The notes beneath the pieces were generated by a model, which saw nothing but the letters and a program-made list of their open reading frames with translations, ran no database searches and was not told the origin of the DNA. Both the position numbers and the translations under genes were made by a program. From Candidatus Aenigmatarchaeota archaeon (lineage in GTDB: Archaea; Aenigmatarchaeota; Aenigmatarchaeia; CG10238-14; SCSR01), in assembly GCA_016181005.1 (NCBI GenBank), contig JACPAE010000002.1, forward strand, positions 124,001 through 188,000: DNA of 64,000 nucleotides, in the 5' to 3' direction. Shown one piece after another: positions 1-64,000 of the stretch; the first letter of the stretch is position 1; every line of letters starts with the position of its first letter.

Positions 1-2341
1 AAATGAAGATTGGATGTTTCTTGAAAAGCTGATTATTCTTTGCGAGATTTCTGTGAAATCCATGGCATTTGTCGCTAATCTTACATTGGTCAACAATGTC
101 ACTATGTTGTCAGTTAAATCAATGGCCAGAGTCGACGATATATTTGTGATAACGCTTGCCACTGCAGTTATTCTTTCAGTAATTGAAAGAGACTGGGAAA
201 CAGCTCTAATGAATGAGGCTAATCTTTGTGCGGTTTCTGAGAGGTCTATGGATTGGGTGATCTGTACAGCTTCTGTGAGGTCGAATGATTGGGTTATGTT
301 TCTAGGTATCCTCATAAAAGCCTGAATGGATTCTGCCAGATCGATAGACTGGGTTATGCTTCTGGCGAAGGATGCAAGGCGGGTCATGGCATCAGTTATG
401 TCGAGGGATTGGGTGATTTGGAATACACGGGTGGTGAAGGTTGAGATCGAGTCTGCCAGATCGATAGACTGGGTTATCGAATATAGACGGGTAACGAATG
501 CCATGATGCTGTTTGTCAGGTTTATTGAATTCGTGAGGCTGCGGATGAACGAGACTAGATTTGAGGTTGTTTCTGTAAGACCTATCTCGATCGTGTTTAG
601 TCTAATATTTGCCAGTAAATAGGTGATATTGTCAGTAATATCAAGAGATTGTGTTACTGAACGTGGAAAAGATTGTAAAGCAGCTGCAGTTATTCTTTCA
701 GTAATTGAAAGAGACTGGGAAACAGCTCTAATGAATGAGGCTAATCTTTGTGCGGTTTCTGAGAGGTCTATGGATTGGGTGAAGATCGATAGACTGGGTT
801 ATTTGCGCCAGCCTTGTGGTGAAGGTTGAGATAGAGTCTGCCAGATCGATGGATTGGGTTATGCTTCTGGCGAAGGATGCAAGGCGGGTCATGGCATCAG
901 TTATGTCGAGGGATTGGGTTATGCTTCTGGCGAAGGATGCAAGGCGGGTTACTGACTCTGCGAGGTCGAATGATTGGGTTATTGCCATAACTCTTATTAT
1001 CAAGGCTTGTGTAGCATCGGTCAGATCGAAAGAATTGGTCAAATAGCGTGTATAAGACGAAATTGATGATATTCGATCGGCTACAGTAATTGAAAGAGTA
1101 CTAGTTCGACTGATAAGAGGTACAATTACTGTATTTGTAATTCGCTCTGTCAAGCTGAACGACTGGGTTATGCTTCTGGCGAAGGATGCAAGGCGGGTTA
1201 CTGACTCTGCGAGGTCGAATGATTGGGTGATTTGGAATACACGGGTGGTGAAGGTTGAGATCGAGTCTGCCAGATCGATAGACTGGGTTATTTGCGCCAG
1301 CCTGATAGCGAATGTAGTTACGGTTTCTGCGAGGTCGAACGCCTGGGTAATTTGGCGTATGTATGAAGAGAGTGCTGCTATACGTTCTGTCAAATCAATC
1401 GACTGGGTCGTTTGGCGCAGGTACATGATTAGGGAGCTCATTGTCTCTGATAAATCTAACCCATTAACCGCATTTCTTATATTTATAAAAATAGACCCCA
1501 CTCTGTCCGTGGTTAAAAAAGAAGCGGTGCTAGTTCTTCCTACAATAGCTGATCTCTGATTGGGTGCAGTTAAAGTGAATGAGCTTGTTGATGCTCTGGT
1601 CAAGGCTTGTATAGACTCTCGTGTTTCCGATAAATCCAATCCGTTTGTTAGCCTTCTGTTGAAAGATATAAGTGCTGGTGAATTTGGTGTTAATGTTATG
1701 GCATTGGTTGCAGTTCTTTTTTCTGTTGCCCCAGCTGGCGTATAGTCTACAGTGACATTAAACCAGTCTATACGGCAACCGTCGGTTGATTCAAACAGTT
1801 CTCCTGCCGACATTACAGAAAGATTACCAGATGCATCAATAATATTTAGGGCTTGGGCATTGGTGGTGAAATTCATCATTCGTGTAACTTCTGTTTCAGT
1901 CGTATCTGTTGTTTGAGTCCACGCACCATTAGTGAAATTGGCGACTAGATTCTGGCATTCTTCATTATTTGTCGTCTGGGGGAATTCTTGCTGCTCAATA
2001 TAAACAGCTATCCAGTTTATGGTGCTCGGAGTTTCGGCAATCGTGAAATTGGCTCTCAGAAAAGTTTCGTCGGCGGTTGATACGGTTTCACAGTAAATGT
2101 TATCTGAAGCACCCAAGCCTGTATAGCATGCCCCACTTCCATTGACACCATCCCATCCTGTTGTGAATGCAGGAGGAATTGTCATAGCTGTGCTATTTTT
2201 GTTGAAGAGATTTTGATTTATTACAGCAGATTTGCCATTCGCAGTGGAAAAGTTATAAACTGCTATAGCTGCTTCAACATCATCAACGAAGGCAAAGACA
2301 GAAAGTAAGGCAATCATTATAATGAAAATTAATCCTTTCAT
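1..2341 (-). CDS. Secreted 20-aa-repeat protein (ITQSxDLAExxxxxxxxxxx units), truncated by window start and apparently frameshifted near 782
   Basis: ORF 728..2431(-); likely start at internal Met (MKGLIFIIMIALLSVFAFVDDVEAA signal peptide) at 2341. Repeats continue in another minus frame through 1..780 (e.g. NITQSFDLTEAVQITQSIDL). Confidence 0.75.
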
Positions 2342-2586
2342 TTTCTCAGCCTCTCCCACTCTTTTTTCAAATAGCAGAGGGTCGCGGCGCCTACTCTCCG
2401 CCTGTAGACAAGACCAGCACCTTCGAGCCAAAGGATGTGCTTGGTGGCCGTCTGCCTGTGCGCATCCGTTACTTTAGCCAAATCCTCTATCGTAAGCCCT
2501 TCTGGGTGTTCTTTCAAAACTTCTACAAGTTTGTTCCTAAAATTCTCGCCATTATCACCATTACCAGACACTAAAGATATCACCAT
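2338..2586 (-). CDS. Small winged-helix/HTH transcriptional regulator
   Basis: 82 aa, LTIEDLAKVTDAHRQTATKHILWLEGAGLVYRRRVGAATLCYL; overlaps the repeat-protein start by 4 nt. Confidence 0.7.
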   Translation of the reverse strand: MVISLVSGNGDNGENFRNKLVEVLKEHPEGLTIEDLAKVTDAHRQTATKHILWLEGAGLVYRRRVGAATLCYLKKEWERLRK

Positions 2587-2765
2587 TAATGTACATCATT
2601 AATTACTATTTGTTTTGCTTCAACTTAAAGGCTCACAAGGAAGGGAAAAAGGCATTACATGCATTTAATCAGAATAGAAGCTCAAGGCTTCCTTTGAGAT
2701 AATTGATAAACTACTTTCCATAAGGGGTTAAGAATACTTTTAGTCAAGGGAATCAAATAATTATC

Positions 2766-5126
2766 ATGGGTAAGAGATTAACCTTATATGTCTTTTGCAA
2801 CATGCTTTTATTGGTTATAGTACCAAGCCTGGCTCAGAGCTATTCGCTTACTTACGAGACAGCTGGATTGGATACCTGGAACGATAGCACACAGGTTGCA
2901 AATGGAGTCACGAAAGCTCAAGTTACTCTTCCATTTTCATTTAATTTCTTCGGCACCAGCTATTCCTCGGTGTGGGTTAATGCAAATGGATTTATAGCGC
3001 CTGCTGTAGATTTAGGTGCGAATCCAACGATTGGCGAGTCGAATTTTAGAAAATCTAATATGATAGCTGTATTTTGGGGCGGAAGTTTTGAGGTTTTAAA
3101 AAATGAGTATTCCGACAGGGTAGTGTTTACATTTAATGGAAATTACCTAGGATGGCCAGTCACTGCGCAGGCTGTATTTTACAGTAATGGGGATTTTAGA
3201 TTACGCTATAGTAGTATTAACCAGGTTGTTGTTGATAATAATGCTTCGATTATCACGGGGGTCTCTAAAGGAGACGATGCAAGTTTTTATCATAATGACT
3301 GGGGTACAACTACACAAACTGCGTATTATAAGTATGTACCGCCTGCTGCTGCTACCACAACTACCGTTGCAGCTAAACTCGCCCCACAGATAATAAATTT
3401 CACTTCAACAGCGAATGTAACTAAAAGATCGCAAACAGTGGACTTTCTTTTCGGAATAAGCGATGATGTTTCAGTCGACCCCAACGCTATATCGGTATCC
3501 ATAGTTCCAAAAGAGGGAAAGAGAGTTCTAATTGGTAGCCCTGTCCTTCGTTCAGGCAACGAAAAAACAGGCGTTTACAATCTAACTTGGAAAGTGCCGA
3601 ACAATATCACTCAAGGCCTGTACGATATAAAAGTTTTTGTCTGTGATAGTGCAGGGAACTGCAACATAGCCGCGACTGCTGGAAATCTGACTATTAATGC
3701 CACCCTATACTTCAACCTTAATGATAAATTGAAGGACTCCTACAACCAGACTGAAGAGATTAAGCTGAGTGGTGAGGTGGTTGACTTCTTGAACAACAGG
3801 GTGAAAGCAAATGTGACTTTGGATTTAATTTATCCTGGCGGTAAATACACTTTTAAAAACGCAACTGAATTCGGGAGGTATGTGCTGAACTACAGAACAA
3901 GCCTGCTGGACGTGTTGGGAAATTGGACGATAGAGCTGAAAGCAACTGATGCTGATGGCAATGAAGGCACTCTTGTCAAGAAAGTAACCTTAAGGCAACC
4001 GCAGGCATTCTTTTACTACAGCGTAGTCTTCCTTTCACCTGTATCTGACGCAACTTATTACCGTGGCGAAAATGCCAGGATTTCAGTAAAAGTCCTAGAC
4101 CTTGACAAGCCTGTGGGGGATGCTGTAGTGAATTTAAAGCTGCCTACGGGCGAGTTGATACAGTTGAATGAAGTCTCTCCTGGGACAGGAATTTATCAGT
4201 CTTCGTATAGAATAAAATTCAAAGATCAGACAGGCAATTGGACTCTAGGCGTGGAAGGATTAAAGCAGACTGAAGCAGGATTGTTTGCTGGATCGAATAG
4301 CATAGGAATAAATGTCAGGCATGTGGATTTGATAATTGATATTCTTTCGCCCGATAAAAATCGCTTTACAATAAATGAAAATGTAAAAATTAAAGTAAAA
4401 GTTACTTATCCTGATAACTCGCTAGCCTCTGGAATAACTCTAAATGCAACTCCAGTGAAGAAAGCTTTGGCTTTAGTGGAAACTGAACCGGGTATCTATG
4501 AAGCAAAATACAGATTCTCCCAGCAGGATGAAGGCAGACGCTCTCTGAGAATATTTGCATTGGATCCTTACGATAACTTGGCTTTTGTTGAAAAATCTAT
4601 TTTTGTCGTACAGCCGACTATAGTCGATTTTCTTATGCAGCTGTGGTATATAACAGTCCCGGGCATTGGAGTGGTGCTGTATTTAGTTGCGCGCACAAAA
4701 TCTCCGACTATCATGCTGAAATATTACAATCAAAGGCTGAAAAATCTGGAGAATCTCAAGAAATCCACACAGGAAAAATATTTTGTGGGGGACGGCATAG
4801 ACGAGCCAACATTCAGAAGATTGGTGCAGGATACTGATAGGAAGGTTATAGAAGTCAAAACAAAAATAAAAGATTTGGAAGCTAGAATAGTGCAGCAAAA
4901 ACAGACAGGTATTCCGGAGATTAAGGCTGTAGGAACCACTTTCTCGAATCTTAATCAGAGCTTGGAAAAGTTGGTGAGAGTGTACAAAAGGGGGGTAAAG
5001 GATGCAGCTGGAAAAAAGGAGCAAAAGAAAGAAGAGAAAGCTGATGAAAAGGCAGCGGAAAAATCAACTAGACAAAAAGGGAAAGAAACAGCTGATTTAA
5101 AGTCAAGCAAGAAGAAGGAAAGCTAA
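2766..5126 (+). CDS. Large secreted/membrane-anchored protein with repeated Ig-like segments, a C-terminal TM and a cytoplasmic lysine-rich coiled coil
   Basis: 786 aa, N-terminal signal peptide, TM IWYITVPGIGVVLYLVA-like, charged tail. Confidence 0.7.
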   Translation: MGKRLTLYVFCNMLLLVIVPSLAQSYSLTYETAGLDTWNDSTQVANGVTKAQVTLPFSFNFFGTSYSSVWVNANGFIAPAVDLGANPTIGESNFRKSNMIAVFWGGSFEVLKNEYSDRVVFTFNGNYLGWPVTAQAVFYSNGDFRLRYSSINQVVVDNNASIITGVSKGDDASFYHNDWGTTTQTAYYKYVPPAAATTTTVAAKLAPQIINFTSTANVTKRSQTVDFLFGISDDVSVDPNAISVSIVPKEGKRVLIGSPVLRSGNEKTGVYNLTWKVPNNITQGLYDIKVFVCDSAGNCNIAATAGNLTINATLYFNLNDKLKDSYNQTEEIKLSGEVVDFLNNRVKANVTLDLIYPGGKYTFKNATEFGRYVLNYRTSLLDVLGNWTIELKATDADGNEGTLVKKVTLRQPQAFFYYSVVFLSPVSDATYYRGENARISVKVLDLDKPVGDAVVNLKLPTGELIQLNEVSPGTGIYQSSYRIKFKDQTGNWTLGVEGLKQTEAGLFAGSNSIGINVRHVDLIIDILSPDKNRFTINENVKIKVKVTYPDNSLASGITLNATPVKKALALVETEPGIYEAKYRFSQQDEGRRSLRIFALDPYDNLAFVEKSIFVVQPTIVDFLMQLWYITVPGIGVVLYLVARTKSPTIMLKYYNQRLKNLENLKKSTQEKYFVGDGIDEPTFRRLVQDTDRKVIEVKTKIKDLEARIVQQKQTGIPEIKAVGTTFSNLNQSLEKLVRVYKRGVKDAAGKKEQKKEEKADEKAAEKSTRQKGKETADLKSSKKKES

Positions 5127-5137
5127 ACGGTGATTAA

Positions 5138-5905
5138 TTGGAAGAAAAGAAAAAATCAGAAGGGGGAAAAACAAACAGAGTTAGAATCGGTGTACAAGGC
5201 TTTGATGAGTTAATTGAAGGCGGTGTTGAAAGAAATAGCGTTATTTTGGTGGCGGGTGGTACTGGAACCGGAAAAACAAGTTTCTGCACGCAATTTCTCC
5301 ATTATGGAGCGCATGAAGGTGGAAAAGGTCTTTACATAAGCTTTGAAGAACCTCCTGAGCAAGTGTTGAGGCACGCCAATTCATTCTGCCAAGACTGCAA
5401 AGTACATCCTGAGAAGAGCAACATAATATTCCAAAAAGTTGATGTTTACAGGATAGCTAAAGCGGTTGAGGCTTCTATACTGAAGGCCAAGGGCGAATTG
5501 CTTATAGATGTCAAAGACCTGCCGGTAATGATTCCGCATGATTTCAAGCCTGATAGAATCGTCGTAGATTCCCTTCCTGCATTGTCAGCTGTGTTCAAGG
5601 AAGAAGAATATAGGTATTTTGTTTTCAAATTCTTCTCGTTCCTCAAGTCGACAGGTGCGACAGTCCTTGCAATAACCGAAACCACACAAGACCCTAGTGA
5701 ATTCAGCAGAAGTGGTATAGAAGAATTTCTTGGCGATGGTGTAGTTGTTCTATATAATATCAAGCAGGGAGACATCAGGGCAAGGGCTGTAGAAATTTTA
5801 AAGATGAGGGGAACTAGGCACAAGGAAAAGATTGTGCCGTTTAAGATAACGGACAAGGGCATTGAAGTCTATCCAGACCAGAGCATATTGATGCAAGTAG
5901 AGTAA
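5138..5905 (+). CDS. KaiC/RecA-superfamily ATPase
   Basis: GTGTGKTSFCTQFL Walker A, IVVDSLPALSAV Walker B; TTG start. Confidence 0.8.
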   Translation: MEEKKKSEGGKTNRVRIGVQGFDELIEGGVERNSVILVAGGTGTGKTSFCTQFLHYGAHEGGKGLYISFEEPPEQVLRHANSFCQDCKVHPEKSNIIFQKVDVYRIAKAVEASILKAKGELLIDVKDLPVMIPHDFKPDRIVVDSLPALSAVFKEEEYRYFVFKFFSFLKSTGATVLAITETTQDPSEFSRSGIEEFLGDGVVVLYNIKQGDIRARAVEILKMRGTRHKEKIVPFKITDKGIEVYPDQSILMQVE

Positions 5906-6196
5906 TCATGCGCTTTCTCTGACGCCAATTCCCTGGACTACATTGACCTGGAATGTCTGAGTCTCCCTGGTCTGGTTTTGCGTCGCGTTTTCAACAGTGG
6001 TGATGTTTGTCTCTACTTTTTCTTGAATATCGGGCTGTACTGTTGAAGGTGAAGGCTGCCGAATAACTGTGGATTCTATAGATTCTGCATTTCCTTGCGT
6101 TGCATTATCTGGGCTTGGCAGTGCATTTTCTTGGAGTGAAGAACAACCGCTAAGCAGAATTATCACGAAAATAAACAAACTAAATTCAAATCTCAT
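5906..6196 (-). CDS. Small lipoprotein
   Basis: MRFEFSLFIFVIILLSGCSS lipobox followed by a low-complexity S/T/Q-rich segment. Confidence 0.55.
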   Translation of the reverse strand: MRFEFSLFIFVIILLSGCSSLQENALPSPDNATQGNAESIESTVIRQPSPSTVQPDIQEKVETNITTVENATQNQTRETQTFQVNVVQGIGVRESA

Positions 6197-6235
6197 ATTA
6201 TGAATAATATCTTTGTTTTAAAAGCTTTGAAAAGT

Positions 6236-6865
6236 TTAGACTACCCAGATGAACCAAGTGACATTGATCTTGTCATTTATCTGCAATGTCGCAGTTGTGA
6301 ACGTATTCTGGGCGAAGAATATCTCTCTTGTCTGGTTTACAGTCGTAGTATTGAAAAGGCCAGTTGCGTTGACGTCAAGCGCCCCGCTGCCCGTATTTGT
6401 GAATTCAGCGGTAACTGACCAGTTACCCACTGCAGATGCCGCGCCTGTCTGGTTCAATCTCACAGTCCCTGATGCCCTGGCCAAACCCGAATGATCATAT
6501 TCACCGCATAAAAATGTATTTGCATGGTCTTGAGCTGGTATGCATTGGTTGCCGCCTGGTCCGCCGCTTTTGTTGGAAAGTGCTATGTCATCGATTGGGC
6601 TCAAAGTTTCTCCTTGGAATGTCAATGCAGCCAATGTCGCATTCATGCCATCATCATTGAAGAGATTAGGATTGCAATCCCATTGCGTCCATTCCGTTTC
6701 GCCCGCTCTTTGGATGTAAGTGCACTGGACAGCATGATATTCTAATGCCGTTGTACCGTCTCCTTCAGTTCCCACAGATCCCAATGGAGCAGAGAATAGT
6801 GCAAAACCCGCTACAAAAGATACTATAGCAACCACTGCAATTAGAGGTAAAAATTGAAAGTTCAT
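6236..6865 (-). CDS. Secreted, N-terminally anchored protein (pilin-like/unknown)
   Basis: 209 aa with N-terminal TM and many N-x-T/S sequons. Confidence 0.6.
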   Translation of the reverse strand: MNFQFLPLIAVVAIVSFVAGFALFSAPLGSVGTEGDGTTALEYHAVQCTYIQRAGETEWTQWDCNPNLFNDDGMNATLAALTFQGETLSPIDDIALSNKSGGPGGNQCIPAQDHANTFLCGEYDHSGLARASGTVRLNQTGAASAVGNWSVTAEFTNTGSGALDVNATGLFNTTTVNQTREIFFAQNTFTTATLQINDKINVTWFIWVV

Positions 6866-6919
6866 CTTCCCTATCTTTAATTTAATTTCCTCCCTTAAAT
6901 ACTTTTGGGGAGTTTGAAC

Positions 6920-7435
6920 CTAGTTCTGCCTGAATTCTATGTACGCGACCAAAAGCCCCAACGGTATGCTGGACGGGTCGTTTGAGAGCAGAAATGCCAC
7001 CAAAGCGAAAAGCGCTCCTATTCCCAGCGACTTGGCCAACCTTATCCAGATGTTGGGCTTTGAGAATTGCACTTTCGGTGCAGCTATCTTCATTTTTGTT
7101 TGCCTCCTTTCAATTATAATGATTACAGCAGTTAAAACTATTGTGAATGCGTAGAGAGACCAGAAAAATATGGTATTCATTGCCTTCAAATCGCCGAACC
7201 CCTGCGCATAATTGGGAAGATTAACAAGGCCGAACAGGTACGGGCTTGTGGCCCTTGTCACTTTCACTGTCACAGCCTGACCCACGCCTATCACTTCGCC
7301 GAATCCGCTTTTGCTATTGTTTGGAGTTTCCCTAACAGCCGTTAGAGTGTCCTCAAGCGAGTTTATGACATTCGCATAGATAAGAACAAGGAGAATGAAA
7401 ATCACAGGAACCGCAATCAATTTTTGATATCTCAT
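6920..7435 (-). CDS. Integral membrane protein, unknown
   Basis: 171 aa, about 3-4 hydrophobic helices. Confidence 0.55.
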   Translation of the reverse strand: MRYQKLIAVPVIFILLVLIYANVINSLEDTLTAVRETPNNSKSGFGEVIGVGQAVTVKVTRATSPYLFGLVNLPNYAQGFGDLKAMNTIFFWSLYAFTIVLTAVIIIIERRQTKMKIAAPKVQFSKPNIWIRLAKSLGIGALFALVAFLLSNDPSSIPLGLLVAYIEFRQN

Positions 7436-7509
7436 CAGATTCCCTACTGAGACTTAGTTCGCATTTTAAACTTTTTAAATGCCAGTCACTTAGATATAAC
7501 AGTGGATTT

Positions 7510-7896
7510 ATGCTACAAGACCCTTTGGCAGATGCGCTGACCGCAATAAAGAACGGCGACAGGATAGGGAAGAAGGAATGCATAGTCAAATCTTCAAAGC
7601 TGCTTGAAAGCATCCTTAAGGTAATGCAGGAGAACAACTACATCGGACAGTTCGAAAGGATGGAGGACGGCAGAGGCGGTAAGTTCAAGATTGAATTGAA
7701 GGGGAGTGTCATAGACACGAAAGTTGTAAAGCCGAGATTTTCAGTTGCGAGGGACGAGTTCGAAAAATGGGAGAAGAGGTACTTGCCGTCCAGGCAGATG
7801 GGTCTGCTGATTTTGTCGACCTCTAAAGGCGTGATGGCGCACAGCAAGGCAAAGGAGCTGAACATAGGCGGAAGACTGCTTTCTTATGTTTACTGA
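7510..7896 (+). CDS. rps8: 30S ribosomal protein S8
   Basis: DPLADALTAIKNGDRIGKKE; LILSTSKGVMAHSKAKELNIGGRLLSYVY. Confidence 0.96.
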   Translation: MLQDPLADALTAIKNGDRIGKKECIVKSSKLLESILKVMQENNYIGQFERMEDGRGGKFKIELKGSVIDTKVVKPRFSVARDEFEKWEKRYLPSRQMGLLILSTSKGVMAHSKAKELNIGGRLLSYVY

Positions 7897-7904
7897 GTGG
7901 TTTT

Positions 7905-8429
7905 ATGTACTCCAAGGAAATCAAAGTGCCCGAAGGAATTACGGTTGGTGTTGACGGCGGCAAAGTTACTGTCACGGGCCCGAAAGGGGAGTTGAGCAGG
8001 ACCTTCAAGACCGCATATGGCACCAAGATAAGTAAGGCAGAGAATAAAATTGTAGCTACGTCCGAATCTGAGAACAGAAAGGCAAAGGCGTTGGTCGGAA
8101 CTCTGGCTGCGCATATAAGGAACATGATCAAAGGCGTGTCGGACGGCTATACATACAGGATGAAAATCATATACAGCCACTTTCCAATGACCGTGAAGGT
8201 GGAGGGCGGAAAAGTTGTTATACAAAATTTTCTGGGAGAGCGGACGACAAGGACCGCGAAGATTGTGGGCAATACTGAGGTGAAGGTACAGGGACAGGAT
8301 GTTACTGTCATAGGAATAGATCCTGAAGAGACAGGGCAGACCTCGGGCAACATTGAGCTCGCAACAAGAATAGTTGGCTACGATCGACGTAGGTTCAATG
8401 ACGGCATATACATAACGGGCAAGGAATGA
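7905..8429 (+). CDS. rpl6: 50S ribosomal protein L6
   Basis: VPEGITVGVDGGKVTVTGPKGELSRTF. Confidence 0.96.
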   Translation: MYSKEIKVPEGITVGVDGGKVTVTGPKGELSRTFKTAYGTKISKAENKIVATSESENRKAKALVGTLAAHIRNMIKGVSDGYTYRMKIIYSHFPMTVKVEGGKVVIQNFLGERTTRTAKIVGNTEVKVQGQDVTVIGIDPEETGQTSGNIELATRIVGYDRRRFNDGIYITGKE

Positions 8430-8776
8430 GCATGGTGAATCCAAGAAAAAGACCGGAATTTCCAAGATGGCCGTCCAAGAGCATAAGGAGCTTGAAGCCG
8501 GCGTGGAGAAAGCAGCATGGCATTAATTCAAAGATTAGAATAAAGAGAGGGGGCAAGCAGCCTGTGCCTTCTATCAGTTATGGCGCTCCAAGGAATTTGA
8601 GGTATCTGCATCCTTCCCGCATGATGGAAGTTCGTATCCACAATGTTGCTGAACTCGGCAAGGTGAATCCGGAAAAGGAGGCTGTGAAGATTGCTTCGAC
8701 TGTAGGCGCAAAGAAGCGCAAGGAGATAATCGAAAAGTCGCAAGCGCTGAAGATAAAGGTCTTGAATCCCCGATAG
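8426..8776 (+). CDS. rpl32e: 50S ribosomal protein L32e
   Basis: FPRWPSKSIRSLKPAWRKQHGINSKIRIKRGGKQPVPSISYGAPR. Confidence 0.92.
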   Translation: MSMVNPRKRPEFPRWPSKSIRSLKPAWRKQHGINSKIRIKRGGKQPVPSISYGAPRNLRYLHPSRMMEVRIHNVAELGKVNPEKEAVKIASTVGAKKRKEIIEKSQALKIKVLNPR

Positions 8777-8857
8777 AAAATCCGCTACTCTCAATTCTAT
8801 ACTCCACTCTTGCGAAAACATTTAAATCCTACTTTTCAGAATTAATCAAGTGACTTT

Positions 8858-9283
8858 ATGGCAAGCGTTCAGAAAAAGCTGGCGGCAAGGGTGTTGAAGA
8901 TTGGGCAGTCCAGAATATGGCTTAACCCGGAAAAGATGAAGGACATTGAAAAGGCGATAACAAAGTGGGACATAAGGAAGCTCGAGAAGAAGGGCGACAT
9001 CAAGGAATTGCCGGAGAAGATAAGAGGACCTTCTAGAAAAGGAAAGGGCAGGAGGAGAGCAGGCAGCAAAAAGGGGAAGAAATACGCGATTATATCGAGG
9101 AAGAGAAGGTGGATAACTGCCGTGAGGCCGCAGAGGAGGATGATAAGGGACTTGAAAGCGTCTGGCCAGCTGGAAAACTCCACCTATAGAAAATTATACA
9201 AACTGATCAAGGGCGGCATGTTCAGAAGCAGGTCGCACTTGAAGCTCTATATAGAGCAGAACAGGATGCTAAAGGTCGAGTGA
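8858..9283 (+). CDS. rpl19e: 50S ribosomal protein L19e
   Basis: QKKLAARVLKIGQSRIWLNPEKMKDIEKAITKWDIRKL. Confidence 0.95.
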   Translation: MASVQKKLAARVLKIGQSRIWLNPEKMKDIEKAITKWDIRKLEKKGDIKELPEKIRGPSRKGKGRRRAGSKKGKKYAIISRKRRWITAVRPQRRMIRDLKASGQLENSTYRKLYKLIKGGMFRSRSHLKLYIEQNRMLKVE

Positions 9284-9287
9284 TTTT

Positions 9288-9803
9288 ATGAAATTGTCTC
9301 CGAGATACAAAATGCCGTTCAAGAGAAGGCACGCCTACAAGACTGATTACAAGAAAAGGCTGAAGATGCTCAAGTCGAAACTGCCGCGGCTTGTTGTGAG
9401 GAGAAGTTTAAAGTACATTACAGCTCAGATCGCCGAATACGAAAACAAGAGCGACAAAATAAGAGTGGCCGCAACCAGCAGGGAACTGAAGAAGTTGGGC
9501 TGGGAGTTTGCGTGCGACAACCTGCCTGCGGGATATCTGACAGGACTGCTGATCGGCAAAAAGTCGCTGTCTAAAAACATAACACAGGCTGTTTTGAACG
9601 GTGGTCTTTATCCTTCCGTAAAAGGTTCGAGGATTTATGCTGTCGCCAAGGGAGCTATTGACGCTGGGTTGAAAGTTCCTGTTGATTCCGGAGTTATGCC
9701 TAGCGATGACAGGATAAAAGGCGGGCATATCAGCCACAATGAGAAATTTAAGAAGATGCCTGAGGAATTTGAAAAGGTTAAGCAGAGGATTTTGGGTGGA
9801 TAA
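9288..9803 (+). CDS. rpl18: 50S ribosomal protein L18
   Basis: YKMPFKRRHAYKTDYKKRLKMLKSKLPRLVVRRSLKYITAQI. Confidence 0.95.
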   Translation: MKLSPRYKMPFKRRHAYKTDYKKRLKMLKSKLPRLVVRRSLKYITAQIAEYENKSDKIRVAATSRELKKLGWEFACDNLPAGYLTGLLIGKKSLSKNITQAVLNGGLYPSVKGSRIYAVAKGAIDAGLKVPVDSGVMPSDDRIKGGHISHNEKFKKMPEEFEKVKQRILGG

Positions 9804-10559
9804 ATGAAGGCAGAGGAAGTTAAGAAAACAGAAGAGCAGAATGAAGTTCCTACAGAAGTGCCGGTTGTTGCACCAGAGAACGTGCCCGTGACTACGGAAA
9901 TTCCTCCATCGGAAGAGAAGGGAAAGGCCTGGACGCCGAAGACAATCCTAGGCAGGCAAGTCCTTGACGGGACGATAAAATCTATCGACGAGATTATTTT
10001 ATCCGGCAGAAAAATCATAGAGCCGGGAATTGTCAACCATCTTGTGCCGAACCTGCAGAGCGAACTTTTGCTTATAGGCGGAAGAACCGGGAAGGGCGGG
10101 GGCATTCAAAGGATTCCGATCAGGATAACTGCAAAGATGCACCGTTCAGGCAGGAGATTCAGGACGTCGTCAATGATGATTGTTGGAAATGGCGACGGGC
10201 TTGTTGGCGTAGGCAGGGCCTCGAGCAGCGAACCCAGGACTGCAATGGAAAAGGCGCTTAACAAGGCGAAGATAAGCATCATAAGGATAAGGAGAGGCTG
10301 CGGGGACTGGGAGTGCGGCTGCGGCACCGAGCATTCGATTCTTTTCAAGACAAAGGGCAAGTCCGGCAGCGTACGTGTCGAGCTTCTTCCTGCGCCGAAG
10401 GGAGTCGGACTAGTTGCGGATAACGAATCGAAGAAGATCTTGAAGCTTGCCGGCATCAAGGATGTCTGGGTGAGGACGTTCGGCAACACTGCGAACAGAA
10501 TCAACCTGATTTATGCGATGTTTGATGCGTTGAAGAATCTGTATGTTTACGAGAAATGA
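9804..10559 (+). CDS. rps5: 30S ribosomal protein S5 with acidic N-terminal extension
   Basis: GDGLVGVGRASSSEPRTAMEKALNKAKISIIRIRRGCGDWECGCG. Confidence 0.95.
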   Translation: MKAEEVKKTEEQNEVPTEVPVVAPENVPVTTEIPPSEEKGKAWTPKTILGRQVLDGTIKSIDEIILSGRKIIEPGIVNHLVPNLQSELLLIGGRTGKGGGIQRIPIRITAKMHRSGRRFRTSSMMIVGNGDGLVGVGRASSSEPRTAMEKALNKAKISIIRIRRGCGDWECGCGTEHSILFKTKGKSGSVRVELLPAPKGVGLVADNESKKILKLAGIKDVWVRTFGNTANRINLIYAMFDALKNLYVYEK

Positions 10560-10562
10560 TAT

Positions 10563-10868
10563 TCATTTCTTAACGCTAAACCAAACTTTTCCTACGATTA
10601 AATCTTTCTCGATAGCGCCGAAGTGCCTGCTGTCTTTGCTGAAATCCCGATTGTCTCCCACGACATAGAACTTGTCCGAATTCGTTATTACTGAAATCCT
10701 CTTAAGCAGAAACATATCCCTTTCTATCGGATGCTTTATAACTACAACGTCTCCGCGCGAAGGCTTGGCGAACCTATATGCCATCTTGTTGACTAGGACA
10801 TAGTCTCCAGCCTTGAAAGTAGGTTCCATGCTCTTATCCTGAACTTTGAATCGCAATATTGGAAACAT
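10563..10868 (-). CDS. sodX: S26-family signal-peptidase-like protein, candidate Ni-SOD maturation protease SodX
   Basis: KSMEPTFKAGDYVLVNK (Ser), FLLKRI (Lys), GDNRDFSKDSRHFG; directly downstream of sodN. Confidence 0.8.
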   Translation of the reverse strand: MFPILRFKVQDKSMEPTFKAGDYVLVNKMAYRFAKPSRGDVVVIKHPIERDMFLLKRISVITNSDKFYVVGDNRDFSKDSRHFGAIEKDLIVGKVWFSVKK

Positions 10869-10906
10869 GAAATCATATGATTACAAACGATTTAAATTGT
10901 TTTAAT

Positions 10907-11395
10907 TTACTTCTTTGATATCGGATACACCGTTTCGTTGCCGGTTGGATAAGGCGCCTTGAATCTGGTCGTGCCGTAGCCTTTGGTCTCCCAGAAAATC
11001 TCAGCTATCCTGTTGACATCTTCAAGCAGTTCTTCTGAAGCTTCCAAATTAACCTCCTGCCTCGCCTTTGACGCTGTTTTCATAATTTTCCATACAAGCT
11101 CGTGCAATTCCGGATATTTCTGCACATGCTCAGGCTTGAAATAATCCCCCCACAGTATCCTGACTTCCTGCTTGCACAACTCCGCATGCTGCTCCTTCAC
11201 AGCCGTGAACCTGGCAATTTTGTGCGGGTCTCCTTTAGACTCTTCGATAAGGCTAGTCATCCTTATCACGGTATGCGCGGCCATTTGTGCCATATGTGGA
11301 TCGTAAATCCCGCACGGAATGTCACAATGCGCATGCGCTGTCTTTGCCGGAAAAATCTTGTTTAACTCATCAAGCAGATGATGCAGAAAGGGCAT
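10907..11395 (-). CDS. sodN: Nickel superoxide dismutase (SodN) precursor
   Basis: Ni-hook HCDIPCGIYDP after a ~22-aa leader ending AHA; whole length resembles the four-helix Ni-SOD. Confidence 0.9.
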   Translation of the reverse strand: MPFLHHLLDELNKIFPAKTAHAHCDIPCGIYDPHMAQMAAHTVIRMTSLIEESKGDPHKIARFTAVKEQHAELCKQEVRILWGDYFKPEHVQKYPELHELVWKIMKTASKARQEVNLEASEELLEDVNRIAEIFWETKGYGTTRFKAPYPTGNETVYPISKK

Positions 11396-11420
11396 AATTT
11401 ACTTTAAACCTCGCACCTAT

Positions 11421-11432
11421 TTAAAACTACGC
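11421..11432 (-). promoter_or_regulatory. Candidate TATA box (GTTTTAAATAGG) for sodN, ~26-37 nt upstream of ATG
   Basis: Archaeal TATA-like sequence at leaderless spacing. Confidence 0.45.
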
Positions 11433-11475
11433 AGCTCAGCTAATTATAAAAGCATTAATTTCCTAAAGAATCTAA

Positions 11476-11943
11476 GTGAAACCTATGTTTGCTGTGGTGA
11501 GAATCAAGAGCGCGATTGACATGCGGAGAAGCGTGAAGGACACTCTGAAGATGCTCAGGCTGAACGAACCGAACCACTGCGCACTGGTTCCGAACAATAC
11601 TTCCTACAGGGGCATGTTGGACAAGGTGAAGGACTTTGTCGCTTTCGGCGAGGTTGAGAAGGAGACTGTGGCTAGAATTCTTGAGAAAAGGCTGAGGCAA
11701 GAAGGCGGGAACAAACTTGATGGGAACACGCTAAAGTCGCTGACAAAATTCAACTCCAACGAAGAGCTTGCGGAAGCTTTGATGCAGGGCAATGCAAAGT
11801 TGAGCAGTTTTAAAGGTTTGCAGCCCAATTTCAGACTAACGCCTCCTTCAAAGGGATTCAAAAACACGAAGGAGCATTATCCAAAAGGAGACTTGGGATA
11901 CAGAGGGACTGACATAAAGGAATTATTGGAAAGGATGATGTGA
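11476..11943 (+). CDS. rpl30: 50S ribosomal protein L30
   Basis: MFAVVRIKSAIDMRRSVKDTLKMLRLNEPNHCALVPNNTSYRGMLDKVKDFVAFGEV. Confidence 0.95.
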   Translation: MKPMFAVVRIKSAIDMRRSVKDTLKMLRLNEPNHCALVPNNTSYRGMLDKVKDFVAFGEVEKETVARILEKRLRQEGGNKLDGNTLKSLTKFNSNEELAEALMQGNAKLSSFKGLQPNFRLTPPSKGFKNTKEHYPKGDLGYRGTDIKELLERMM

Positions 11944-12377
11944 TGGTCGTAAGGAAGAGGAAGAAGCACAGCAGGTTCAGGGGAAATAGGCACTATCACG
12001 GCTCTCACAAGAACTGGAAGGGAGGTGGAAACAGAGGTGGCAGGGGACAAGCAGGGATGCACAAGCACAAGTGGACTTTTACTGTCAAGTATGACCCGGA
12101 CCATTACGGCAAGCACGGATTCACGAGGCACGCGCAAGTAAAGGAAATAAAAGCGATTAACCTGAAGGATTTGGACAGGATAATCGACAGGCTTGTTGCC
12201 CAAAAATTGGCCGGGGAAGAAAATGGGAAGGTAAAAATAAATTTGCCGAAGATAGGTTATGACAAACTGCTTGGTTCTGGAAATGTCACAAGGCCTCTTA
12301 TAGTTGAAGCCAAACAATTTTCCAAGAACGCGGTTGCAAAGCTGGAAAAGGCTGGCGGCAAGAGTGTTAAGTTATGA
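11940..12377 (+). CDS. rpl15: 50S ribosomal protein L15
   Basis: RGNRHYHGSHKNWKGGGNRGGRGQAGMHKHKW. Confidence 0.95.
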   Translation: MMVVRKRKKHSRFRGNRHYHGSHKNWKGGGNRGGRGQAGMHKHKWTFTVKYDPDHYGKHGFTRHAQVKEIKAINLKDLDRIIDRLVAQKLAGEENGKVKINLPKIGYDKLLGSGNVTRPLIVEAKQFSKNAVAKLEKAGGKSVKL

Positions 12378-13801
12378 ACGAGGAGCAGGCCCCGGAAAAA
12401 AAGGACTTGGCAAGAAGGCTTTTGAGTTTTTTCCCGGCAATTGCAAAGCCTGAATACAAGCACGGAATCAACACCAAATTGAAATGGACAGGAATCGCCC
12501 TTTTGTGCTACCTTCTTCTGTCATGGACGCCTGTGTTCGGCGTTGACAGAGAAGCGAGTTTCGAGCAGTTCAGGTTCCTGGAAATAGTCCTGGGCTCAAA
12601 ATTCGGAAGCCTGATGACGCTGGGTATAGGCCCTATCGTCACAGCCGGTATCATAATGCAGCTTTTGGTAGGCTCCAAGATAATCAACTGGGACACGACA
12701 AAGCCAGAGGGGAGGAAAAAGTTCCAGACATGGAACAAGCTGCTTGGAATTTCTCTCGCATTCTTGGAAGCAATAGTTTTTGTGATTGCAGGCGCGCTCC
12801 CTGTTACCGGAGGCGCTCCCATAATCGTTGCGGTTATTTTCCAGCTTGCGCTTGGCGGTATAATCGTCATCCTTTTGGATGAATTGGTAACCAAGTGGGG
12901 ATTCGGATCGGGCATTAGCTTGTTCATAGCTGCAGGTGTTGCAACCCAGCTTTTCATCGGATTGCTCAGTCCTCTTGCTGCTGGCGGCAGGTATGCTGGA
13001 GGTATACCAGGCTTTATATTCGGCCTGCTTGAAGGCAACTCATACTCGGCAATGATTTACTTAATTCCTGTCATAACGACTGCCGTAATTTTGTCCATCG
13101 TGGTCTACGTGCAGCACATCAACGTTGAAATCCCGCTTTCATTTTCGAAAATCAGGGGCTTTGGCAGGCCTTGGGCTCTGAAGCTGCTTTACACGAGCAA
13201 TATTCCTGTGATTCTTACAGCTGCATTGCTTGCCAATGTCCAGCTGCTTGCGAGAGTGGGGACTCACATCACGCCTGAAGGTCTGACTTGCGGCTTGCTC
13301 GGGTGCTTCGACCAGTCGAACAATGCACTAAGCGGGGCAGTATACTATCTTTCGGCACCGGGCGGAGGTAGCGTGTACAACAGCTTTCTGATGGAAATCA
13401 TCACAGGCACTTTGATACACACCGAGGTCTTCCGGGCGTTGACCTACATGCTTTTTCTGGTCATAGGCTCCGTCATATTTTCAGTCTTCTGGGTAAACAC
13501 GGCAGGCATGGGAGCCTCCACAGTTGCAGGACAGCTTGGCGGTGCAGGCATGCAGATATCTGGGTACAGGCGCGACGATAGGGTCATGGAGTCTGTCTTG
13601 AACCGCTACATACCTGCGCTCTCTGTCTTGGGCGGCATAGCTATAGGATTGCTGGCGGCAACGGCCGATTTAATCGGGGCTATAGGCACTGGAACTGGAA
13701 TACTTTTAACTGTTATGATTATGTATAACTATTATGAGCAGCTGCAGCGCGAGAACTTGGACGAGGCGCATCCATTCATAAGGAAATTGGCGGGCGGATA
13801 A
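12374..13801 (+). CDS. secY: Preprotein translocase subunit SecY
   Basis: 475 aa multi-TM; GIGPIVTAGIIMQLLVGSKII; located after L15. Confidence 0.95.
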   Translation: MNEEQAPEKKDLARRLLSFFPAIAKPEYKHGINTKLKWTGIALLCYLLLSWTPVFGVDREASFEQFRFLEIVLGSKFGSLMTLGIGPIVTAGIIMQLLVGSKIINWDTTKPEGRKKFQTWNKLLGISLAFLEAIVFVIAGALPVTGGAPIIVAVIFQLALGGIIVILLDELVTKWGFGSGISLFIAAGVATQLFIGLLSPLAAGGRYAGGIPGFIFGLLEGNSYSAMIYLIPVITTAVILSIVVYVQHINVEIPLSFSKIRGFGRPWALKLLYTSNIPVILTAALLANVQLLARVGTHITPEGLTCGLLGCFDQSNNALSGAVYYLSAPGGGSVYNSFLMEIITGTLIHTEVFRALTYMLFLVIGSVIFSVFWVNTAGMGASTVAGQLGGAGMQISGYRRDDRVMESVLNRYIPALSVLGGIAIGLLAATADLIGAIGTGTGILLTVMIMYNYYEQLQRENLDEAHPFIRKLAGG

Positions 13802-13802
13802 C

Positions 13803-14291
13803 ATGGTCTTTGACGGGTTGATATCGGCATTCGCAACTTTGATGAACCCTGTGTTCTCACCTCTTCTAGTGTTCCATCCGGCAATTGCTCTGATGTTGTT
13901 TGCCGTTTTCATGAGCCTGGTTATATTCGGCATAAACAAGGTCATGATAGATAAGAAGGTGGCGAAAGATGTCAAGAACAAGCTTGCCGAAGTAAGGGAA
14001 AATTTGACGAAAGCCCAGAAGGAAGGTAGGAAGGAGGACATAAACAAGTTCCTGAACGAGTACATGAAAATAAACAACCAGTACATGAAGCAGATGTTGA
14101 AGGTTGTTGTAGTTTCGACTATTGTTGTAATTTTCCTGTTCCCGTGGGTTCCGGCAACTTTTGGCGACACCGCAGTTGCGGCCCTGCCATTCTCACTGCC
14201 GTTTATTGGAAGCGGCGCACATTGGATATTTTGGTACTTGCTTATTTCCCTCGCGTCAAGCTGGCTGCTGAGGAAGTTCATAGGTGAGTAG
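13803..14291 (+). CDS. DUF106/EMC3/TMCO1-family (YidC/Oxa1-superfamily-like) membrane protein
   Basis: 162 aa, TM plus coiled coil, conserved position after secY. Confidence 0.75.
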   Translation: MVFDGLISAFATLMNPVFSPLLVFHPAIALMLFAVFMSLVIFGINKVMIDKKVAKDVKNKLAEVRENLTKAQKEGRKEDINKFLNEYMKINNQYMKQMLKVVVVSTIVVIFLFPWVPATFGDTAVAALPFSLPFIGSGAHWIFWYLLISLASSWLLRKFIGE

Positions 14292-14531
14292 ATGAAGAAG
14301 GTTAAGAGAAGGACGCCGAAAGGAAGAATCAGCATTCAACGCAAGAGAGAAAAGCCGTCGGTTGCAAGATGCGCCACTTGTAAGATGCCGTTGCATGGAA
14401 TTCCCAAGTTGACGCAGAATGAGAGGGGAAAGTTGGCTAAGAGCCAGAGAGTTCCTTCGAGGCCTTATGGCGGGAATTTGTGTGCAGACTGTTCGAGAGA
14501 AGTTTTTAGGGAAAGGACAAGAATAATTTAA
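14292..14531 (+). CDS. rpl34e: 50S ribosomal protein L34e
   Basis: CATCKMPLHGIPKLTQNERGKLAKSQRVPSRPYGGNLC. Confidence 0.92.
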   Translation: MKKVKRRTPKGRISIQRKREKPSVARCATCKMPLHGIPKLTQNERGKLAKSQRVPSRPYGGNLCADCSREVFRERTRII

Positions 14532-14544
14532 CAATAATGCTCTT

Positions 14545-14874
14545 TCATTGGAGGTGTGGATTGATGTACCTCTCGTATTCATCTGCCTGTTCATCTACCC
14601 ATTGCCGATAGGGATTCCTTATAAAGTCCTGGGATAGTAAGTGATCGATCAGCATCAAAATAGCAGCTGGGCTTAGTGTTTTGAAAATGCTGTATGGTAT
14701 CTCATAATACTGTTGAAGTATTCCAGCACAGGGTTCAAGGCTGTCGCCGATTATTTTTTCTGTTTTTATGTAAGGTTTAGTATACTCTATACCTATTCGA
14801 GAAATTTCCAAACACCTGTGCTTTATAAACTTAATTAAACACAAAAAGATATAAAATAGTGAATTTTGTGGCAA
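14545..14874 (-). CDS. Hypothetical protein (start uncertain)
   Basis: 109 aa, protein-like composition, but overlaps the L14e start so the true start is probably downstream. Confidence 0.4.
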   Translation of the reverse strand: MPQNSLFYIFLCLIKFIKHRCLEISRIGIEYTKPYIKTEKIIGDSLEPCAGILQQYYEIPYSIFKTLSPAAILMLIDHLLSQDFIRNPYRQWVDEQADEYERYINPHLQ

Positions 14875-15218
14875 GCATAGAACCTGGAAATGTATGTGTC
14901 AAAATTACTGGACGGGAGGCCGGACAGTACTGCGTTGTGTTGAAGAAAGTCAACAATAGTTTTGTTCTGGTTACAGGACCCAAACAACTGACAGGAATTA
15001 AGAGGAGGCAGTGCAACATTGCCCATCTTGAACCGACGCAACACAGAATTGATGTGAGCTCAGATACAACAGACGAAGATGTGGTTGCCGCCTATGAGAA
15101 AGCCAATCTTGTCACTAAATTGAAGCTGAAAAAGCCTTCTGCCGGCGAGATGAAAGGAAGGAAATCGGAAGGCAAGTCTAAGGCTGAAGAAAAACCGAAG
15201 AAAGCGAAATCAGAATAA
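14859..15218 (+). CDS. rpl14e: 50S ribosomal protein L14e
   Basis: EPGNVCVKITGREAGQYCVVLKKVNNSFVLVTGPKQLTGIKRRQCNIAHLEPT. Confidence 0.9.
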   Translation: MNFVASIEPGNVCVKITGREAGQYCVVLKKVNNSFVLVTGPKQLTGIKRRQCNIAHLEPTQHRIDVSSDTTDEDVVAAYEKANLVTKLKLKKPSAGEMKGRKSEGKSKAEEKPKKAKSE

Positions 15219-15240
15219 ATGGAATTTCCCAGTCTTAATT

Positions 15241-16197
15241 ATGTGGTTGGTTAAATCGGAAGATGCTACAAATTCCGAGTACGGGAAATCGCCGAATGAA
15301 AGGACTGTAGGAGAATTGATTAAATCTTCTGTGATAATCGTTGACAAGAATGCAGGGCCGACTTCTCATCAAGTCACTGCATGGGCAAAGAATATTTTTT
15401 CTGCAAAATTAGCAGGGCATGGAGGTACCTTGGATCCTGGCGTAACCGGCGTCCTGCCTGTGGCTTTAGATAATGCGACCAAGATTATGTCCGTGTTGTC
15501 CGGACTCGATAAAGAGTATATTTGCGTGATGCATTTGCACAAGGAAGTGCCGGAAGATGTTTTAAGGAAGACTATTTCGGACAAATTCCTGGGAAAAATC
15601 AGGCAAACACCGCCTAAGAAATCGGCAGTTGAAAGAAGGGAGAGGGAGAGAACTATCCATTTTTTCGACATTCTGGAGATTGAAGGAAAGGATGTGCTGT
15701 TTAAAGTCGGCTGCGAAGCCGGAACTTACATAAGGAAACTTTGCGATGACATCGGGAGAACTTTAGGCACTGGAGCGCATATGTCGGAACTAAGGAGGAC
15801 GAAAGCTGGGAATTTCACTGAGGATGATGCACATTCGCTGGTTAGTGTGCGGGACGCTTTTGAGTTCTGGAAGAGCAACGATGAAAAGAAGCTGAGAGCT
15901 ATGCTGATACCGGCGGAGTATGCTATACCAAACGTGAAGAAAATCTTTGTGAAGGACTCTGCTGTTGATGCGTTGTGCAACGGTGCACCCTTGTATCCCA
16001 GTGGCGCGGCAAGAATCCAGGAGGATATCGCCAAAGGTGAGACTGTAGCTTTGATGACATTAAAGGAAGAACTAATAGCTTTAGGGATAGCAAAGATGAC
16101 AAGCGAGGAAATACTCAAGAGAAAGACTGGGATAGTGGCAAGAGTCGACCGGGTTCTGATGCAACGGGGAATCTACCCGAAATGGAATAAAGCTTAA
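15241..16197 (+). CDS. cbf5: tRNA/rRNA pseudouridine synthase Cbf5 (TruB family, PUA domain)
   Basis: DKNAGPTSHQVTAW, GHGGTLDPGVTGVLPVAL. Confidence 0.95.
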   Translation: MWLVKSEDATNSEYGKSPNERTVGELIKSSVIIVDKNAGPTSHQVTAWAKNIFSAKLAGHGGTLDPGVTGVLPVALDNATKIMSVLSGLDKEYICVMHLHKEVPEDVLRKTISDKFLGKIRQTPPKKSAVERRERERTIHFFDILEIEGKDVLFKVGCEAGTYIRKLCDDIGRTLGTGAHMSELRRTKAGNFTEDDAHSLVSVRDAFEFWKSNDEKKLRAMLIPAEYAIPNVKKIFVKDSAVDALCNGAPLYPSGAARIQEDIAKGETVALMTLKEELIALGIAKMTSEEILKRKTGIVARVDRVLMQRGIYPKWNKA

Positions 16198-16222
16198 TAA
16201 GGCTAAAATACAGTGAGGATTT

Positions 16223-16510
16223 ATGAAAATTTCGGATATAAAGCCGGGAATGAGCGGGATAACTATAGAGGCCAAGGTTGTGGAGATTGGGGAGAGAAGG
16301 GATGTAAACACAAAATACGGTGTGAAGAGCGTTGCTGATGTCGTTATCGAGGATGAGACAGGGCAAGTAAAATTGTCGTTGTGGGAAAACCAGATTGATT
16401 CAGTTTCTGAAGGAGACACAATCTCAATCAAAGGGGCTTACGTCACTCAGTTCAGGGATACGATGCAGCTGAACATTCCAAGGACTGGCGGCATGGAAGT
16501 TCTCAAGTAA
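16223..16510 (+). CDS. OB-fold nucleic-acid-binding protein (RPA/SOSS-B-like)
   Basis: 95 aa; VADVVIEDETGQVKLSLWENQIDSVSEGDTISIKGAYVTQF. Confidence 0.8.
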   Translation: MKISDIKPGMSGITIEAKVVEIGERRDVNTKYGVKSVADVVIEDETGQVKLSLWENQIDSVSEGDTISIKGAYVTQFRDTMQLNIPRTGGMEVLK

Positions 16511-16513
16511 ATC

Positions 16514-16861
16514 TTAAATTCTTATATCTGATTTAGAAAAACAAGCTTCTGGTAGTATTGCACAACCATCTACAAAATCTAAACCTCTTTCCTTTTCATA
16601 CTGTTTGAAACGCTTTGTAACTTCTGCAGGCTCTATACCGTAGCTCTCTCCTAAAATTATCAATTGTCCATAGATTTCTGCTCGAGTGGGCTTGGCCAAA
16701 GTTATTACTCTCTTCAAAGTGTCAATTTCTTGTACCTTACTCTGCAATTGCGCGTTTAGACGGCTAACTTCAGTGTTTCTACTATTATAACCTACCGTAC
16801 CTGCATACAGCATAAGAGGTAGTAACATGTACGCTAAGAGAGACCTTGACATAATTATCAA
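16514..16861 (-). CDS. Hypothetical protein with N-terminal TM
   Basis: 115 aa ORF ending directly after the OB-fold gene. Confidence 0.45.
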   Translation of the reverse strand: MIIMSRSLLAYMLLPLMLYAGTVGYNSRNTEVSRLNAQLQSKVQEIDTLKRVITLAKPTRAEIYGQLIILGESYGIEPAEVTKRFKQYEKERGLDFVDGCAILPEACFSKSDIRI

Positions 16862-16970
16862 GTAAACTGTGGCTATTTAAGCTTTCGTAGCTGAGGTCGC
16901 TAACCTATAAAATATCTTCCTTAACAATATTCTAGTAGGCTTAAGAGCTGATTTACGAGATGATGTGTAT

Positions 16971-17116
16971 GCCGAGGTCGCTCAATCTGGTGGAGCACTG
17001 GATAGCTTAGCTAGGTGAATCTTGAGTCAACAGGTTGTGATGATTGGTGATTGAAAGACAACCAGCGGGCGTAAAATAAGCGCAAGCCTATGTGGGTTCA
17101 AATCCCACCCTCGGCG
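16971..17116 (+). tRNA. tRNA-like locus, probably intron-containing; isotype unresolved, discriminator G
   Basis: 7-bp acceptor GCCGAGG/CCTCGGC, D-arm GCTC-AATCTGGTG-GAGC, T-arm GTGGG-TTCAAAT-CCCAC; 146 nt overall. Confidence 0.7.
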
Positions 17117-17237
17117 CTCTTAAAGATTTAAATACTTTGCATTCAAACTTTATCGCATGGGAAACACTTTACAGGGGGACTTGCTAGTTCTAACTGAATG
17201 GTTTCTCGATTAAACCAAAAATAAGGAGGTAACTACA

Positions 17238-17645
17238 ATGAGATTTGGTGGAAGAGGAGGTCCTGGAGGAAGACGATTTGGCGGAGGCCCTAGATTTGGC
17301 GGCGGACGCGATCGTGATTTCAGAGACCGACGCGACGATTTGCCCAAACCGGTAAAAGTCGGCGACGAGTTCGATGTCGAAATAAAGGAAATGGGCTCGA
17401 ACGGCGACGGCATAGCAAGGATAAACAACTTTGTTGTGTTCGTTAAAGGCGCTGGTATGGGTGAAAAGCCTCACATCAAGATAACTGACGTGAGGAACAG
17501 ATTCGCCATAGCTGAAAAAACTGACGGTTCATCGTCCACGGAAGAGGCTACTGAAGCGCCGAGCGTGGATGACGACGAAGGTGAAGGCGAAAGTGGCGAA
17601 GGAAACGACAAAGAAAGCGATGACGAAGACAGCAAAGAAGAGTGA
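17238..17645 (+). CDS. TRAM-domain protein with N-terminal RGG/GGRF-rich and C-terminal acidic tails
   Basis: VGDEFDVEIKEMGSNGDGIARINNFVVFVKGAGMGEKPHIKITDVRNRFAIAE. Confidence 0.85.
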   Translation: MRFGGRGGPGGRRFGGGPRFGGGRDRDFRDRRDDLPKPVKVGDEFDVEIKEMGSNGDGIARINNFVVFVKGAGMGEKPHIKITDVRNRFAIAEKTDGSSSTEEATEAPSVDDDEGEGESGEGNDKESDDEDSKEE

Positions 17646-17781
17646 CTAAGCACGCTTTCATTTTTTCTTTCTTTATTTTTTTTTGCCAAGTTCTTAAAAT
17701 AATTTTCCTATTTCCTTTGCTGTTTCGGCGGGATTTTTCAAACTCCCTTAAAGAAATAAGCTACAACAACCAATTAAGAAT

Positions 17782-18495
17782 ATGGAGAACGAGCATAAAG
17801 AACTGGTTCTTACAACGTCGAGATTTTATTTCTTGGGAAACTATTTCATAGCGCTTCTAACGATTATTTTTCTTGTTCTGGCATATACTTCATTTAATTT
17901 TACATTCACGCTTACGCCGAAGAACCAGTCGGAACTGGTCTCAACGTTGGTTGTCCTAGGCATAGCTGCTATAGCGGTTGTGATGGTAGAGCAGCCCGAG
18001 TGGGAGAAATTCCGTACGAAGTTTTTCGTGACAATGAATGAGGTCGTCAAGGAAGAAGGCATCATACAGAAGGAGAGGGTCGTGCTGCCGTATGCGACTG
18101 TTGCTGACATCAGGGCGCAGATGGGATTCATGGGCCGGCTTCTCAACTACGGGACGGTGAGTGTAAGCTCGTTCAAACCCGGCAGTGACATGGTTATGAA
18201 GGGCGTGCGAAGACCTGAAAAAGTTCATATCATGATACAGAACCGTGTGAATATGCTAAGAGAAGGGCAGCTGCAGATGTTTGGCAAGAGAGAGGGAGGG
18301 AAAGGAGAACAAGCTGATGAGAAGATATACGAACTTGAGAACAAGAGGAGCGAGCTGGAGGAGATGATAGAAAAGACCAAGGAGTCGTTCTACAACAGAG
18401 AGATAGATGAAGGGCAATTCAACAGCACAGTGGAGAAATTCCAGCAGCAGATTATAGAGATTGACGTAAAGCTCAAGAAATTGGGCAAAAAGTAA
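17782..18495 (+). CDS. Membrane protein with bPH2-like domain and C-terminal coiled coil
   Basis: Two TMs then VTMNEVVKEEGIIQKERVVLPYATVADIRAQMGFMGRLLNYGTVSVSS. Confidence 0.7.
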   Translation: MENEHKELVLTTSRFYFLGNYFIALLTIIFLVLAYTSFNFTFTLTPKNQSELVSTLVVLGIAAIAVVMVEQPEWEKFRTKFFVTMNEVVKEEGIIQKERVVLPYATVADIRAQMGFMGRLLNYGTVSVSSFKPGSDMVMKGVRRPEKVHIMIQNRVNMLREGQLQMFGKREGGKGEQADEKIYELENKRSELEEMIEKTKESFYNREIDEGQFNSTVEKFQQQIIEIDVKLKKLGKK

Positions 18496-18509
18496 CTTAA
18501 CGATGGTTT

Positions 18510-18656
18510 TTGTCCCCGATAAATGCGGTGGCTGGAACTAGAGTAGATGTTATTTTAGACCACTTGAAAAAACTAGAAAAGGAAGGTAAAGTGTTAAAAG
18601 AACGGGAAGGCAAAAGATATATTTGGTGTGTAAATGCCCACAAATCAAGGACCTGA
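18510..18656 (+). CDS. Possible mini winged-helix protein or remnant (48 codons, TTG start)
   Basis: AVAGTRVDVILDHLKKLEKEGKVLKEREGKRYIWCVN, overlapping the next gene; not in ORF track because short. Confidence 0.35.
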   Translation: MSPINAVAGTRVDVILDHLKKLEKEGKVLKEREGKRYIWCVNAHKSRT

Positions 18657-19521
18657 ATATTTTGCTGCGGAACGGAAATACCTACAGTCTAGAACAAAAT
18701 TAGAAAAAATGACCTGGCTGGAGGAAATGATACGCACCTCTGTGAAACATAAAGGCACTGAAAAACTGCTAGCCGATTTACGAAAGCGCCTGGCTAAATT
18801 GAAAAAAGAGGCTTACATACAAAGGAAAAAGAGTGGAAAACCGAAGGTTTCAATAAGGAAGGAAGGAGCTGCACAGATTTGCATCATAGGATTTACTAAT
18901 TCTGGGAAAAGCACGCTTTTGAATTCACTGACAAACGCGAAAGCCGATATTGCATCCTATCCATATACTACGAAAAAGCCAGTTGTCGGGATGATGGATT
19001 ACGAGGATTTGAGGTTCCAGCTGATTGAAATACCGGCCACCTTCGAGTCCGAGTCTATGAGCCTTTTGCACACATGTGATCTGATTATAGCCGTACTGGA
19101 CAGCACCCAAAACGTTCAGGAGCAGAGGGAAGAATTGGTCAGAATTTTAAAGGAGAATAGGCTGGAAAACAAGAAAATAATTTTTGCCAAGAACAAGAGC
19201 ACTGTCTGCGGCCTGGACAGGGAAACCATCTGCATGGATACCAAATCCGGCATAGGACTGGAGGAAATAAAAGAAAGGACTTGGAAAGCTCTTGACAAGA
19301 TAAGGATTTATACCAAATCTCCCAAAAAGCCTAAATCAATTCCAGCCCTTGCCCTTAAGAAGGATGCGACAGTGGCAGATTTGGCAAAAGAAATACACAA
19401 GGATTTTATGAAAATTTTCAAATACGCGAGAATATTCAATTCAAGCAAATTTTCTGGGAAAAAAGTGGGTTTGGACTACAAATTGCACGATAATGACGTT
19501 GTGGAGATACATTCACGGTGA
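18634..19521 (+). CDS. OBG/Drg-type GTPase with C-terminal TGS domain
   Basis: GFTNSGKSTLLNSLTNAKADIASYPYTTKKPVVGMM; TGS end KKVGLDYKLHDNDVVEIHSR. Confidence 0.88.
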   Translation: MPTNQGPEYFAAERKYLQSRTKLEKMTWLEEMIRTSVKHKGTEKLLADLRKRLAKLKKEAYIQRKKSGKPKVSIRKEGAAQICIIGFTNSGKSTLLNSLTNAKADIASYPYTTKKPVVGMMDYEDLRFQLIEIPATFESESMSLLHTCDLIIAVLDSTQNVQEQREELVRILKENRLENKKIIFAKNKSTVCGLDRETICMDTKSGIGLEEIKERTWKALDKIRIYTKSPKKPKSIPALALKKDATVADLAKEIHKDFMKIFKYARIFNSSKFSGKKVGLDYKLHDNDVVEIHSR

Positions 19522-19588
19522 TGAAATAGTTTTCCCGAAAAAACAATACTTTTTTAAGTAAAAAACTATATAAATTATAGAAAAGAAA

Positions 19589-20017
19589 ATGGTTTTCGGA
19601 CCACATTTGACATTGGATATATACGGATGTAGTAGAGAAGCGCTCAAAGATGCCGATTTTATTTACGAAATTCTTGACGAATTGCCGGATCTTATAGGCA
19701 TGACTAAAATCAGCAAGCCGTCTGTGAGCTATTATGACGGCAATCCTGACAGCTTCGATAAAGGCGGCGTATCAGGTTTCGTGATTATTGCAGAAAGCCA
19801 CATTTCCATACATACGTTCGTCGAGCAGCAATTTGCCTCTGTCGACATATTTTCCTGCAAAGAGTTTGACATTGAAAAAAGTGTGGAGTATCTAAGCGGA
19901 AAGCTCGGCGGCAAGAAGGTGGAGAAGAACTTGATAATGAGAGGGACGGAATTTCCGAAAGACTTGAAGGTGGCCAAGCCTATCTTTGAGAAGCAGAGAA
20001 AGATGCTCAAGCGCTAG
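19589..20017 (+). CDS. speD: S-adenosylmethionine decarboxylase proenzyme
   Basis: GGVSGFVIIAESHISIHTFVEQQFASVDIFSC. Confidence 0.92.
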   Translation: MVFGPHLTLDIYGCSREALKDADFIYEILDELPDLIGMTKISKPSVSYYDGNPDSFDKGGVSGFVIIAESHISIHTFVEQQFASVDIFSCKEFDIEKSVEYLSGKLGGKKVEKNLIMRGTEFPKDLKVAKPIFEKQRKMLKR

Positions 20018-20939
20018 GTTTTCTATCTAACAAAGCGGCATAAATTATCGGCAATGCTATTGTCGCGTCGCTTTCCACTGTAATGTGTCTTGCATTTTCG
20101 TTGACTTTGCCCCAAGAAATCGCCTCGCGTGTTCTGGCGCCGCTCAAGCTGCCGTCGTATTCTACTGCAGTAGTTATGTATACCGCATAATCCAAGCCGC
20201 CGCGAAACTGCTGGTGCCATATAACATGATGCTTCGATATGCCGCCGCCGATTATAAGGGCGCCCGACTTGGCTGCACTCCAAACCAAGTCGCTAAGCAT
20301 TTTTTCGTCTTTCAGAACGTTGATTTTGAAATCATGCCGCTGGGAAAATTGCCATACCTGATAACCTACAGCCCCGTCAGTTATGCCAGGTATCACCATT
20401 GGCACCTTGTTCTTGTAGCACCAGTAGAGGATAGAATCTTCGTTGTTGATTCTTTTCCCAATCTCCCAGCAAAGCTCGTAGGTTGAAAGTTCTTTCATGC
20501 CGCTGTCGAAAATGCTTTGAAGAAATTCTTTCATCTTTTCCTCGATAATTATTCCGTAGTTGCCTTCTGGAAAAACTATGTTGCCCAGCCTGTGCATGCC
20601 CTTCTTTCTAAGTTCACTGTCATCCAAGTCGAAACTGCCGTGATAGTAGTCCTTGTAAGCCCTGGCTATGTCGTGGTCCAGAGTGCCGCACGTGGTGATG
20701 ACTACATCGAACCAGTCCTTCTTTATCATGTCTTTAATGACCCCTCTGGTGCCGGTTGACACTATGTCGGCAGGAAATGATAGAAAATTAAGGGAATTAT
20801 CATCGTTCAGCATCTCTTCTATGATGTCAGTTCCTTCGGCAAGCTTTTTTGAAGTAAACCCTCCGGAAGCTTGCATCTGCTTAACTAATTCATCGACGGT
20901 TATTTTTTCATTTATGCTGAAATCGTCTACTTTTCTCAC
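20007..20939 (-). CDS. dys: Deoxyhypusine synthase
   Basis: GGGISKHHVIWHQQFRGGLDYAVYITTAVEYDGSLSGARTREAISWGKV. Confidence 0.88.
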   Translation of the reverse strand: MRKVDDFSINEKITVDELVKQMQASGGFTSKKLAEGTDIIEEMLNDDNSLNFLSFPADIVSTGTRGVIKDMIKKDWFDVVITTCGTLDHDIARAYKDYYHGSFDLDDSELRKKGMHRLGNIVFPEGNYGIIIEEKMKEFLQSIFDSGMKELSTYELCWEIGKRINNEDSILYWCYKNKVPMVIPGITDGAVGYQVWQFSQRHDFKINVLKDEKMLSDLVWSAAKSGALIIGGGISKHHVIWHQQFRGGLDYAVYITTAVEYDGSLSGARTREAISWGKVNENARHITVESDATIALPIIYAALLDRKPSA

Positions 20940-21010
20940 AATATCATCTATGAATAGTAATTTAGAAATTTTATAACCTTATTGTAAGCTCATTAAATAA
21001 TTATGAAATT

Positions 21011-22093
21011 TTATTTTTCCAGGTGGCTCATCAAATCCAGTCCACCTCTTTTTGACTTGACCCTCTCATTTAACGCATGAATAACAATAGGCAGGGCTAT
21101 TGTAACATCAGCATAGCATTGAACAAAATTGCCAGCGTGATTTATCTTACCCCAGCTAATCGCCTCTTCAAAGGTGCAACCAGATAAGCCTCCCCATTGA
21201 GGGCTGTCGGTAGTTATTTGTATTGCGTATTTGTGAGGATAGTATGTTTCTCGAACTTCCTGCTTACTTTCCTTGACTCGGAAGGTATGTGATTTTCTGC
21301 CAGGTATTTCCCTTTTCTGATAAAGAAGATTGGGTGTAACTGCAAGGAGCTGGATGAAGTCCTTTGGGACCCCGCCGCCGATATATACAACGGCAGTTTC
21401 TTTAATCTTTTCCCCCAAGCTCATGAATTCGGTATAGTCTTTCATGTTATCAATTACTAGATTGAAACCTTTGCTTTTAGCAATCAATCCTGCATCTCCA
21501 TACGGGCTGTCGACAATTGCAGGACAGAATATAGGGACGTTGTGTTTTGCGGCTGTTGCAACAATGCTGTTTACTCCCTTTTCTTCCAACCATTTGCCAA
21601 ACATATACAAAAGCTCTCGTGAAGAATAAGGATGACCCCCTTTAAGGGAAGAGGTGTAAAAATCGGCAATCAGTTCTGTCATCTTCATATAGTCTGACTC
21701 CTTCCCGAAGACATCGTAATATCTATTGACATTCTGATTGAGTAAAACATTATCGTCAACATATTGACTTCCTTGCCAATAATCGAATCCCATCGCCTCA
21801 ACAATGTCCTCAGAAATGTTTGCGCCTGTTGAAACCAAAACGTCGATAAATCTGTTTTCGATCAGCCAATTTATAATCTTCCACTGGCCAGTTGTACTCA
21901 AAGAGCCGGCATAACCTAAAATAATAGTAGCATCCTTGTCCCGCACCATCTTTTCCCAAACATCAGCAACTTGCCCAAGTTTTTTTCCTTGGAAGCCTGT
22001 GTTTGCCATTTCAGAAAGAAGCTGTGAAATCGATTTTGGCCCATTTATTTCAATTGATTTAACTTTTTCTTTCAGTTCGATTTTTTCATTCAT
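21011..22093 (-). CDS. Deoxyhypusine-synthase-family paralog (DHS-like; possibly homospermidine synthase-type)
   Basis: IYIGGGVPKDFIQLLAVTP; SPQWGGLSGCTFEEAISWGKINHAGNFVQCYADVTIALPIVIHAL. Confidence 0.8.
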   Translation of the reverse strand: MNEKIELKEKVKSIEINGPKSISQLLSEMANTGFQGKKLGQVADVWEKMVRDKDATIILGYAGSLSTTGQWKIINWLIENRFIDVLVSTGANISEDIVEAMGFDYWQGSQYVDDNVLLNQNVNRYYDVFGKESDYMKMTELIADFYTSSLKGGHPYSSRELLYMFGKWLEEKGVNSIVATAAKHNVPIFCPAIVDSPYGDAGLIAKSKGFNLVIDNMKDYTEFMSLGEKIKETAVVYIGGGVPKDFIQLLAVTPNLLYQKREIPGRKSHTFRVKESKQEVRETYYPHKYAIQITTDSPQWGGLSGCTFEEAISWGKINHAGNFVQCYADVTIALPIVIHALNERVKSKRGGLDLMSHLEK

Positions 22094-22137
22094 TGATTAT
22101 TTTATAGTACCTTAAACTTATAAAGTTTTTTTAAAAA

Positions 22138-23589
22138 TTATTTTTTCATCAAACTTTTTACAATCTTCATTGCTTCCTGCGCATCAATCTTTCCTCTAAC
22201 TTTGCTCATCACAATCCCGTATAACTTTTCAAACTGAATGTTTGGCTGTTGATTTAAAATTTCCTCCGCGATTTGCCTAACTTCAGCTACAGACAACGGC
22301 TTTAGATTAAGTTCTCTCAACGCATCCTCCACACTATTCTGAGGATATGTCGCAAGGTATTTCAGAATCTCTGGAATTGCTTCTTTCATAATCTTTCTCT
22401 TGCCGAGATGGTCGAAGAGTTCCAAGAACCTGCTCTCCTGTATGCGGTCTATTTCAATTTTCTCCCTTCTCTCCAAATCTTTCACAATAGAAGTCAAAGT
22501 GTTTGCAACAACCACTGCATCGGCGTTAGTTTTTTCTACAACCTTCTCAAACAAGTACAGATATTCCGAGCTCACAATTTCCTTCGCAAGCGTGTCGGGC
22601 AACTTTAGCTTTGTCTTAAATCGCTCGATTTTGCTTATCCAAGATTCAGGAAGATTCTTCTTTAAAGATTCGACAAATTCTTTCGTGACTTGAATCGGCA
22701 TTAAATCGGATTCTGGATACATTCTCCCCCTTCCAGGCAATGGCCGGAGGTATCTTGTCGTCCCGTCCAGGTTTGCACCGCGGGTTTCCTCTTTCGGCTT
22801 TTCCTTCATCTGCCTTTGGACTTCGAACTGGATAACTTTCGACAGCAAGCCCAGCTCCTGCACGCCCTTCACTTCAATTCTCGGTCCGTTCCTGATGCTA
22901 ACATTCAAATCCTGCCTTATAGAACCTATTCCAACTTTTGTCTTGCCTGTCGACCTGGCAGTTATTCCAATTAAATAAGCAATCTCTTGAATTTGTTCGG
23001 GAGTGAAATTTTCTAAAATTCCTGTGTCAATTTCCACCAGAGGAACGCCAAGCCTATTAAGTCGGTATATGACATTACCGCTCTGCTCTCCAACAATTGC
23101 TGAAGCGTCTTCTTCCAAACTAATCTGAGTTATCGGTATTCTGCTGCCCTTGTAACTTATCCAACCGTTAAGCCCGATTATTGCGGTCCGTTGGAAGCCG
23201 GACGTGTTGCTGCCGTCAATAACAATCTTTCTCATGACATGAATTTCATTTGGAATTTCACAGTTCAGCATCAGCGCAATCCGCAATCCAATCTCCAGAG
23301 CTTCCGGGTTTATTTCATGCGGCGGCTCTTCGTCCAATTCCACAAGGCAACTTTCGCTGTTGAAGACTTGGTACTGAAAAGTTCTGTCGCGCAAATATTC
23401 GAATTCTGCCGCAGTGTCAATTTCACCAAGCTCGCTTGCGACAGGATGTAATTTCCTCACAACAGATTTAACAGGATTCTTCTCTTTCATCGAAGTTGGA
23501 CATTTGCAAAAGAGCTTGTGAGTGTCGAGTTGCATGTGCAGCTCCAACCCGGCCTTCATCCTCAATGACTTGTAATTAATCTTGTCCAT
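22138..23589 (-). CDS. gatE: Glu-tRNA(Gln) amidotransferase subunit E
   Basis: AGLELHMQLDTHKLFCKCPT, DGSNTSGFQRTAIIGLNGW; start MDKINYKSLRMKAG at 23589. Confidence 0.93.
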   Translation of the reverse strand: MDKINYKSLRMKAGLELHMQLDTHKLFCKCPTSMKEKNPVKSVVRKLHPVASELGEIDTAAEFEYLRDRTFQYQVFNSESCLVELDEEPPHEINPEALEIGLRIALMLNCEIPNEIHVMRKIVIDGSNTSGFQRTAIIGLNGWISYKGSRIPITQISLEEDASAIVGEQSGNVIYRLNRLGVPLVEIDTGILENFTPEQIQEIAYLIGITARSTGKTKVGIGSIRQDLNVSIRNGPRIEVKGVQELGLLSKVIQFEVQRQMKEKPKEETRGANLDGTTRYLRPLPGRGRMYPESDLMPIQVTKEFVESLKKNLPESWISKIERFKTKLKLPDTLAKEIVSSEYLYLFEKVVEKTNADAVVVANTLTSIVKDLERREKIEIDRIQESRFLELFDHLGKRKIMKEAIPEILKYLATYPQNSVEDALRELNLKPLSVAEVRQIAEEILNQQPNIQFEKLYGIVMSKVRGKIDAQEAMKIVKSLMKK

Positions 23590-24917
23590 TAAATCACAGA
23601 CCTGGGACTGATTTCCCCAGCATAATTTGTCATCATCATCTCCCTGATTTTCTTCATGTCTTTCGTCTGGCCGAGAACCCACATTAATTTCACGAGAGCG
23701 GTTTCAGGCGTCCAGTCTGCATAGTTGCCGATGACCCCTGTCTGCTCCAGGATTCTGCCTGCCTCGTAGATTTCCAAGTTCAACCTTCCGTGAATTGTCT
23801 GCGGTGCAATAACGACCGGAATTCCGGAATCAATCAAATTTTTCAAGCTAGGTATAAGGCTTTGCGTATATTTATCGCCGCCCGCATTTGTCGGCACATG
23901 GCCCAAGCCCGTGACTGCAACAACTACACCATCGTAAGACCGCAGAGAATCTATAAATCCAGGTTTGATTCCAGGATAAACATAAACGAGAGCTACATTT
24001 GAATTCAAATTTTCTTCCAGTTTTATCTTTTTGCCGTCTCTTTTCCGATAGTCGGTTCTAAGCAACTCTATTTTCTTGTCAGGATACGTTATCTTTGCCA
24101 ATGGCTGGGCGTTTACGCTTTTGAAGGCATCTCTGCTTGAAGTGTGCAATTTTCTTACTTTGGTTCCCTGATGGAGATAGCAGAATTCGTCGCTGGCGCT
24201 GCCGTGCATGCATACAGTCACTTCGGCTATGTCCGACTTGGCTGCCGCCAAAGTAGCACAGACAAGATTTACTAGATTGTCGCTGCTTCCCCTGTCGCTG
24301 CTTCTCTGGGCGCCGACCAAGACAACAGGAACCGGCAAATCTTTCAACATGAAACTCAATGCCGCAGATGTGTAGTGCAAAGTATCGGTGCCGTGCATAA
24401 GGACAATTCCGTCAACTCCGGAGTTTATTTCCTTTACAACTTCGGCTGCAATTATTCTCCAATGCTCAGGCGTCATGTTCTCTGAGAACAGGTCGAACAA
24501 TTTTCGTCCTTTGATGTTGGCTATGGCTTTCAGTTCTGGGAATGACTGTAACAAGTCGCCGGGCGAGAAAGCCGGTGAGACAGCGCCGGTTCTGTACTCA
24601 ATTCTTGATGCTATAGTCCCGCCGCAACCCAGGATGGAAACCGTAGGCTTGGACGGATCTTTTCTTATGGTAACTTCGGATGGCTTGAACCTAACTGGCC
24701 TGCCCTTTTCCACAAGCTTTACCTTGACATCCTTTTCGTATTTTATCCCTATGTTGTAGCCATTTGCTAATTTTATCACCAAGGAAGAAGTATCGCCCAG
24801 GCCTATCCTTGGCATGAGTATACCCGTGTACCGGGATTTTCCTTTCTCGACAGAAACTTTATCTCCAATCTTTATCTTCTTGCTCTTAAGCAACGACTCT
24901 ATTTCTTGAGAGTACAA
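23589..24917 (-). CDS. gatD: Glu-tRNA(Gln) amidotransferase subunit D (asparaginase family)
   Basis: GCGGTIASRIEYRTGAVSPAFSPGDL; GIVLMHGTDTLHYTSAAL. Confidence 0.95.
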   Translation of the reverse strand: MYSQEIESLLKSKKIKIGDKVSVEKGKSRYTGILMPRIGLGDTSSLVIKLANGYNIGIKYEKDVKVKLVEKGRPVRFKPSEVTIRKDPSKPTVSILGCGGTIASRIEYRTGAVSPAFSPGDLLQSFPELKAIANIKGRKLFDLFSENMTPEHWRIIAAEVVKEINSGVDGIVLMHGTDTLHYTSAALSFMLKDLPVPVVLVGAQRSSDRGSSDNLVNLVCATLAAAKSDIAEVTVCMHGSASDEFCYLHQGTKVRKLHTSSRDAFKSVNAQPLAKITYPDKKIELLRTDYRKRDGKKIKLEENLNSNVALVYVYPGIKPGFIDSLRSYDGVVVAVTGLGHVPTNAGGDKYTQSLIPSLKNLIDSGIPVVIAPQTIHGRLNLEIYEAGRILEQTGVIGNYADWTPETALVKLMWVLGQTKDMKKIREMMMTNYAGEISPRSVI

Positions 24918-25044
24918 AGTATCAGATTATATATATTGCATTGATTAATAAAAGTTTGTGTTTTAGACCACAATCTCGACTAATTTTAAAATCCTGAAAT
25001 CGCATCAGTGTCTGTATTTATCTGCATTCTCAAACGCTTGTAAA

Positions 25045-25329
25045 TTATCCACTTGTTAATATTCTAAAATAACGTGATTGTTCGTAAGGTGATAACCTAC
25101 CAGGATTTTCCGCTACTAGAATAGGTGCTCTCTCTTCACTTCTCATCATTTGGTCTACATCTATGTACCACCCTCCAGATTCACCAGTTCTTGGAGGTCG
25201 CTTTTCAAGTAACCGCTCTCCTAAATTTCCGACATGAATCTGACCATTAAAAACTCTACGAGTCAGCTCTTCCACAGATGTTGATCCCAAATTGTAAAAA
25301 TCTCCACCAATCTTTAGAGTGTATGCCAT
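25045..25329 (-). CDS. Hypothetical protein
   Basis: 94 aa ORF with upstream TATA-like GATTTAAATAG. Confidence 0.45.
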   Translation of the reverse strand: MAYTLKIGGDFYNLGSTSVEELTRRVFNGQIHVGNLGERLLEKRPPRTGESGGWYIDVDQMMRSEERAPILVAENPGRLSPYEQSRYFRILTSG

Positions 25330-25353
25330 ACCTTTTACTAATTAGTAAACTAT

Positions 25354-26226
25354 TTAAATCCCACGCAAATCTTCTATATCAGTTGTATAACCTAATGGAA
25401 ACAATCCAACCGTATCTGTTCTAGAATCTATATTTCTTCCAGCATAGACATAAACATTCTGTCCGCCATCCAAAGCACTTAATCTGGCGAGACAATTATA
25501 TCGTTGAGAAGTTTCACGTAGATTTTCTGGAATAGTGTCAAAGAACCTACTAGTCGGGATCCGAGGAGGAAGAGAATTTGATAGATAGATGATATTTCGT
25601 CTACCCCTAAAACTAGGTAAAGTTGGGATCTCTGCTGAAAATTCTTTTCCATAAATATTACCAAATAACATAACCATTCTACCATCATTTGCTAGCATAT
25701 GAAACCTTTCATAGTTATCTCGCACAAATGCAACTACATCTATAGTATCATTCAATGGAAAAGCTTCAGACTCCTTGAAATAATCGTATGCGTCTTTAAA
25801 ACATGCTTGTACTTTCACAACATCTGCTGGATTATAATCACCAAAACCGTCTCCTGTGCCTGATTTTTCTGCCATATACGTCAAAAAGCGAGCAAAACCT
25901 TCAAAGTTCCTATATCTTCTGAAAGCTTCTATAACTACCCTACCAAATGCTACTACGTGAGGACTTATATCAGCCATTACTATACCTTCAGGCAAAGTCC
26001 CGGCTGAAAATGTGTCTAACATAGTAAGGCAATTGCCGCATCCAACACCTACAATATATCCGTCTATTTGTTCTCTTTCTTGAATCTGCCTGAAAAACAT
26101 AGGACGAGCACTTTCATTCGTTACAAGTATTGCAGGAGATTGCCAATATCCACGTTCTAAAACAGGAGGGTAAATACGTTCTTCTAACTCTTTCATTTTT
26201 AAGCTTATAACACTCTCTAACATCAC
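25354..26226 (-). CDS. Hypothetical protein, possibly SAM-methyltransferase-like
   Basis: IVGVGCGNCLTMLDTFSAG glycine-rich motif; 290 aa. Confidence 0.5.
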   Translation of the reverse strand: MMLESVISLKMKELEERIYPPVLERGYWQSPAILVTNESARPMFFRQIQEREQIDGYIVGVGCGNCLTMLDTFSAGTLPEGIVMADISPHVVAFGRVVIEAFRRYRNFEGFARFLTYMAEKSGTGDGFGDYNPADVVKVQACFKDAYDYFKESEAFPLNDTIDVVAFVRDNYERFHMLANDGRMVMLFGNIYGKEFSAEIPTLPSFRGRRNIIYLSNSLPPRIPTSRFFDTIPENLRETSQRYNCLARLSALDGGQNVYVYAGRNIDSRTDTVGLFPLGYTTDIEDLRGI

Positions 26227-26472
26227 CCAATCAACTTTAAAGAATAAATTAATACGAAGATTTAAATGTAGCTATTTCACGACACCAAACGTGGTAAATT
26301 AAACAAATACGTTAAAGGTTGTGATAAATCATTTTATTTTCAGTCGTTTCCAATATTTGTTGATGTTTGTTTTTTCCCACACTGCCCGGAATCTCCTCAA
26401 GCCTTGTCTTACTTTACGAAATCTTTGCTTTAGAATTACCATGATATCATTTATACGATACTTAATTTAAGC

Positions 26473-28182
26473 CTATGACGAGCAAGCCTTGACAAATCCC
26501 ATAAACAGCGGGCTAGGAGTTAGAGGTCTTGACGTGAACTCACCGTGAGCCTGTGTCGCGACAAAAAACTTGTTCTTAGGTATCTCTATAAATTCCACCA
26601 GATTCCTCTTCTCGTAAATCCCAGACATAGACATGCCGTTCTTTTCCAGCGTTTCTCTGTAGTCATTGCTAATCTCCCATCTGTGGCGGTGCCGTTCACT
26701 CACAACATCTTTGCCATAAAGTTTTCTTACCAGAGAATTAGGCTTTAATTTGGCAGGATAAGAACCAAGCCTCATAGTACCTCCCATCTCAGATTTCTCA
26801 AGCTTGTCCTTCTGCTCAGGAATAATATCAATTACAGGGCATGTTGTATTCGGGTCTACCTCCGTCGTATGCGCTGTCTTCAATCCGCACACATTCCTTG
26901 CAAATTCAACAACCGCAAGCTGCATCCCATAGCACAGCCCAAGATACGGTATGTTATTTTTCCTAACATGTTCAATTGCTTTAATCTTGCCTTCAATGCC
27001 CCTTTTGCCGAATCCGCCAGGAACAATTACTCCGTCTACGCCTGACAATGCCTTTTCAGCAGAAATCTTTCCGTCTTCTATGTCAGTTGCCTCAATCCAT
27101 TTTATCCTGACTTTGGCTCCATTGTAAGGCGTGGCATGCTCAAGAGATTTCAAGATGCTCAAATAAGAGTCGTGGACATTCGTGTATTTTCCGACTATCC
27201 CAATCACAATTTCCTTCTTCGCATTTTTAACTTTGCTGACAAACCCTTCCCAGTTTTTGAAATTAAGCGTCTTGTCCCCATTTTTTTTAGGCTTGACATT
27301 TAAAGCAGCGAAAATCTCCTTATCAAGACCAAGGTCACGAAGCATCAGAGGTATCTCATAGACATTTGAAAAGTCATATAGGTTGTAAACACGGTTTACA
27401 GGAACGTTGCCGAAAACGCTTATCTTTTCCCTGACTGAATCTGGCGTAGGTGTTTGCGACCTGGCTATTATCACATCGGGCTGCACTCCAAGCCCCATCA
27501 GTTGCCTCAAGCCCAGCTGCGCCGCCTTGCTCTTGTACTCGTTAAGCGAGCCCGGCTCTATGACATAAGTGACATTCACGAACATTACATTTTCCTTGCC
27601 TTCTTCATATCGCAACTCGCGCATTGCCTCGACAAAGTAGGCATTCTCCAAGTCTCCTACAGTCCCGCCGACCTCAACAAGAACGACATCTGCATTTGTT
27701 TTCATCGCAAGTTGCCTGAGAAAGTTTTTAATTTCGCCGGTTACATGCGGGATGAACTGAACGTCGCGTCCAAGGTATTTTCCCGCTCTCTCCTTGTCAA
27801 TTATAATTTTGAAAATCTTTCCTCCAGTCAAATAATTGTCTTTCGTCATGTCTCTGTGCAAAGCCCTTTCATAAGAGCCCAAGTCAAGATCGCATTCTGT
27901 TCCGTCGTCCAAGACAAAAACTTCGCCATGCCTGAAAGGGTTCATGGTGCCGCTGTCATAATTCAGATAGCCATCGAACTTTACCGGAGACACATTCAAG
28001 CCGTGACAGCTTAGCAAAGTTGCCAAAGCACCTGAAAAGGTTCCCTTGCCTACGCCAGACATCACGCTGCCTGTAATTATGACGAACTTGGATTTGCCAT
28101 ATTTGTAGCCGTCTGGAGAAGAAGAAAAATGCTCGTGTTCCATTGCGCCTTCGGCCAATGATTTCTCTTTGGTAGGAGACAC
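26473..28182 (-). CDS. pyrG: CTP synthase (start uncertain, N-terminal extension)
   Basis: MSGVGKG, TMNPFRHGEVFVLDDGTECDLDLGSYER, LGLCYGMQ glutaminase motif. Confidence 0.93.
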   Translation of the reverse strand: MSPTKEKSLAEGAMEHEHFSSSPDGYKYGKSKFVIITGSVMSGVGKGTFSGALATLLSCHGLNVSPVKFDGYLNYDSGTMNPFRHGEVFVLDDGTECDLDLGSYERALHRDMTKDNYLTGGKIFKIIIDKERAGKYLGRDVQFIPHVTGEIKNFLRQLAMKTNADVVLVEVGGTVGDLENAYFVEAMRELRYEEGKENVMFVNVTYVIEPGSLNEYKSKAAQLGLRQLMGLGVQPDVIIARSQTPTPDSVREKISVFGNVPVNRVYNLYDFSNVYEIPLMLRDLGLDKEIFAALNVKPKKNGDKTLNFKNWEGFVSKVKNAKKEIVIGIVGKYTNVHDSYLSILKSLEHATPYNGAKVRIKWIEATDIEDGKISAEKALSGVDGVIVPGGFGKRGIEGKIKAIEHVRKNNIPYLGLCYGMQLAVVEFARNVCGLKTAHTTEVDPNTTCPVIDIIPEQKDKLEKSEMGGTMRLGSYPAKLKPNSLVRKLYGKDVVSERHRHRWEISNDYRETLEKNGMSMSGIYEKRNLVEFIEIPKNKFFVATQAHGEFTSRPLTPSPLFMGFVKACSS

Positions 28183-28258
28183 AACAGAGTAGTGTTCTGA
28201 GATTTATAAAGCTTATTTTGTCTCATGAAATTGAGTTTCTTATCTAACGGATTTAAAA

Positions 28259-28528
28259 TTGATGTTTCTATTAATTAACATGAGATTGGGAGAAGCCATG
28301 AAAATTGATGTCGGGAATATAGTCTATTTAACTAACGTTTATTTTGATACTATGAAAAGAGCAATTGTGGGGGTGGAATTACCAAAGGTATTTACAAAAG
28401 GCAAAGCATATGAAATTGAACGTATCTCGGAACTCGGAACTAGACCACCAATATTTCATTTTTACCTAACAGACGACAGAGGAGAACAAAGAATGATGCA
28501 TTATAGGTGGCTAAAAACTAGAGCGTAA
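28259..28528 (+). CDS. Hypothetical protein
   Basis: 89 aa ORF. Confidence 0.45.
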   Translation: MMFLLINMRLGEAMKIDVGNIVYLTNVYFDTMKRAIVGVELPKVFTKGKAYEIERISELGTRPPIFHFYLTDDRGEQRMMHYRWLKTRA

Positions 28529-28710
28529 TCTAAGGAGATTTTAGGCGAACATAGAGAATTCTTGCAAGAAGGCGGTTATGCTGGGAAAATAACATATAAG
28601 CCAGCGAAATCTTCTGAATTCTTAACAGCTAAAACTTTATCGTTTGCTTCAATAAATCTTTGAAAAAGATTTTGCCCATTGTTTAAATTATTGCAAATAA
28701 AATATATAAA

Positions 28711-29853
28711 CTACCTACCGAAAACTATCGAGACTACATCCCTATGCTTTAATTTATGGTCGGCGGCCAGCCGCATTTTTGTCCTTGTATCAATGCCTGT
28801 AACAAATTTTTCTCCCAGCTGTGTGTGGACTTTGAATGCAAATTCCTTGACTGTAGCTCCATTAGGTACAAGGAATGCATCGGGCAAAACATTTCCATCC
28901 TTATCAGTCAACTTGTTGGCATCGGCCACAGGATAAACTGCAATATAGTTTAGAACATCGAAGACTGCCTTATTCAAGCATTCCTGCACTCCAGTTGAAC
29001 CAAATCTGTCCAACACTTCCCTTTGTATGAATTCCAGCGCTTTTTTCCTTCCTTCGTCCAAGTCGCCAATTACGTGGAAATCGTTACCATGATAATACAC
29101 CAATTTCTTTTCGTGCGCCTTCTTTAATGCAACTTCCGATTCTGCACTTGTTGGAATTACTAGCTTGTGAGGTTGTTTCAACTTTTCCAAGTTTTCTTGA
29201 GCTGGAGGCAAATCAATTTTGTTAGCCGCAATGATTATGGGCTTGGACAGTTCCCTTAAGATTTTGGAGAATTTCTCTATGTCATTCAACGAACTTCTTT
29301 CAAGTGTTTGGGAAATTTGCTCTTTCGTAACTTCCAATCCGCTCAACTTTTCATGAAGCAAGTTGATTAAATCTGCTTTGGAAGACGGCAGCTTTAGTTT
29401 CTCAAGATTTCTCTTAACCACATACTCAAACCAATAATTTATCTCATCTTCAAGAAATTCTATCTCCTTTCTAGGATCAAAATTTTCTGTAGGCTTTCCC
29501 TCTGCGTCCGTAAGCCCGGAAGCGTCGACAATTTGAATTAAGACTGATGCTTGTCTAATTTCATCAAGAAATTTATTTCCTAGTCCCCTCCCAGCATGTG
29601 AACCCGGAATTAATCCGCCTACATCAACAAGCTTAACAGGAACGAATCTTTTCCCATCTTTGCAATGCCCATGCTTAGGCTTGCATGTTAAATTGAAATC
29701 TTTGCAAACGCAATCGATTGTCGCATAACCTATTCCTGCGTTGGGTTCTATGGTTGTGAATGGCACTGGTGAAGTTTTTACATCTATCATCGTCGCGGCT
29801 TTGAAGAAACTTGATTTCCCTGAACTAGGCTTGCCTACCAATCCAATTATCAT
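28711..29853 (-). CDS. OLA1/YchF-like GTPase with TGS domain
   Basis: IIGLVGKPSSGKSSFFKAATMIDVKTSPVPFTTIEPNAGIG; KLVDVGGLIPGSHAGRGLGNKFLDEIRQA. Confidence 0.9.
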   Translation of the reverse strand: MIIGLVGKPSSGKSSFFKAATMIDVKTSPVPFTTIEPNAGIGYATIDCVCKDFNLTCKPKHGHCKDGKRFVPVKLVDVGGLIPGSHAGRGLGNKFLDEIRQASVLIQIVDASGLTDAEGKPTENFDPRKEIEFLEDEINYWFEYVVKRNLEKLKLPSSKADLINLLHEKLSGLEVTKEQISQTLERSSLNDIEKFSKILRELSKPIIIAANKIDLPPAQENLEKLKQPHKLVIPTSAESEVALKKAHEKKLVYYHGNDFHVIGDLDEGRKKALEFIQREVLDRFGSTGVQECLNKAVFDVLNYIAVYPVADANKLTDKDGNVLPDAFLVPNGATVKEFAFKVHTQLGEKFVTGIDTRTKMRLAADHKLKHRDVVSIVFGR

Positions 29854-29876
29854 AAATAAACTAAGGTGTTAAAGAA

Positions 29877-30155
29877 TTAACTTTTAGCTATCATGTAGAT
29901 TTCCCTTAGCATCCTTTCCATGTTCTGTATCCTCTGGTCCAACGCCTGATATTCGAGCTTTATGCTCTCCACCTGAGCCATCATCATGTCTATCTTCGCC
30001 TTTAGGTTCTCCATCGAAGTATCAATCGCTTTCGGCTGCATGGCTTGTGCCGGCAAAGTTTCCTGTGGCAATTGCTCTTCCTTTTCCTTGCGCCTTCCGA
30101 AAATCAGCCTGAATGGAAAAACTATTATGTTTCCTACGATGCCTAATATGCCCAT
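29877..30155 (-). CDS. Small membrane-associated coiled-coil protein
   Basis: 92 aa: N-terminal hydrophobic segment then coiled coil. Confidence 0.55.
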   Translation of the reverse strand: MGILGIVGNIIVFPFRLIFGRRKEKEEQLPQETLPAQAMQPKAIDTSMENLKAKIDMMMAQVESIKLEYQALDQRIQNMERMLREIYMIAKS

Positions 30156-30159
30156 TAAA

Positions 30160-30675
30160 TCACCTTGCCACTACCTCTGGCGATATTCCCAACGCCTTTC
30201 GTATCTCCCCTGACAAATCTCCTGCTTTAATCCTGCATTCCTGCAGTAAGTTCCGCCTTACATCATTGTACAAAGTCCTGAAATAAAGCCAGCGCAGGGA
30301 CTTGTAAATCCCGCTTTTCTGGATTATTGTGTTGCTTGGGGACTCTGTCCTTAGAATGCCTCTGATGATAATCGAGACTTCCCCTTCCTTGTTCGGATCC
30401 GTCGGCTGCTTGCCCTGCATTATCAGCTCGGAATAGATCTTTGACCAGTTGTCGTAAGTTTTCCTTATGACAAACCTGGAAAAAAACGGTATAGGTTCGG
30501 ATGTTATGTCCCATCTGAATTCCCTTTCCCACACGTCCTTTCCTCTGATGTCCCATATGGCCCTAAGCAGCTGAGGCACCACGCTGTAAAGCCTGAAAGG
30601 GTTGGGGCCTCTGTAGTCTATTCTTATCTGCCTGTCCGGCACCAGGCAATCGTCCTCTAAAATCCAACTGGCCAT
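30160..30675 (-). CDS. Uncharacterised protein, paralog of 30680..31207
   Basis: Shared YxGPNPxRxY...I...EREFRWD...RTExPxxTxxQ motifs. Confidence 0.65.
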   Translation of the reverse strand: MASWILEDDCLVPDRQIRIDYRGPNPFRLYSVVPQLLRAIWDIRGKDVWEREFRWDITSEPIPFFSRFVIRKTYDNWSKIYSELIMQGKQPTDPNKEGEVSIIIRGILRTESPSNTIIQKSGIYKSLRWLYFRTLYNDVRRNLLQECRIKAGDLSGEIRKALGISPEVVAR

Positions 30676-30679
30676 TAAA

Positions 30680-31207
30680 TCACGTTTGCGGTAGGAGATT
30701 GAAGAACTGCTTCAGCTCGTCGCCGAATTGCAGCAGAAGCCCCCTGCATTCTTCAACATACTTTTTCCTTATGCCCTGATAAATCAGCTTGTGGTACATT
30801 GTCCGGAACATCTCGTATAGCAGGCTTCTCTGCCAGACAGTATCTTGAGGGTACTCTGTCCTTATCTTCCCTTCAAAGCTGATCTTTACCGAGCCTTCCT
30901 TGCCGAACTCCTTGCTCGGGTGCGCGGTGCCGTCAATAATTACTGTGATGTCCTGGAAAGTGAACGTGTCCAAGTCCTTGATTGTCTCGAACCTGACATG
31001 GAAGCTTTCCCCCCCAGCCACCCTGTCCCATCTGAATTCCCTTTCCTGGATTTCCTTTTCTGTTATGCCGAACAAGGTTGTGAATATCTTGCGGATGTAT
31101 TCGTAGGTACGCTGCGGATTCGGGCCTGTGTACTCTAGAGTGGCCACCGGCCTTGGTATCAGGCAATAGTCATGAATCAATATTCTTGCTCTGGCGAATA
31201 CTGGCAA
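30680..31207 (-). CDS. Uncharacterised protein, paralog of 30160..30675
   Basis: YTGPNPQRTYEYIRKIFTTLFGITEKEIQEREFRWD; tandem duplicate. Confidence 0.65.
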   Translation of the reverse strand: MPVFARARILIHDYCLIPRPVATLEYTGPNPQRTYEYIRKIFTTLFGITEKEIQEREFRWDRVAGGESFHVRFETIKDLDTFTFQDITVIIDGTAHPSKEFGKEGSVKISFEGKIRTEYPQDTVWQRSLLYEMFRTMYHKLIYQGIRKKYVEECRGLLLQFGDELKQFFNLLPQT

Positions 31208-31252
31208 ACAATCACTAATAAGATATGTAAATTTAAAAGTATAAAGTATATT

Positions 31253-31435
31253 ATGGTGCTTTCGGAGCTTGCCGGCTGGGGTCTTATTGTCTTGGGTCTG
31301 TTCTTCATAATAGCGTTTCCCGGCATCCAGTCAGGCTTTGGGAGGGGCTACATGCCAGACGAGTTTGCGAATATGATAATTCTGATTGGCTTGATTCTCC
31401 TTGGTGTGGGAATCTTCTTGGTAGTTAAAACTTAA
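31253..31435 (+). CDS. Small two-TM membrane protein
   Basis: MVLSELAGWGLIVLGLFFIIAFPG...MIILIGLILLGVGIFLVVKT. Confidence 0.55.
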   Translation: MVLSELAGWGLIVLGLFFIIAFPGIQSGFGRGYMPDEFANMIILIGLILLGVGIFLVVKT

Positions 31436-31459
31436 TCTGGAGAAAAACGAAATAGTATT

Positions 31460-33223
31460 ATGTCGAATGTTGTCAAAACGGAGATTTACAACGAAGAGCC
31501 GGGCATGGGCTTGAACGCCAACCCGTTCGAAGGCGAGATGTATATTGATCTTACAGGCCCTATGGGCTCTATGAGCGGCTTGTACTACGGGCTTATTTTC
31601 CAGCTGCGTAAAGTCGGCTTTGAGACTCTTAAGATAGAAGAATGGATACAAGTTCCTCCGGTATTCAAGCAGTACTACGATTTGACCATACACCAGAAGG
31701 AGCAGCTTGAAGCGCAGATAAAGGCCGGCCTAGGGCAGATTGCCACAGCCATTCATGACTATGACCTGATTTCGCACGACCTGAGAAAGTACAGGGAATA
31801 CATGGATTACTTTACAAAAATCGAGAAGGGAAAGAAGATGATGATGTCTAAAAAGAAGCTGGAGAAGGACGAGGGAGAGCAGATGGCCAAGGAGGGTACG
31901 CAACTGCTGAGATCGGTTTTTGTCGACCAAGTTGACGCGCATACCGGAGAAGGCATTGCCATCAGGACAATCACTCCCAGATGGCCCACAATAATTGTCG
32001 ACTTTATGAGGTTGGACGACAAGGATACAGACCCGAAGAAGATTGCACAAAGGCATGGTTTCACAGAAGCCGAGGGCGCTGTGCTTTCGACCAAGAACAA
32101 GCTTTTCATGGAATGGAGGGACAGGCTGTTCAAACCCACTCTGCAGGAAAGGTTCCAGAATGTCAGAAGGCTTGTGGAGATGAGAAGGGCTTCTGTAAGG
32201 CAGTATACGGAAATGATCAAACCTACGATAGCAAGGTATAGGATGATTGATGATGCGCTTCGAACTCCTAGTGCTAGAGGTTTTCATACAAGATTTCTTT
32301 TTCCGCCTGGCTCGCAGGCTTACTCACTTGACATGACGAGAATTTGGGCATTCCTTCCGTTCGCACCTGCAGAAAAATACAAGGTAACACGGGATTTTTT
32401 TGACACTGTGACCCTGTCTGAGGCAGGATTCAACAAAAGAGACATAGAGATTCTTGCAAAAAATGGCGTGGATGTCAAAGAAACTCTACCGGCTTTGCCG
32501 GTTGAAAGGTCTATAGACGATATTGTCAGAAGATATATGCCAAACGTGCAGAAAACTTATAATGTGGAAATATCGATACATGACGTGTACCTGGCTCGAC
32601 AGCGGTTGTCGAACATCTACAGGACAAAGGCCATGCAAATGATTGGCGGTGTGCCGCGAAGGGAGAGTTTGCCAACAATGGCAGGTGGCTCCTGGCCGTT
32701 CAGCCCTTACTTCGTCTTCCTGGACATACCTTTCCTGAGAAATGTCATCAGGCTTCCTAACGGCACAGAACTGGAGGATATGATGGTTGACACCATAACA
32801 GTGCAGACAAGGAGCCAGAATGTCATGATCGTGACCATACTGGAAATGATTGCAAAGGAAAAGGAGCTGGAGAACTACATCAAACAGCTTTTAGGAGAGT
32901 TTGGGGGGCCGGATTTGAATCTGAAGAGCATCGAGGAACTTGTAAAGGAGGAGTATCCGGAAATGTTCGGCGGCGAGGAAAAAAAGGAGCGGAAAGAGGG
33001 GAAAGATTTGCTGGAGCCAGTTAAAAAAGTTCAACATGCTTTAGGCGACGTATTAAGCTCTTTAGGATTAAAGTTTGACGTTTTGCGGGCACGCGGACCC
33101 TACGAGTTTGCGATGGACGACAGGATTGCAGAGATGTTCCAAGTCGAGTCGATGGTTCAAGGCTATCTTTATGTTTTGCGGTATCTTCAGCAAGGCGTAA
33201 AAGTTCCTGGTATAAGGATTTAG
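31460..33223 (+). CDS. Large uncharacterised protein (587 aa)
   Basis: Long ORF, coding-like; no family recognised. Confidence 0.75.
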   Translation: MSNVVKTEIYNEEPGMGLNANPFEGEMYIDLTGPMGSMSGLYYGLIFQLRKVGFETLKIEEWIQVPPVFKQYYDLTIHQKEQLEAQIKAGLGQIATAIHDYDLISHDLRKYREYMDYFTKIEKGKKMMMSKKKLEKDEGEQMAKEGTQLLRSVFVDQVDAHTGEGIAIRTITPRWPTIIVDFMRLDDKDTDPKKIAQRHGFTEAEGAVLSTKNKLFMEWRDRLFKPTLQERFQNVRRLVEMRRASVRQYTEMIKPTIARYRMIDDALRTPSARGFHTRFLFPPGSQAYSLDMTRIWAFLPFAPAEKYKVTRDFFDTVTLSEAGFNKRDIEILAKNGVDVKETLPALPVERSIDDIVRRYMPNVQKTYNVEISIHDVYLARQRLSNIYRTKAMQMIGGVPRRESLPTMAGGSWPFSPYFVFLDIPFLRNVIRLPNGTELEDMMVDTITVQTRSQNVMIVTILEMIAKEKELENYIKQLLGEFGGPDLNLKSIEELVKEEYPEMFGGEEKKERKEGKDLLEPVKKVQHALGDVLSSLGLKFDVLRARGPYEFAMDDRIAEMFQVESMVQGYLYVLRYLQQGVKVPGIRI

Positions 33224-33224
33224 T

Positions 33225-35051
33225 ATGGTATATCATCTTACAGTTTCAAGCGGCTTGGGAAGCATAGGAAGGGATCCCAACTTGATGGGTCTTGGGAAGA
33301 AGATTCCGTCTATTCTTACTTACGGAGTTAATGTCGTGCAGGCGGACATGGAGACTTTTACATCCGCCGAATTGTTCGAGCCTGAGGTCGAGAACCTTGT
33401 GAAAAGGTTTGTAGATGATTTGGGCATTAAATGGGTTATGCACGGGGAGATAGGGCAGACTGTAGCTTTCGAAACAGCATTGCAGCAAGTTTGGAGGCAG
33501 GCACACAGGAGATTGCACCAGTACATGGACGCGATGTATGACAAGTTTGGCAAGCCGAAGAACATGAGCAAGTATCTGCCTGGTTATATTGACTTTCACA
33601 TTTCAAACATGATGTCGATTGGATATTTTGCCGAGAGGTATCGATTGGCTGGAATTCCTATGCTGGATTTCAAGGGAAGAAATTCTTGGATAGATTTGTT
33701 AAATGAAACTCCAGAATTGAAAGACTGGTTTAGAAACGAAGGTATGTTATATTTGGTTTACGGTCGTGAGATACCTGTTGTAGTAACTAGCGTCGACCAA
33801 ATCAGAAATAGGGCATCACAGGAAGTTTTGATGAGGAAAATTGAGGAGCTAAGTGCCAGGCCTGAAGTTCGCGAAAGAGTTGTAAGAGATTATATTCAAA
33901 GGTATGGTCGGCCGCCGGATGAAAGAAACATGAGGGATGCGATTGGTAATTTACCGGAAGCCCAACCGACAGACGAGGAAATAAAAACTCAAGTTTATGA
34001 CGAATGGTCTGGAGCGACTGCAACTAGATACGTCAGAGGAGCGATTACTGACGAGGAAATCGCTTATGTGCTTATAGCAAAATATCTAGAGTTCAAAAAA
34101 AATGATCCTAAGGAGCCCCTGTGGAAGATGTACTTTCAGGATAGGTCAATGAAGGATCTGGAAGAAAAATGGGCGCCTAAAAAACTTGTGAATACTGTTA
34201 CCGGTGAAATTTATCTTGATCCAGAAATTGTTGCTATGGTTGCAAGCAGATATGTGCTTGGGCATTTTGAAGCTGACCCGCTGAAGGAGTATACAGCTGA
34301 GATGATAAAGAAGAATCCGGGAAGGGAAGGAGATTCCTTCTATGAAAAGAGTGCGATTGACAAGCTGAAAATCATAAAGGTGCAGTTGGTTTTCGAAAAC
34401 CCTGAATTAAGCGAAGGGCAGATAGAAGGCCTGCAGAGAATCATACGTGCGGAGCACATGTATTATTTTGCCAAGGCGGCTGAACAAGTATTCAAAACAG
34501 ACCTGCTAAAGATTCTGATAGATCTCAATCACTGGCTGCATAATGCGATAGATCCGGCAAAAGAATTTGAGCAGATGAAGAAAGGAGGGCATGATTTTGG
34601 AAAGTATGTGAGGGCCGTTCACATTTACGAGCCGTTGCCCATACACCACCATAACCCGTTTGAGATCCCTTCAGACCAGCAGTTCAAGATATACAAATGG
34701 CTTTTTCAACTCAGAGGACTGGGGTTCAAAGAAGGCTATCTTGTTTTCGAACGCGGCGGCGGCCAGAATCCTTTTGAAATAACCAGGACCGCCGTGCTTG
34801 CATTAAGGCAGATAATCGAGAACTTGGATAAAGGAATTGACCCACAGAAGCTGCCGATATCTTTCTACGGCATCTCGCCAGAAGGAATCCTGTCCGAGCA
34901 GAGGCAGAGGGTTATTATGGTCGAGCATGCAAGGGATCCTTTGCAGGGGCTGATTATCGCACCTGAAGAGCAACATACTGCACTGGGCAAGGAAGCCCTG
35001 GCAAAGCCGGGTATGACGCCTGAAAAGTGGAAGAAGGAAGAGCTGAGATGA
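33225..35051 (+). CDS. Large uncharacterised protein (608 aa), possible xylose-isomerase/AP-endonuclease-2-like TIM barrel
   Basis: WVMHGEIGQTVAFETALQQ, YIDFHISNMMSIGYFAE, YVRAVHIYEPLPIHHHNPFEI, YLVFERGGGQNPFEITRTAV. Confidence 0.65.
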   Translation: MVYHLTVSSGLGSIGRDPNLMGLGKKIPSILTYGVNVVQADMETFTSAELFEPEVENLVKRFVDDLGIKWVMHGEIGQTVAFETALQQVWRQAHRRLHQYMDAMYDKFGKPKNMSKYLPGYIDFHISNMMSIGYFAERYRLAGIPMLDFKGRNSWIDLLNETPELKDWFRNEGMLYLVYGREIPVVVTSVDQIRNRASQEVLMRKIEELSARPEVRERVVRDYIQRYGRPPDERNMRDAIGNLPEAQPTDEEIKTQVYDEWSGATATRYVRGAITDEEIAYVLIAKYLEFKKNDPKEPLWKMYFQDRSMKDLEEKWAPKKLVNTVTGEIYLDPEIVAMVASRYVLGHFEADPLKEYTAEMIKKNPGREGDSFYEKSAIDKLKIIKVQLVFENPELSEGQIEGLQRIIRAEHMYYFAKAAEQVFKTDLLKILIDLNHWLHNAIDPAKEFEQMKKGGHDFGKYVRAVHIYEPLPIHHHNPFEIPSDQQFKIYKWLFQLRGLGFKEGYLVFERGGGQNPFEITRTAVLALRQIIENLDKGIDPQKLPISFYGISPEGILSEQRQRVIMVEHARDPLQGLIIAPEEQHTALGKEALAKPGMTPEKWKKEELR

Positions 35052-35197
35052 TCTGACCCTATTCTATCTCGTACTTCTCAAACAGCCTGTCTATAAGTTC
35101 TGTGATTGTATCCTGTAAAGCCGTTTTATCAAATCCTATGATAAGCGTATAATTATAAAAGATTTCTATAGTTTACCACTTCCAAGTGACAGTAACC

Positions 35198-35205
35198 TTT
35201 ATATA
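35198..35205 (+). promoter_or_regulatory. TATA box candidate (CTTTATATAC) upstream of nucleotidyltransferase gene
   Basis: 22-29 nt upstream of ATG 35227. Confidence 0.5.
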
Positions 35206-35226
35206 CAACCAAGTTAAGAGATATTT

Positions 35227-36084
35227 ATGTCTTTCGACAGGTTGGAACAGGAGCTGGAAGACGTGGAGCTTGCCAAAAAGCAGGCGCAGCAAAAACCTCA
35301 CCCGGCGTTGGCGGACCAAAAGGAAGTTATAGAAAAGGTTGTCAATTACACGAACGCCATCAGGAAGCAGTACGGGGAATTGATCAAGTCTGTTCTTATT
35401 TTCGGCTCTGTCGTCAAGGGCACGACGGTTAAAGGCTCTGATGTTGACGTCTGGATAATAGTAGATGACACGGCAACAAAAGCCAGTGACGACCTCAACA
35501 GGGTTATAGACCATCTTTATTTGATAGCAAGCGAAACAAAGGACCTGCACATACAAGTGCACACTCTGACAGAATTCTGGCAGTCGATTAGAATTGGTTC
35601 ACCCGAGTTTTCCAACTTTTTGAGATACGGGCTGACAATTTACGACACAGGCTTTATGAAGCCCATACAGAGAATGCTTCAGATGGGGTTGATTCCTCCC
35701 AGCGACGAGACGGTGAGCTTGAAGACACGTGCAGCAAGCACTAGGTACAAGAAGATAAAGCTTGACATCAAAGCGATGGTTTTCGAGCTGAGATACACTG
35801 CTTTGGATATTGTCCAGGCGGTTGTCATGTACCACTACAAGGAAACCCCTGACTACAAGAAGGCTCCGGAATTTCTGGAAAGGATGGTCAAGGAAAAGAA
35901 GCTGGAGCCGGAATATGTCGACAAGTTTATAGAGCTTGACAAGCTCTGGAAGGACATAGACCATGGCGATATAAAGGAAGTTGCGACCCAGCACTTGGAG
36001 CATGCATTGCAACTGGCGAAAGCTATAATTGACAGGATGAAGAAGTTATTGCCAAGAGATTTTGTCGGCGAAGAGAGCATGTGA
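35227..36084 (+). CDS. Nucleotidyltransferase-domain protein (MNT/pol-beta-like) with helical C-terminus
   Basis: VLIFGSVVKGTTVKGSDVDVWIIVDD. Confidence 0.8.
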   Translation: MSFDRLEQELEDVELAKKQAQQKPHPALADQKEVIEKVVNYTNAIRKQYGELIKSVLIFGSVVKGTTVKGSDVDVWIIVDDTATKASDDLNRVIDHLYLIASETKDLHIQVHTLTEFWQSIRIGSPEFSNFLRYGLTIYDTGFMKPIQRMLQMGLIPPSDETVSLKTRAASTRYKKIKLDIKAMVFELRYTALDIVQAVVMYHYKETPDYKKAPEFLERMVKEKKLEPEYVDKFIELDKLWKDIDHGDIKEVATQHLEHALQLAKAIIDRMKKLLPRDFVGEESM

Positions 36085-37334
36085 GTTCAATGGAAAGAGA
36101 AAAAGCTAGGCCAGAAGCTCCCAACGTCCAAATTCCGGACACGGCGCCGAAACTGGAGACAAAGGAACAGAGAATTGAGACTGTAAAGAAGTATGCAAAA
36201 AAAGTGCTGGAAAAGTACGGACAGTACATTAAGGCTATTGTAATGATGGGTTCTGTTGTAAGGGAAGAGTTCAAGCCGAAAAGCGATATTGACGTTTTCA
36301 TTGTTGTTGACGACGCGACTTTCAACCTGACTAACGAGATGCTTGACAAGATGGATGCCGACCTGTTCAAGATGGTAAACGAGATACCGGAAGTTTGGAT
36401 AGACGTGAAGAACGAGTTGGGCAAGGATGAGAAAATTTGCCTGCTCTCGATACAGCCTGTGTACACTCTGACAGAATTCTGGGATTATGCAAGAGTTGCT
36501 CATCCGATAATTTACAATTTCATCAAGGAAGGTGTCCCTGTTTATGACACAGGATTCTTCACGCCGATTAAAAGGCTGTTGGACATGGGGAAGATCCCTG
36601 CTACAAGGGAGGCTATAGAAAGCTACATGGAAGGCGCACCGAAGAAGTTGAACAGGGCAAAGACTGTAAAGCTGCTGATGCTTGCAGAAGATTGCTATTA
36701 TGCAATGCTTAATGCCTCGCAAGCCGTGCTGATGTTTATGGGTTTGTCTCCGCCGGTTCCAAGCAAGGCATATGACGAACTAACAACGCATCTGGTAAAG
36801 CCTGGCATTCTAGACAAGCAGTATGCTGAATGGCTGAAGGAGATTATTGAGATTAGAAAGAAGATAGAGCACAAGGAATTGATGGACGTCTCTGGTGCTT
36901 TTGTCGACGAGTGGATAGACAAGGCTGAGAAATTTGTTGACAAGATGTTTGGCCTGTTGAATGCACTGGAGGTCAGGAAGAAGGAGAAGGTTCTTGAGAG
37001 GACGCATGAAGTGATGTACAAGGCCGCAATTACTGCATTGAAGAGCTTGAAGAAGATGCCAGAGAACACAAGGGAGGAGGAAGTTTTGAGATCTGTCGGA
37101 GATTTGACGAAAGCTTTCAGGAAAGAATTTATTGACTCCAAGCTATTGGAAACCTATTATGCCGACGTGTGGGATAGAATTGAGAAAATGAAGGCACTGC
37201 ACGACGAGAAGAAGATAATGGAGATTCCAGACAGGGATGTTTATGAGATGAGGGAGCATGTGAGGAAGCTCATCAGGGACTTGGCTAAAGTTTTGAAAGA
37301 CAAGGGCTTTGCACAAGAAGACAAGATGGAATAA
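36081..37334 (+). CDS. Second nucleotidyltransferase-domain protein, paralog of preceding gene
   Basis: IVMMGSVVREEFKPKSDIDVFIVVDD; shared VYTLTEFW...YDTGFF motif; 4-nt overlap. Confidence 0.8.
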   Translation: MSSMEREKARPEAPNVQIPDTAPKLETKEQRIETVKKYAKKVLEKYGQYIKAIVMMGSVVREEFKPKSDIDVFIVVDDATFNLTNEMLDKMDADLFKMVNEIPEVWIDVKNELGKDEKICLLSIQPVYTLTEFWDYARVAHPIIYNFIKEGVPVYDTGFFTPIKRLLDMGKIPATREAIESYMEGAPKKLNRAKTVKLLMLAEDCYYAMLNASQAVLMFMGLSPPVPSKAYDELTTHLVKPGILDKQYAEWLKEIIEIRKKIEHKELMDVSGAFVDEWIDKAEKFVDKMFGLLNALEVRKKEKVLERTHEVMYKAAITALKSLKKMPENTREEEVLRSVGDLTKAFRKEFIDSKLLETYYADVWDRIEKMKALHDEKKIMEIPDRDVYEMREHVRKLIRDLAKVLKDKGFAQEDKME

Positions 37335-37367
37335 ATTTAATAACAACAATTACGGAATAGATAACTT

Positions 37368-38165
37368 ATGCCAATCAAGTTCGGTTTGCTTACGAATCCT
37401 CAGATAAACATAATTCAGGAAATAAAGACGATAAAGGACATTGGAGTTGACTACGTCGAGGTTGGTATAGAATGGCCAGGAGGTTCTACTGATTTCATCA
37501 TCGAAAACAAGGACATTATCATTAATCTTCTTGGGCAGTTCAAGCATCCTCCTGTAGGGCACACCGCATGGTGGATTGACCTGGGAAATATTTACGAAAT
37601 TGTAAGGAAAAGCTGGGTTGAGGAGGCAAAAAGGGCTGTGGATGCCGCAAAAGCACTCAAGCTAACGACTGTGAACTTCCATTTCTATTCTTCCAGGATA
37701 ACCGAGACCTACAAAGACTATCACAAGGAAATGCTGGACAACATAGTAAAGAGCTTGAAGGAAGTAGTGACTTACGCGAAGAAATACAAGATAACTGTGA
37801 TGTATGAGAATGCGCCTTTGAAAAAGGAGGTTGTGGGCATAAAGGAATACAAGTATGTTATCGACAAGGTTCCTGGCTTGAAGGTCCATCTTGACATCGG
37901 GCATGCTTTTGTGGAGAATGGAATGAAGGGCATCAAATCCTATTTAGCCACCTTTGGAAGCAAATTGCACCACATCCATATTCATGACAATAGCGGTGAA
38001 GGCGATGAGCATCTGCCGCTGGGTGACGGTGGCATTAACTTCAGGCAAGTGGCAAGGTGGCTGAAAGAAATCAAGTACGACAGAACTCTAACGTTTGAAG
38101 TCTTTACAAGCAAGCAAGATGCAAAAGAGTCTATACTGCGCTTCAAGGAATTGCTACCTAAATAG
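37368..38165 (+). CDS. Xylose-isomerase-like TIM barrel (AP endonuclease family 2)
   Basis: GVDYVEVGIEWPGG..., LKVHLDIGHAF, LHHIHIHDNSGEGDEHLPLGDGGINF. Confidence 0.85.
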   Translation: MPIKFGLLTNPQINIIQEIKTIKDIGVDYVEVGIEWPGGSTDFIIENKDIIINLLGQFKHPPVGHTAWWIDLGNIYEIVRKSWVEEAKRAVDAAKALKLTTVNFHFYSSRITETYKDYHKEMLDNIVKSLKEVVTYAKKYKITVMYENAPLKKEVVGIKEYKYVIDKVPGLKVHLDIGHAFVENGMKGIKSYLATFGSKLHHIHIHDNSGEGDEHLPLGDGGINFRQVARWLKEIKYDRTLTFEVFTSKQDAKESILRFKELLPK

Positions 38166-38447
38166 GTACACGACACCTTTCTGGGCCAGGAAAATTATTG
38201 AGACCATGTTTAATATAGAATTAGAAAACATTCCTGTTACTGGAAAAATAAGATATATGCCAGATATTGCATCCAGAATGCTAAGAGGATTTCTTTTGAA
38301 CAATGCAAAGGAAATGCCTTTAATTACGAAATACGCAACAGCAAACAAAGAGGCTGAACTCGGCAACAAACTAAAATACAAATGAAGAATAATAATCGAA
38401 ACTGCAATCAGCTGCGCTATTCCTGTTATTTTGTGTTCGACGCCCAT
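38154..38447 (-). CDS. Small multi-TM membrane protein
   Basis: MGVEHKITGIAQLIAVSIIILHLYFSL; overlaps the preceding gene end by 12 nt. Confidence 0.6.
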   Translation of the reverse strand: MGVEHKITGIAQLIAVSIIILHLYFSLLPSSASLFAVAYFVIKGISFALFKRNPLSILDAISGIYLIFPVTGMFSNSILNMVSIIFLAQKGVVYLFR

Positions 38448-38449
38448 GT

Positions 38450-38986
38450 TCATCTAGATATCCATTCTTTTTCTTTTACATTCTCGGATTTATTTGCATG
38501 TCTGGCGAGGGTGAACAATAAATCAGACAACCTGTTAACATAAGGAATTATATTTTCGTCTAGTTGTTTTTGTTTTGACAACGAAACTATGCTGCGCTCC
38601 GCCCTTCTGCAGATTGTCCTTGCAACTTGAAGCAATGAAGCAGTCTGGCTTCCGCCAGGCAAAATGAAATGCCTTAATTCTTGCAAATCTTTTTCAAATT
38701 TCTGAATATTTTCTTCGAGGAATTTTATATTATCTTTTGTTAACTGTGGTAATCTTGAATTCTCGGTAGAAGCTAATTGCGAGCCAAGAACAAACAAGTC
38801 TTCTTGGATTTTTTCCAAAAGTGAATCAATTTCTTCGTGTTTGTTAACTGCGCGGATTAATCCGACATAAGAGTTAAGTTCGTCCACATCTCCATAAGCT
38901 TGGACTTGGCATTCATCTTTACTGACTTTCTTGCCGCCGAATAAGGAAGTTTCGCCTTTGTCGCCTTGGCCTATGTTTGGCTTCAT
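38450..38986 (-). CDS. PduO-type cob(I)alamin adenosyltransferase
   Basis: GDKGETSLFGGKKVSKDECQVQAYGDVDELNSYVGL; ILPGGSQTASLLQVARTICRRAER. Confidence 0.9.
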   Translation of the reverse strand: MKPNIGQGDKGETSLFGGKKVSKDECQVQAYGDVDELNSYVGLIRAVNKHEEIDSLLEKIQEDLFVLGSQLASTENSRLPQLTKDNIKFLEENIQKFEKDLQELRHFILPGGSQTASLLQVARTICRRAERSIVSLSKQKQLDENIIPYVNRLSDLLFTLARHANKSENVKEKEWISR

Positions 38987-39082
38987 AAAAATGAATGTTA
39001 TTGTTAAAATAATAAGGTTAAGAAGGTTCTGTATTTAAAATTAACTTTGAGATTAATATTTTGAATTGTAAGTAAAATATAT

Positions 39083-40021
39083 TTAATCTTCTTTGGCTTT
39101 CTTTTCTAACTCGTCTTCAAGGCCCAATTTCTTCACCAATTCAGTGTAGCGGTTACGGATGGTCACTTCCGTGATATTGGTAGTGTCGGCAACTTCCCTC
39201 TGCGTCCTCTTCTCGCCAATCAAAACGCATGCAATGTAAATAGATGCAGCCGCAACGCCAGTCGGTCCTTTGCCTGAAGTTATCTCATGCTTCTTGGCTT
39301 TCTTCAAAATCTCTATGGCCTTTGCCTGGACCCTGTCGCTCAAACCGAGCATTGAACAGAATCTCGGAACATATGTTACTGGATCTGCAGGCAATATCCT
39401 GATGTTCAATTCCCTTGAAATATAACGATAAGTCCTTCCTATTTCCCTCTTCTCCTCTCCAGACGATTCTGCAATCTCGTCCAAGGTTCTCGGGCTGCCG
39501 AACTCCCTTGATACTGCATACGTCAAAGCCGCAATAACAGATTCTATGCTCCTTCCCCTGACAAGGCCTTTGTTGACAGCCTGCTCGTAATAACGGGCTA
39601 TTCTTTCGTGGACGCTTCTTGAAAGGTTCAAAAATGAGACGATTCTCTGCAGTTCAGACAAGGCAAAAGAAAGATTTCTGTCCTTGGACTTTATCAGTCT
39701 CTTGTGCCACTTGGTCAATCTGTAATACTGTGCCCTTTTCTTCGTCGGAACCTTGTAAAGCTCCCCGACACCCTTGCCTATCTCAGTTGTCATTCCCTTG
39801 TCATGCTTGGTGAATGTCAACGGAGCACCTGTTCTCGCCCTTCTTGACATCTGCTCCGTGTCGAAAGCCCTCCATTCCTGGCCTGTGTCGATCATTTCCT
39901 CTTCCATCACAAGACCGCACTTGTTGCACACAAGCTCGCCTCTTGTCAGGTCTTCCACAAAACTAGTGCTACCGCATTCCGGGCATGCTTTTCCTGCTCT
40001 TGCGGGTTTTGTCTTTTGCAT
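39083..40021 (-). CDS. tfb: Transcription initiation factor IIB
   Basis: Zn ribbon CPECGSTSFVEDLTRGELVCNKCGLV and two cyclin repeats. Confidence 0.96.
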   Translation of the reverse strand: MQKTKPARAGKACPECGSTSFVEDLTRGELVCNKCGLVMEEEMIDTGQEWRAFDTEQMSRRARTGAPLTFTKHDKGMTTEIGKGVGELYKVPTKKRAQYYRLTKWHKRLIKSKDRNLSFALSELQRIVSFLNLSRSVHERIARYYEQAVNKGLVRGRSIESVIAALTYAVSREFGSPRTLDEIAESSGEEKREIGRTYRYISRELNIRILPADPVTYVPRFCSMLGLSDRVQAKAIEILKKAKKHEITSGKGPTGVAAASIYIACVLIGEKRTQREVADTTNITEVTIRNRYTELVKKLGLEDELEKKAKED

Positions 40022-40079
40022 TATTTATCACTTTTAAGTGAAGTCAAATGAGCTATCTTATCTATTAATAGCAAACTAT

Positions 40080-40595
40080 TTAAATCTTTTGGTTTTCGAT
40101 TAATTTGGACTTTTCTGGGCTTAAATATATGCTTTCCTTTGGCCTTCTTGCCAGCTTCCCGCCGCAGTTAGGACAAGTATTTTTGCTGTCGGCAAATTTC
40201 CTGCAGTTATTGCAGTAGCTTGCCCACTTGACGGATTTGGTTATCTTGTTGACGACGGAGAGATAAGCCACCCCCAGCTTTTGCGCCACATTCTGTATAT
40301 TATAATCGTCGGAGACCACCACAAGGTTGTACTCTTTTGCAAGCGCAAGAACCTTGAAGTCTGTACCGGACATTTTCTCCGCATCCCCAGTATTGGCTGC
40401 GGCCTCCTTGACCTGCTTTACAGCCTCTTTCCCGGGCTCGAGCACGCTCAATTTGATTCCCGCCAGCTTTGCAACACTTATCCTGTCCTTCACCTCTTCT
40501 ACGACTTCGCTGACCGTGAATATCTCCTCGAACATCCGGAAATCATTTAGGTAAATTATCGCGCTTGTGTCCAGAACAGCTTTCATGCAAAACAC
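40080..40595 (-). CDS. nob1: Nob1-like PIN-domain endoribonuclease with Zn ribbon
   Basis: KAVLDTSAIIYL PIN start; CNNCRKFADSKNTCPNCGGKL. Confidence 0.85.
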   Translation of the reverse strand: MFCMKAVLDTSAIIYLNDFRMFEEIFTVSEVVEEVKDRISVAKLAGIKLSVLEPGKEAVKQVKEAAANTGDAEKMSGTDFKVLALAKEYNLVVVSDDYNIQNVAQKLGVAYLSVVNKITKSVKWASYCNNCRKFADSKNTCPNCGGKLARRPKESIYLSPEKSKLIENQKI

Positions 40596-40631
40596 TTGGA
40601 ATTTATATTAATTTAACTCCAAATAGTGGAT

Positions 40632-40838
40632 ATGGTTAAGGACTTTCCCCTGCTCCCGCTGGAGAAGATAGCGCGAGAGGCAGGAGCCGAAAGGGTTTCC
40701 CGTTCTGCATTGCTTACGCTGAAGGAAGTGTTGCTGGAAGAATCCGAGGACATCTCCAGAAAGGCCGTAAAGTTCACAGAGCATGCAAAGAGGACGACTG
40801 TCAAAAGAGAGGACATAATTCTGGCCAGCAGAAGGTAA
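40632..40838 (+). CDS. Archaeal histone
   Basis: LPLEKIAREAGAERVSRSALLTLKEVLLEESEDISRKAVKFTEHAKRTTVKREDIILA. Confidence 0.95.
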   Translation: MVKDFPLLPLEKIAREAGAERVSRSALLTLKEVLLEESEDISRKAVKFTEHAKRTTVKREDIILASRR

Positions 40839-40845
40839 GACAAGG

Positions 40846-41505
40846 ATGAGGCCGTCGCTTTCTTTAATCCTCAACATTCTGTTGCGTTTGCTTATAGTCT
40901 ATTTCCTTGTCGAGGTAATGCTATTTCCTGAAGACCCGAGATTTGCCGGTAAGGCCATACCGCTGAGGAACCTCATAATCGTCGGAGGCCTGAGCCTGCT
41001 GTTTCCGCTGCTTTATTTCCTGGGCAAGAAAAGAAAGAGCTATCCTTATTTGGCTGATTTTATCTACCTCTCGATTTACATCTTCGATATGGCCGGCAAC
41101 TCTTTAAACCTTTATGACACTGTCTGGTACTATGACATAATCGCCCATTTCTACGGCACAGGAGCCTTTGCCGCAGTAGCTTACCTTGTTATATTGGGGC
41201 GGCAAAAGTTTGGTGCAATCAAGCTTTCTGGATTCGAAATTCTGCTGTTTGCCGTAGGTATTGCAACAATTATCCACGTCGGACTTGAGCTGCAGGAATA
41301 TTATACTGATGTCTTCTTCGGAACTCACAATGTTGTTGGCAAGACCAATGACGTCCAAGGAATGGCAGACACTGGGCATGACCTTGTCGCCGGATTTCTG
41401 GGTTCATTTGTTTACATCTGGGCTGTAAACCTGCTTTTTGCACTAAACTCGCGCTACAAGAATGAAACTTTGGAATCGCTTGGAACAATTTTCACGCGCG
41501 GTTAA
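40846..41505 (+). CDS. Multi-TM membrane protein (DUF2238-like)
   Basis: DMAGNSLNLYDTVWYYDIIAHFYGTGAFAAVAYLVIL. Confidence 0.6.
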   Translation: MRPSLSLILNILLRLLIVYFLVEVMLFPEDPRFAGKAIPLRNLIIVGGLSLLFPLLYFLGKKRKSYPYLADFIYLSIYIFDMAGNSLNLYDTVWYYDIIAHFYGTGAFAAVAYLVILGRQKFGAIKLSGFEILLFAVGIATIIHVGLELQEYYTDVFFGTHNVVGKTNDVQGMADTGHDLVAGFLGSFVYIWAVNLLFALNSRYKNETLESLGTIFTRG

Positions 41506-41537
41506 CTATAAATAAAAACAAGTGGAAATAAGTTAAA

Positions 41538-41930
41538 ATGGCTGAGACAAGTAGGGCTGCATTGAAGGATTTGAAGCCGGGAAGTTTTGTAGTTATAGAC
41601 GATGCACCTTGCAGGGTGGAGAAAGTGCAGGTAAGTACAAGTGGCAAGCACGGCGCAAGCAAGGTCAGGATAGAAGCAATCGGTCTTATGGACAACAGGA
41701 GAAGGAGCATGCTTGGTCCTTCTAGCGACGAAATTGTTGTCCCGATAATTCTAAGGAAGCAGGCGCAGGTGCTTGCCGTTACTGGCGGCAAGGCGCAGCT
41801 GATGGATATGGAGAATTATGAAACGCTTGAGCTGGATATACCTGAAGAGGTTAAGGACAAGGTAGTTCCAGGGACGGATATCATATATTATGACGTGCTA
41901 GGAATTAAAACGCTGAAGCAATTGAAATAG
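41538..41930 (+). CDS. eif5a: Translation initiation factor 5A
   Basis: Hypusine loop STSGKHGASKVRIEAIGL. Confidence 0.95.
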   Translation: MAETSRAALKDLKPGSFVVIDDAPCRVEKVQVSTSGKHGASKVRIEAIGLMDNRRRSMLGPSSDEIVVPIILRKQAQVLAVTGGKAQLMDMENYETLELDIPEEVKDKVVPGTDIIYYDVLGIKTLKQLK

Positions 41931-41994
41931 AGTTTCTGATAACTGGAGATTTTTGCATAAAACTGCAAATAATTGTTTGAAATAAAATAGTTTC

Positions 41995-42013
41995 CACTAT
42001 CCACAGGATCAGG
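41995..42013 (-). other. 3' strand of 23S pre-rRNA processing stem
   Basis: CACTATCCACAGGATCAGG pairs over 19 nt (two G-U) with 46745..46763. Confidence 0.75.
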
Positions 42014-42288
42014 CTGTTTATCAAAGTCCGTCAATCTTAGGCGATTAGTAAGAGCCGGCTGAACACCTCGGTCGAAACCTTGGTGCTTACACCGCTCTCC
42101 TATCAAAGCCATCGTCTATGGCAGCCTTCGTCCAACCACCGGCATTGCTGCCAGCAGTCGGATCGGTTGTCTATTTTTCCGGATGGTTTCCTCCTTAGAT
42201 GCCTTCAGGAGTTATCCATGTATGGCTTAGCTGCCCGGCAATGCTGTTAACAACCGGTACACCAGAGGCCACGGAAGGATGTTCCTTT

Positions 42289-42914
42289 TACGTGCGTTCA
42301 CGCCGAAAGAAAATTAACTTTCTTGTTAAATTTTATTGAATTAGAAGGTTCTATTGTTTTCCAGAATTTTTCGACATTTCTTTTTGTAAAGATTATTAAT
42401 CGGAATATGTAACTTTTATCATTTTTGTATGGACCGTAAATTTTTGATTTTATTTCTAGTTTATCTAGAACTTCTTTGACATTCTCAAGGACTTTAGAAT
42501 CCTTTTGATGCATTATTACTCTAAAGTCTTGTTTTTTGTTTTTGCTTATATACAATTGACCTTCTGCCTCGAAGAAACCCCTAACGAAAGATATACTACT
42601 ATCCCCATTTTCGAACTTTACTTCGTTTAATGGTTGTAATAGTATTTCTAAAGTTTCTTTTGGAATTTCATTTTTTCTAACATAAATCCAAAGCATGTAT
42701 ATTCCGTCACTCGTTTGAATGATTTTAGGTTCTTTATTTGTTATCTGCTTGATTACAGGTGCAATAAATCTCCTTAACCAAACGTCATCTTTTTGCCTTA
42801 CGACAATTCTAATTGTTCCCTTTCCATCGTATACATGTCCATCTGCTAGAACTCCTTTAAGGTAAGCTATATTGTTCATACCTTACCTATTGTTAATTTT
42901 CGACGTAAATACAT
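42289..42914 (-). mobile_element. 23S rRNA intron encoding LAGLIDADG homing endonuclease, in the sarcin-ricin loop segment
   Basis: Splits AGTACGA / AGGAAC; terminal complementarity TTTACGT/ACGTAAA. Confidence 0.85.
42298..42879 (-). CDS. LAGLIDADG homing endonuclease
   Basis: AYLKGVLADGHVYD and SFVRGFFEAEGQLYIS; 193 aa. Confidence 0.88.
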   Translation of the reverse strand: MNNIAYLKGVLADGHVYDGKGTIRIVVRQKDDVWLRRFIAPVIKQITNKEPKIIQTSDGIYMLWIYVRKNEIPKETLEILLQPLNEVKFENGDSSISFVRGFFEAEGQLYISKNKKQDFRVIMHQKDSKVLENVKEVLDKLEIKSKIYGPYKNDKSYIFRLIIFTKRNVEKFWKTIEPSNSIKFNKKVNFLSA

Positions 42915-43689
42915 TTCGTACTTAACCTTCCTTCCGGTCAGACACCCAACACCTCCTGTAGATTGCGACCGAACTGTCTCACAACGTTCTGAACCCAGCT
43001 AGCGTCCCCCTTTAACTAGTGGACACCTATACCCTTGGCTGCTGCTGCACAGCCAGGAGGGGGGGAGCCGACAACGACGCACCAACACGCCAGGTCAATT
43101 TACTCGCAATTAGAGTGAGCAAACGTCGACCTTGAATGCAGTGAGCTTTCACTGGCTACGAGCCCATTATCCCCGAGGTAGCTTTTCTCATACCACCGGC
43201 ACCCATTAATGGACACCGATGTATCGTTAACCCACGCTTTCGCGTTTGGATTCCCTGCTTTGCGGAATCCAATCAGGCTTCCTTTTGCGTTTATACTCTA
43301 TTCCGGATAACCAGTCAGAGTAATTTACCTACATCCGATTTCTGTCGGGTAATGCGAACTGATTAAATTTGCGGCTCATCAGCTACCTCGCTTATCATGA
43401 AATCAAAACCGAAGTTTACAATCACCGCCGCACAAATGCAGTGCGCATTATGACCCGGATGAGGAAACCTTAGGAGGCCCTTGATCCTTTATCAAGGGCG
43501 TACCGCCCCAGCCGAACTGCCCATCTGATGGTGTCCTCTTACGAGTAAGCAGTACAGTTTTGAAAGGGTAGTGTTACATTTTCCTCTCAGCCTTGCCCAG
43601 AAGCAAGGCCTAATGACGAGTCCTACCTACGCTCTGCAACCAAAACCGTACCGCAGCATCAGACTGCAGTAAAGCTCACCGCTGGGGTA

Positions 43690-44118
43690 AGGAAAATTAA
43701 AGATTTATTCTCTTTCTCTCCTTGTAATATCTCCTAGTCCATGCATATGAGTATCCCCTACAAATACATCTGGATCTTGACCATGCCCACGATAAGAACG
43801 TGGAGCTAATGCACCTTTGCTTCCAAGGTATACCTCATAAATCTGCTGCCCAGTCTCACGTAAATTTTCTGCTATTCTTGGATGTCTTTCACTTTTTGAA
43901 GGTGGCGTATTTAACCAAAGAATATAACGCCTTATAACACTTCGCTCTTCTGAGCTAAAGTCATACTTTTTTAGTTCTCTCTTAATGTACCATTCTATAG
44001 GGCGATGCATATGCACTTTAGAGCAATTGGTGTTTAAATATATTTTCTTTTCCTTAACCCCATCTACGGGGTCTACGTCTTGGGTTATCAAAATAGATAA
44101 ATCTACTTACGATAAATT
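43690..44118 (-). mobile_element. 23S rRNA insertion (intron-like) in the peptidyl-transferase loop region
   Basis: Interrupts archaeal GGGGACGAAAAG/ACCCC segment; internal ends AGATTTAT/ATAAATCT complementary. Confidence 0.7.
43705..44010 (-). CDS. Intron-encoded hypothetical protein without LAGLIDADG motif
   Basis: From internal Met MHRPIEWYIKRELKKYDFSS; TATA-like ATATTTAAACACC ~25-35 nt upstream. Confidence 0.5.
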   Translation of the reverse strand: MHRPIEWYIKRELKKYDFSSEERSVIRRYILWLNTPPSKSERHPRIAENLRETGQQIYEVYLGSKGALAPRSYRGHGQDPDVFVGDTHMHGLGDITRRERE

Positions 44119-45520
44119 CCCACAGGAGGTCTCAGGCCTATTCACCTGAATAGCAATTTCGCTGGGTACCAGTCCAAGACAGTGGAGAAGTCGTTAAGCC
44201 ATTCAGACGGGTCGTCAATTAAACGACAAGGGAATGCGCTATGAGAAGTTCCTATTCTTGCTAGAACAGAAAAATTCTCTTTCATTCCTTAACGTCTTTC
44301 TCCAAAGTTTACAGCCGCTAAAGTTCGCATACATTTTCCAGTGGTTTCTGACTATCGCACCGTCTATAGCATGTAGCATATTTCAAGAAACTTCCCATAT
44401 TTACGCTACTTTACGACGGTCAGAGTTACCGCCACCGTTTACCGGGGCTTAGTCCCCTTGGAAGGGGCTTTGACACACCGGCACTGGGTAGGCATCAGAG
44501 ACTGTACTAACCCTTTCGGGCTTGCAGTCTCAGGCGTTTTTGTTAAACAGTCGCCTCTCCCTTGCTAGTGACACCTGCAGTTCCCCTTTCGGAAAACCAC
44601 AGGCACTGCTTCTTGCGAACTTACGCAGCTAATTTGCCGAGTTCCTTAGACTGGGTTGTCCCAACACACCTTCGTCTTCTCAACGAGTCTACCTGTGACG
44701 GTTCTCGGTACGGGCATGAAGGATCCTTCCAAGTTCGATTTTCATGGGCTCAAGGAATCGACAAAACTCTGCATACGCAAAGCTATTCCTGCATTCACCT
44801 CCTTCTCCTCATTATAAGACTCCAGAGGCTTCAACAGTTAACTTACGTTTGCCTATCCCAAAGCGTCTCGAACCTGGCTTGCGTTGCCGCGCGTACCTCC
44901 ATGGTATCGGAATATTAACCGATTTCCCTGTCGCGTGCTTAGATTAGCGGCACACTTAGGACCGACTAACTGCCAGCTGACGAACATGGCTGACAAACCC
45001 TTAGACTTCAGGTGGCTAAGATTCTCACTTAGCTATGTTGCTACTGTCAGCAGGATCTTTATTCCTCCACGGTCCACTCCTGCTCACGCAGAAGCTTCTG
45101 CCCATGAAGGACACCCCTCTACCCTCTTTTGCAAGAGCTTAGGTATCGGTAACTGACTTAGTCCCGTCCATTTTCAGCGCATAAATCCTCGGTAGGTAAT
45201 CTGTTACGAACTTCTTGGCGGATGGCTGATTCTAAGCCTACCGTCCTACTGTCTGAGGATTTACACTGCCTTCTACATTTAGTCAGTATTTAAGGACCTT
45301 AACCTAAGTCTGGGTTCTTGCCCTCTCGGATACCGAGCTTACCCCAGCACCCTAACTCCGGCCTTCTACGGCTGCAGGAGATTCGGAGTTTGGCAGAAAA
45401 ACTGGACCTTTCGATCCTTGGCTTTCCAATCAGTAACTCTACCCTCCTGCAAGCCTCCAGCCAGGCTGCACCAAGATGCATTTCGAGGGGAACCAGCTAT
45501 CACTGGGTTCGTTAGGCTTT

Positions 45521-45843
45521 TGGTGTTCAGAAAGAAGTTATTTAGGTTGTTTAACTAATTCTCTATCTAGCATAGGATCCCAAAGAGCATGCGCAACTAA
45601 TCTTCCAGGCATTCCTAGCCAATATCTAAAGTTTCGTTCTGTTGTATCTGCTGCTGTATACGGAAAACCTGGAATATCTCTCCACCTTAACGCGTTACTA
45701 GCAATTTGATACGCTCTTATGTTTTCGTAGACTGCAACTGCCGTTGAGGCTATCGCAGCAACTTTAGCCGTATTTCGCAACAAACTTCTGTAATTCATAC
45801 CTTTATGTTTTGGTAGAATACTATTTAAGCTTCTTTCTAAATT
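45521..45843 (-). mobile_element. 23S rRNA insertion (intron-like) near E. coli ~780-790
   Basis: Splits GGGTGAAA / GCC; 9-bp inverted ends AGAAAGAAG/CTTCTTTCT. Confidence 0.75.
45538..45798 (-). CDS. Intron-encoded hypothetical protein (86 aa), not LAGLIDADG
   Basis: ORF inside rRNA insertion; TATA-like CTTAAATAG ~26-36 nt upstream of ATG. Confidence 0.5.
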   Translation of the reverse strand: MNYRSLLRNTAKVAAIASTAVAVYENIRAYQIASNALRWRDIPGFPYTAADTTERNFRYWLGMPGRLVAHALWDPMLDRELVKQPK

Positions 45844-46744
45844 TCACCCCTAACCCCGGATCACCCGAAGGAATTGCAACTCACAACCGGTAGCAGACTT
45901 CCACCTACCTTTCGATAGGCTTCATCTTATCCAGGGTTAGATCACCCAGTTTCAGGTCATACCCCAGTAACTTTAGGCGCTTTCACACCATGCCCCACAC
46001 TGCTTGCGCAGCTACGGGCATATCGCTTTCGCTTAGGCTTCCCGGCTTAGCCGGTTAACCTCGCTACTGAGGCATACTCCCTGCTCCGTTTTTCGAAACG
46101 GACGGCATGATCCTGTAATCTGTTCTTCGTACTAGCATGAGCGTTCCTTCAGAACAGAACCTTTCGGACCATGCCTGACTATGGCCATTTGGTTTCAAGC
46201 TCTTTTCACCGAGCTTTCGCTCTACTTTTCAGCTTTATCTCACGATACTACTTTGCTATCGGACTTCAATAGTGTTTAGGGTTGCCGGTTAATGACCGGC
46301 AGATTCCTGCTCCATATCCGAGGAGCAGTACTTAGGATACTTGGAATCTTCTTTCTCTCCTTCTCTTACGTGACTATCACACTTTGACGTGGGGCTTTCC
46401 AGCCCACTTCAGATCAGAAAGTTAAGAAGTGCCCAAGTCCTGCAACTCCACATCCATCCCTGCTTTCGCAGGGTGTTCGGTTTACCCTGTTCTGCTTTCA
46501 CTCGCCGTTACTGACAGAATCTCGATTGATTTCTTTTCCTGCGGCTACTAAGATGCTTCAATTCACCGCGTTCCTCTCCCTTTCGGGATTGCCCTTAACG
46601 GGCTGCGAATCGCATTAGGTGACTCTGGGGTCGAATCCTCCCTGCGGATAACCCAGAATTTGTGCAGCTTGGCACAACCTTCGTCAGCTATTGAAACCTA
46701 GCTATCCACCAAATGGCGTAGCATTGACAGACCTTATTGACCAA

Positions 46745-46763
46745 CCTGATCCTATGAATAGTG
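46745..46763 (-). other. 5' strand of 23S pre-rRNA processing stem
   Basis: Complementary to 41995..42013. Confidence 0.75.
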
Positions 46764-47004
46764 TCATCTTTACGGCCTCTTTTGACAGTTCGCTCTTCAT
46801 CCTTTTTTCAGAGAATAAACTCTAATCACTGGCCTTCACCCTTTCCCCCTTAACAGCAGATAAGGAGGTGCACAAACGTAGATTGCCCCTTGTTAAGTTT
46901 TTTTTAGAAGATAACGTAAGAAGCACGTGTAAGTAAAACACTCCTATGCGCTTATTGAGCTGACATAGTATCGCCGAATCTTGTAAGATTTCTTATGGGA
47001 TTAG

Positions 47005-47018
47005 ACTTTATATAGTTT
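47005..47018 (-). promoter_or_regulatory. Candidate independent promoter for 23S rRNA (AAAACTATATAAAG)
   Basis: TATA-like sequence upstream of the 23S leader and downstream of tRNA-Ala. Confidence 0.45.
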
Positions 47019-47038
47019 TTGATTTTAATGGCGTCTGA

Positions 47039-47419
47039 CTATACGTCTCTATCCAAAAAGTAATTGTCTATAAAGATTTCATCATCACTCACAGGGGAAC
47101 CACCTGTTAAAATCACAACTTTATTTATTTCCTTGATTTCATTCGTCAATCGTGTTGACAGTCGAGCTAAAGTAGAGTTGTAAGGACGCCTTTTACGTTT
47201 ACTAGTTTCTTGCACTAGCAAAACAAATCCATATGTCCTGTAATCACCTTGCACACCAATAGTTTTTGTTGGCATCAACCTTGCGTTCAAGTTATATTTT
47301 CTAAGAACTCTATTGGCTTGTTCTTCGACTCTTTCTCTAATCGCCAAATAATGAAATGCTTTTTGAAGATGCTCAATTATGTCATGCCTGTATACCAAAG
47401 AAGGAACTAGACCTGCCAT
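47039..47419 (-). CDS. Hypothetical protein between tRNA-Ala and 23S rRNA
   Basis: ORF 47039..47506; N-terminus of the called ORF overlaps the tRNA, so start MAGLVPSLVYRHD is likelier. Confidence 0.5.
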   Translation of the reverse strand: MAGLVPSLVYRHDIIEHLQKAFHYLAIRERVEEQANRVLRKYNLNARLMPTKTIGVQGDYRTYGFVLLVQETSKRKRRPYNSTLARLSTRLTNEIKEINKVVILTGGSPVSDDEIFIDNYFLDRDV

Positions 47420-47453
47420 ATGATAATATGATTTGGAAAGAATTAAAGTTAGT

Positions 47454-47539
47454 GGACTGGACGGGACTCGAACCCGTGGCCTCATGCTATTCTGATATAT
47501 GTGCAAAGCACGCGATCTACCAACTGATCTACCAGCCCA
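47454..47539 (-). tRNA. tRNA-Ala(TGC) with 13-nt intron at 37/38
   Basis: GGGCTGG/CCAGTCC acceptor, CGTGC TTTGCA|CATATATCAGAAT|A GCATG, T-arm ACGGG TTCGAGT CCCGT. Confidence 0.92.
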
Positions 47540-47592
47540 TTACAAGATATTAACTTGTACTTTATAAGAATAGGAAAACTAATTCAATAAAT

Positions 47593-48372
47593 ATGTCCCT
47601 ACATCATTTTTCTATATCCTTTTTAATGTTCTTCTTATTGTTTTCGTCTTTTGCATTTGCACAAGAAGAGGAAAGCTTTGGAACAGAAGCGATTCTACAA
47701 GTAATTATATATGTTTTAAGTTTCGTTGCAATAGTCTATGCATTTAACACAATCGGGATTATTGGTAGTGTTTTAGTTTATATTATATTTGCAATAGTGT
47801 TCTTTTCAACCATTTATATTTTGCATCTCGCTATTAATTTCTTTGGTATAGAACTTGGCGAATTTACACTTGATGTTTGGGCGCATCTTCTGTTTTACAG
47901 TGGTATGCTCTTGTTTGCAGGCGCTTCAAGAAAAATAAGTAAATATAATACCGACCCCATGTTATCCCCCCGAGATATAACAATACTAGGTATTTCAGCT
48001 GCATGGTGGGTTGCTCTCATAGCTCTTATAATTCCTCTAAATCCTTTTGTCAATCTTTATGCTGGAACTTTAATTGATACCAGCGGTGCAATACACTTTA
48101 TAGCATTTGGCATTGCGCTATATGCAGCCGTACAAGTTAATAATATGAAAAAAATCGTTGGAAAACTAATTTCGAATTCTATAATTTATTTCTTGATATC
48201 AATAGTTTTTCTGGGTTTAATTCATCTATGGGAACTTCTAACAGAAAGTTGGAAAGTAATTTCACTACCTGATACTGTAATAGAATCTACAGAACTTGTA
48301 CTCTTCACGATTGCTATGATTTCATTTATTTTAGCATTTAGATCGATTAAAAAGGCGTACCACAATGAGTAA
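47593..48372 (+). CDS. Multi-TM membrane protein, unknown
   Basis: 259 aa, ~8 hydrophobic helices. Confidence 0.6.
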   Translation: MSLHHFSISFLMFFLLFSSFAFAQEEESFGTEAILQVIIYVLSFVAIVYAFNTIGIIGSVLVYIIFAIVFFSTIYILHLAINFFGIELGEFTLDVWAHLLFYSGMLLFAGASRKISKYNTDPMLSPRDITILGISAAWWVALIALIIPLNPFVNLYAGTLIDTSGAIHFIAFGIALYAAVQVNNMKKIVGKLISNSIIYFLISIVFLGLIHLWELLTESWKVISLPDTVIESTELVLFTIAMISFILAFRSIKKAYHNE

Positions 48373-48910
48373 TCATATGCCTTCTGCTAACCTAATGAAT
48401 GAAGTACGCCAATCGCAAATTATGATTGCAGTTGTTTCTAGGGAATCGTACAATCAGCAAACTCTTGATTTAGCAAAAATGGTTGCGGACAGATTTACGA
48501 AAATTTGCTATGTTACAATAAATAGGTCGTATTCCAATTTAGTTAAAGAATTTCAAAATTCGAAAATTGATGTTGATAAATTTGTTTTTATTGACGCGAC
48601 ACCTGGTGATGGAAAGAAGACTGCACCGAAGGATAAATGCATTTTTATACGTGCCCCTAACGATATACTTCAACTAAGCATAGGCTTTGCACAACAGTTA
48701 GATAAAGTTGGATTTGAGTGCGCTATTTTTGATTCGTTAGATGCCATTGAAATTTATGCGAATCCCAAAAACATAATAAAACTAGTTCATACGATGATAA
48801 ACAAAGTTCGAGGAACAGACATCAAAATGATTTTTATAACAAGTGAAAAAGATTCTGAAATAATGAAAGAGTTGTATATGTTTATCGATAAGATTGTAGC
48901 TTTAACTTAG
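48365..48910 (+). CDS. Possible degenerate KaiC/RecA-like protein lacking an obvious Walker A
   Basis: 181 aa, alternating beta strands (IMIAVVS, KFVFIDATPG, CAIFDSLDAIEIY); 8-nt overlap with preceding gene. Confidence 0.5.
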   Translation: MSNHMPSANLMNEVRQSQIMIAVVSRESYNQQTLDLAKMVADRFTKICYVTINRSYSNLVKEFQNSKIDVDKFVFIDATPGDGKKTAPKDKCIFIRAPNDILQLSIGFAQQLDKVGFECAIFDSLDAIEIYANPKNIIKLVHTMINKVRGTDIKMIFITSEKDSEIMKELYMFIDKIVALT

Positions 48911-49114
48911 TGAATGCATTAATATCAACTTTTAAATCAAAACTCTATTATAGCCGGGGATACACAGCAAAAACAACTAATAAAGCTCTTTCAATATCGA
49001 AACTACAGAAGTCACACACAACAACCATCACTTCACTAAATCTACAATAAGATTCTGATAAGATAAAGTCATTGGAGGTTCAATTCCTTAGACACTTAGA
49101 AAAAGTTCTGTTAA

Positions 49115-49152
49115 CAGGTAAAGTCAATCTTTTGATGCCTCGAGGGTTAGAC
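49115..49152 (-). other. 3' strand of 16S pre-rRNA processing stem
   Basis: CAGGTAAAGTCAA and GAGGGTTAGAC complementary to 51918..51930 and 51891..51901. Confidence 0.7.
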
Positions 49153-49203
49153 TCGCTCTTGCACAACTTGGATCTTTAGGAGGTGATCCAGCCGCACGTT
49201 CCC

Positions 49204-49339
49204 GATACCGGATCGAATTGAGCATGTTGATTTTGGATGGCTATAATCAATTCACCTCCAACTCATCACAACTCAGAGTCAAGCCTTGTTTTCATACTAT
49301 AGCCGATTAGGTTTCAATTTCTAATCGCTCTTTCGATCT
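49204..49339 (-). mobile_element. ORF-less 136-nt 16S insertion (intron-like) near the 3' end (E. coli ~1505)
   Basis: Splits GCCGTA / GGGAAC; ends carry GATCGAA/TTCGATC complementarity. Confidence 0.75.
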
Positions 49340-49444
49340 TACGGCTACCTTGTGGCGACTTAGCCCCTCTCGCGAACCCTCAACTCGACCTACCCTTGCG
49401 GGCGGGCCTCGATGAGAACTCACTCGATTGGCTTGACGGGCGGT

Positions 49445-49481
49445 TTACACTTGACTAGTAGAATTTCTTCCCTATATCAAT
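49445..49481 (-). other. 37-nt 16S insertion within universal GYACACACCGCCCGTC (E. coli ~1397/1398)
   Basis: GACGGGCGGT + 37 nt + GTGTGCAAGGAGCAGGGAC on plus strand. Confidence 0.8.
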
Positions 49482-49957
49482 GTGTGCAAGGAGCAGGGAC
49501 CTATTCGGCGAACGAATTCACGACAGAAAGATGGTTCTTCAGGTGTCCAACCCTCAAAATCATCAGCACCTTCCTATCTTGGTGACGTTCGCCTACTAGC
49601 GATTCCGGCTTCATGCGGATGAGTTACAATCCGCAATTCGAACTGAGCATGCTTTTAGGGGATTTGCTTCTCCTTTCGGAGTTGCATCCCATTGTGGCAT
49701 GCATTGTAGGTCGCGTGTAGCCCAGGAGGTCCGCGCCATACAGACCTACCGTCGCCCATTCCTTCCTCTGGTTTATCACCAGCGGTCTCGTATAAGTGCT
49801 TGCTTTCCGGAGAAAGCAGTGGCAACATACGATATGGGTCTCGCTCGGTAGTTATGAGGAAATTGAGTTTACAACTTACCCCATTTTAACCGACTTAACG
49901 GCACGTCTTTACCGCTGTGCATATCGCATCATGACATAACACAGTCACGATACGAGC

Positions 49958-50788
49958 TTTATCGTTCGATCAATTCCCTAAGTAAAAATACTTTTTGTTG
50001 TTTTTTCTCATCTTTGAGAAATAACTTGCTAAGAATTTTAACAGCAGAATTAAATGATATTTTAAGATCGTATGCATTTCTGTTCTTATAAGTTGATATC
50101 CATCCGCTAATGTTGAATTTCTTCAATAATGAAAAATCTTTTCTTGCTTCTTCAAGACTACCGTAGGTTATTTTTATTGGACTTGTCCTATATTTAACTG
50201 CGTACAACATTAATGTTCCATCGGCATCTATACGACCAGAAAGATACGCAAGTAACTCATTTTCTCTTTGAATTAAGGTTTCTCGATCCTGTTCTAAATT
50301 TTCTAGAATTCTTCGAATTAAACCTGAATTTATTTTAACTCTTGATGCATCACCATTGTTAATGGAAACTTTCTTCAACATCTTTCTTTCTTTTACGATT
50401 CGCTCAAGGAACTTCATAAATTCATCCAACAGTTTTTCATTTGTGTTTGTGATGCCAACTGAATTTCCAAACCAATATTTATCACCACACCAAAGCCCAA
50501 GGTTATAGAAGAATTTTTCATCAATTTGTAAGAATCTTGTCACATTAACCGAATTTTCGAACTGATTCCTAACATTTGATTTTAGTGAATTTTTCTCAAC
50601 TGAGACGTACTTATTAATGTACTCCTTCGGTAATACTAGTTTTAAATCCAATTTTTGGACTGTGCTTTCGATTTCCATTTTCACTCACTTGTTAACTGAA
50701 ATAATGTGAAGCTGGGTATATCTGGTTTTAGTCTTGTGATATGAAATAGAAATCAAGATATACCCAACTATTTAGAAACTGAGTCGAA
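49958..50788 (-). mobile_element. 16S rRNA intron with LAGLIDADG gene at E. coli ~1067/1068
   Basis: Exons ...GGCCATCGTCA | ... | GCTCGTATCGTGA. Confidence 0.88.
49959..50684 (-). CDS. LAGLIDADG homing endonuclease
   Basis: LLAYLSGRIDADGTLMLY; 241 aa. Confidence 0.9.
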   Translation of the reverse strand: MKMEIESTVQKLDLKLVLPKEYINKYVSVEKNSLKSNVRNQFENSVNVTRFLQIDEKFFYNLGLWCGDKYWFGNSVGITNTNEKLLDEFMKFLERIVKERKMLKKVSINNGDASRVKINSGLIRRILENLEQDRETLIQRENELLAYLSGRIDADGTLMLYAVKYRTSPIKITYGSLEEARKDFSLLKKFNISGWISTYKNRNAYDLKISFNSAVKILSKLFLKDEKKQQKVFLLRELIER

Positions 50789-51890
50789 TGACGATGGCCA
50801 TGCAGCAGCTCTCGGCTTGTTAGGTAAGACCTTCAGCCTGACCTTCATCCTGCCGTCGCCCCTGGTGAGATGCCCGGCGTTGAATCCAATTGAACCGCAA
50901 CCTCCACCGCTTGTGTGCTCCCCCGCTTGAACTAGAGCCAGAACTAACTGAACCCTATCAATTCCCTTAAGTAAAGTGTGGGTAACACACGATACCAATC
51001 CTGCTAACCCATTTCACCCTTGCGAGTATACTCCCCAGGTGGCCCACTTAACACCTACGCTCCGGCACCGCAATCTCCCAAGAAGATTGCAGCACCAAGT
51101 GGGCATCGTTTACTGCTAGGACTAACGGGGTATCTAATCCCGGTCGCTCCCCTAGCCTTCGTCCCTCACCGTCAGACAAGTTCCAGACAGACGCCTTCGC
51201 CACCGGTGGTCCCTCTAGGATTAACGGATTTAACCCCTACCCTAGAAGTACCTCTGTCCTCTCCCTCTCTCAAGCCTGCCAGTATTCCCCGCAAGCCTGA
51301 CAGTTTACTGCCAGATTTCACAGGGAACTTAACAAGCCGGCTACGGACGCTTTAGACCCAATAATAGTGACCATCACTTGAGCCTCGGGTATTACCGTGT
51401 ACCGTGCTACCTTTGCGTATAGCATGGCGGCTGGCACCCGTATTGCCCGGCCCTTATTCTCCGTCCTGTTTTCAGACGGCAAAAGTTTCTGCAATGCAGA
51501 AACACTCCAAGTCCCCTTTTCGCCCGTTAAGGCATTGAAAAGTTTTCTCTCCTGCTGCGTTCCGTAGAACCTGGATTCATGTCTCAGAATCCATCTTAGG
51601 GCTCCTACTTCCATAGCCCTCACTCGTTATAGGTTTGATAGTTCGTTACACTATCAACAGCCTGATGAGCCGCAGTCCCATCCTTAGCCGCAAAAGCTTT
51701 CGTTCTAGCCACATTCCAGTAAGCTAGAACTATGGCGTATTAGCCGCACTTTCGCACGTTTATTCGCCCGCTAAGGGCAGGTTGACTACGTGTTATGAAG
51801 CAATTCAGGTCGGGTCTTACCCGATCCCTTCGCATGGATTAGTAGAACTCGGATAGCAATGGTCTCTGGCGGGATCAGCCAGAATTGGCG

Positions 51891-51930
51891 GTCTAACCCT
51901 CTAAGGTTTCATCATAATTGACCTTACCTG
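51891..51930 (-). other. 5' strand of 16S pre-rRNA processing stem
   Basis: GTCTAACCCTC ... TTGACCTTACCTG pair with 49115..49152. Confidence 0.7.
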
Positions 51931-52059
51931 CAACGCTACTGCAGAATAGCTGTTGAACCACGAACTAGAATTAACTTTTTCATTCATTGTCAGTCGACGT
52001 AGTCAAAGTTAAACGCCTTTAGCTCGTGAGACTAAACAGATTATATGACAAGGAGGTAT

Positions 52060-52368
52060 TTAAAGATTTTCTGGGTCAAGAGAAAGAGCATATTCTCTAC
52101 CCTCTTCTGTAAGGGAATAGCGGGAGGTGTATGAATGCTTTAAAGTTTCAGCAGTGACTAAACCTGCCTCATTAAGCTCTTTAAAATAAGAAGAAAGAGA
52201 AGTACCTGGAAGGAATCTTCCCTTGAATACGTTTTCTACTATTATACTAAGATTTCTATGTGTTCCTTCCTCTGGTTCACTGTTTCTCAGCAATGTGTAC
52301 AAAATAACATTTTTGGCTTTTTGTGCAACTGCCGGACTTTTCCAAAATTCGTACAAGTCTGTTGTCAT
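52060..52368 (-). CDS. Winged-helix DNA-binding protein
   Basis: YFKELNEAGLVTAETLKHSYTSRYSLTEEGREYA; internal Met start preferred since the upstream extension runs over tRNA-His. Confidence 0.55.
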   Translation of the reverse strand: MTTDLYEFWKSPAVAQKAKNVILYTLLRNSEPEEGTHRNLSIIVENVFKGRFLPGTSLSSYFKELNEAGLVTAETLKHSYTSRYSLTEEGREYALSLDPENL

Positions 52369-52426
52369 ACTTTTAATAGAGGAGGGTAAAACATTTAAAG
52401 TTTTAATGACGCGGGAAATAAAAGGT

Positions 52427-52500
52427 AGGTCCAGGTGCGGGAATCGAACCCGCGCCCCGAGGACCACAACCTCGTACTCTACCATTAAGCCAACCCGGAC
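52427..52500 (-). tRNA. tRNA-His(GTG)
   Basis: GTCCGGG..., CGAGG TTGTGGT CCTCG, T-arm GCGGG TTCGATT CCCGC; C73 discriminator. Confidence 0.93.
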
Positions 52501-52507
52501 ATTCTGA

Positions 52508-52630
52508 TGCTGGTGGAGGGAATTGAACCCTCGACCTCTGCGAATCATGTCATCTTTTCATCAAAGCTCATTTGACTTTATGAGCACAGCATAGGCTCTT
52601 TCGATGTTCTAACCACTGAACTACACCAGC
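52508..52630 (-). tRNA. tRNA-Met(CAT)-like with two introns (15 nt at ~26/27 and 35 nt in anticodon loop)
   Basis: Removing 52590..52604 and ~52543..52577 gives an exact 73-nt cloverleaf: GCTGGTG TA GTTC AGTGGTTA GAAC A CTGTG CTCATAA CGCAG AGGTC GAGGG TTCAATT CCCTC CACCAGC A. Confidence 0.88.
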
Positions 52631-52679
52631 TTCATTAATTAAATAAGCATTTCGAATTAATTTAAATGGAAGTGTATTT

Positions 52680-53669
52680 ATGCACTTGATAATTTTCGGC
52701 CCGCACGGCTCTGGCAAAGGCACGCAGGCGGAGAAGATATCCCAGCACTATGGTATAGTACGTGTCACCACCGGCGACATATTCAGGGAGAATATAGGAA
52801 AAGGCACCCTGCTTGGGAAACGAGCAAAGAAGTACATGGAATCGAACGTTTACGTCCCGGACCAGGTAACTAATGGCATGGTTAAAGAGAGGCTTCAGAG
52901 AGCTGATTGTAAAAATGGATTCATATTGGACGGCTATCCACGAACTCTTAACCAGGTAAAGTTTCTTGATAAACTTCTCGGAAAATTGAAAGTTAAATTA
53001 GATGCTGTTGTCAATTTGCAAGTTGGTGAAGATGAAGTTGTGAAGAGATTGTTGAAGAGGGCAAGGAACACTGACGATACCGAAGAAGGAATTAGAAAGC
53101 GTGCTAAGGAGTATGAGATAAAGGCAAAGCCAGTTTTAAACTATTACAAGAAAAAAAGCAAGGTGGTTGATGTGAACGGTGGGCAAACTATAGATAAAGT
53201 TTTTCAAGACATTAAAACAATATTAGACAAGGTGCAAAAGATAGAAAGAACGCTTGTTATTGTAAAGCCGGATGGTGTGAAAAGGAAACTTACTGACGAG
53301 ATTGTTAGAAGGTACGAAGCCGCTGGCTTGAAGGTTGTGGCGATGAAGAAGGTAGAGGCATCCTCTTCAATGTTAAGCTTGCACTATTCAGCACATGTAA
53401 AAAAGCCTTTTTACAAGGGGCTTGTAAAGTTCATGACGGAAGGGCCAGTTGCGGCGATGATAGTTGAAGGTGAAAATGCAGTTGCACGAGTAAGGGAGAT
53501 TACAGGGGTCACTGACCCAAGTAGGGCGCAGAAAGGAACCATACGCGGGGATCTTGGAGACGACTCTACAGAAAGGGCGGACAAGGAAGGCAGGGCAATA
53601 AGGAATCTGGTGCATGCGTCGGGGAGTAAAGAGGAAGCCGAAAAAGAAATCAAACTTTGGTTTGGATAG
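52680..53669 (+). CDS. Adenylate kinase-nucleoside diphosphate kinase fusion
   Basis: GPHGSGKGTQAEKI ... RNTDDTEEGIRKR (Adk); ERTLVIVKPDGVKRKL ... RNLVHASGSKEEAEKEIKLWF (Ndk). Confidence 0.92.
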   Translation: MHLIIFGPHGSGKGTQAEKISQHYGIVRVTTGDIFRENIGKGTLLGKRAKKYMESNVYVPDQVTNGMVKERLQRADCKNGFILDGYPRTLNQVKFLDKLLGKLKVKLDAVVNLQVGEDEVVKRLLKRARNTDDTEEGIRKRAKEYEIKAKPVLNYYKKKSKVVDVNGGQTIDKVFQDIKTILDKVQKIERTLVIVKPDGVKRKLTDEIVRRYEAAGLKVVAMKKVEASSSMLSLHYSAHVKKPFYKGLVKFMTEGPVAAMIVEGENAVARVREITGVTDPSRAQKGTIRGDLGDDSTERADKEGRAIRNLVHASGSKEEAEKEIKLWFG

Positions 53670-53673
53670 GAAT

Positions 53674-54159
53674 ATGTATCAACCTGTTATAAGAGCTGCG
53701 AGAATTTCTGAGGTCGATTTACTACACGAACTAATAAGAAGTGAAAGCTTTAGACCTGTAGGAGACGATTGGAAAGGATTTTTATTATACATACCCAAAC
53801 CGCAACTGAAGAGCTATGTGGAAGGCGGCAGATTCTTGGTTTTAGACCAAGATAACGAAGCTGTTGGGTGTGTTTTTCCTGATGAATATGATGACATCAT
53901 GGAGCTCAGGTCTCTTGTGGTCATACCAAAATACAGAAACAATGGTTTTGCGGAATATCTTATAGATGCTGTAAAGCAAATCGCAAGAGACAAGGGTTAT
54001 TCTGAAGTGTATACCCTTACGAGAACTCCGCGTGTTTTTGAGAAGTATGGATTTGTTCTGGCAGAAGACAGACCTCTGCAAAAGGTTGTGAAGGACTGTT
54101 TGTCCTGCCCAAGATATGAGAACTGTGACGAAATAACAATGATGGCTAGATTAAAGTAA
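53674..54159 (+). CDS. GNAT-family N-acetyltransferase
   Basis: LRSLVVIPKYRNNGFAEYLIDAVKQIARDKGYSEVYTLTRTPRVFEKYGF. Confidence 0.85.
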   Translation: MYQPVIRAARISEVDLLHELIRSESFRPVGDDWKGFLLYIPKPQLKSYVEGGRFLVLDQDNEAVGCVFPDEYDDIMELRSLVVIPKYRNNGFAEYLIDAVKQIARDKGYSEVYTLTRTPRVFEKYGFVLAEDRPLQKVVKDCLSCPRYENCDEITMMARLK

Positions 54160-54186
54160 ATAATTGACAAATACAAAAGAATTGAT

Positions 54187-55881
54187 ATGTTCGAGAGGGA
54201 AATTTTAAAGCTTTTGAAAACTGCAGGTGTGCATGCAACAGAAGATGTTTTAGAAACGTCGCCGAAAGATGAATTTGGAGATTTGTCGTTTCCATGCTTC
54301 AATCTCGCCAAAGAGCGAAAAATGAATCCTGCGGAAATCGCAAAAGATATTGCATCCAAAATTAAAATTCCTGGAAATTACAACATAGAGAAAGTGGAAG
54401 TTGTAGGAGCCTACGTAAACTTTTTTTACAATTATTCAAAGTTGTCTAAATTGGTTTTGACGGATGTTCTAAAGAAGAAAGCCGAGTTCGGGAAAAGTGG
54501 GAATAGGAAGGGAAAGATATTAGTGGAATTTGCGCATCCGAACACTCATAAACTGTTTCACATAGGGCATTTGAGAAACATCACGACTGGAGAATCCTTA
54601 TCAAGAATTATGGAGTTTAACGGGTTCGATGTCATAAGGGCAAACTACCAGGGAGATGTCGGGCTTCACATTGCAAAATGTCTGTGGGGAATAAAAAAAA
54701 CTGGCATTAAGAAGTTTGCATCCCTTGGTGAGAAAATAACCTTCTTGGGCAAGGCTTATGCAACAGGAAGCAAGGCATTCGAGGAAGATGCTACGGCTAA
54801 GAACGAAATTGTTGAATTAAACAAGCAAATATACAAAGGAGACCGAACTGTACTGAAACTTTGGAAAGAAACCAGAAAATGGAGTTTGGATTATTTCGAC
54901 GGAATATACAAAAGAGTAAATACAAGGTTCGACAGGCTTTATTTCGAGTCGGAAGTTGCGGCAAAGGGATTGGCGATTGCCAAAAAGGCTTTGAAGAAAG
55001 GCATACTGACAAAAAGCGAAGGCGCTATCATTTTTGATGGCGAGAAACATGGGCTTGATAAGAGGGTGTTTATAAACCAAATAGGGTTTCCGACTTACGA
55101 GGCGAAGGAACTAGGGCTTGCTGAGCTGGAGTTCTCGGAGTTTGGGAATATCAGAAAGGCCATACACGTTGTCGGACCTGAGCAGTCCAGCTTCTTTAAA
55201 GTGATGTTCAAGGTAGAGGAATTGCTGAACCCAAAGAAGTTCAAGGGCAAGCAGCAGCATCTCGCATACGGCTGGGTAAGATTGAAAGAAGGGAAGATGT
55301 CGTCCAGGCTAGGAAATGTCGTAGAAGGCGAGCACCTATTGAATGAATTGAAAAGAATCGTGTTGGAAAATTATCTTAACAAGCAGGATTATCCAAGCGG
55401 GAAAAAGATGAGGATAGCAGAAAAGATAGCTGTTGGTGCCGCCAAATATTTCTTCTTGAGATTTGACATACCGTCAGAAATATCTTTTGATCTGAGCCAA
55501 GCGGCGTCGATAGAAGGGAACACAGGTCCTTACATACAATATGCTTATACCAGATGCGCGAGCATTGTCAGGAAAGCTGGGAAATGGAAGCCAAACCATG
55601 GCAATGATGAGATGGAGCTGGAGGAAAAAAGAATAGTAAAGCTATTATCAGGTTTTCCAAGAATTGCCAGCCAAGCAGCAGATGATATGAAACCAAATTA
55701 TATTTGCAATTATGTATACGAGCTGGCAACTGCCTTGAACAACTTTTATGAAAAACATAGAGTCATAGACGTGAAAAATATCAACCTGAGAAATTTCAGG
55801 CTGACTTTAATCAAATCTGCCCAGACGGTATTGGGAAACTGTTTGGAACTGTTGGGAATAGAAACTGTTGAAAGAATGTGA
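54187..55881 (+). CDS. argS: Arginyl-tRNA synthetase
   Basis: VEFAHPNTHKLFHIGHLRN; QHLAYGWVRLKEGKMSSRLGNVV. Confidence 0.94.
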   Translation: MFEREILKLLKTAGVHATEDVLETSPKDEFGDLSFPCFNLAKERKMNPAEIAKDIASKIKIPGNYNIEKVEVVGAYVNFFYNYSKLSKLVLTDVLKKKAEFGKSGNRKGKILVEFAHPNTHKLFHIGHLRNITTGESLSRIMEFNGFDVIRANYQGDVGLHIAKCLWGIKKTGIKKFASLGEKITFLGKAYATGSKAFEEDATAKNEIVELNKQIYKGDRTVLKLWKETRKWSLDYFDGIYKRVNTRFDRLYFESEVAAKGLAIAKKALKKGILTKSEGAIIFDGEKHGLDKRVFINQIGFPTYEAKELGLAELEFSEFGNIRKAIHVVGPEQSSFFKVMFKVEELLNPKKFKGKQQHLAYGWVRLKEGKMSSRLGNVVEGEHLLNELKRIVLENYLNKQDYPSGKKMRIAEKIAVGAAKYFFLRFDIPSEISFDLSQAASIEGNTGPYIQYAYTRCASIVRKAGKWKPNHGNDEMELEEKRIVKLLSGFPRIASQAADDMKPNYICNYVYELATALNNFYEKHRVIDVKNINLRNFRLTLIKSAQTVLGNCLELLGIETVERM

Positions 55882-55882
55882 A

Positions 55883-57307
55883 TTACTCTTTTACGAAATG
55901 CTTTAGACTTTTCGAGACTTTCTTTTCTTTCTGGTTCAGTGAATGTATCGCCATCCCGTACGCGTCCATGACAGCCTCTCTGAATGCCTCTACAAGTGTA
56001 GGATGGGGATGAAGAGTGTTTATAACATCGTCCGCTTTCAAGTATTTCAACGCAAGTATCGCCTCGCCTATCATATCTGAAGCGCGCTCATTGATCATGT
56101 GAACCCCCAGAAACTTTTTGGTCTTCTTGTCTATTATGACCTTTACCAAACCGTACGAATCCCCAAGTGTCATCGCACGGCCGCTGGCCTTGAAGTAGAA
56201 TTTGCCAACCTTAACATCATGCTTCTTCCTCGCGTCGTCCTCTGTCATGCCTATTCGCGCTATTTCGGGTATCGCATAAATGCAGTAGGGCACCAGCCGA
56301 CCTTTCATGGAGGAATTAAATCCCATTGTGTTCTCTGCCGCAACAATTCCGTTTTCAATAGCCTCATGTGCAACTCTCCCGCCGGCAACATCTCCAACAG
56401 CATAAACGCCCTTAACAGAGGTCTCCATCTTGTCATTTACCATAACCTTACCGAACTCGTCAGTCTTGACGCCTACAGTTTCAAGCCCAATATTTTGGGT
56501 GTTCGGCCTTCTGCCGGTTGAAACAAGGACCTTGCTGCTTTCGATAGTCTTGCCGTTAGAAAGCTTTACCCTGACTTTGCCTTCGTCGCTTATTTCAGCC
56601 ACTTTTGCATTAGTCAATATTTTGACCCCCTTATCTTTCAATATTTTTTCTACTCTTGATGAAATGTCCCTGTCTTCAAAAGACAACAGCCTGTCAAGCA
56701 TCTCAACAATCGTCACATCAGCGCCGAATTGGGAAAATATGCATGCGAACTCTACACCCTCCGGCCCGCCGCCGACAATCAAAATATCCTTCGGTATTTC
56801 TGCGGTCGAGAGAAATTCTTCGCTAGTGAAAATATTCTTGCTTCCCGAAAAAATTTTCGGCTTGGTGCCAGTGCTGCCGGTCGCAATGATTATATTCTTG
56901 CACTTTAACGTTTCTTCGAACTTGTCTCCCTTGTAAACAGAAACCTCGTGCCTTGACTTTATCCTGCCCACACCACTAAAAATTTTGACCCCATTCGATT
57001 TCAATAGTGTTTCCACCCCTTTCATCAGCTTGTTCAGAAGCATGTTTCTGCTTTCCATCATCTGCTTCTGATCAACTCCTTCGCTTGTCATCCTTATTCC
57101 GAACTGTCTTGCTAACGGGATGTTCGACTGTATCTCCGCAAGTTTTATCATCGTCTTGCTAGGGATGCAGCCATAGTTATTGCATATGCCGCCCAACCTG
57201 TCCCTTTCAATCAATGCAACTTTTCCGCCTAACTGCGCAGCCCGAATAGCGGCAACGTATCCCCCTGGGCCTCCTCCTATGACTACGACATTGAACTCTT
57301 CCGTCAT
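55883..57307 (-). CDS. lpdA: Dihydrolipoamide dehydrogenase-like flavoprotein
   Basis: VVVIGGGPGGYVAAIRAAQLGGKVALIERDRLGGICNNYGCIPSK. Confidence 0.9.
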   Translation of the reverse strand: MTEEFNVVVIGGGPGGYVAAIRAAQLGGKVALIERDRLGGICNNYGCIPSKTMIKLAEIQSNIPLARQFGIRMTSEGVDQKQMMESRNMLLNKLMKGVETLLKSNGVKIFSGVGRIKSRHEVSVYKGDKFEETLKCKNIIIATGSTGTKPKIFSGSKNIFTSEEFLSTAEIPKDILIVGGGPEGVEFACIFSQFGADVTIVEMLDRLLSFEDRDISSRVEKILKDKGVKILTNAKVAEISDEGKVRVKLSNGKTIESSKVLVSTGRRPNTQNIGLETVGVKTDEFGKVMVNDKMETSVKGVYAVGDVAGGRVAHEAIENGIVAAENTMGFNSSMKGRLVPYCIYAIPEIARIGMTEDDARKKHDVKVGKFYFKASGRAMTLGDSYGLVKVIIDKKTKKFLGVHMINERASDMIGEAILALKYLKADDVINTLHPHPTLVEAFREAVMDAYGMAIHSLNQKEKKVSKSLKHFVKE

Positions 57308-58596
57308 TTGCTAATTGCCTCTTTTACGAAACTAATTTCTCCTGCAAGATTAGAATCGAATTTTGATTCACTTAAAAATTTACTTCCGTCCAAGGTCAAC
57401 GGTTTGACGTTTTCTTTTGCGACAAACCCAGGCGATGTCCAAGAGAACGGTCCCATCATAATTCCAGGGTATATCGATGTCTTGATTCCTGTTTTTGTAT
57501 AGTCTCCCATAACAACTCCAAACTTTCTCCTGCCTGTGTCAACCATTTGGCCTTTTACATTCAGTCTTATTGACTTGTTGTCGTGCCTTAAATTTGCGAT
57601 TATGGTGCCTGCTGCAAGGTTGCAGTTGTCGCCGATTACAGAATCGCCCACGTATGATAGATGTTCTATTTTCGTGTTGTCCCCTATAATAGTGTTCTTT
57701 ACCTCAACCGCATTTCCTATCCTGCATCCATTGCCTATGACAGAATTAACCCTTATGAAACAATTCGGCCCTATTGTGCAGTTGCTGCCAATTATGACAG
57801 GGCCTTCTATATAGGCACCAGACTTGATAATGGTGTTTTTACCCACACTGACAGAACCTTTCATCATGACATTTTTTTCGGCAGCTGGGACGTTTGAGAC
57901 GATTTCTTTCATCAGCATTTCATTAGCGATTAGGAGATCCCATGGATAACCTATTGGCACCCACTTGCCAGCAATCACACATTTCACAGGATGCTTCCCG
58001 CACATCTTAAAGACCGCATCAGTGACCTCGAACTCATCCCGCGGGGATTTCTTCACATCTTCCAAAAAGTTGAAAATATCTTTGTTCATTACATAAAGTC
58101 CAGTGTTAGTTAACTTTGAATCGGGATTTTTAGGTTTTTCAATTATATTTTTTACAAATCCTTTCTCAACTTCAACTGAAGCAAAATTTTCCGGATTTTC
58201 CTTTTCATTTGCCAATAGACAGAGGCCACTCTTTAAACACTTCTTGATGTCGTCGCTATGGTAAATGTCATCTCCGCACATTACAAGGAATGTTTCGTCC
58301 TTTATCATGTCCTTCGCTTGCAGTAACGCATGACCCGTGCCCATTCGCTGCTCCTGCGAGACGAATTTTAAATTCATTCCAAATGAATTGTTCTTGAGGA
58401 AATTTTTTATCTTGTCCTGCAAATAACCTACAACCAGTATCACGTCTCTAATTCCACTCTTTTTTAATTGTTCAAGATTATGCTGCAATATTGTTTTGCC
58501 GGCAACTTGCAACAGAGGTTTTGGCTTTGTATAAGTCAATGGGCGCATTCGAGTACTATCGCCCGCCAATAGCATTACAGCTTTCATTCGATTCAC
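57304..58596 (-). CDS. Bifunctional sugar-1-phosphate nucleotidylyltransferase/acetyltransferase (GlmU-like)
   Basis: AVMLLAGDSTRMRPLTYTKPKPLLQVAGKTILQHNLEQL plus left-handed beta-helix hexapeptides. Confidence 0.88.
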   Translation of the reverse strand: MNRMKAVMLLAGDSTRMRPLTYTKPKPLLQVAGKTILQHNLEQLKKSGIRDVILVVGYLQDKIKNFLKNNSFGMNLKFVSQEQRMGTGHALLQAKDMIKDETFLVMCGDDIYHSDDIKKCLKSGLCLLANEKENPENFASVEVEKGFVKNIIEKPKNPDSKLTNTGLYVMNKDIFNFLEDVKKSPRDEFEVTDAVFKMCGKHPVKCVIAGKWVPIGYPWDLLIANEMLMKEIVSNVPAAEKNVMMKGSVSVGKNTIIKSGAYIEGPVIIGSNCTIGPNCFIRVNSVIGNGCRIGNAVEVKNTIIGDNTKIEHLSYVGDSVIGDNCNLAAGTIIANLRHDNKSIRLNVKGQMVDTGRRKFGVVMGDYTKTGIKTSIYPGIMMGPFSWTSPGFVAKENVKPLTLDGSKFLSESKFDSNLAGEISFVKEAISK

Positions 58597-60146
58597 CTGA
58601 TGAGCTTCATTAATGAAGCCGCAAGCTTTTCAGAGTCGTGAGTCAGCAAACCCAATTCTCCCCACTTGAATTCTTTCCTTTCATTCAGGAAGTTGCCCTC
58701 GATTAATCCAATGGAATTTAATTTTTCTTTATCAACCTGTACCATGCTTGCACCTAATTTCGTAAAATGTTCCAAAACTGTTTCATCTGGATGAGCTGTA
58801 TTTACTATGACATAATTAAGAACATGTCCCTTAAGATATTTTTCCAGCGCGTCAACGTGTTTTGAAACAGTAAAATCATCTGTCACATAAGGTTGCGTCA
58901 TCACGTTGCAGATAAAAACCTTCTTTGCCATGCTTTGCTTGATAGCCTCAGGCACCCCAGCGACAAGAAGATTAGGTATCACGCTTGTATACAAGCCTCC
59001 TGGACCAAAAACAATCACGTCTGCATTCTCTATCTCCTCCACAGCCTCCGGCAAAGCCTTTACACCTTCAGACGGTTTCAGGAAAACTTCGGCTATAGGT
59101 GATTTGACTTTGTTCTCGTTCCTTATCTGTGCCTCGCCCTGAATTACAATGCCGTTCTCGTATTTTGCACATATGTCTGTGTTGACGCCTGTGACTGGGA
59201 ACACCTTGCCCCTTATCTTCAGTATTTTACCGGCCTGTTTAATCGCCTCTTCGAAAGAATTGAATAATTTAGTAAACGACAGCAGCAAAAGATTTCCGAT
59301 GCTTGTGCCTTCAAGATACCCGTCCAAAAATCTGTAATCGAACGCGTTCTTCAGAGTTTCGTCCGCATTCGACAAAGCAACCAAGCAATTTCTTATATCG
59401 CCGGGCGGCAGAATCCCATAATCCTTCCTCAGCATCCCAGAGTTTCTCCCGTTGTCCATCACAGTTACTATGGCAGTGATGTTAACATCATATTTCCTTA
59501 ATCCTTTTATCAGGATGGGGAGACCTGTGCCTCCCCCAATCAAAACAACATTTGGCCATGCGTTCACGCTGAGGTTCAATAGCTCCCTCTTGCACTGTGC
59601 AAGACTCTCGAAAGTTATTACATGAAAGCCCAGCTTTGAAGCGGCTTCCGTGTTCCTAATCTTGTCGTCTATTAACAGAGAGTTTTCTGGAGGTATGCTG
59701 AAGTGCTTTATAACTTCAAGATATGATTCGTGCCACGGCTTTTTGATGCCGCGCTCGAACGACCAGAAGGTAGCGTCGAATAACTTGTCAAGCTCGTATT
59801 TCTGTATCAGATAGTCGGCCCACTCCTTGGTAAAGTTGGAAAGTATTGCAAGCTTGTATCTGGGCCTTAGGCTCTTAACAATTTCCAGCATGCCGGGGAT
59901 TGGCACGAGCTCCTCCCTTACAAGGGATTTCAGTTGCTCTACAGAATATTTCGTGCCGGTTCTCTTTATGAATTCCTCGAAGAGTTTTTCCTCAGAGATT
60001 TTACCCAGCTGCAAGTCTTTTCTCAAGTCGGAATGGTCTACACTTCTGAACTCCTGCTCGTCTATGTCCAATCGCTTGGACACGCCGTGCCACGAGTTTA
60101 CTAGCACGTCTTCAAGATCGAATATTATAAGCTTGATAGACATCAT
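58593..60146 (-). CDS. HAD-hydrolase + GlmR/YvcK (CofD-family) fusion
   Basis: N-term IIFDLEDVLVNSW...LIDDKIRNTEAASKLG (HAD); C-term VVLIGGGTGLPILIKGLRKYDVNITAIVTVMDNGRNSGMLRKDYGILPPGDIRNCLVAL (YvcK). Confidence 0.88.
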   Translation of the reverse strand: MMSIKLIIFDLEDVLVNSWHGVSKRLDIDEQEFRSVDHSDLRKDLQLGKISEEKLFEEFIKRTGTKYSVEQLKSLVREELVPIPGMLEIVKSLRPRYKLAILSNFTKEWADYLIQKYELDKLFDATFWSFERGIKKPWHESYLEVIKHFSIPPENSLLIDDKIRNTEAASKLGFHVITFESLAQCKRELLNLSVNAWPNVVLIGGGTGLPILIKGLRKYDVNITAIVTVMDNGRNSGMLRKDYGILPPGDIRNCLVALSNADETLKNAFDYRFLDGYLEGTSIGNLLLLSFTKLFNSFEEAIKQAGKILKIRGKVFPVTGVNTDICAKYENGIVIQGEAQIRNENKVKSPIAEVFLKPSEGVKALPEAVEEIENADVIVFGPGGLYTSVIPNLLVAGVPEAIKQSMAKKVFICNVMTQPYVTDDFTVSKHVDALEKYLKGHVLNYVIVNTAHPDETVLEHFTKLGASMVQVDKEKLNSIGLIEGNFLNERKEFKWGELGLLTHDSEKLAASLMKLIR

Positions 60147-61912
60147 TTCACCGTTACGCTCTTCGCGAGATTCCTTGGATGATCCGGATCCAAACCTCTC
60201 AACACAGCTAATTGGTATGCGAGTATTTGAATGGGAATTATCTGGACTATAGGATTTTCGTTATTTGCCTCGGGCACTTTCAACCAAAAGTCGAATACTT
60301 CGTTGTTCGTTGGTGAAACTCCTATTATGTAACCGCCACGGCTCTTGATTTCGTTCGCGTTTGAAAGAATCTCTTTCTCTGTCTCCTCCGAAACAAACAC
60401 GATGCACGGCGTCCCGTCCTCCACAAGAGCTATTGGGCCATGCTTCAATTCTCCGCCCGCAAAAGCTTCTGCATGTATGTAGGATACTTCCTTGATTTTA
60501 AGCGCAGCCTCCAATGCAGTCGTATACTCGAGGCCTCTGCCAATAAGGAAAATGTGTTCCTTGTTTTTCAGCTTTTCAGCGAGCTCCTTTATCTTTTCCT
60601 TGACAGTTGCCGAAGTCAAATGGTAAATCACATTCCACAAATAATTCAGCCTTTTCTTCCCTTCTTCCAATTTTCCCGAAAGTGCGTATGCCAACAGCGT
60701 GAAAAGAGCAAGCTGTGATGTGTAGCTCTTTGTCGCAAGCACGCATATCTCCGGCCCCGCATTCAAATTCAAGAACGAGTCTGAAGTCCTGGTGAGAGAC
60801 GAACCTACGACGTTTACAATTGACAGTATCTTGCAGCCTCTCGCCTTGGCATATTTTACAGCCTCCAAGACATCGGCGGTCTCGCCGCTTTGGGATACTG
60901 CAACAACCAATGTTTTTGGCGTGAGGAAATGCTCGTAGTGTGGGAACTCGGACGCCAATACAACGTTGACATGCATTTTGTTCAGCTTGGATAAAATGTA
61001 GCTTGCTGCAAGGCATGCATGATAGGAAGTTCCTGACGCTATGAGGAATATCCCGTGCGCATTCCTGATGCTGTGCACAACTCCGTCTACAACTTCTTTG
61101 GTCTGTTGGACTGCCTTCTGCACTGTCTCCACCTGCTCGGAGATTTCCTTGAGCATGAAATGATTGAACTCTCCCTTCTCGGCTTGCCTGATGTCCCAAT
61201 CTACAGTGTCGACCTTCCTGTTAACATCACCGCCTTCCAAGAGGCTGAAAACTTTCATGCCGGTGTCGGTTAACAATGCCACATCGCTGTCATGCATGTA
61301 GACAACATTTTTGGTGTGCTCAAGAAATGCCGGAATGTCACTTGCTGCAAAATAGCTCCCATCAGCTACGCCTATGACAAGAGGCGATCCCTTGCGTGCT
61401 GCTACTATCTTTCTTTCATTCTTGTGGAGTGCTAGGATAGCGTAACTGCCTTCAAGCGACCTTAGCGCAGAAAGTGTTGAGTCATGGAAATTCTTCCCCC
61501 TTTTCATTATCTCCTCTATCAGATGCGGTATCACTTCCGTATCCGTCTGGCTTTTGAACTTGTGGCCGTTGCTCACAAGATTCTTCTTCAGCTCCTGGTA
61601 GTTTTCTATAATGCCATTATGAACAACTGCTATCTTTCCTTCGCAGTCTGTGTGCGGATGCGCATTCTCTTTTGTAACGCCGCCGTGTGTGGCCCATCTT
61701 GTATGCGCAATGCCTAATGTTCCAGGCAGGTCGGAGAAGTTGAGCCGTGTATTAATCTCGTCCACTTTTCCTACATCCTTCTTCATATGGAACTCCTTGT
61801 CCAGAGTGACAATACCAGCGGAATCATACCCTCTATATTCAAGCCTTTTCAGCCCGTTGAACAAGATTGGGGTTGCATTCTTTGTTCCTATATAGCCAAT
61901 TATCCCGCACAT
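60143..61912 (-). CDS. glmS: Glutamine--fructose-6-phosphate aminotransferase
   Basis: MCGIIGYIGTKNATPILFNGLKRLEYRGYDSAGI; C-term NLAKSVTVK. Confidence 0.96.
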   Translation of the reverse strand: MCGIIGYIGTKNATPILFNGLKRLEYRGYDSAGIVTLDKEFHMKKDVGKVDEINTRLNFSDLPGTLGIAHTRWATHGGVTKENAHPHTDCEGKIAVVHNGIIENYQELKKNLVSNGHKFKSQTDTEVIPHLIEEIMKRGKNFHDSTLSALRSLEGSYAILALHKNERKIVAARKGSPLVIGVADGSYFAASDIPAFLEHTKNVVYMHDSDVALLTDTGMKVFSLLEGGDVNRKVDTVDWDIRQAEKGEFNHFMLKEISEQVETVQKAVQQTKEVVDGVVHSIRNAHGIFLIASGTSYHACLAASYILSKLNKMHVNVVLASEFPHYEHFLTPKTLVVAVSQSGETADVLEAVKYAKARGCKILSIVNVVGSSLTRTSDSFLNLNAGPEICVLATKSYTSQLALFTLLAYALSGKLEEGKKRLNYLWNVIYHLTSATVKEKIKELAEKLKNKEHIFLIGRGLEYTTALEAALKIKEVSYIHAEAFAGGELKHGPIALVEDGTPCIVFVSEETEKEILSNANEIKSRGGYIIGVSPTNNEVFDFWLKVPEANNENPIVQIIPIQILAYQLAVLRGLDPDHPRNLAKSVTVK

Positions 61913-61973
61913 GGAAAAACCAACACATCGCTCTTAATCACTTGCACAAACAAATTTTAAATACGTGGGGGAC

Positions 61974-62020
61974 AGGGAATGTGAAAATGCGAGGAACCAT
62001 TCACCCATTGGACATTCCCT
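61974..62020. other. 9-bp perfect inverted repeat/hairpin upstream of glmS
   Basis: AGGGAATGT (61974..61982) / ACATTCCCT (62012..62020); TATA-like sequences on both flanks. Confidence 0.5.
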
Positions 62021-62165
62021 CATCCTAAGAAAATAATTCTCATGAGGCCATATAAATCGAGCCTAAAAACATTGTTTACAAATGGTGCTCGCGGCTGCAA
62101 AAAAAGGTTTAAAAGGCCTTAACCACTAAAGAAAGATTTATAAAGGTAAAAATATGGTTATAGAT

Positions 62166-63083
62166 ATGTCGTACGTTGTAGAGGAGCATCCGGAAGGCCA
62201 GATGATTCGCAGAACTACCATCATGAAGCCAGCTACCTTTAACGCATTGAACAGCGAGCTTGCTGTGAAAATTCTCGAGGAGCTTGGAAAGAAGTCACAG
62301 TGCGCCATGGACATTGCAAGGAAGTTGAAGCAGCACGAGCAGAAGATTTACTATCACATCAGGAGGCTGGAGAAGGCCAACATTGTGAAGCTTCTCAGGC
62401 GCGAGGAGCGCGTAGGCGGGCTGGCAAAGATTTACGAGGTAACGCATCCCTACATATCGATGAAGCTTTACGAGGGCGAGCATATTGCTGATGTAAAGAG
62501 CAGACCGAAGGAGATCGAATTTTTCAAGTCCTTCATAAAGAACGGCAAGTTCGACGGGTTGATTGTTGTAGGTTCGCCAGACCCGCATGGAAAGTATGGC
62601 GCTCAGGCTTCTGACGGTAGCGCTGCCATAGACTTGGCCTTGCTTCTGGGCAGTTTCCTGCAGAAAGTCTCGCCTAATTACAAACTCGACACCGAAGTCA
62701 GGGAGAACGACTTGAGGAACAACCTGATTATTGTAGGCGGGCCAAAAGCGAACATTCTGATAGACAGGATAAACATAAATTTGCCGATTTATTTCGATAC
62801 AAAGAATGAGTTTAATATTGTTTCCAGTTTCACCAAGTCTGTATACAGCGAGGACAACGTCGGGATTATTGTAAAGATGAAGAGCCCGTTCGCAAAGGAC
62901 AAGGAGATTATTCTTCTTTCTGGAAAAAGGTTCAAGGGTACCAAGTCTGCCATTTTAGGACTGATGAAGTATTTGAAAAGGATAGAGGACGGGAACAGGT
63001 TTGATGAAGGAATAGCAAGGGTTGTTCACGGCATTGACATAGATTCTGACGGAACTATTGACGATGTGGAGTTTCTGGAATAG
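62166..63083 (+). CDS. ArsR-like wHTH regulator with large C-terminal domain (called ORF starts 62154)
   Basis: LAVKILEELGKKSQCAMDIARKLKQHEQKIYYHIRRLEKANIVKLL; TATA TTTATAAA at 62137..62144 favours start at 62166. Confidence 0.8.
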   Translation: MSYVVEEHPEGQMIRRTTIMKPATFNALNSELAVKILEELGKKSQCAMDIARKLKQHEQKIYYHIRRLEKANIVKLLRREERVGGLAKIYEVTHPYISMKLYEGEHIADVKSRPKEIEFFKSFIKNGKFDGLIVVGSPDPHGKYGAQASDGSAAIDLALLLGSFLQKVSPNYKLDTEVRENDLRNNLIIVGGPKANILIDRININLPIYFDTKNEFNIVSSFTKSVYSEDNVGIIVKMKSPFAKDKEIILLSGKRFKGTKSAILGLMKYLKRIEDGNRFDEGIARVVHGIDIDSDGTIDDVEFLE

Positions 63084-63131
63084 ATTCCTGATAATACGGC
63101 TTATAGTAACCAAAGGCGAGCAACGTAAGAA

Positions 63132-64000
63132 TCACTGAGGTTTGGAAATTCTTTTCCTCAAAAATATTAAAATGACAGCTATAACTATCACCACTAATAT
63201 AACCAATATCCAAGAGCTGTTTTGCGGCAGAATTTCGGCAATGCCGGAAGGTTTTTCTTCTGTCGTCTGTTCTGTTGTCGGCTGTTCAACCTCACCAGAC
63301 TTAACCTCGCCACTTATTGCAAAAATTGAGAGCCCTGAAAACTCGGCTTCATAATAAACATTCTCACTGTCGCTACTGCTTCTAGTTGTTGACAGTTTTT
63401 CCCATCTGTCAGTAGAGTCCAAATATCTCTGCAGTGTTATCATCGCCTCGTCAATATGATTTTCCTCAATCCACGATTTTTCCACCTTAAAATTGATCTT
63501 GGTTTTGTTTATATCAGCATTTGTGATGTTCGCTTTGGTTATTTCAACATAATGGTAGACCTTGCCGGAAGCTTCGTTTACAACTGAGGCAGGCACAGCA
63601 TTCAGTTTCGACACAATGATCTGTATATTATTCACAGAATTTTTAACAGTTATCTCAACTCTGCCAATTGCGATGTCCTGTGTTTTGTTTATGGTGACAT
63701 TGGCCATCTTCCCTGCGGCTATCGATGGGATTGTTATTGTTGCCTTTCCACGCTCTACAGTCACTGTTGTTTTATCTGTTGTAGATGCACCTCCACCACC
63801 GCTTCCAGCACTCCCACCAGTTCCGCCGGTGCCGCTAGTGCCTGTTACAGTAATTGCCTTTGACGGTGAAGCAGTACCGCCGACATCAGAAACTACGTTA
63901 ACCGTTACAGTGCATGTTCCAGACGAGGAGGACGCTGTTAATTTCCAGTTGGTGGGGGATTTACTGGTACCCTTTGTAACATTTCCCAGACTTTGCTGTG
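63132..64000 (-). CDS. Secreted PGF-pre-PGF-domain-like protein with C-terminal TM, continues beyond window
   Basis: VEITKANITNADINKTKINFKVEKSWIEENHIDEAMITLQRY...; TM SSWILVILVVIVIAVILIFL; minus frame open into Gly-rich linker to the window end. Confidence 0.7.
   Translation of the reverse strand, partial: QQSLGNVTKGTSKSPTNWKLTASSSSGTCTVTVNVVSDVGGTASPSKAITVTGTSGTGGTGGSAGSGGGGASTTDKTTVTVERGKATITIPSIAAGKMANVTINKTQDIAIGRVEITVKNSVNNIQIIVSKLNAVPASVVNEASGKVYHYVEITKANITNADINKTKINFKVEKSWIEENHIDEAMITLQRYLDSTDRWEKLSTTRSSSDSENVYYEAEFSGLSIFAISGEVKSGEVEQPTTEQTTEEKPSGIAEILPQNSSWILVILVVIVIAVILIFLRKRISKPQ

Follow-up and report, generated by a model that had tools for sequence, protein, structure and literature searches.

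A HAD-GlmR fusion protein encoded between glmS and glmU in Aenigmatarchaeota and its possible role in UDP-GlcNAc synthesis

The window analysed here, a stretch of 64,000 nt, comes from a 740-kb genome of Ca. Aenigmatarchaeota (completeness 92%), and its archaeal origin was confirmed by the archaeal rRNAs that it contains and by sister contigs carrying the same name. Four intact open reading frames lie on the minus strand in the order glmS, HAD·YvcK/GlmR fusion gene, archaeal-type glmU and lpd, and assignment of the families by profile bore out the four-gene operon proposed in the initial annotation. They encode a glutamine--fructose-6-phosphate transaminase of 589 aa (60143..61912; TIGR01135, 705 bits, cut-off 418), the fusion protein of 517 aa (58593..60146), a glmU-type bifunctional sugar-1-phosphate nucleotidylyltransferase/acetyltransferase of 430 aa (57304..58596; TIGR03992, 493 bits, cut-off 292) and dihydrolipoyl dehydrogenase (55883..57307; TIGR01350, 508 bits, cut-off 409). 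Overlaps of 4 nt had been claimed for every junction. Those at 57304-57307 and 60143-60146, both ATGA, are present, whereas the GTGA at 58593-58596 is an overlap only if glmU starts with GTG. Such a start is compatible with the sister genome G003 as well; however, the first conserved residues of glmU homologues (MEAVMLLAG or MQAVMLLAG) fit an ATG 9 nt downstream, and translation may begin there, at 58587, leaving a 5-nt gap to the fusion gene instead of an overlap.

The lpd gene is kept downstream of glmU in G002 and G003. It is probably an operon passenger, as a lipoyl-type E2 gene is located elsewhere in the same genome. On the plus strand, divergent to the operon, lies a gene for a protein with an ArsR-type HTH and an S_layer_C domain (62154..63083; Pfam), which is also found divergent to, or near, glmS in eight other genomes and is a candidate regulator of the operon.

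The fusion protein consists of an HAD-IA domain (residues 1-192, 59571..60146, minus strand) and a YvcK/GlmR domain (residues 199-517, 58593..59552, minus strand); in the profile search, HAD_2/Hydrolase matched residues 4-177 and PF01933/TIGR01826 residues 200-516. A sequencing artefact is argued against by the single open frame, by its conservation in two sister genomes (G001 and G003, intact orthologues with 68-74% identity) and by an AlphaFold model in which both domains have high confidence (pLDDT 91.8, pTM 0.82). The fusion suggested in the initial annotation is therefore real and conserved in the genus. A scan of genome contigs recovered nothing beyond the sister genomes, apart from weak relatives of the HAD in Nitrospirota. 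The open-access literature that we searched held nothing relevant on a YvcK-HAD fusion, which is weak evidence of absence.

We found that the C-terminal domain is of the GlmR type, as had been proposed. It scores 322.7 bits against the YvcK profile TIGR01826 (cut-off 196), and its fold matches that of YvcK (2hzb) with a TM of 0.95 and 42% identity in the structural alignment. The shared Pfam superfamily bears the name CofD (PF01933) and the archaeal GlmR homologue has been described as CofD (PMC7525490), so that a function in F420 biosynthesis had to be considered. However, the domain reaches just 27 bits against the CofD profile TIGR01819 (cut-off 257), its TM to CofD/FbiA is ~0.57-0.68, and its neighbours are glm genes. 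With both profile and fold against it we dropped the CofD identity, the probability of which is practically negligible.

In B. subtilis, Y265 and R301 are required for UDP-GlcNAc binding. When these residues were mapped through 2hzb, both were replaced in all three fusion proteins (Y265 by F461, R301 by T502); the equivalent positions are variable in other archaeal YvcKs. The residue changes make classical UDP-GlcNAc sensing by the fusion, as expected in the initial annotation, doubtful. The proposed GlmR uridyltransferase site has a D-D pair (PMC10128056), and of the Listeria trio D40, D41 and N198 the first and last are retained in the fusion (D231 and N392) while the second Asp is N232; the same D-N pair occurs in 2ppv (S. 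epidermidis). We found no biochemistry of any archaeal YvcK in the literature searched.

To place the locus in context, we surveyed 156 Aenigmatarchaeota genomes, counting YvcK when it scored above the profile cut-off. The gene was present in 19 of them. In 14 of these 19, glmS lies within ~15 kb of yvcK and is often adjacent, and glmU-like genes adjoin yvcK in most; the linkage of yvcK to the glm genes is thus conserved across the phylum and supports a connection of the module with UDP-GlcNAc. RapZ-like_N was above cut-off in none of the 156 genomes, in a search whose sensitivity is imperfect, given that the B. subtilis control was also without a match even though yvcJ is reported there. An HAD gene is fused to yvcK or lies at most three genes away in 14 of the 19 YvcK genomes (window included); one further genome has an HAD four genes away, and in four the fetched region around yvcK holds none. 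Within 18 fetched regions, HADs made up 13 of the 118 genes near yvcK but 1 of 173 farther away (p = 5e-5), with an HAD profile that was built partly from these same HADs.

HAD-YvcK fusions occur in three clades of the YvcK tree, namely the trio described above, G129/G143, and G123, with the HAD N-terminal in two and C-terminal in one; the fusion is thus recurrent in separate lineages. HADs are also fused to GlmM in the sister genome G002 and, in a different lineage, to GlmU (G067). The HADs span different subfamilies (YihX-like, TIGR02253-like and beta-PGM-like), so a common substrate is not assured. These differences, together with the three tree positions, led us to reject a common ancestry for the HAD-YvcK fusions as a whole, in a tree where many forks are unresolved. 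Since relatives have joined an HAD to GlmR and to pathway neighbours several separate times, their association probably reflects function and not chance. Alternatively, the HAD may be a phosphatase for general house-cleaning or may simply hitchhike beside these genes without a dedicated function, and the fusions may be neutral. HADs are abundant and promiscuous and several subfamilies are involved here, as this explanation would predict; the recurrence of the fusions in several arrangements and the strong local enrichment of HADs make it unlikely.

In the HAD domain of the fusion, the positions of the four HAD-IA motifs are occupied by D10-L-E12 (I), S103 (II), K135/K136 (III) and D160-D161 (IV). 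The nucleophile D10 is present, but motif I is D-x-E, with Glu instead of the Asp of DxD at the D+2 position. The nearest structures are 3cnh, BT2542, YihX and the phosphatase domain of soluble epoxide hydrolase (sEH), with a TMq of ~0.79 for YihX (~0.79-0.87 for YihX and 3cnh) and ~0.84 for sEH, at an identity of only ~20-22%. In its modelled fold the domain thus resembles the glucose-1-phosphatase YihX and the epoxide-hydrolase phosphatases. A beta-PGM identity was dropped, as neither the profile (TIGR01990, 21 bits, cut-off 189) nor the fold (TMq ~0.58) fits.

A mutase is required to connect the GlmS and GlmU reactions. We found no PF02878 in the three fusion-bearing genomes (G000, G001 and G003; 86-92% complete), and the full G002 GlmM used as a query gave no match in them at E<=10, leaving a gap in the pathway. 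Could the HAD be a non-orthologous phosphoglucosamine mutase that converts GlcN-6-P to GlcN-1-P in place of the lost GlmM? There is an HAD-IA precedent in beta-phosphoglucomutase, glmS and glmU are retained in one operon in all three genomes, and G067, which also lacks PF02878, has a beta-PGM-like HAD directly after glmS (best match TIGR02009, 69.7 bits, below the cut-off of 153). However, G002 joins the same HAD (48% identical, also D-x-E) to a GlmM whose TASHNP, DGDGDR and RASNTE motifs are intact, so that in this genome the HAD has no need to serve as a mutase, and the fold of the domain is nearer to YihX and sEH than to beta-PGM. PF02878 is absent from ~18 of 99 glmS-positive genomes, including G056, which is without this HAD, and from only 5 of the 19 YvcK genomes; there is therefore no clear coupling of YvcK to the absence of GlmM. 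The incompleteness of the fusion-bearing genomes also weakens the argument from absence. A search of the open-access literature for an HAD-type phosphoglucosamine mutase gave nothing relevant, again weak evidence of absence. We regard a mutase function as quite unlikely, and the more specific scenario, in which the HAD took over from GlmM in this genus and a single HAD·GlmR chain links GlmS to GlmU by carrying out both mutation and uridylyl transfer, as very unlikely.

With moderate confidence, we propose instead that the archaeal GlmR-HAD module controls UDP-GlcNAc synthesis and that its HAD acts on one of the sugar phosphates in this pathway; the enzyme substrates, the stimulation of GlmS and the direction of control are what we infer. 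From the family assignments, GlmS would produce GlcN-6-P and the GlmU-like enzyme would convert GlcN-1-P to UDP-GlcNAc. The GlmR domain may support flux at GlmS and/or the uridylyl-transfer step, as in Firmicutes GlmR, while the HAD would provide an opposing activity by hydrolysing GlcN-6-P, GlcN-1-P or GlcNAc-1-P. The D-x-E motif weighs against this proposal, and the phosphatase activity is putative. Uridylyl transfer also releases PPi, and an HAD-type pyrophosphatase could pull UDP-GlcNAc synthesis forward by removing it. HAD pyrophosphatases exist (PpaX and BT2121 in NCBIfam), and a family-I pyrophosphatase gene near yvcK in G105 suggests that PPi removal matters in that genome. However, the HAD has no NCBIfam match to PpaX or BT2121 at E<=0.001, and in the G105 cluster, where an HAD accompanies the dedicated enzyme, it would be redundant as a PPi remover; this function is highly improbable.

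GlmR has been studied as a Gram-positive cell-wall checkpoint, and its biochemistry is still debated. In bacteria it is functionally linked to GlmS and partners with YvcJ (PMC6171935, PMC7525490, PMC10128056), a position in which the HAD may stand here. The archaeal protein shares with Bacillus and Listeria GlmR its family, its fold and a glmS/glmU linkage that fits the known GlmR-GlmS relation (PMC6171935, PMC7525490). Unlike them, it is HAD-fused, occurs in a phylum where RapZ/YvcJ was not detected, and departs from them at Y265, R301 and the D-D pair (PMC10128056). With CofD/FbiA, the 2-phospho-L-lactate transferase, it has the superfamily fold in common, but it falls far under the CofD cut-off and has different neighbours. 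A true GlmR-type protein in archaeal amino-sugar operons is contrary to the equation of the archaeal homologue with CofD (PMC7525490). The characterised folds nearest to that of the HAD domain, YihX and the sEH phosphatase, differ from it in motif I, in lacking a fused GlmR and in most of their sequence; its repeated fusion to GlmR or pathway neighbours makes this HAD a compact candidate partner. Of the archaeal GlmS-GlmM-GlmU pathway, glmS and Arch_glmU are present; GlmM was not found, which leaves these small genomes with a concrete gap in the pathway. HAD·GlmR occupies the place where relatives often carry glmM beside glmS. An archaeal GlmR in amino-sugar operons, without a detected YvcJ, suggests that the basic role of GlmR is the supply of UDP-GlcNAc rather than peptidoglycan itself.

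The four genes that the initial annotation grouped as an operon for UDP-GlcNAc control all lie on the minus strand where it placed them, are intact, and each gave a firm match in family searches: glmS (60143-61912), a gene encoding a 517-aa HAD·YvcK/GlmR fusion (58593-60146), a glmU-type gene (57304-58596) and lpd (55883-57307). The 4-nt overlap proposed for every junction holds at two of them, which are ATGA (60143-60146 and 57304-57307), while the GTGA at the fusion/glmU boundary (58593-58596) exists only with a GTG start, and is conditional because homologues share a start that corresponds to an ATG 9 nt downstream. The window includes archaeal rRNA genes, and the host is an archaeon of Ca. 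Aenigmatarchaeota. Although lpd lies 3′ of glmU in the window genome (G000), its congener G003 and the sister genome G002, a role in the UDP-GlcNAc pathway is not indicated, since a lipoyl E2 gene sits elsewhere in the genome.

The fusion comprises a HAD-IA domain (residues 1-192) and a YvcK/GlmR domain (residues 199-517), the latter scoring 322.7 bits on TIGR01826 (cut-off 196). The F420 enzyme CofD was rejected as its identity (27 bits, cut-off 257), and the AlphaFold model of the whole fusion (pLDDT 91.8) aligns with 2hzb, the YvcK of B. halodurans, at a TM of 0.95 but with CofD/FbiA at only about 0.57-0.68. Modelled alone (pLDDT 96.7), the HAD domain is closer to 3cnh, BT2542, YihX and the soluble epoxide hydrolase phosphatase domain than to beta-phosphoglucomutase. 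It has all HAD motifs, with Glu replacing the second Asp of motif I (D10-L-E12), as in all three fusion proteins of the genus (G000, G001, G003) and the sister HAD of G002.

YvcK exceeded the curated cut-off in 19 of 156 phylum genomes, and 14 of them carry glmS within ~15 kb of yvcK, often as the immediate neighbor; glmU-type genes also recur, in agreement with the proposed glm linkage. The order is glmS–HAD·YvcK–glmU–lpd in G000 and G003, glmS–HAD·YvcK–glmU in G001 (whose contig stops within glmU), glmS–GlmM·HAD–yvcK–nagB-like–glmU–lpd in G002, glmS–yvcK–NTP transferase in G056, glmS–GNAT–HAD·YvcK–NTP transferase–glmM in G143, glmS–YvcK·HAD–glmU in G123, glmS–yvcK–glmU–HAD in G104, glmS–acetyltransferase half of GlmU–yvcK–nucleotidyltransferase–HAD in G105, glmS–HAD–NTP transferase–yvcK–GlmU·HAD in G067, and yvcK–glmU–HAD in G095, G148 and G152; in G041 a HAD is four genes from yvcK. 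Across the 18 regions analysed, HADs account for 13 of the 118 genes that are no more than three genes away from yvcK, versus 1 of the 173 lying farther out (p = 5e-5, a guide only, as the HAD profile was partly made from these same HADs). In G067, GlmS is interrupted by an intein that includes a LAGLIDADG domain (region L089, 8744-12001). In G002 (region L033, 8422-13523), identity to the window counterparts is 79, 60 and 84% for glmS, lpd and the regulator gene but drops to 36% for yvcK and 34% for glmU; the operon middle therefore seems to have been swapped out in place.

The fusion is conserved across the genus trio, and others occur in G129 and G143 (HAD·YvcK) and G123 (YvcK·HAD). Because these three groups fall at separate places of the YvcK tree, and the HADs of the trio and of G129/G143 belong to different subfamilies, we take HAD to have been joined to YvcK several times independently. 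Many inner branches of the tree are poorly resolved, and a single fusion origin with later replacement is the less likely alternative.

UDP-GlcNAc binding by the B. subtilis protein depends on Y265 and R301 (PMC7525490, PMC13046274). Mapped through 2hzb (Y264, R300), these positions hold F461 and T502 in each of the three fusion proteins; the nearest relatives, whether solo or fused (G116, G129, G143, G022), keep both residues, and the R301 position varies among other archaeal YvcKs. Of the earlier interpretation, the GlmR-type domain, the glm linkage and the conserved fusion stand, whereas UDP-GlcNAc sensing by the fusion is doubtful, and feedback through the classical site is unlikely in this genus. 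Among the Listeria GlmR residues proposed for uridyl transfer (D40, D41, N198; PMC10128056), the fusion retains counterparts of the first and third as D231 and N392 and has N232 in place of the second Asp; this D-N pair also occurs in 2ppv (S. epidermidis) and E. coli YbhK.

PGM_PMM_I (PF02878) is present in 113 of 156 phylum genomes and 14 of 14 controls, and glmM adjoins glmS in many relatives (e.g., G007, G026, G033, G050). Profile search found no PF02878 match in G000, G001 or G003, nor did the full-length G002 GlmM match there at E<=10; glmS and glmU therefore share an operon without a known mutase. The G002 GlmM has intact active-site motifs, scores 371 bits on Arch_GlmM (under the strict cut-off of 439) and is joined to a HAD of the type seen in the trio. 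The HAD is not singled out as a GlmM replacement, since PF02878 is also missing from about 18 of 99 glmS-positive genomes and genome completeness is 86-92%.

Divergent to glmS is a plus-strand gene for an ArsR-type HTH protein with an S_layer_C domain (62154-63083), a candidate regulator tying the S-layer to amino-sugar supply; the same arrangement occurs in G001, G002, G003, G056, G143, G123 and G067, and in G104 the gene is close to glmS. Elsewhere in the window, a single plus-strand ORF (52680-53669) fuses adenylate kinase to nucleoside diphosphate kinase, which are separate neighboring genes in G002 and G003. The minus-strand 16S (49311-51885; 2575 bases versus 1478 model positions) and 23S (42025-46733; 4709 versus 2987) rRNA genes probably carry introns with homing endonucleases, as their spans exceed the models and contain LAGLIDADG ORFs (49959-50684 and 42298-42879, respectively). 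Two tRNA matches of 123 (52508-52630, minus strand) and 146 bases (16971-17116, plus strand) went undetected by ARAGORN, which suggests tRNA introns.

The GlmR module described here is real, conserved and a new variant. The bacterial GlmR partner YvcJ/RapZ exceeded the cut-off in 0 of 156 phylum genomes, in a search of imperfect sensitivity given that the B. subtilis control was also silent. A Glycos_transf_4 enzyme (PF00953, a sugar-1-phosphate transferase family) is found in four of five genus genomes and is a plausible UDP-GlcNAc consumer. B. subtilis GlmR binds and stimulates GlmS, and GlmR forms UDP-GlcNAc in vitro (PMC6171935, PMC7525490, PMC10128056). Conserved in the archaeal module are GlmS and GlmR together with a GlmU-type enzyme and a HAD; its GlmR domain would back flux into UDP-GlcNAc, and the HAD may act on a pathway sugar phosphate as a counter-activity, standing in for YvcJ as the partner of GlmR.
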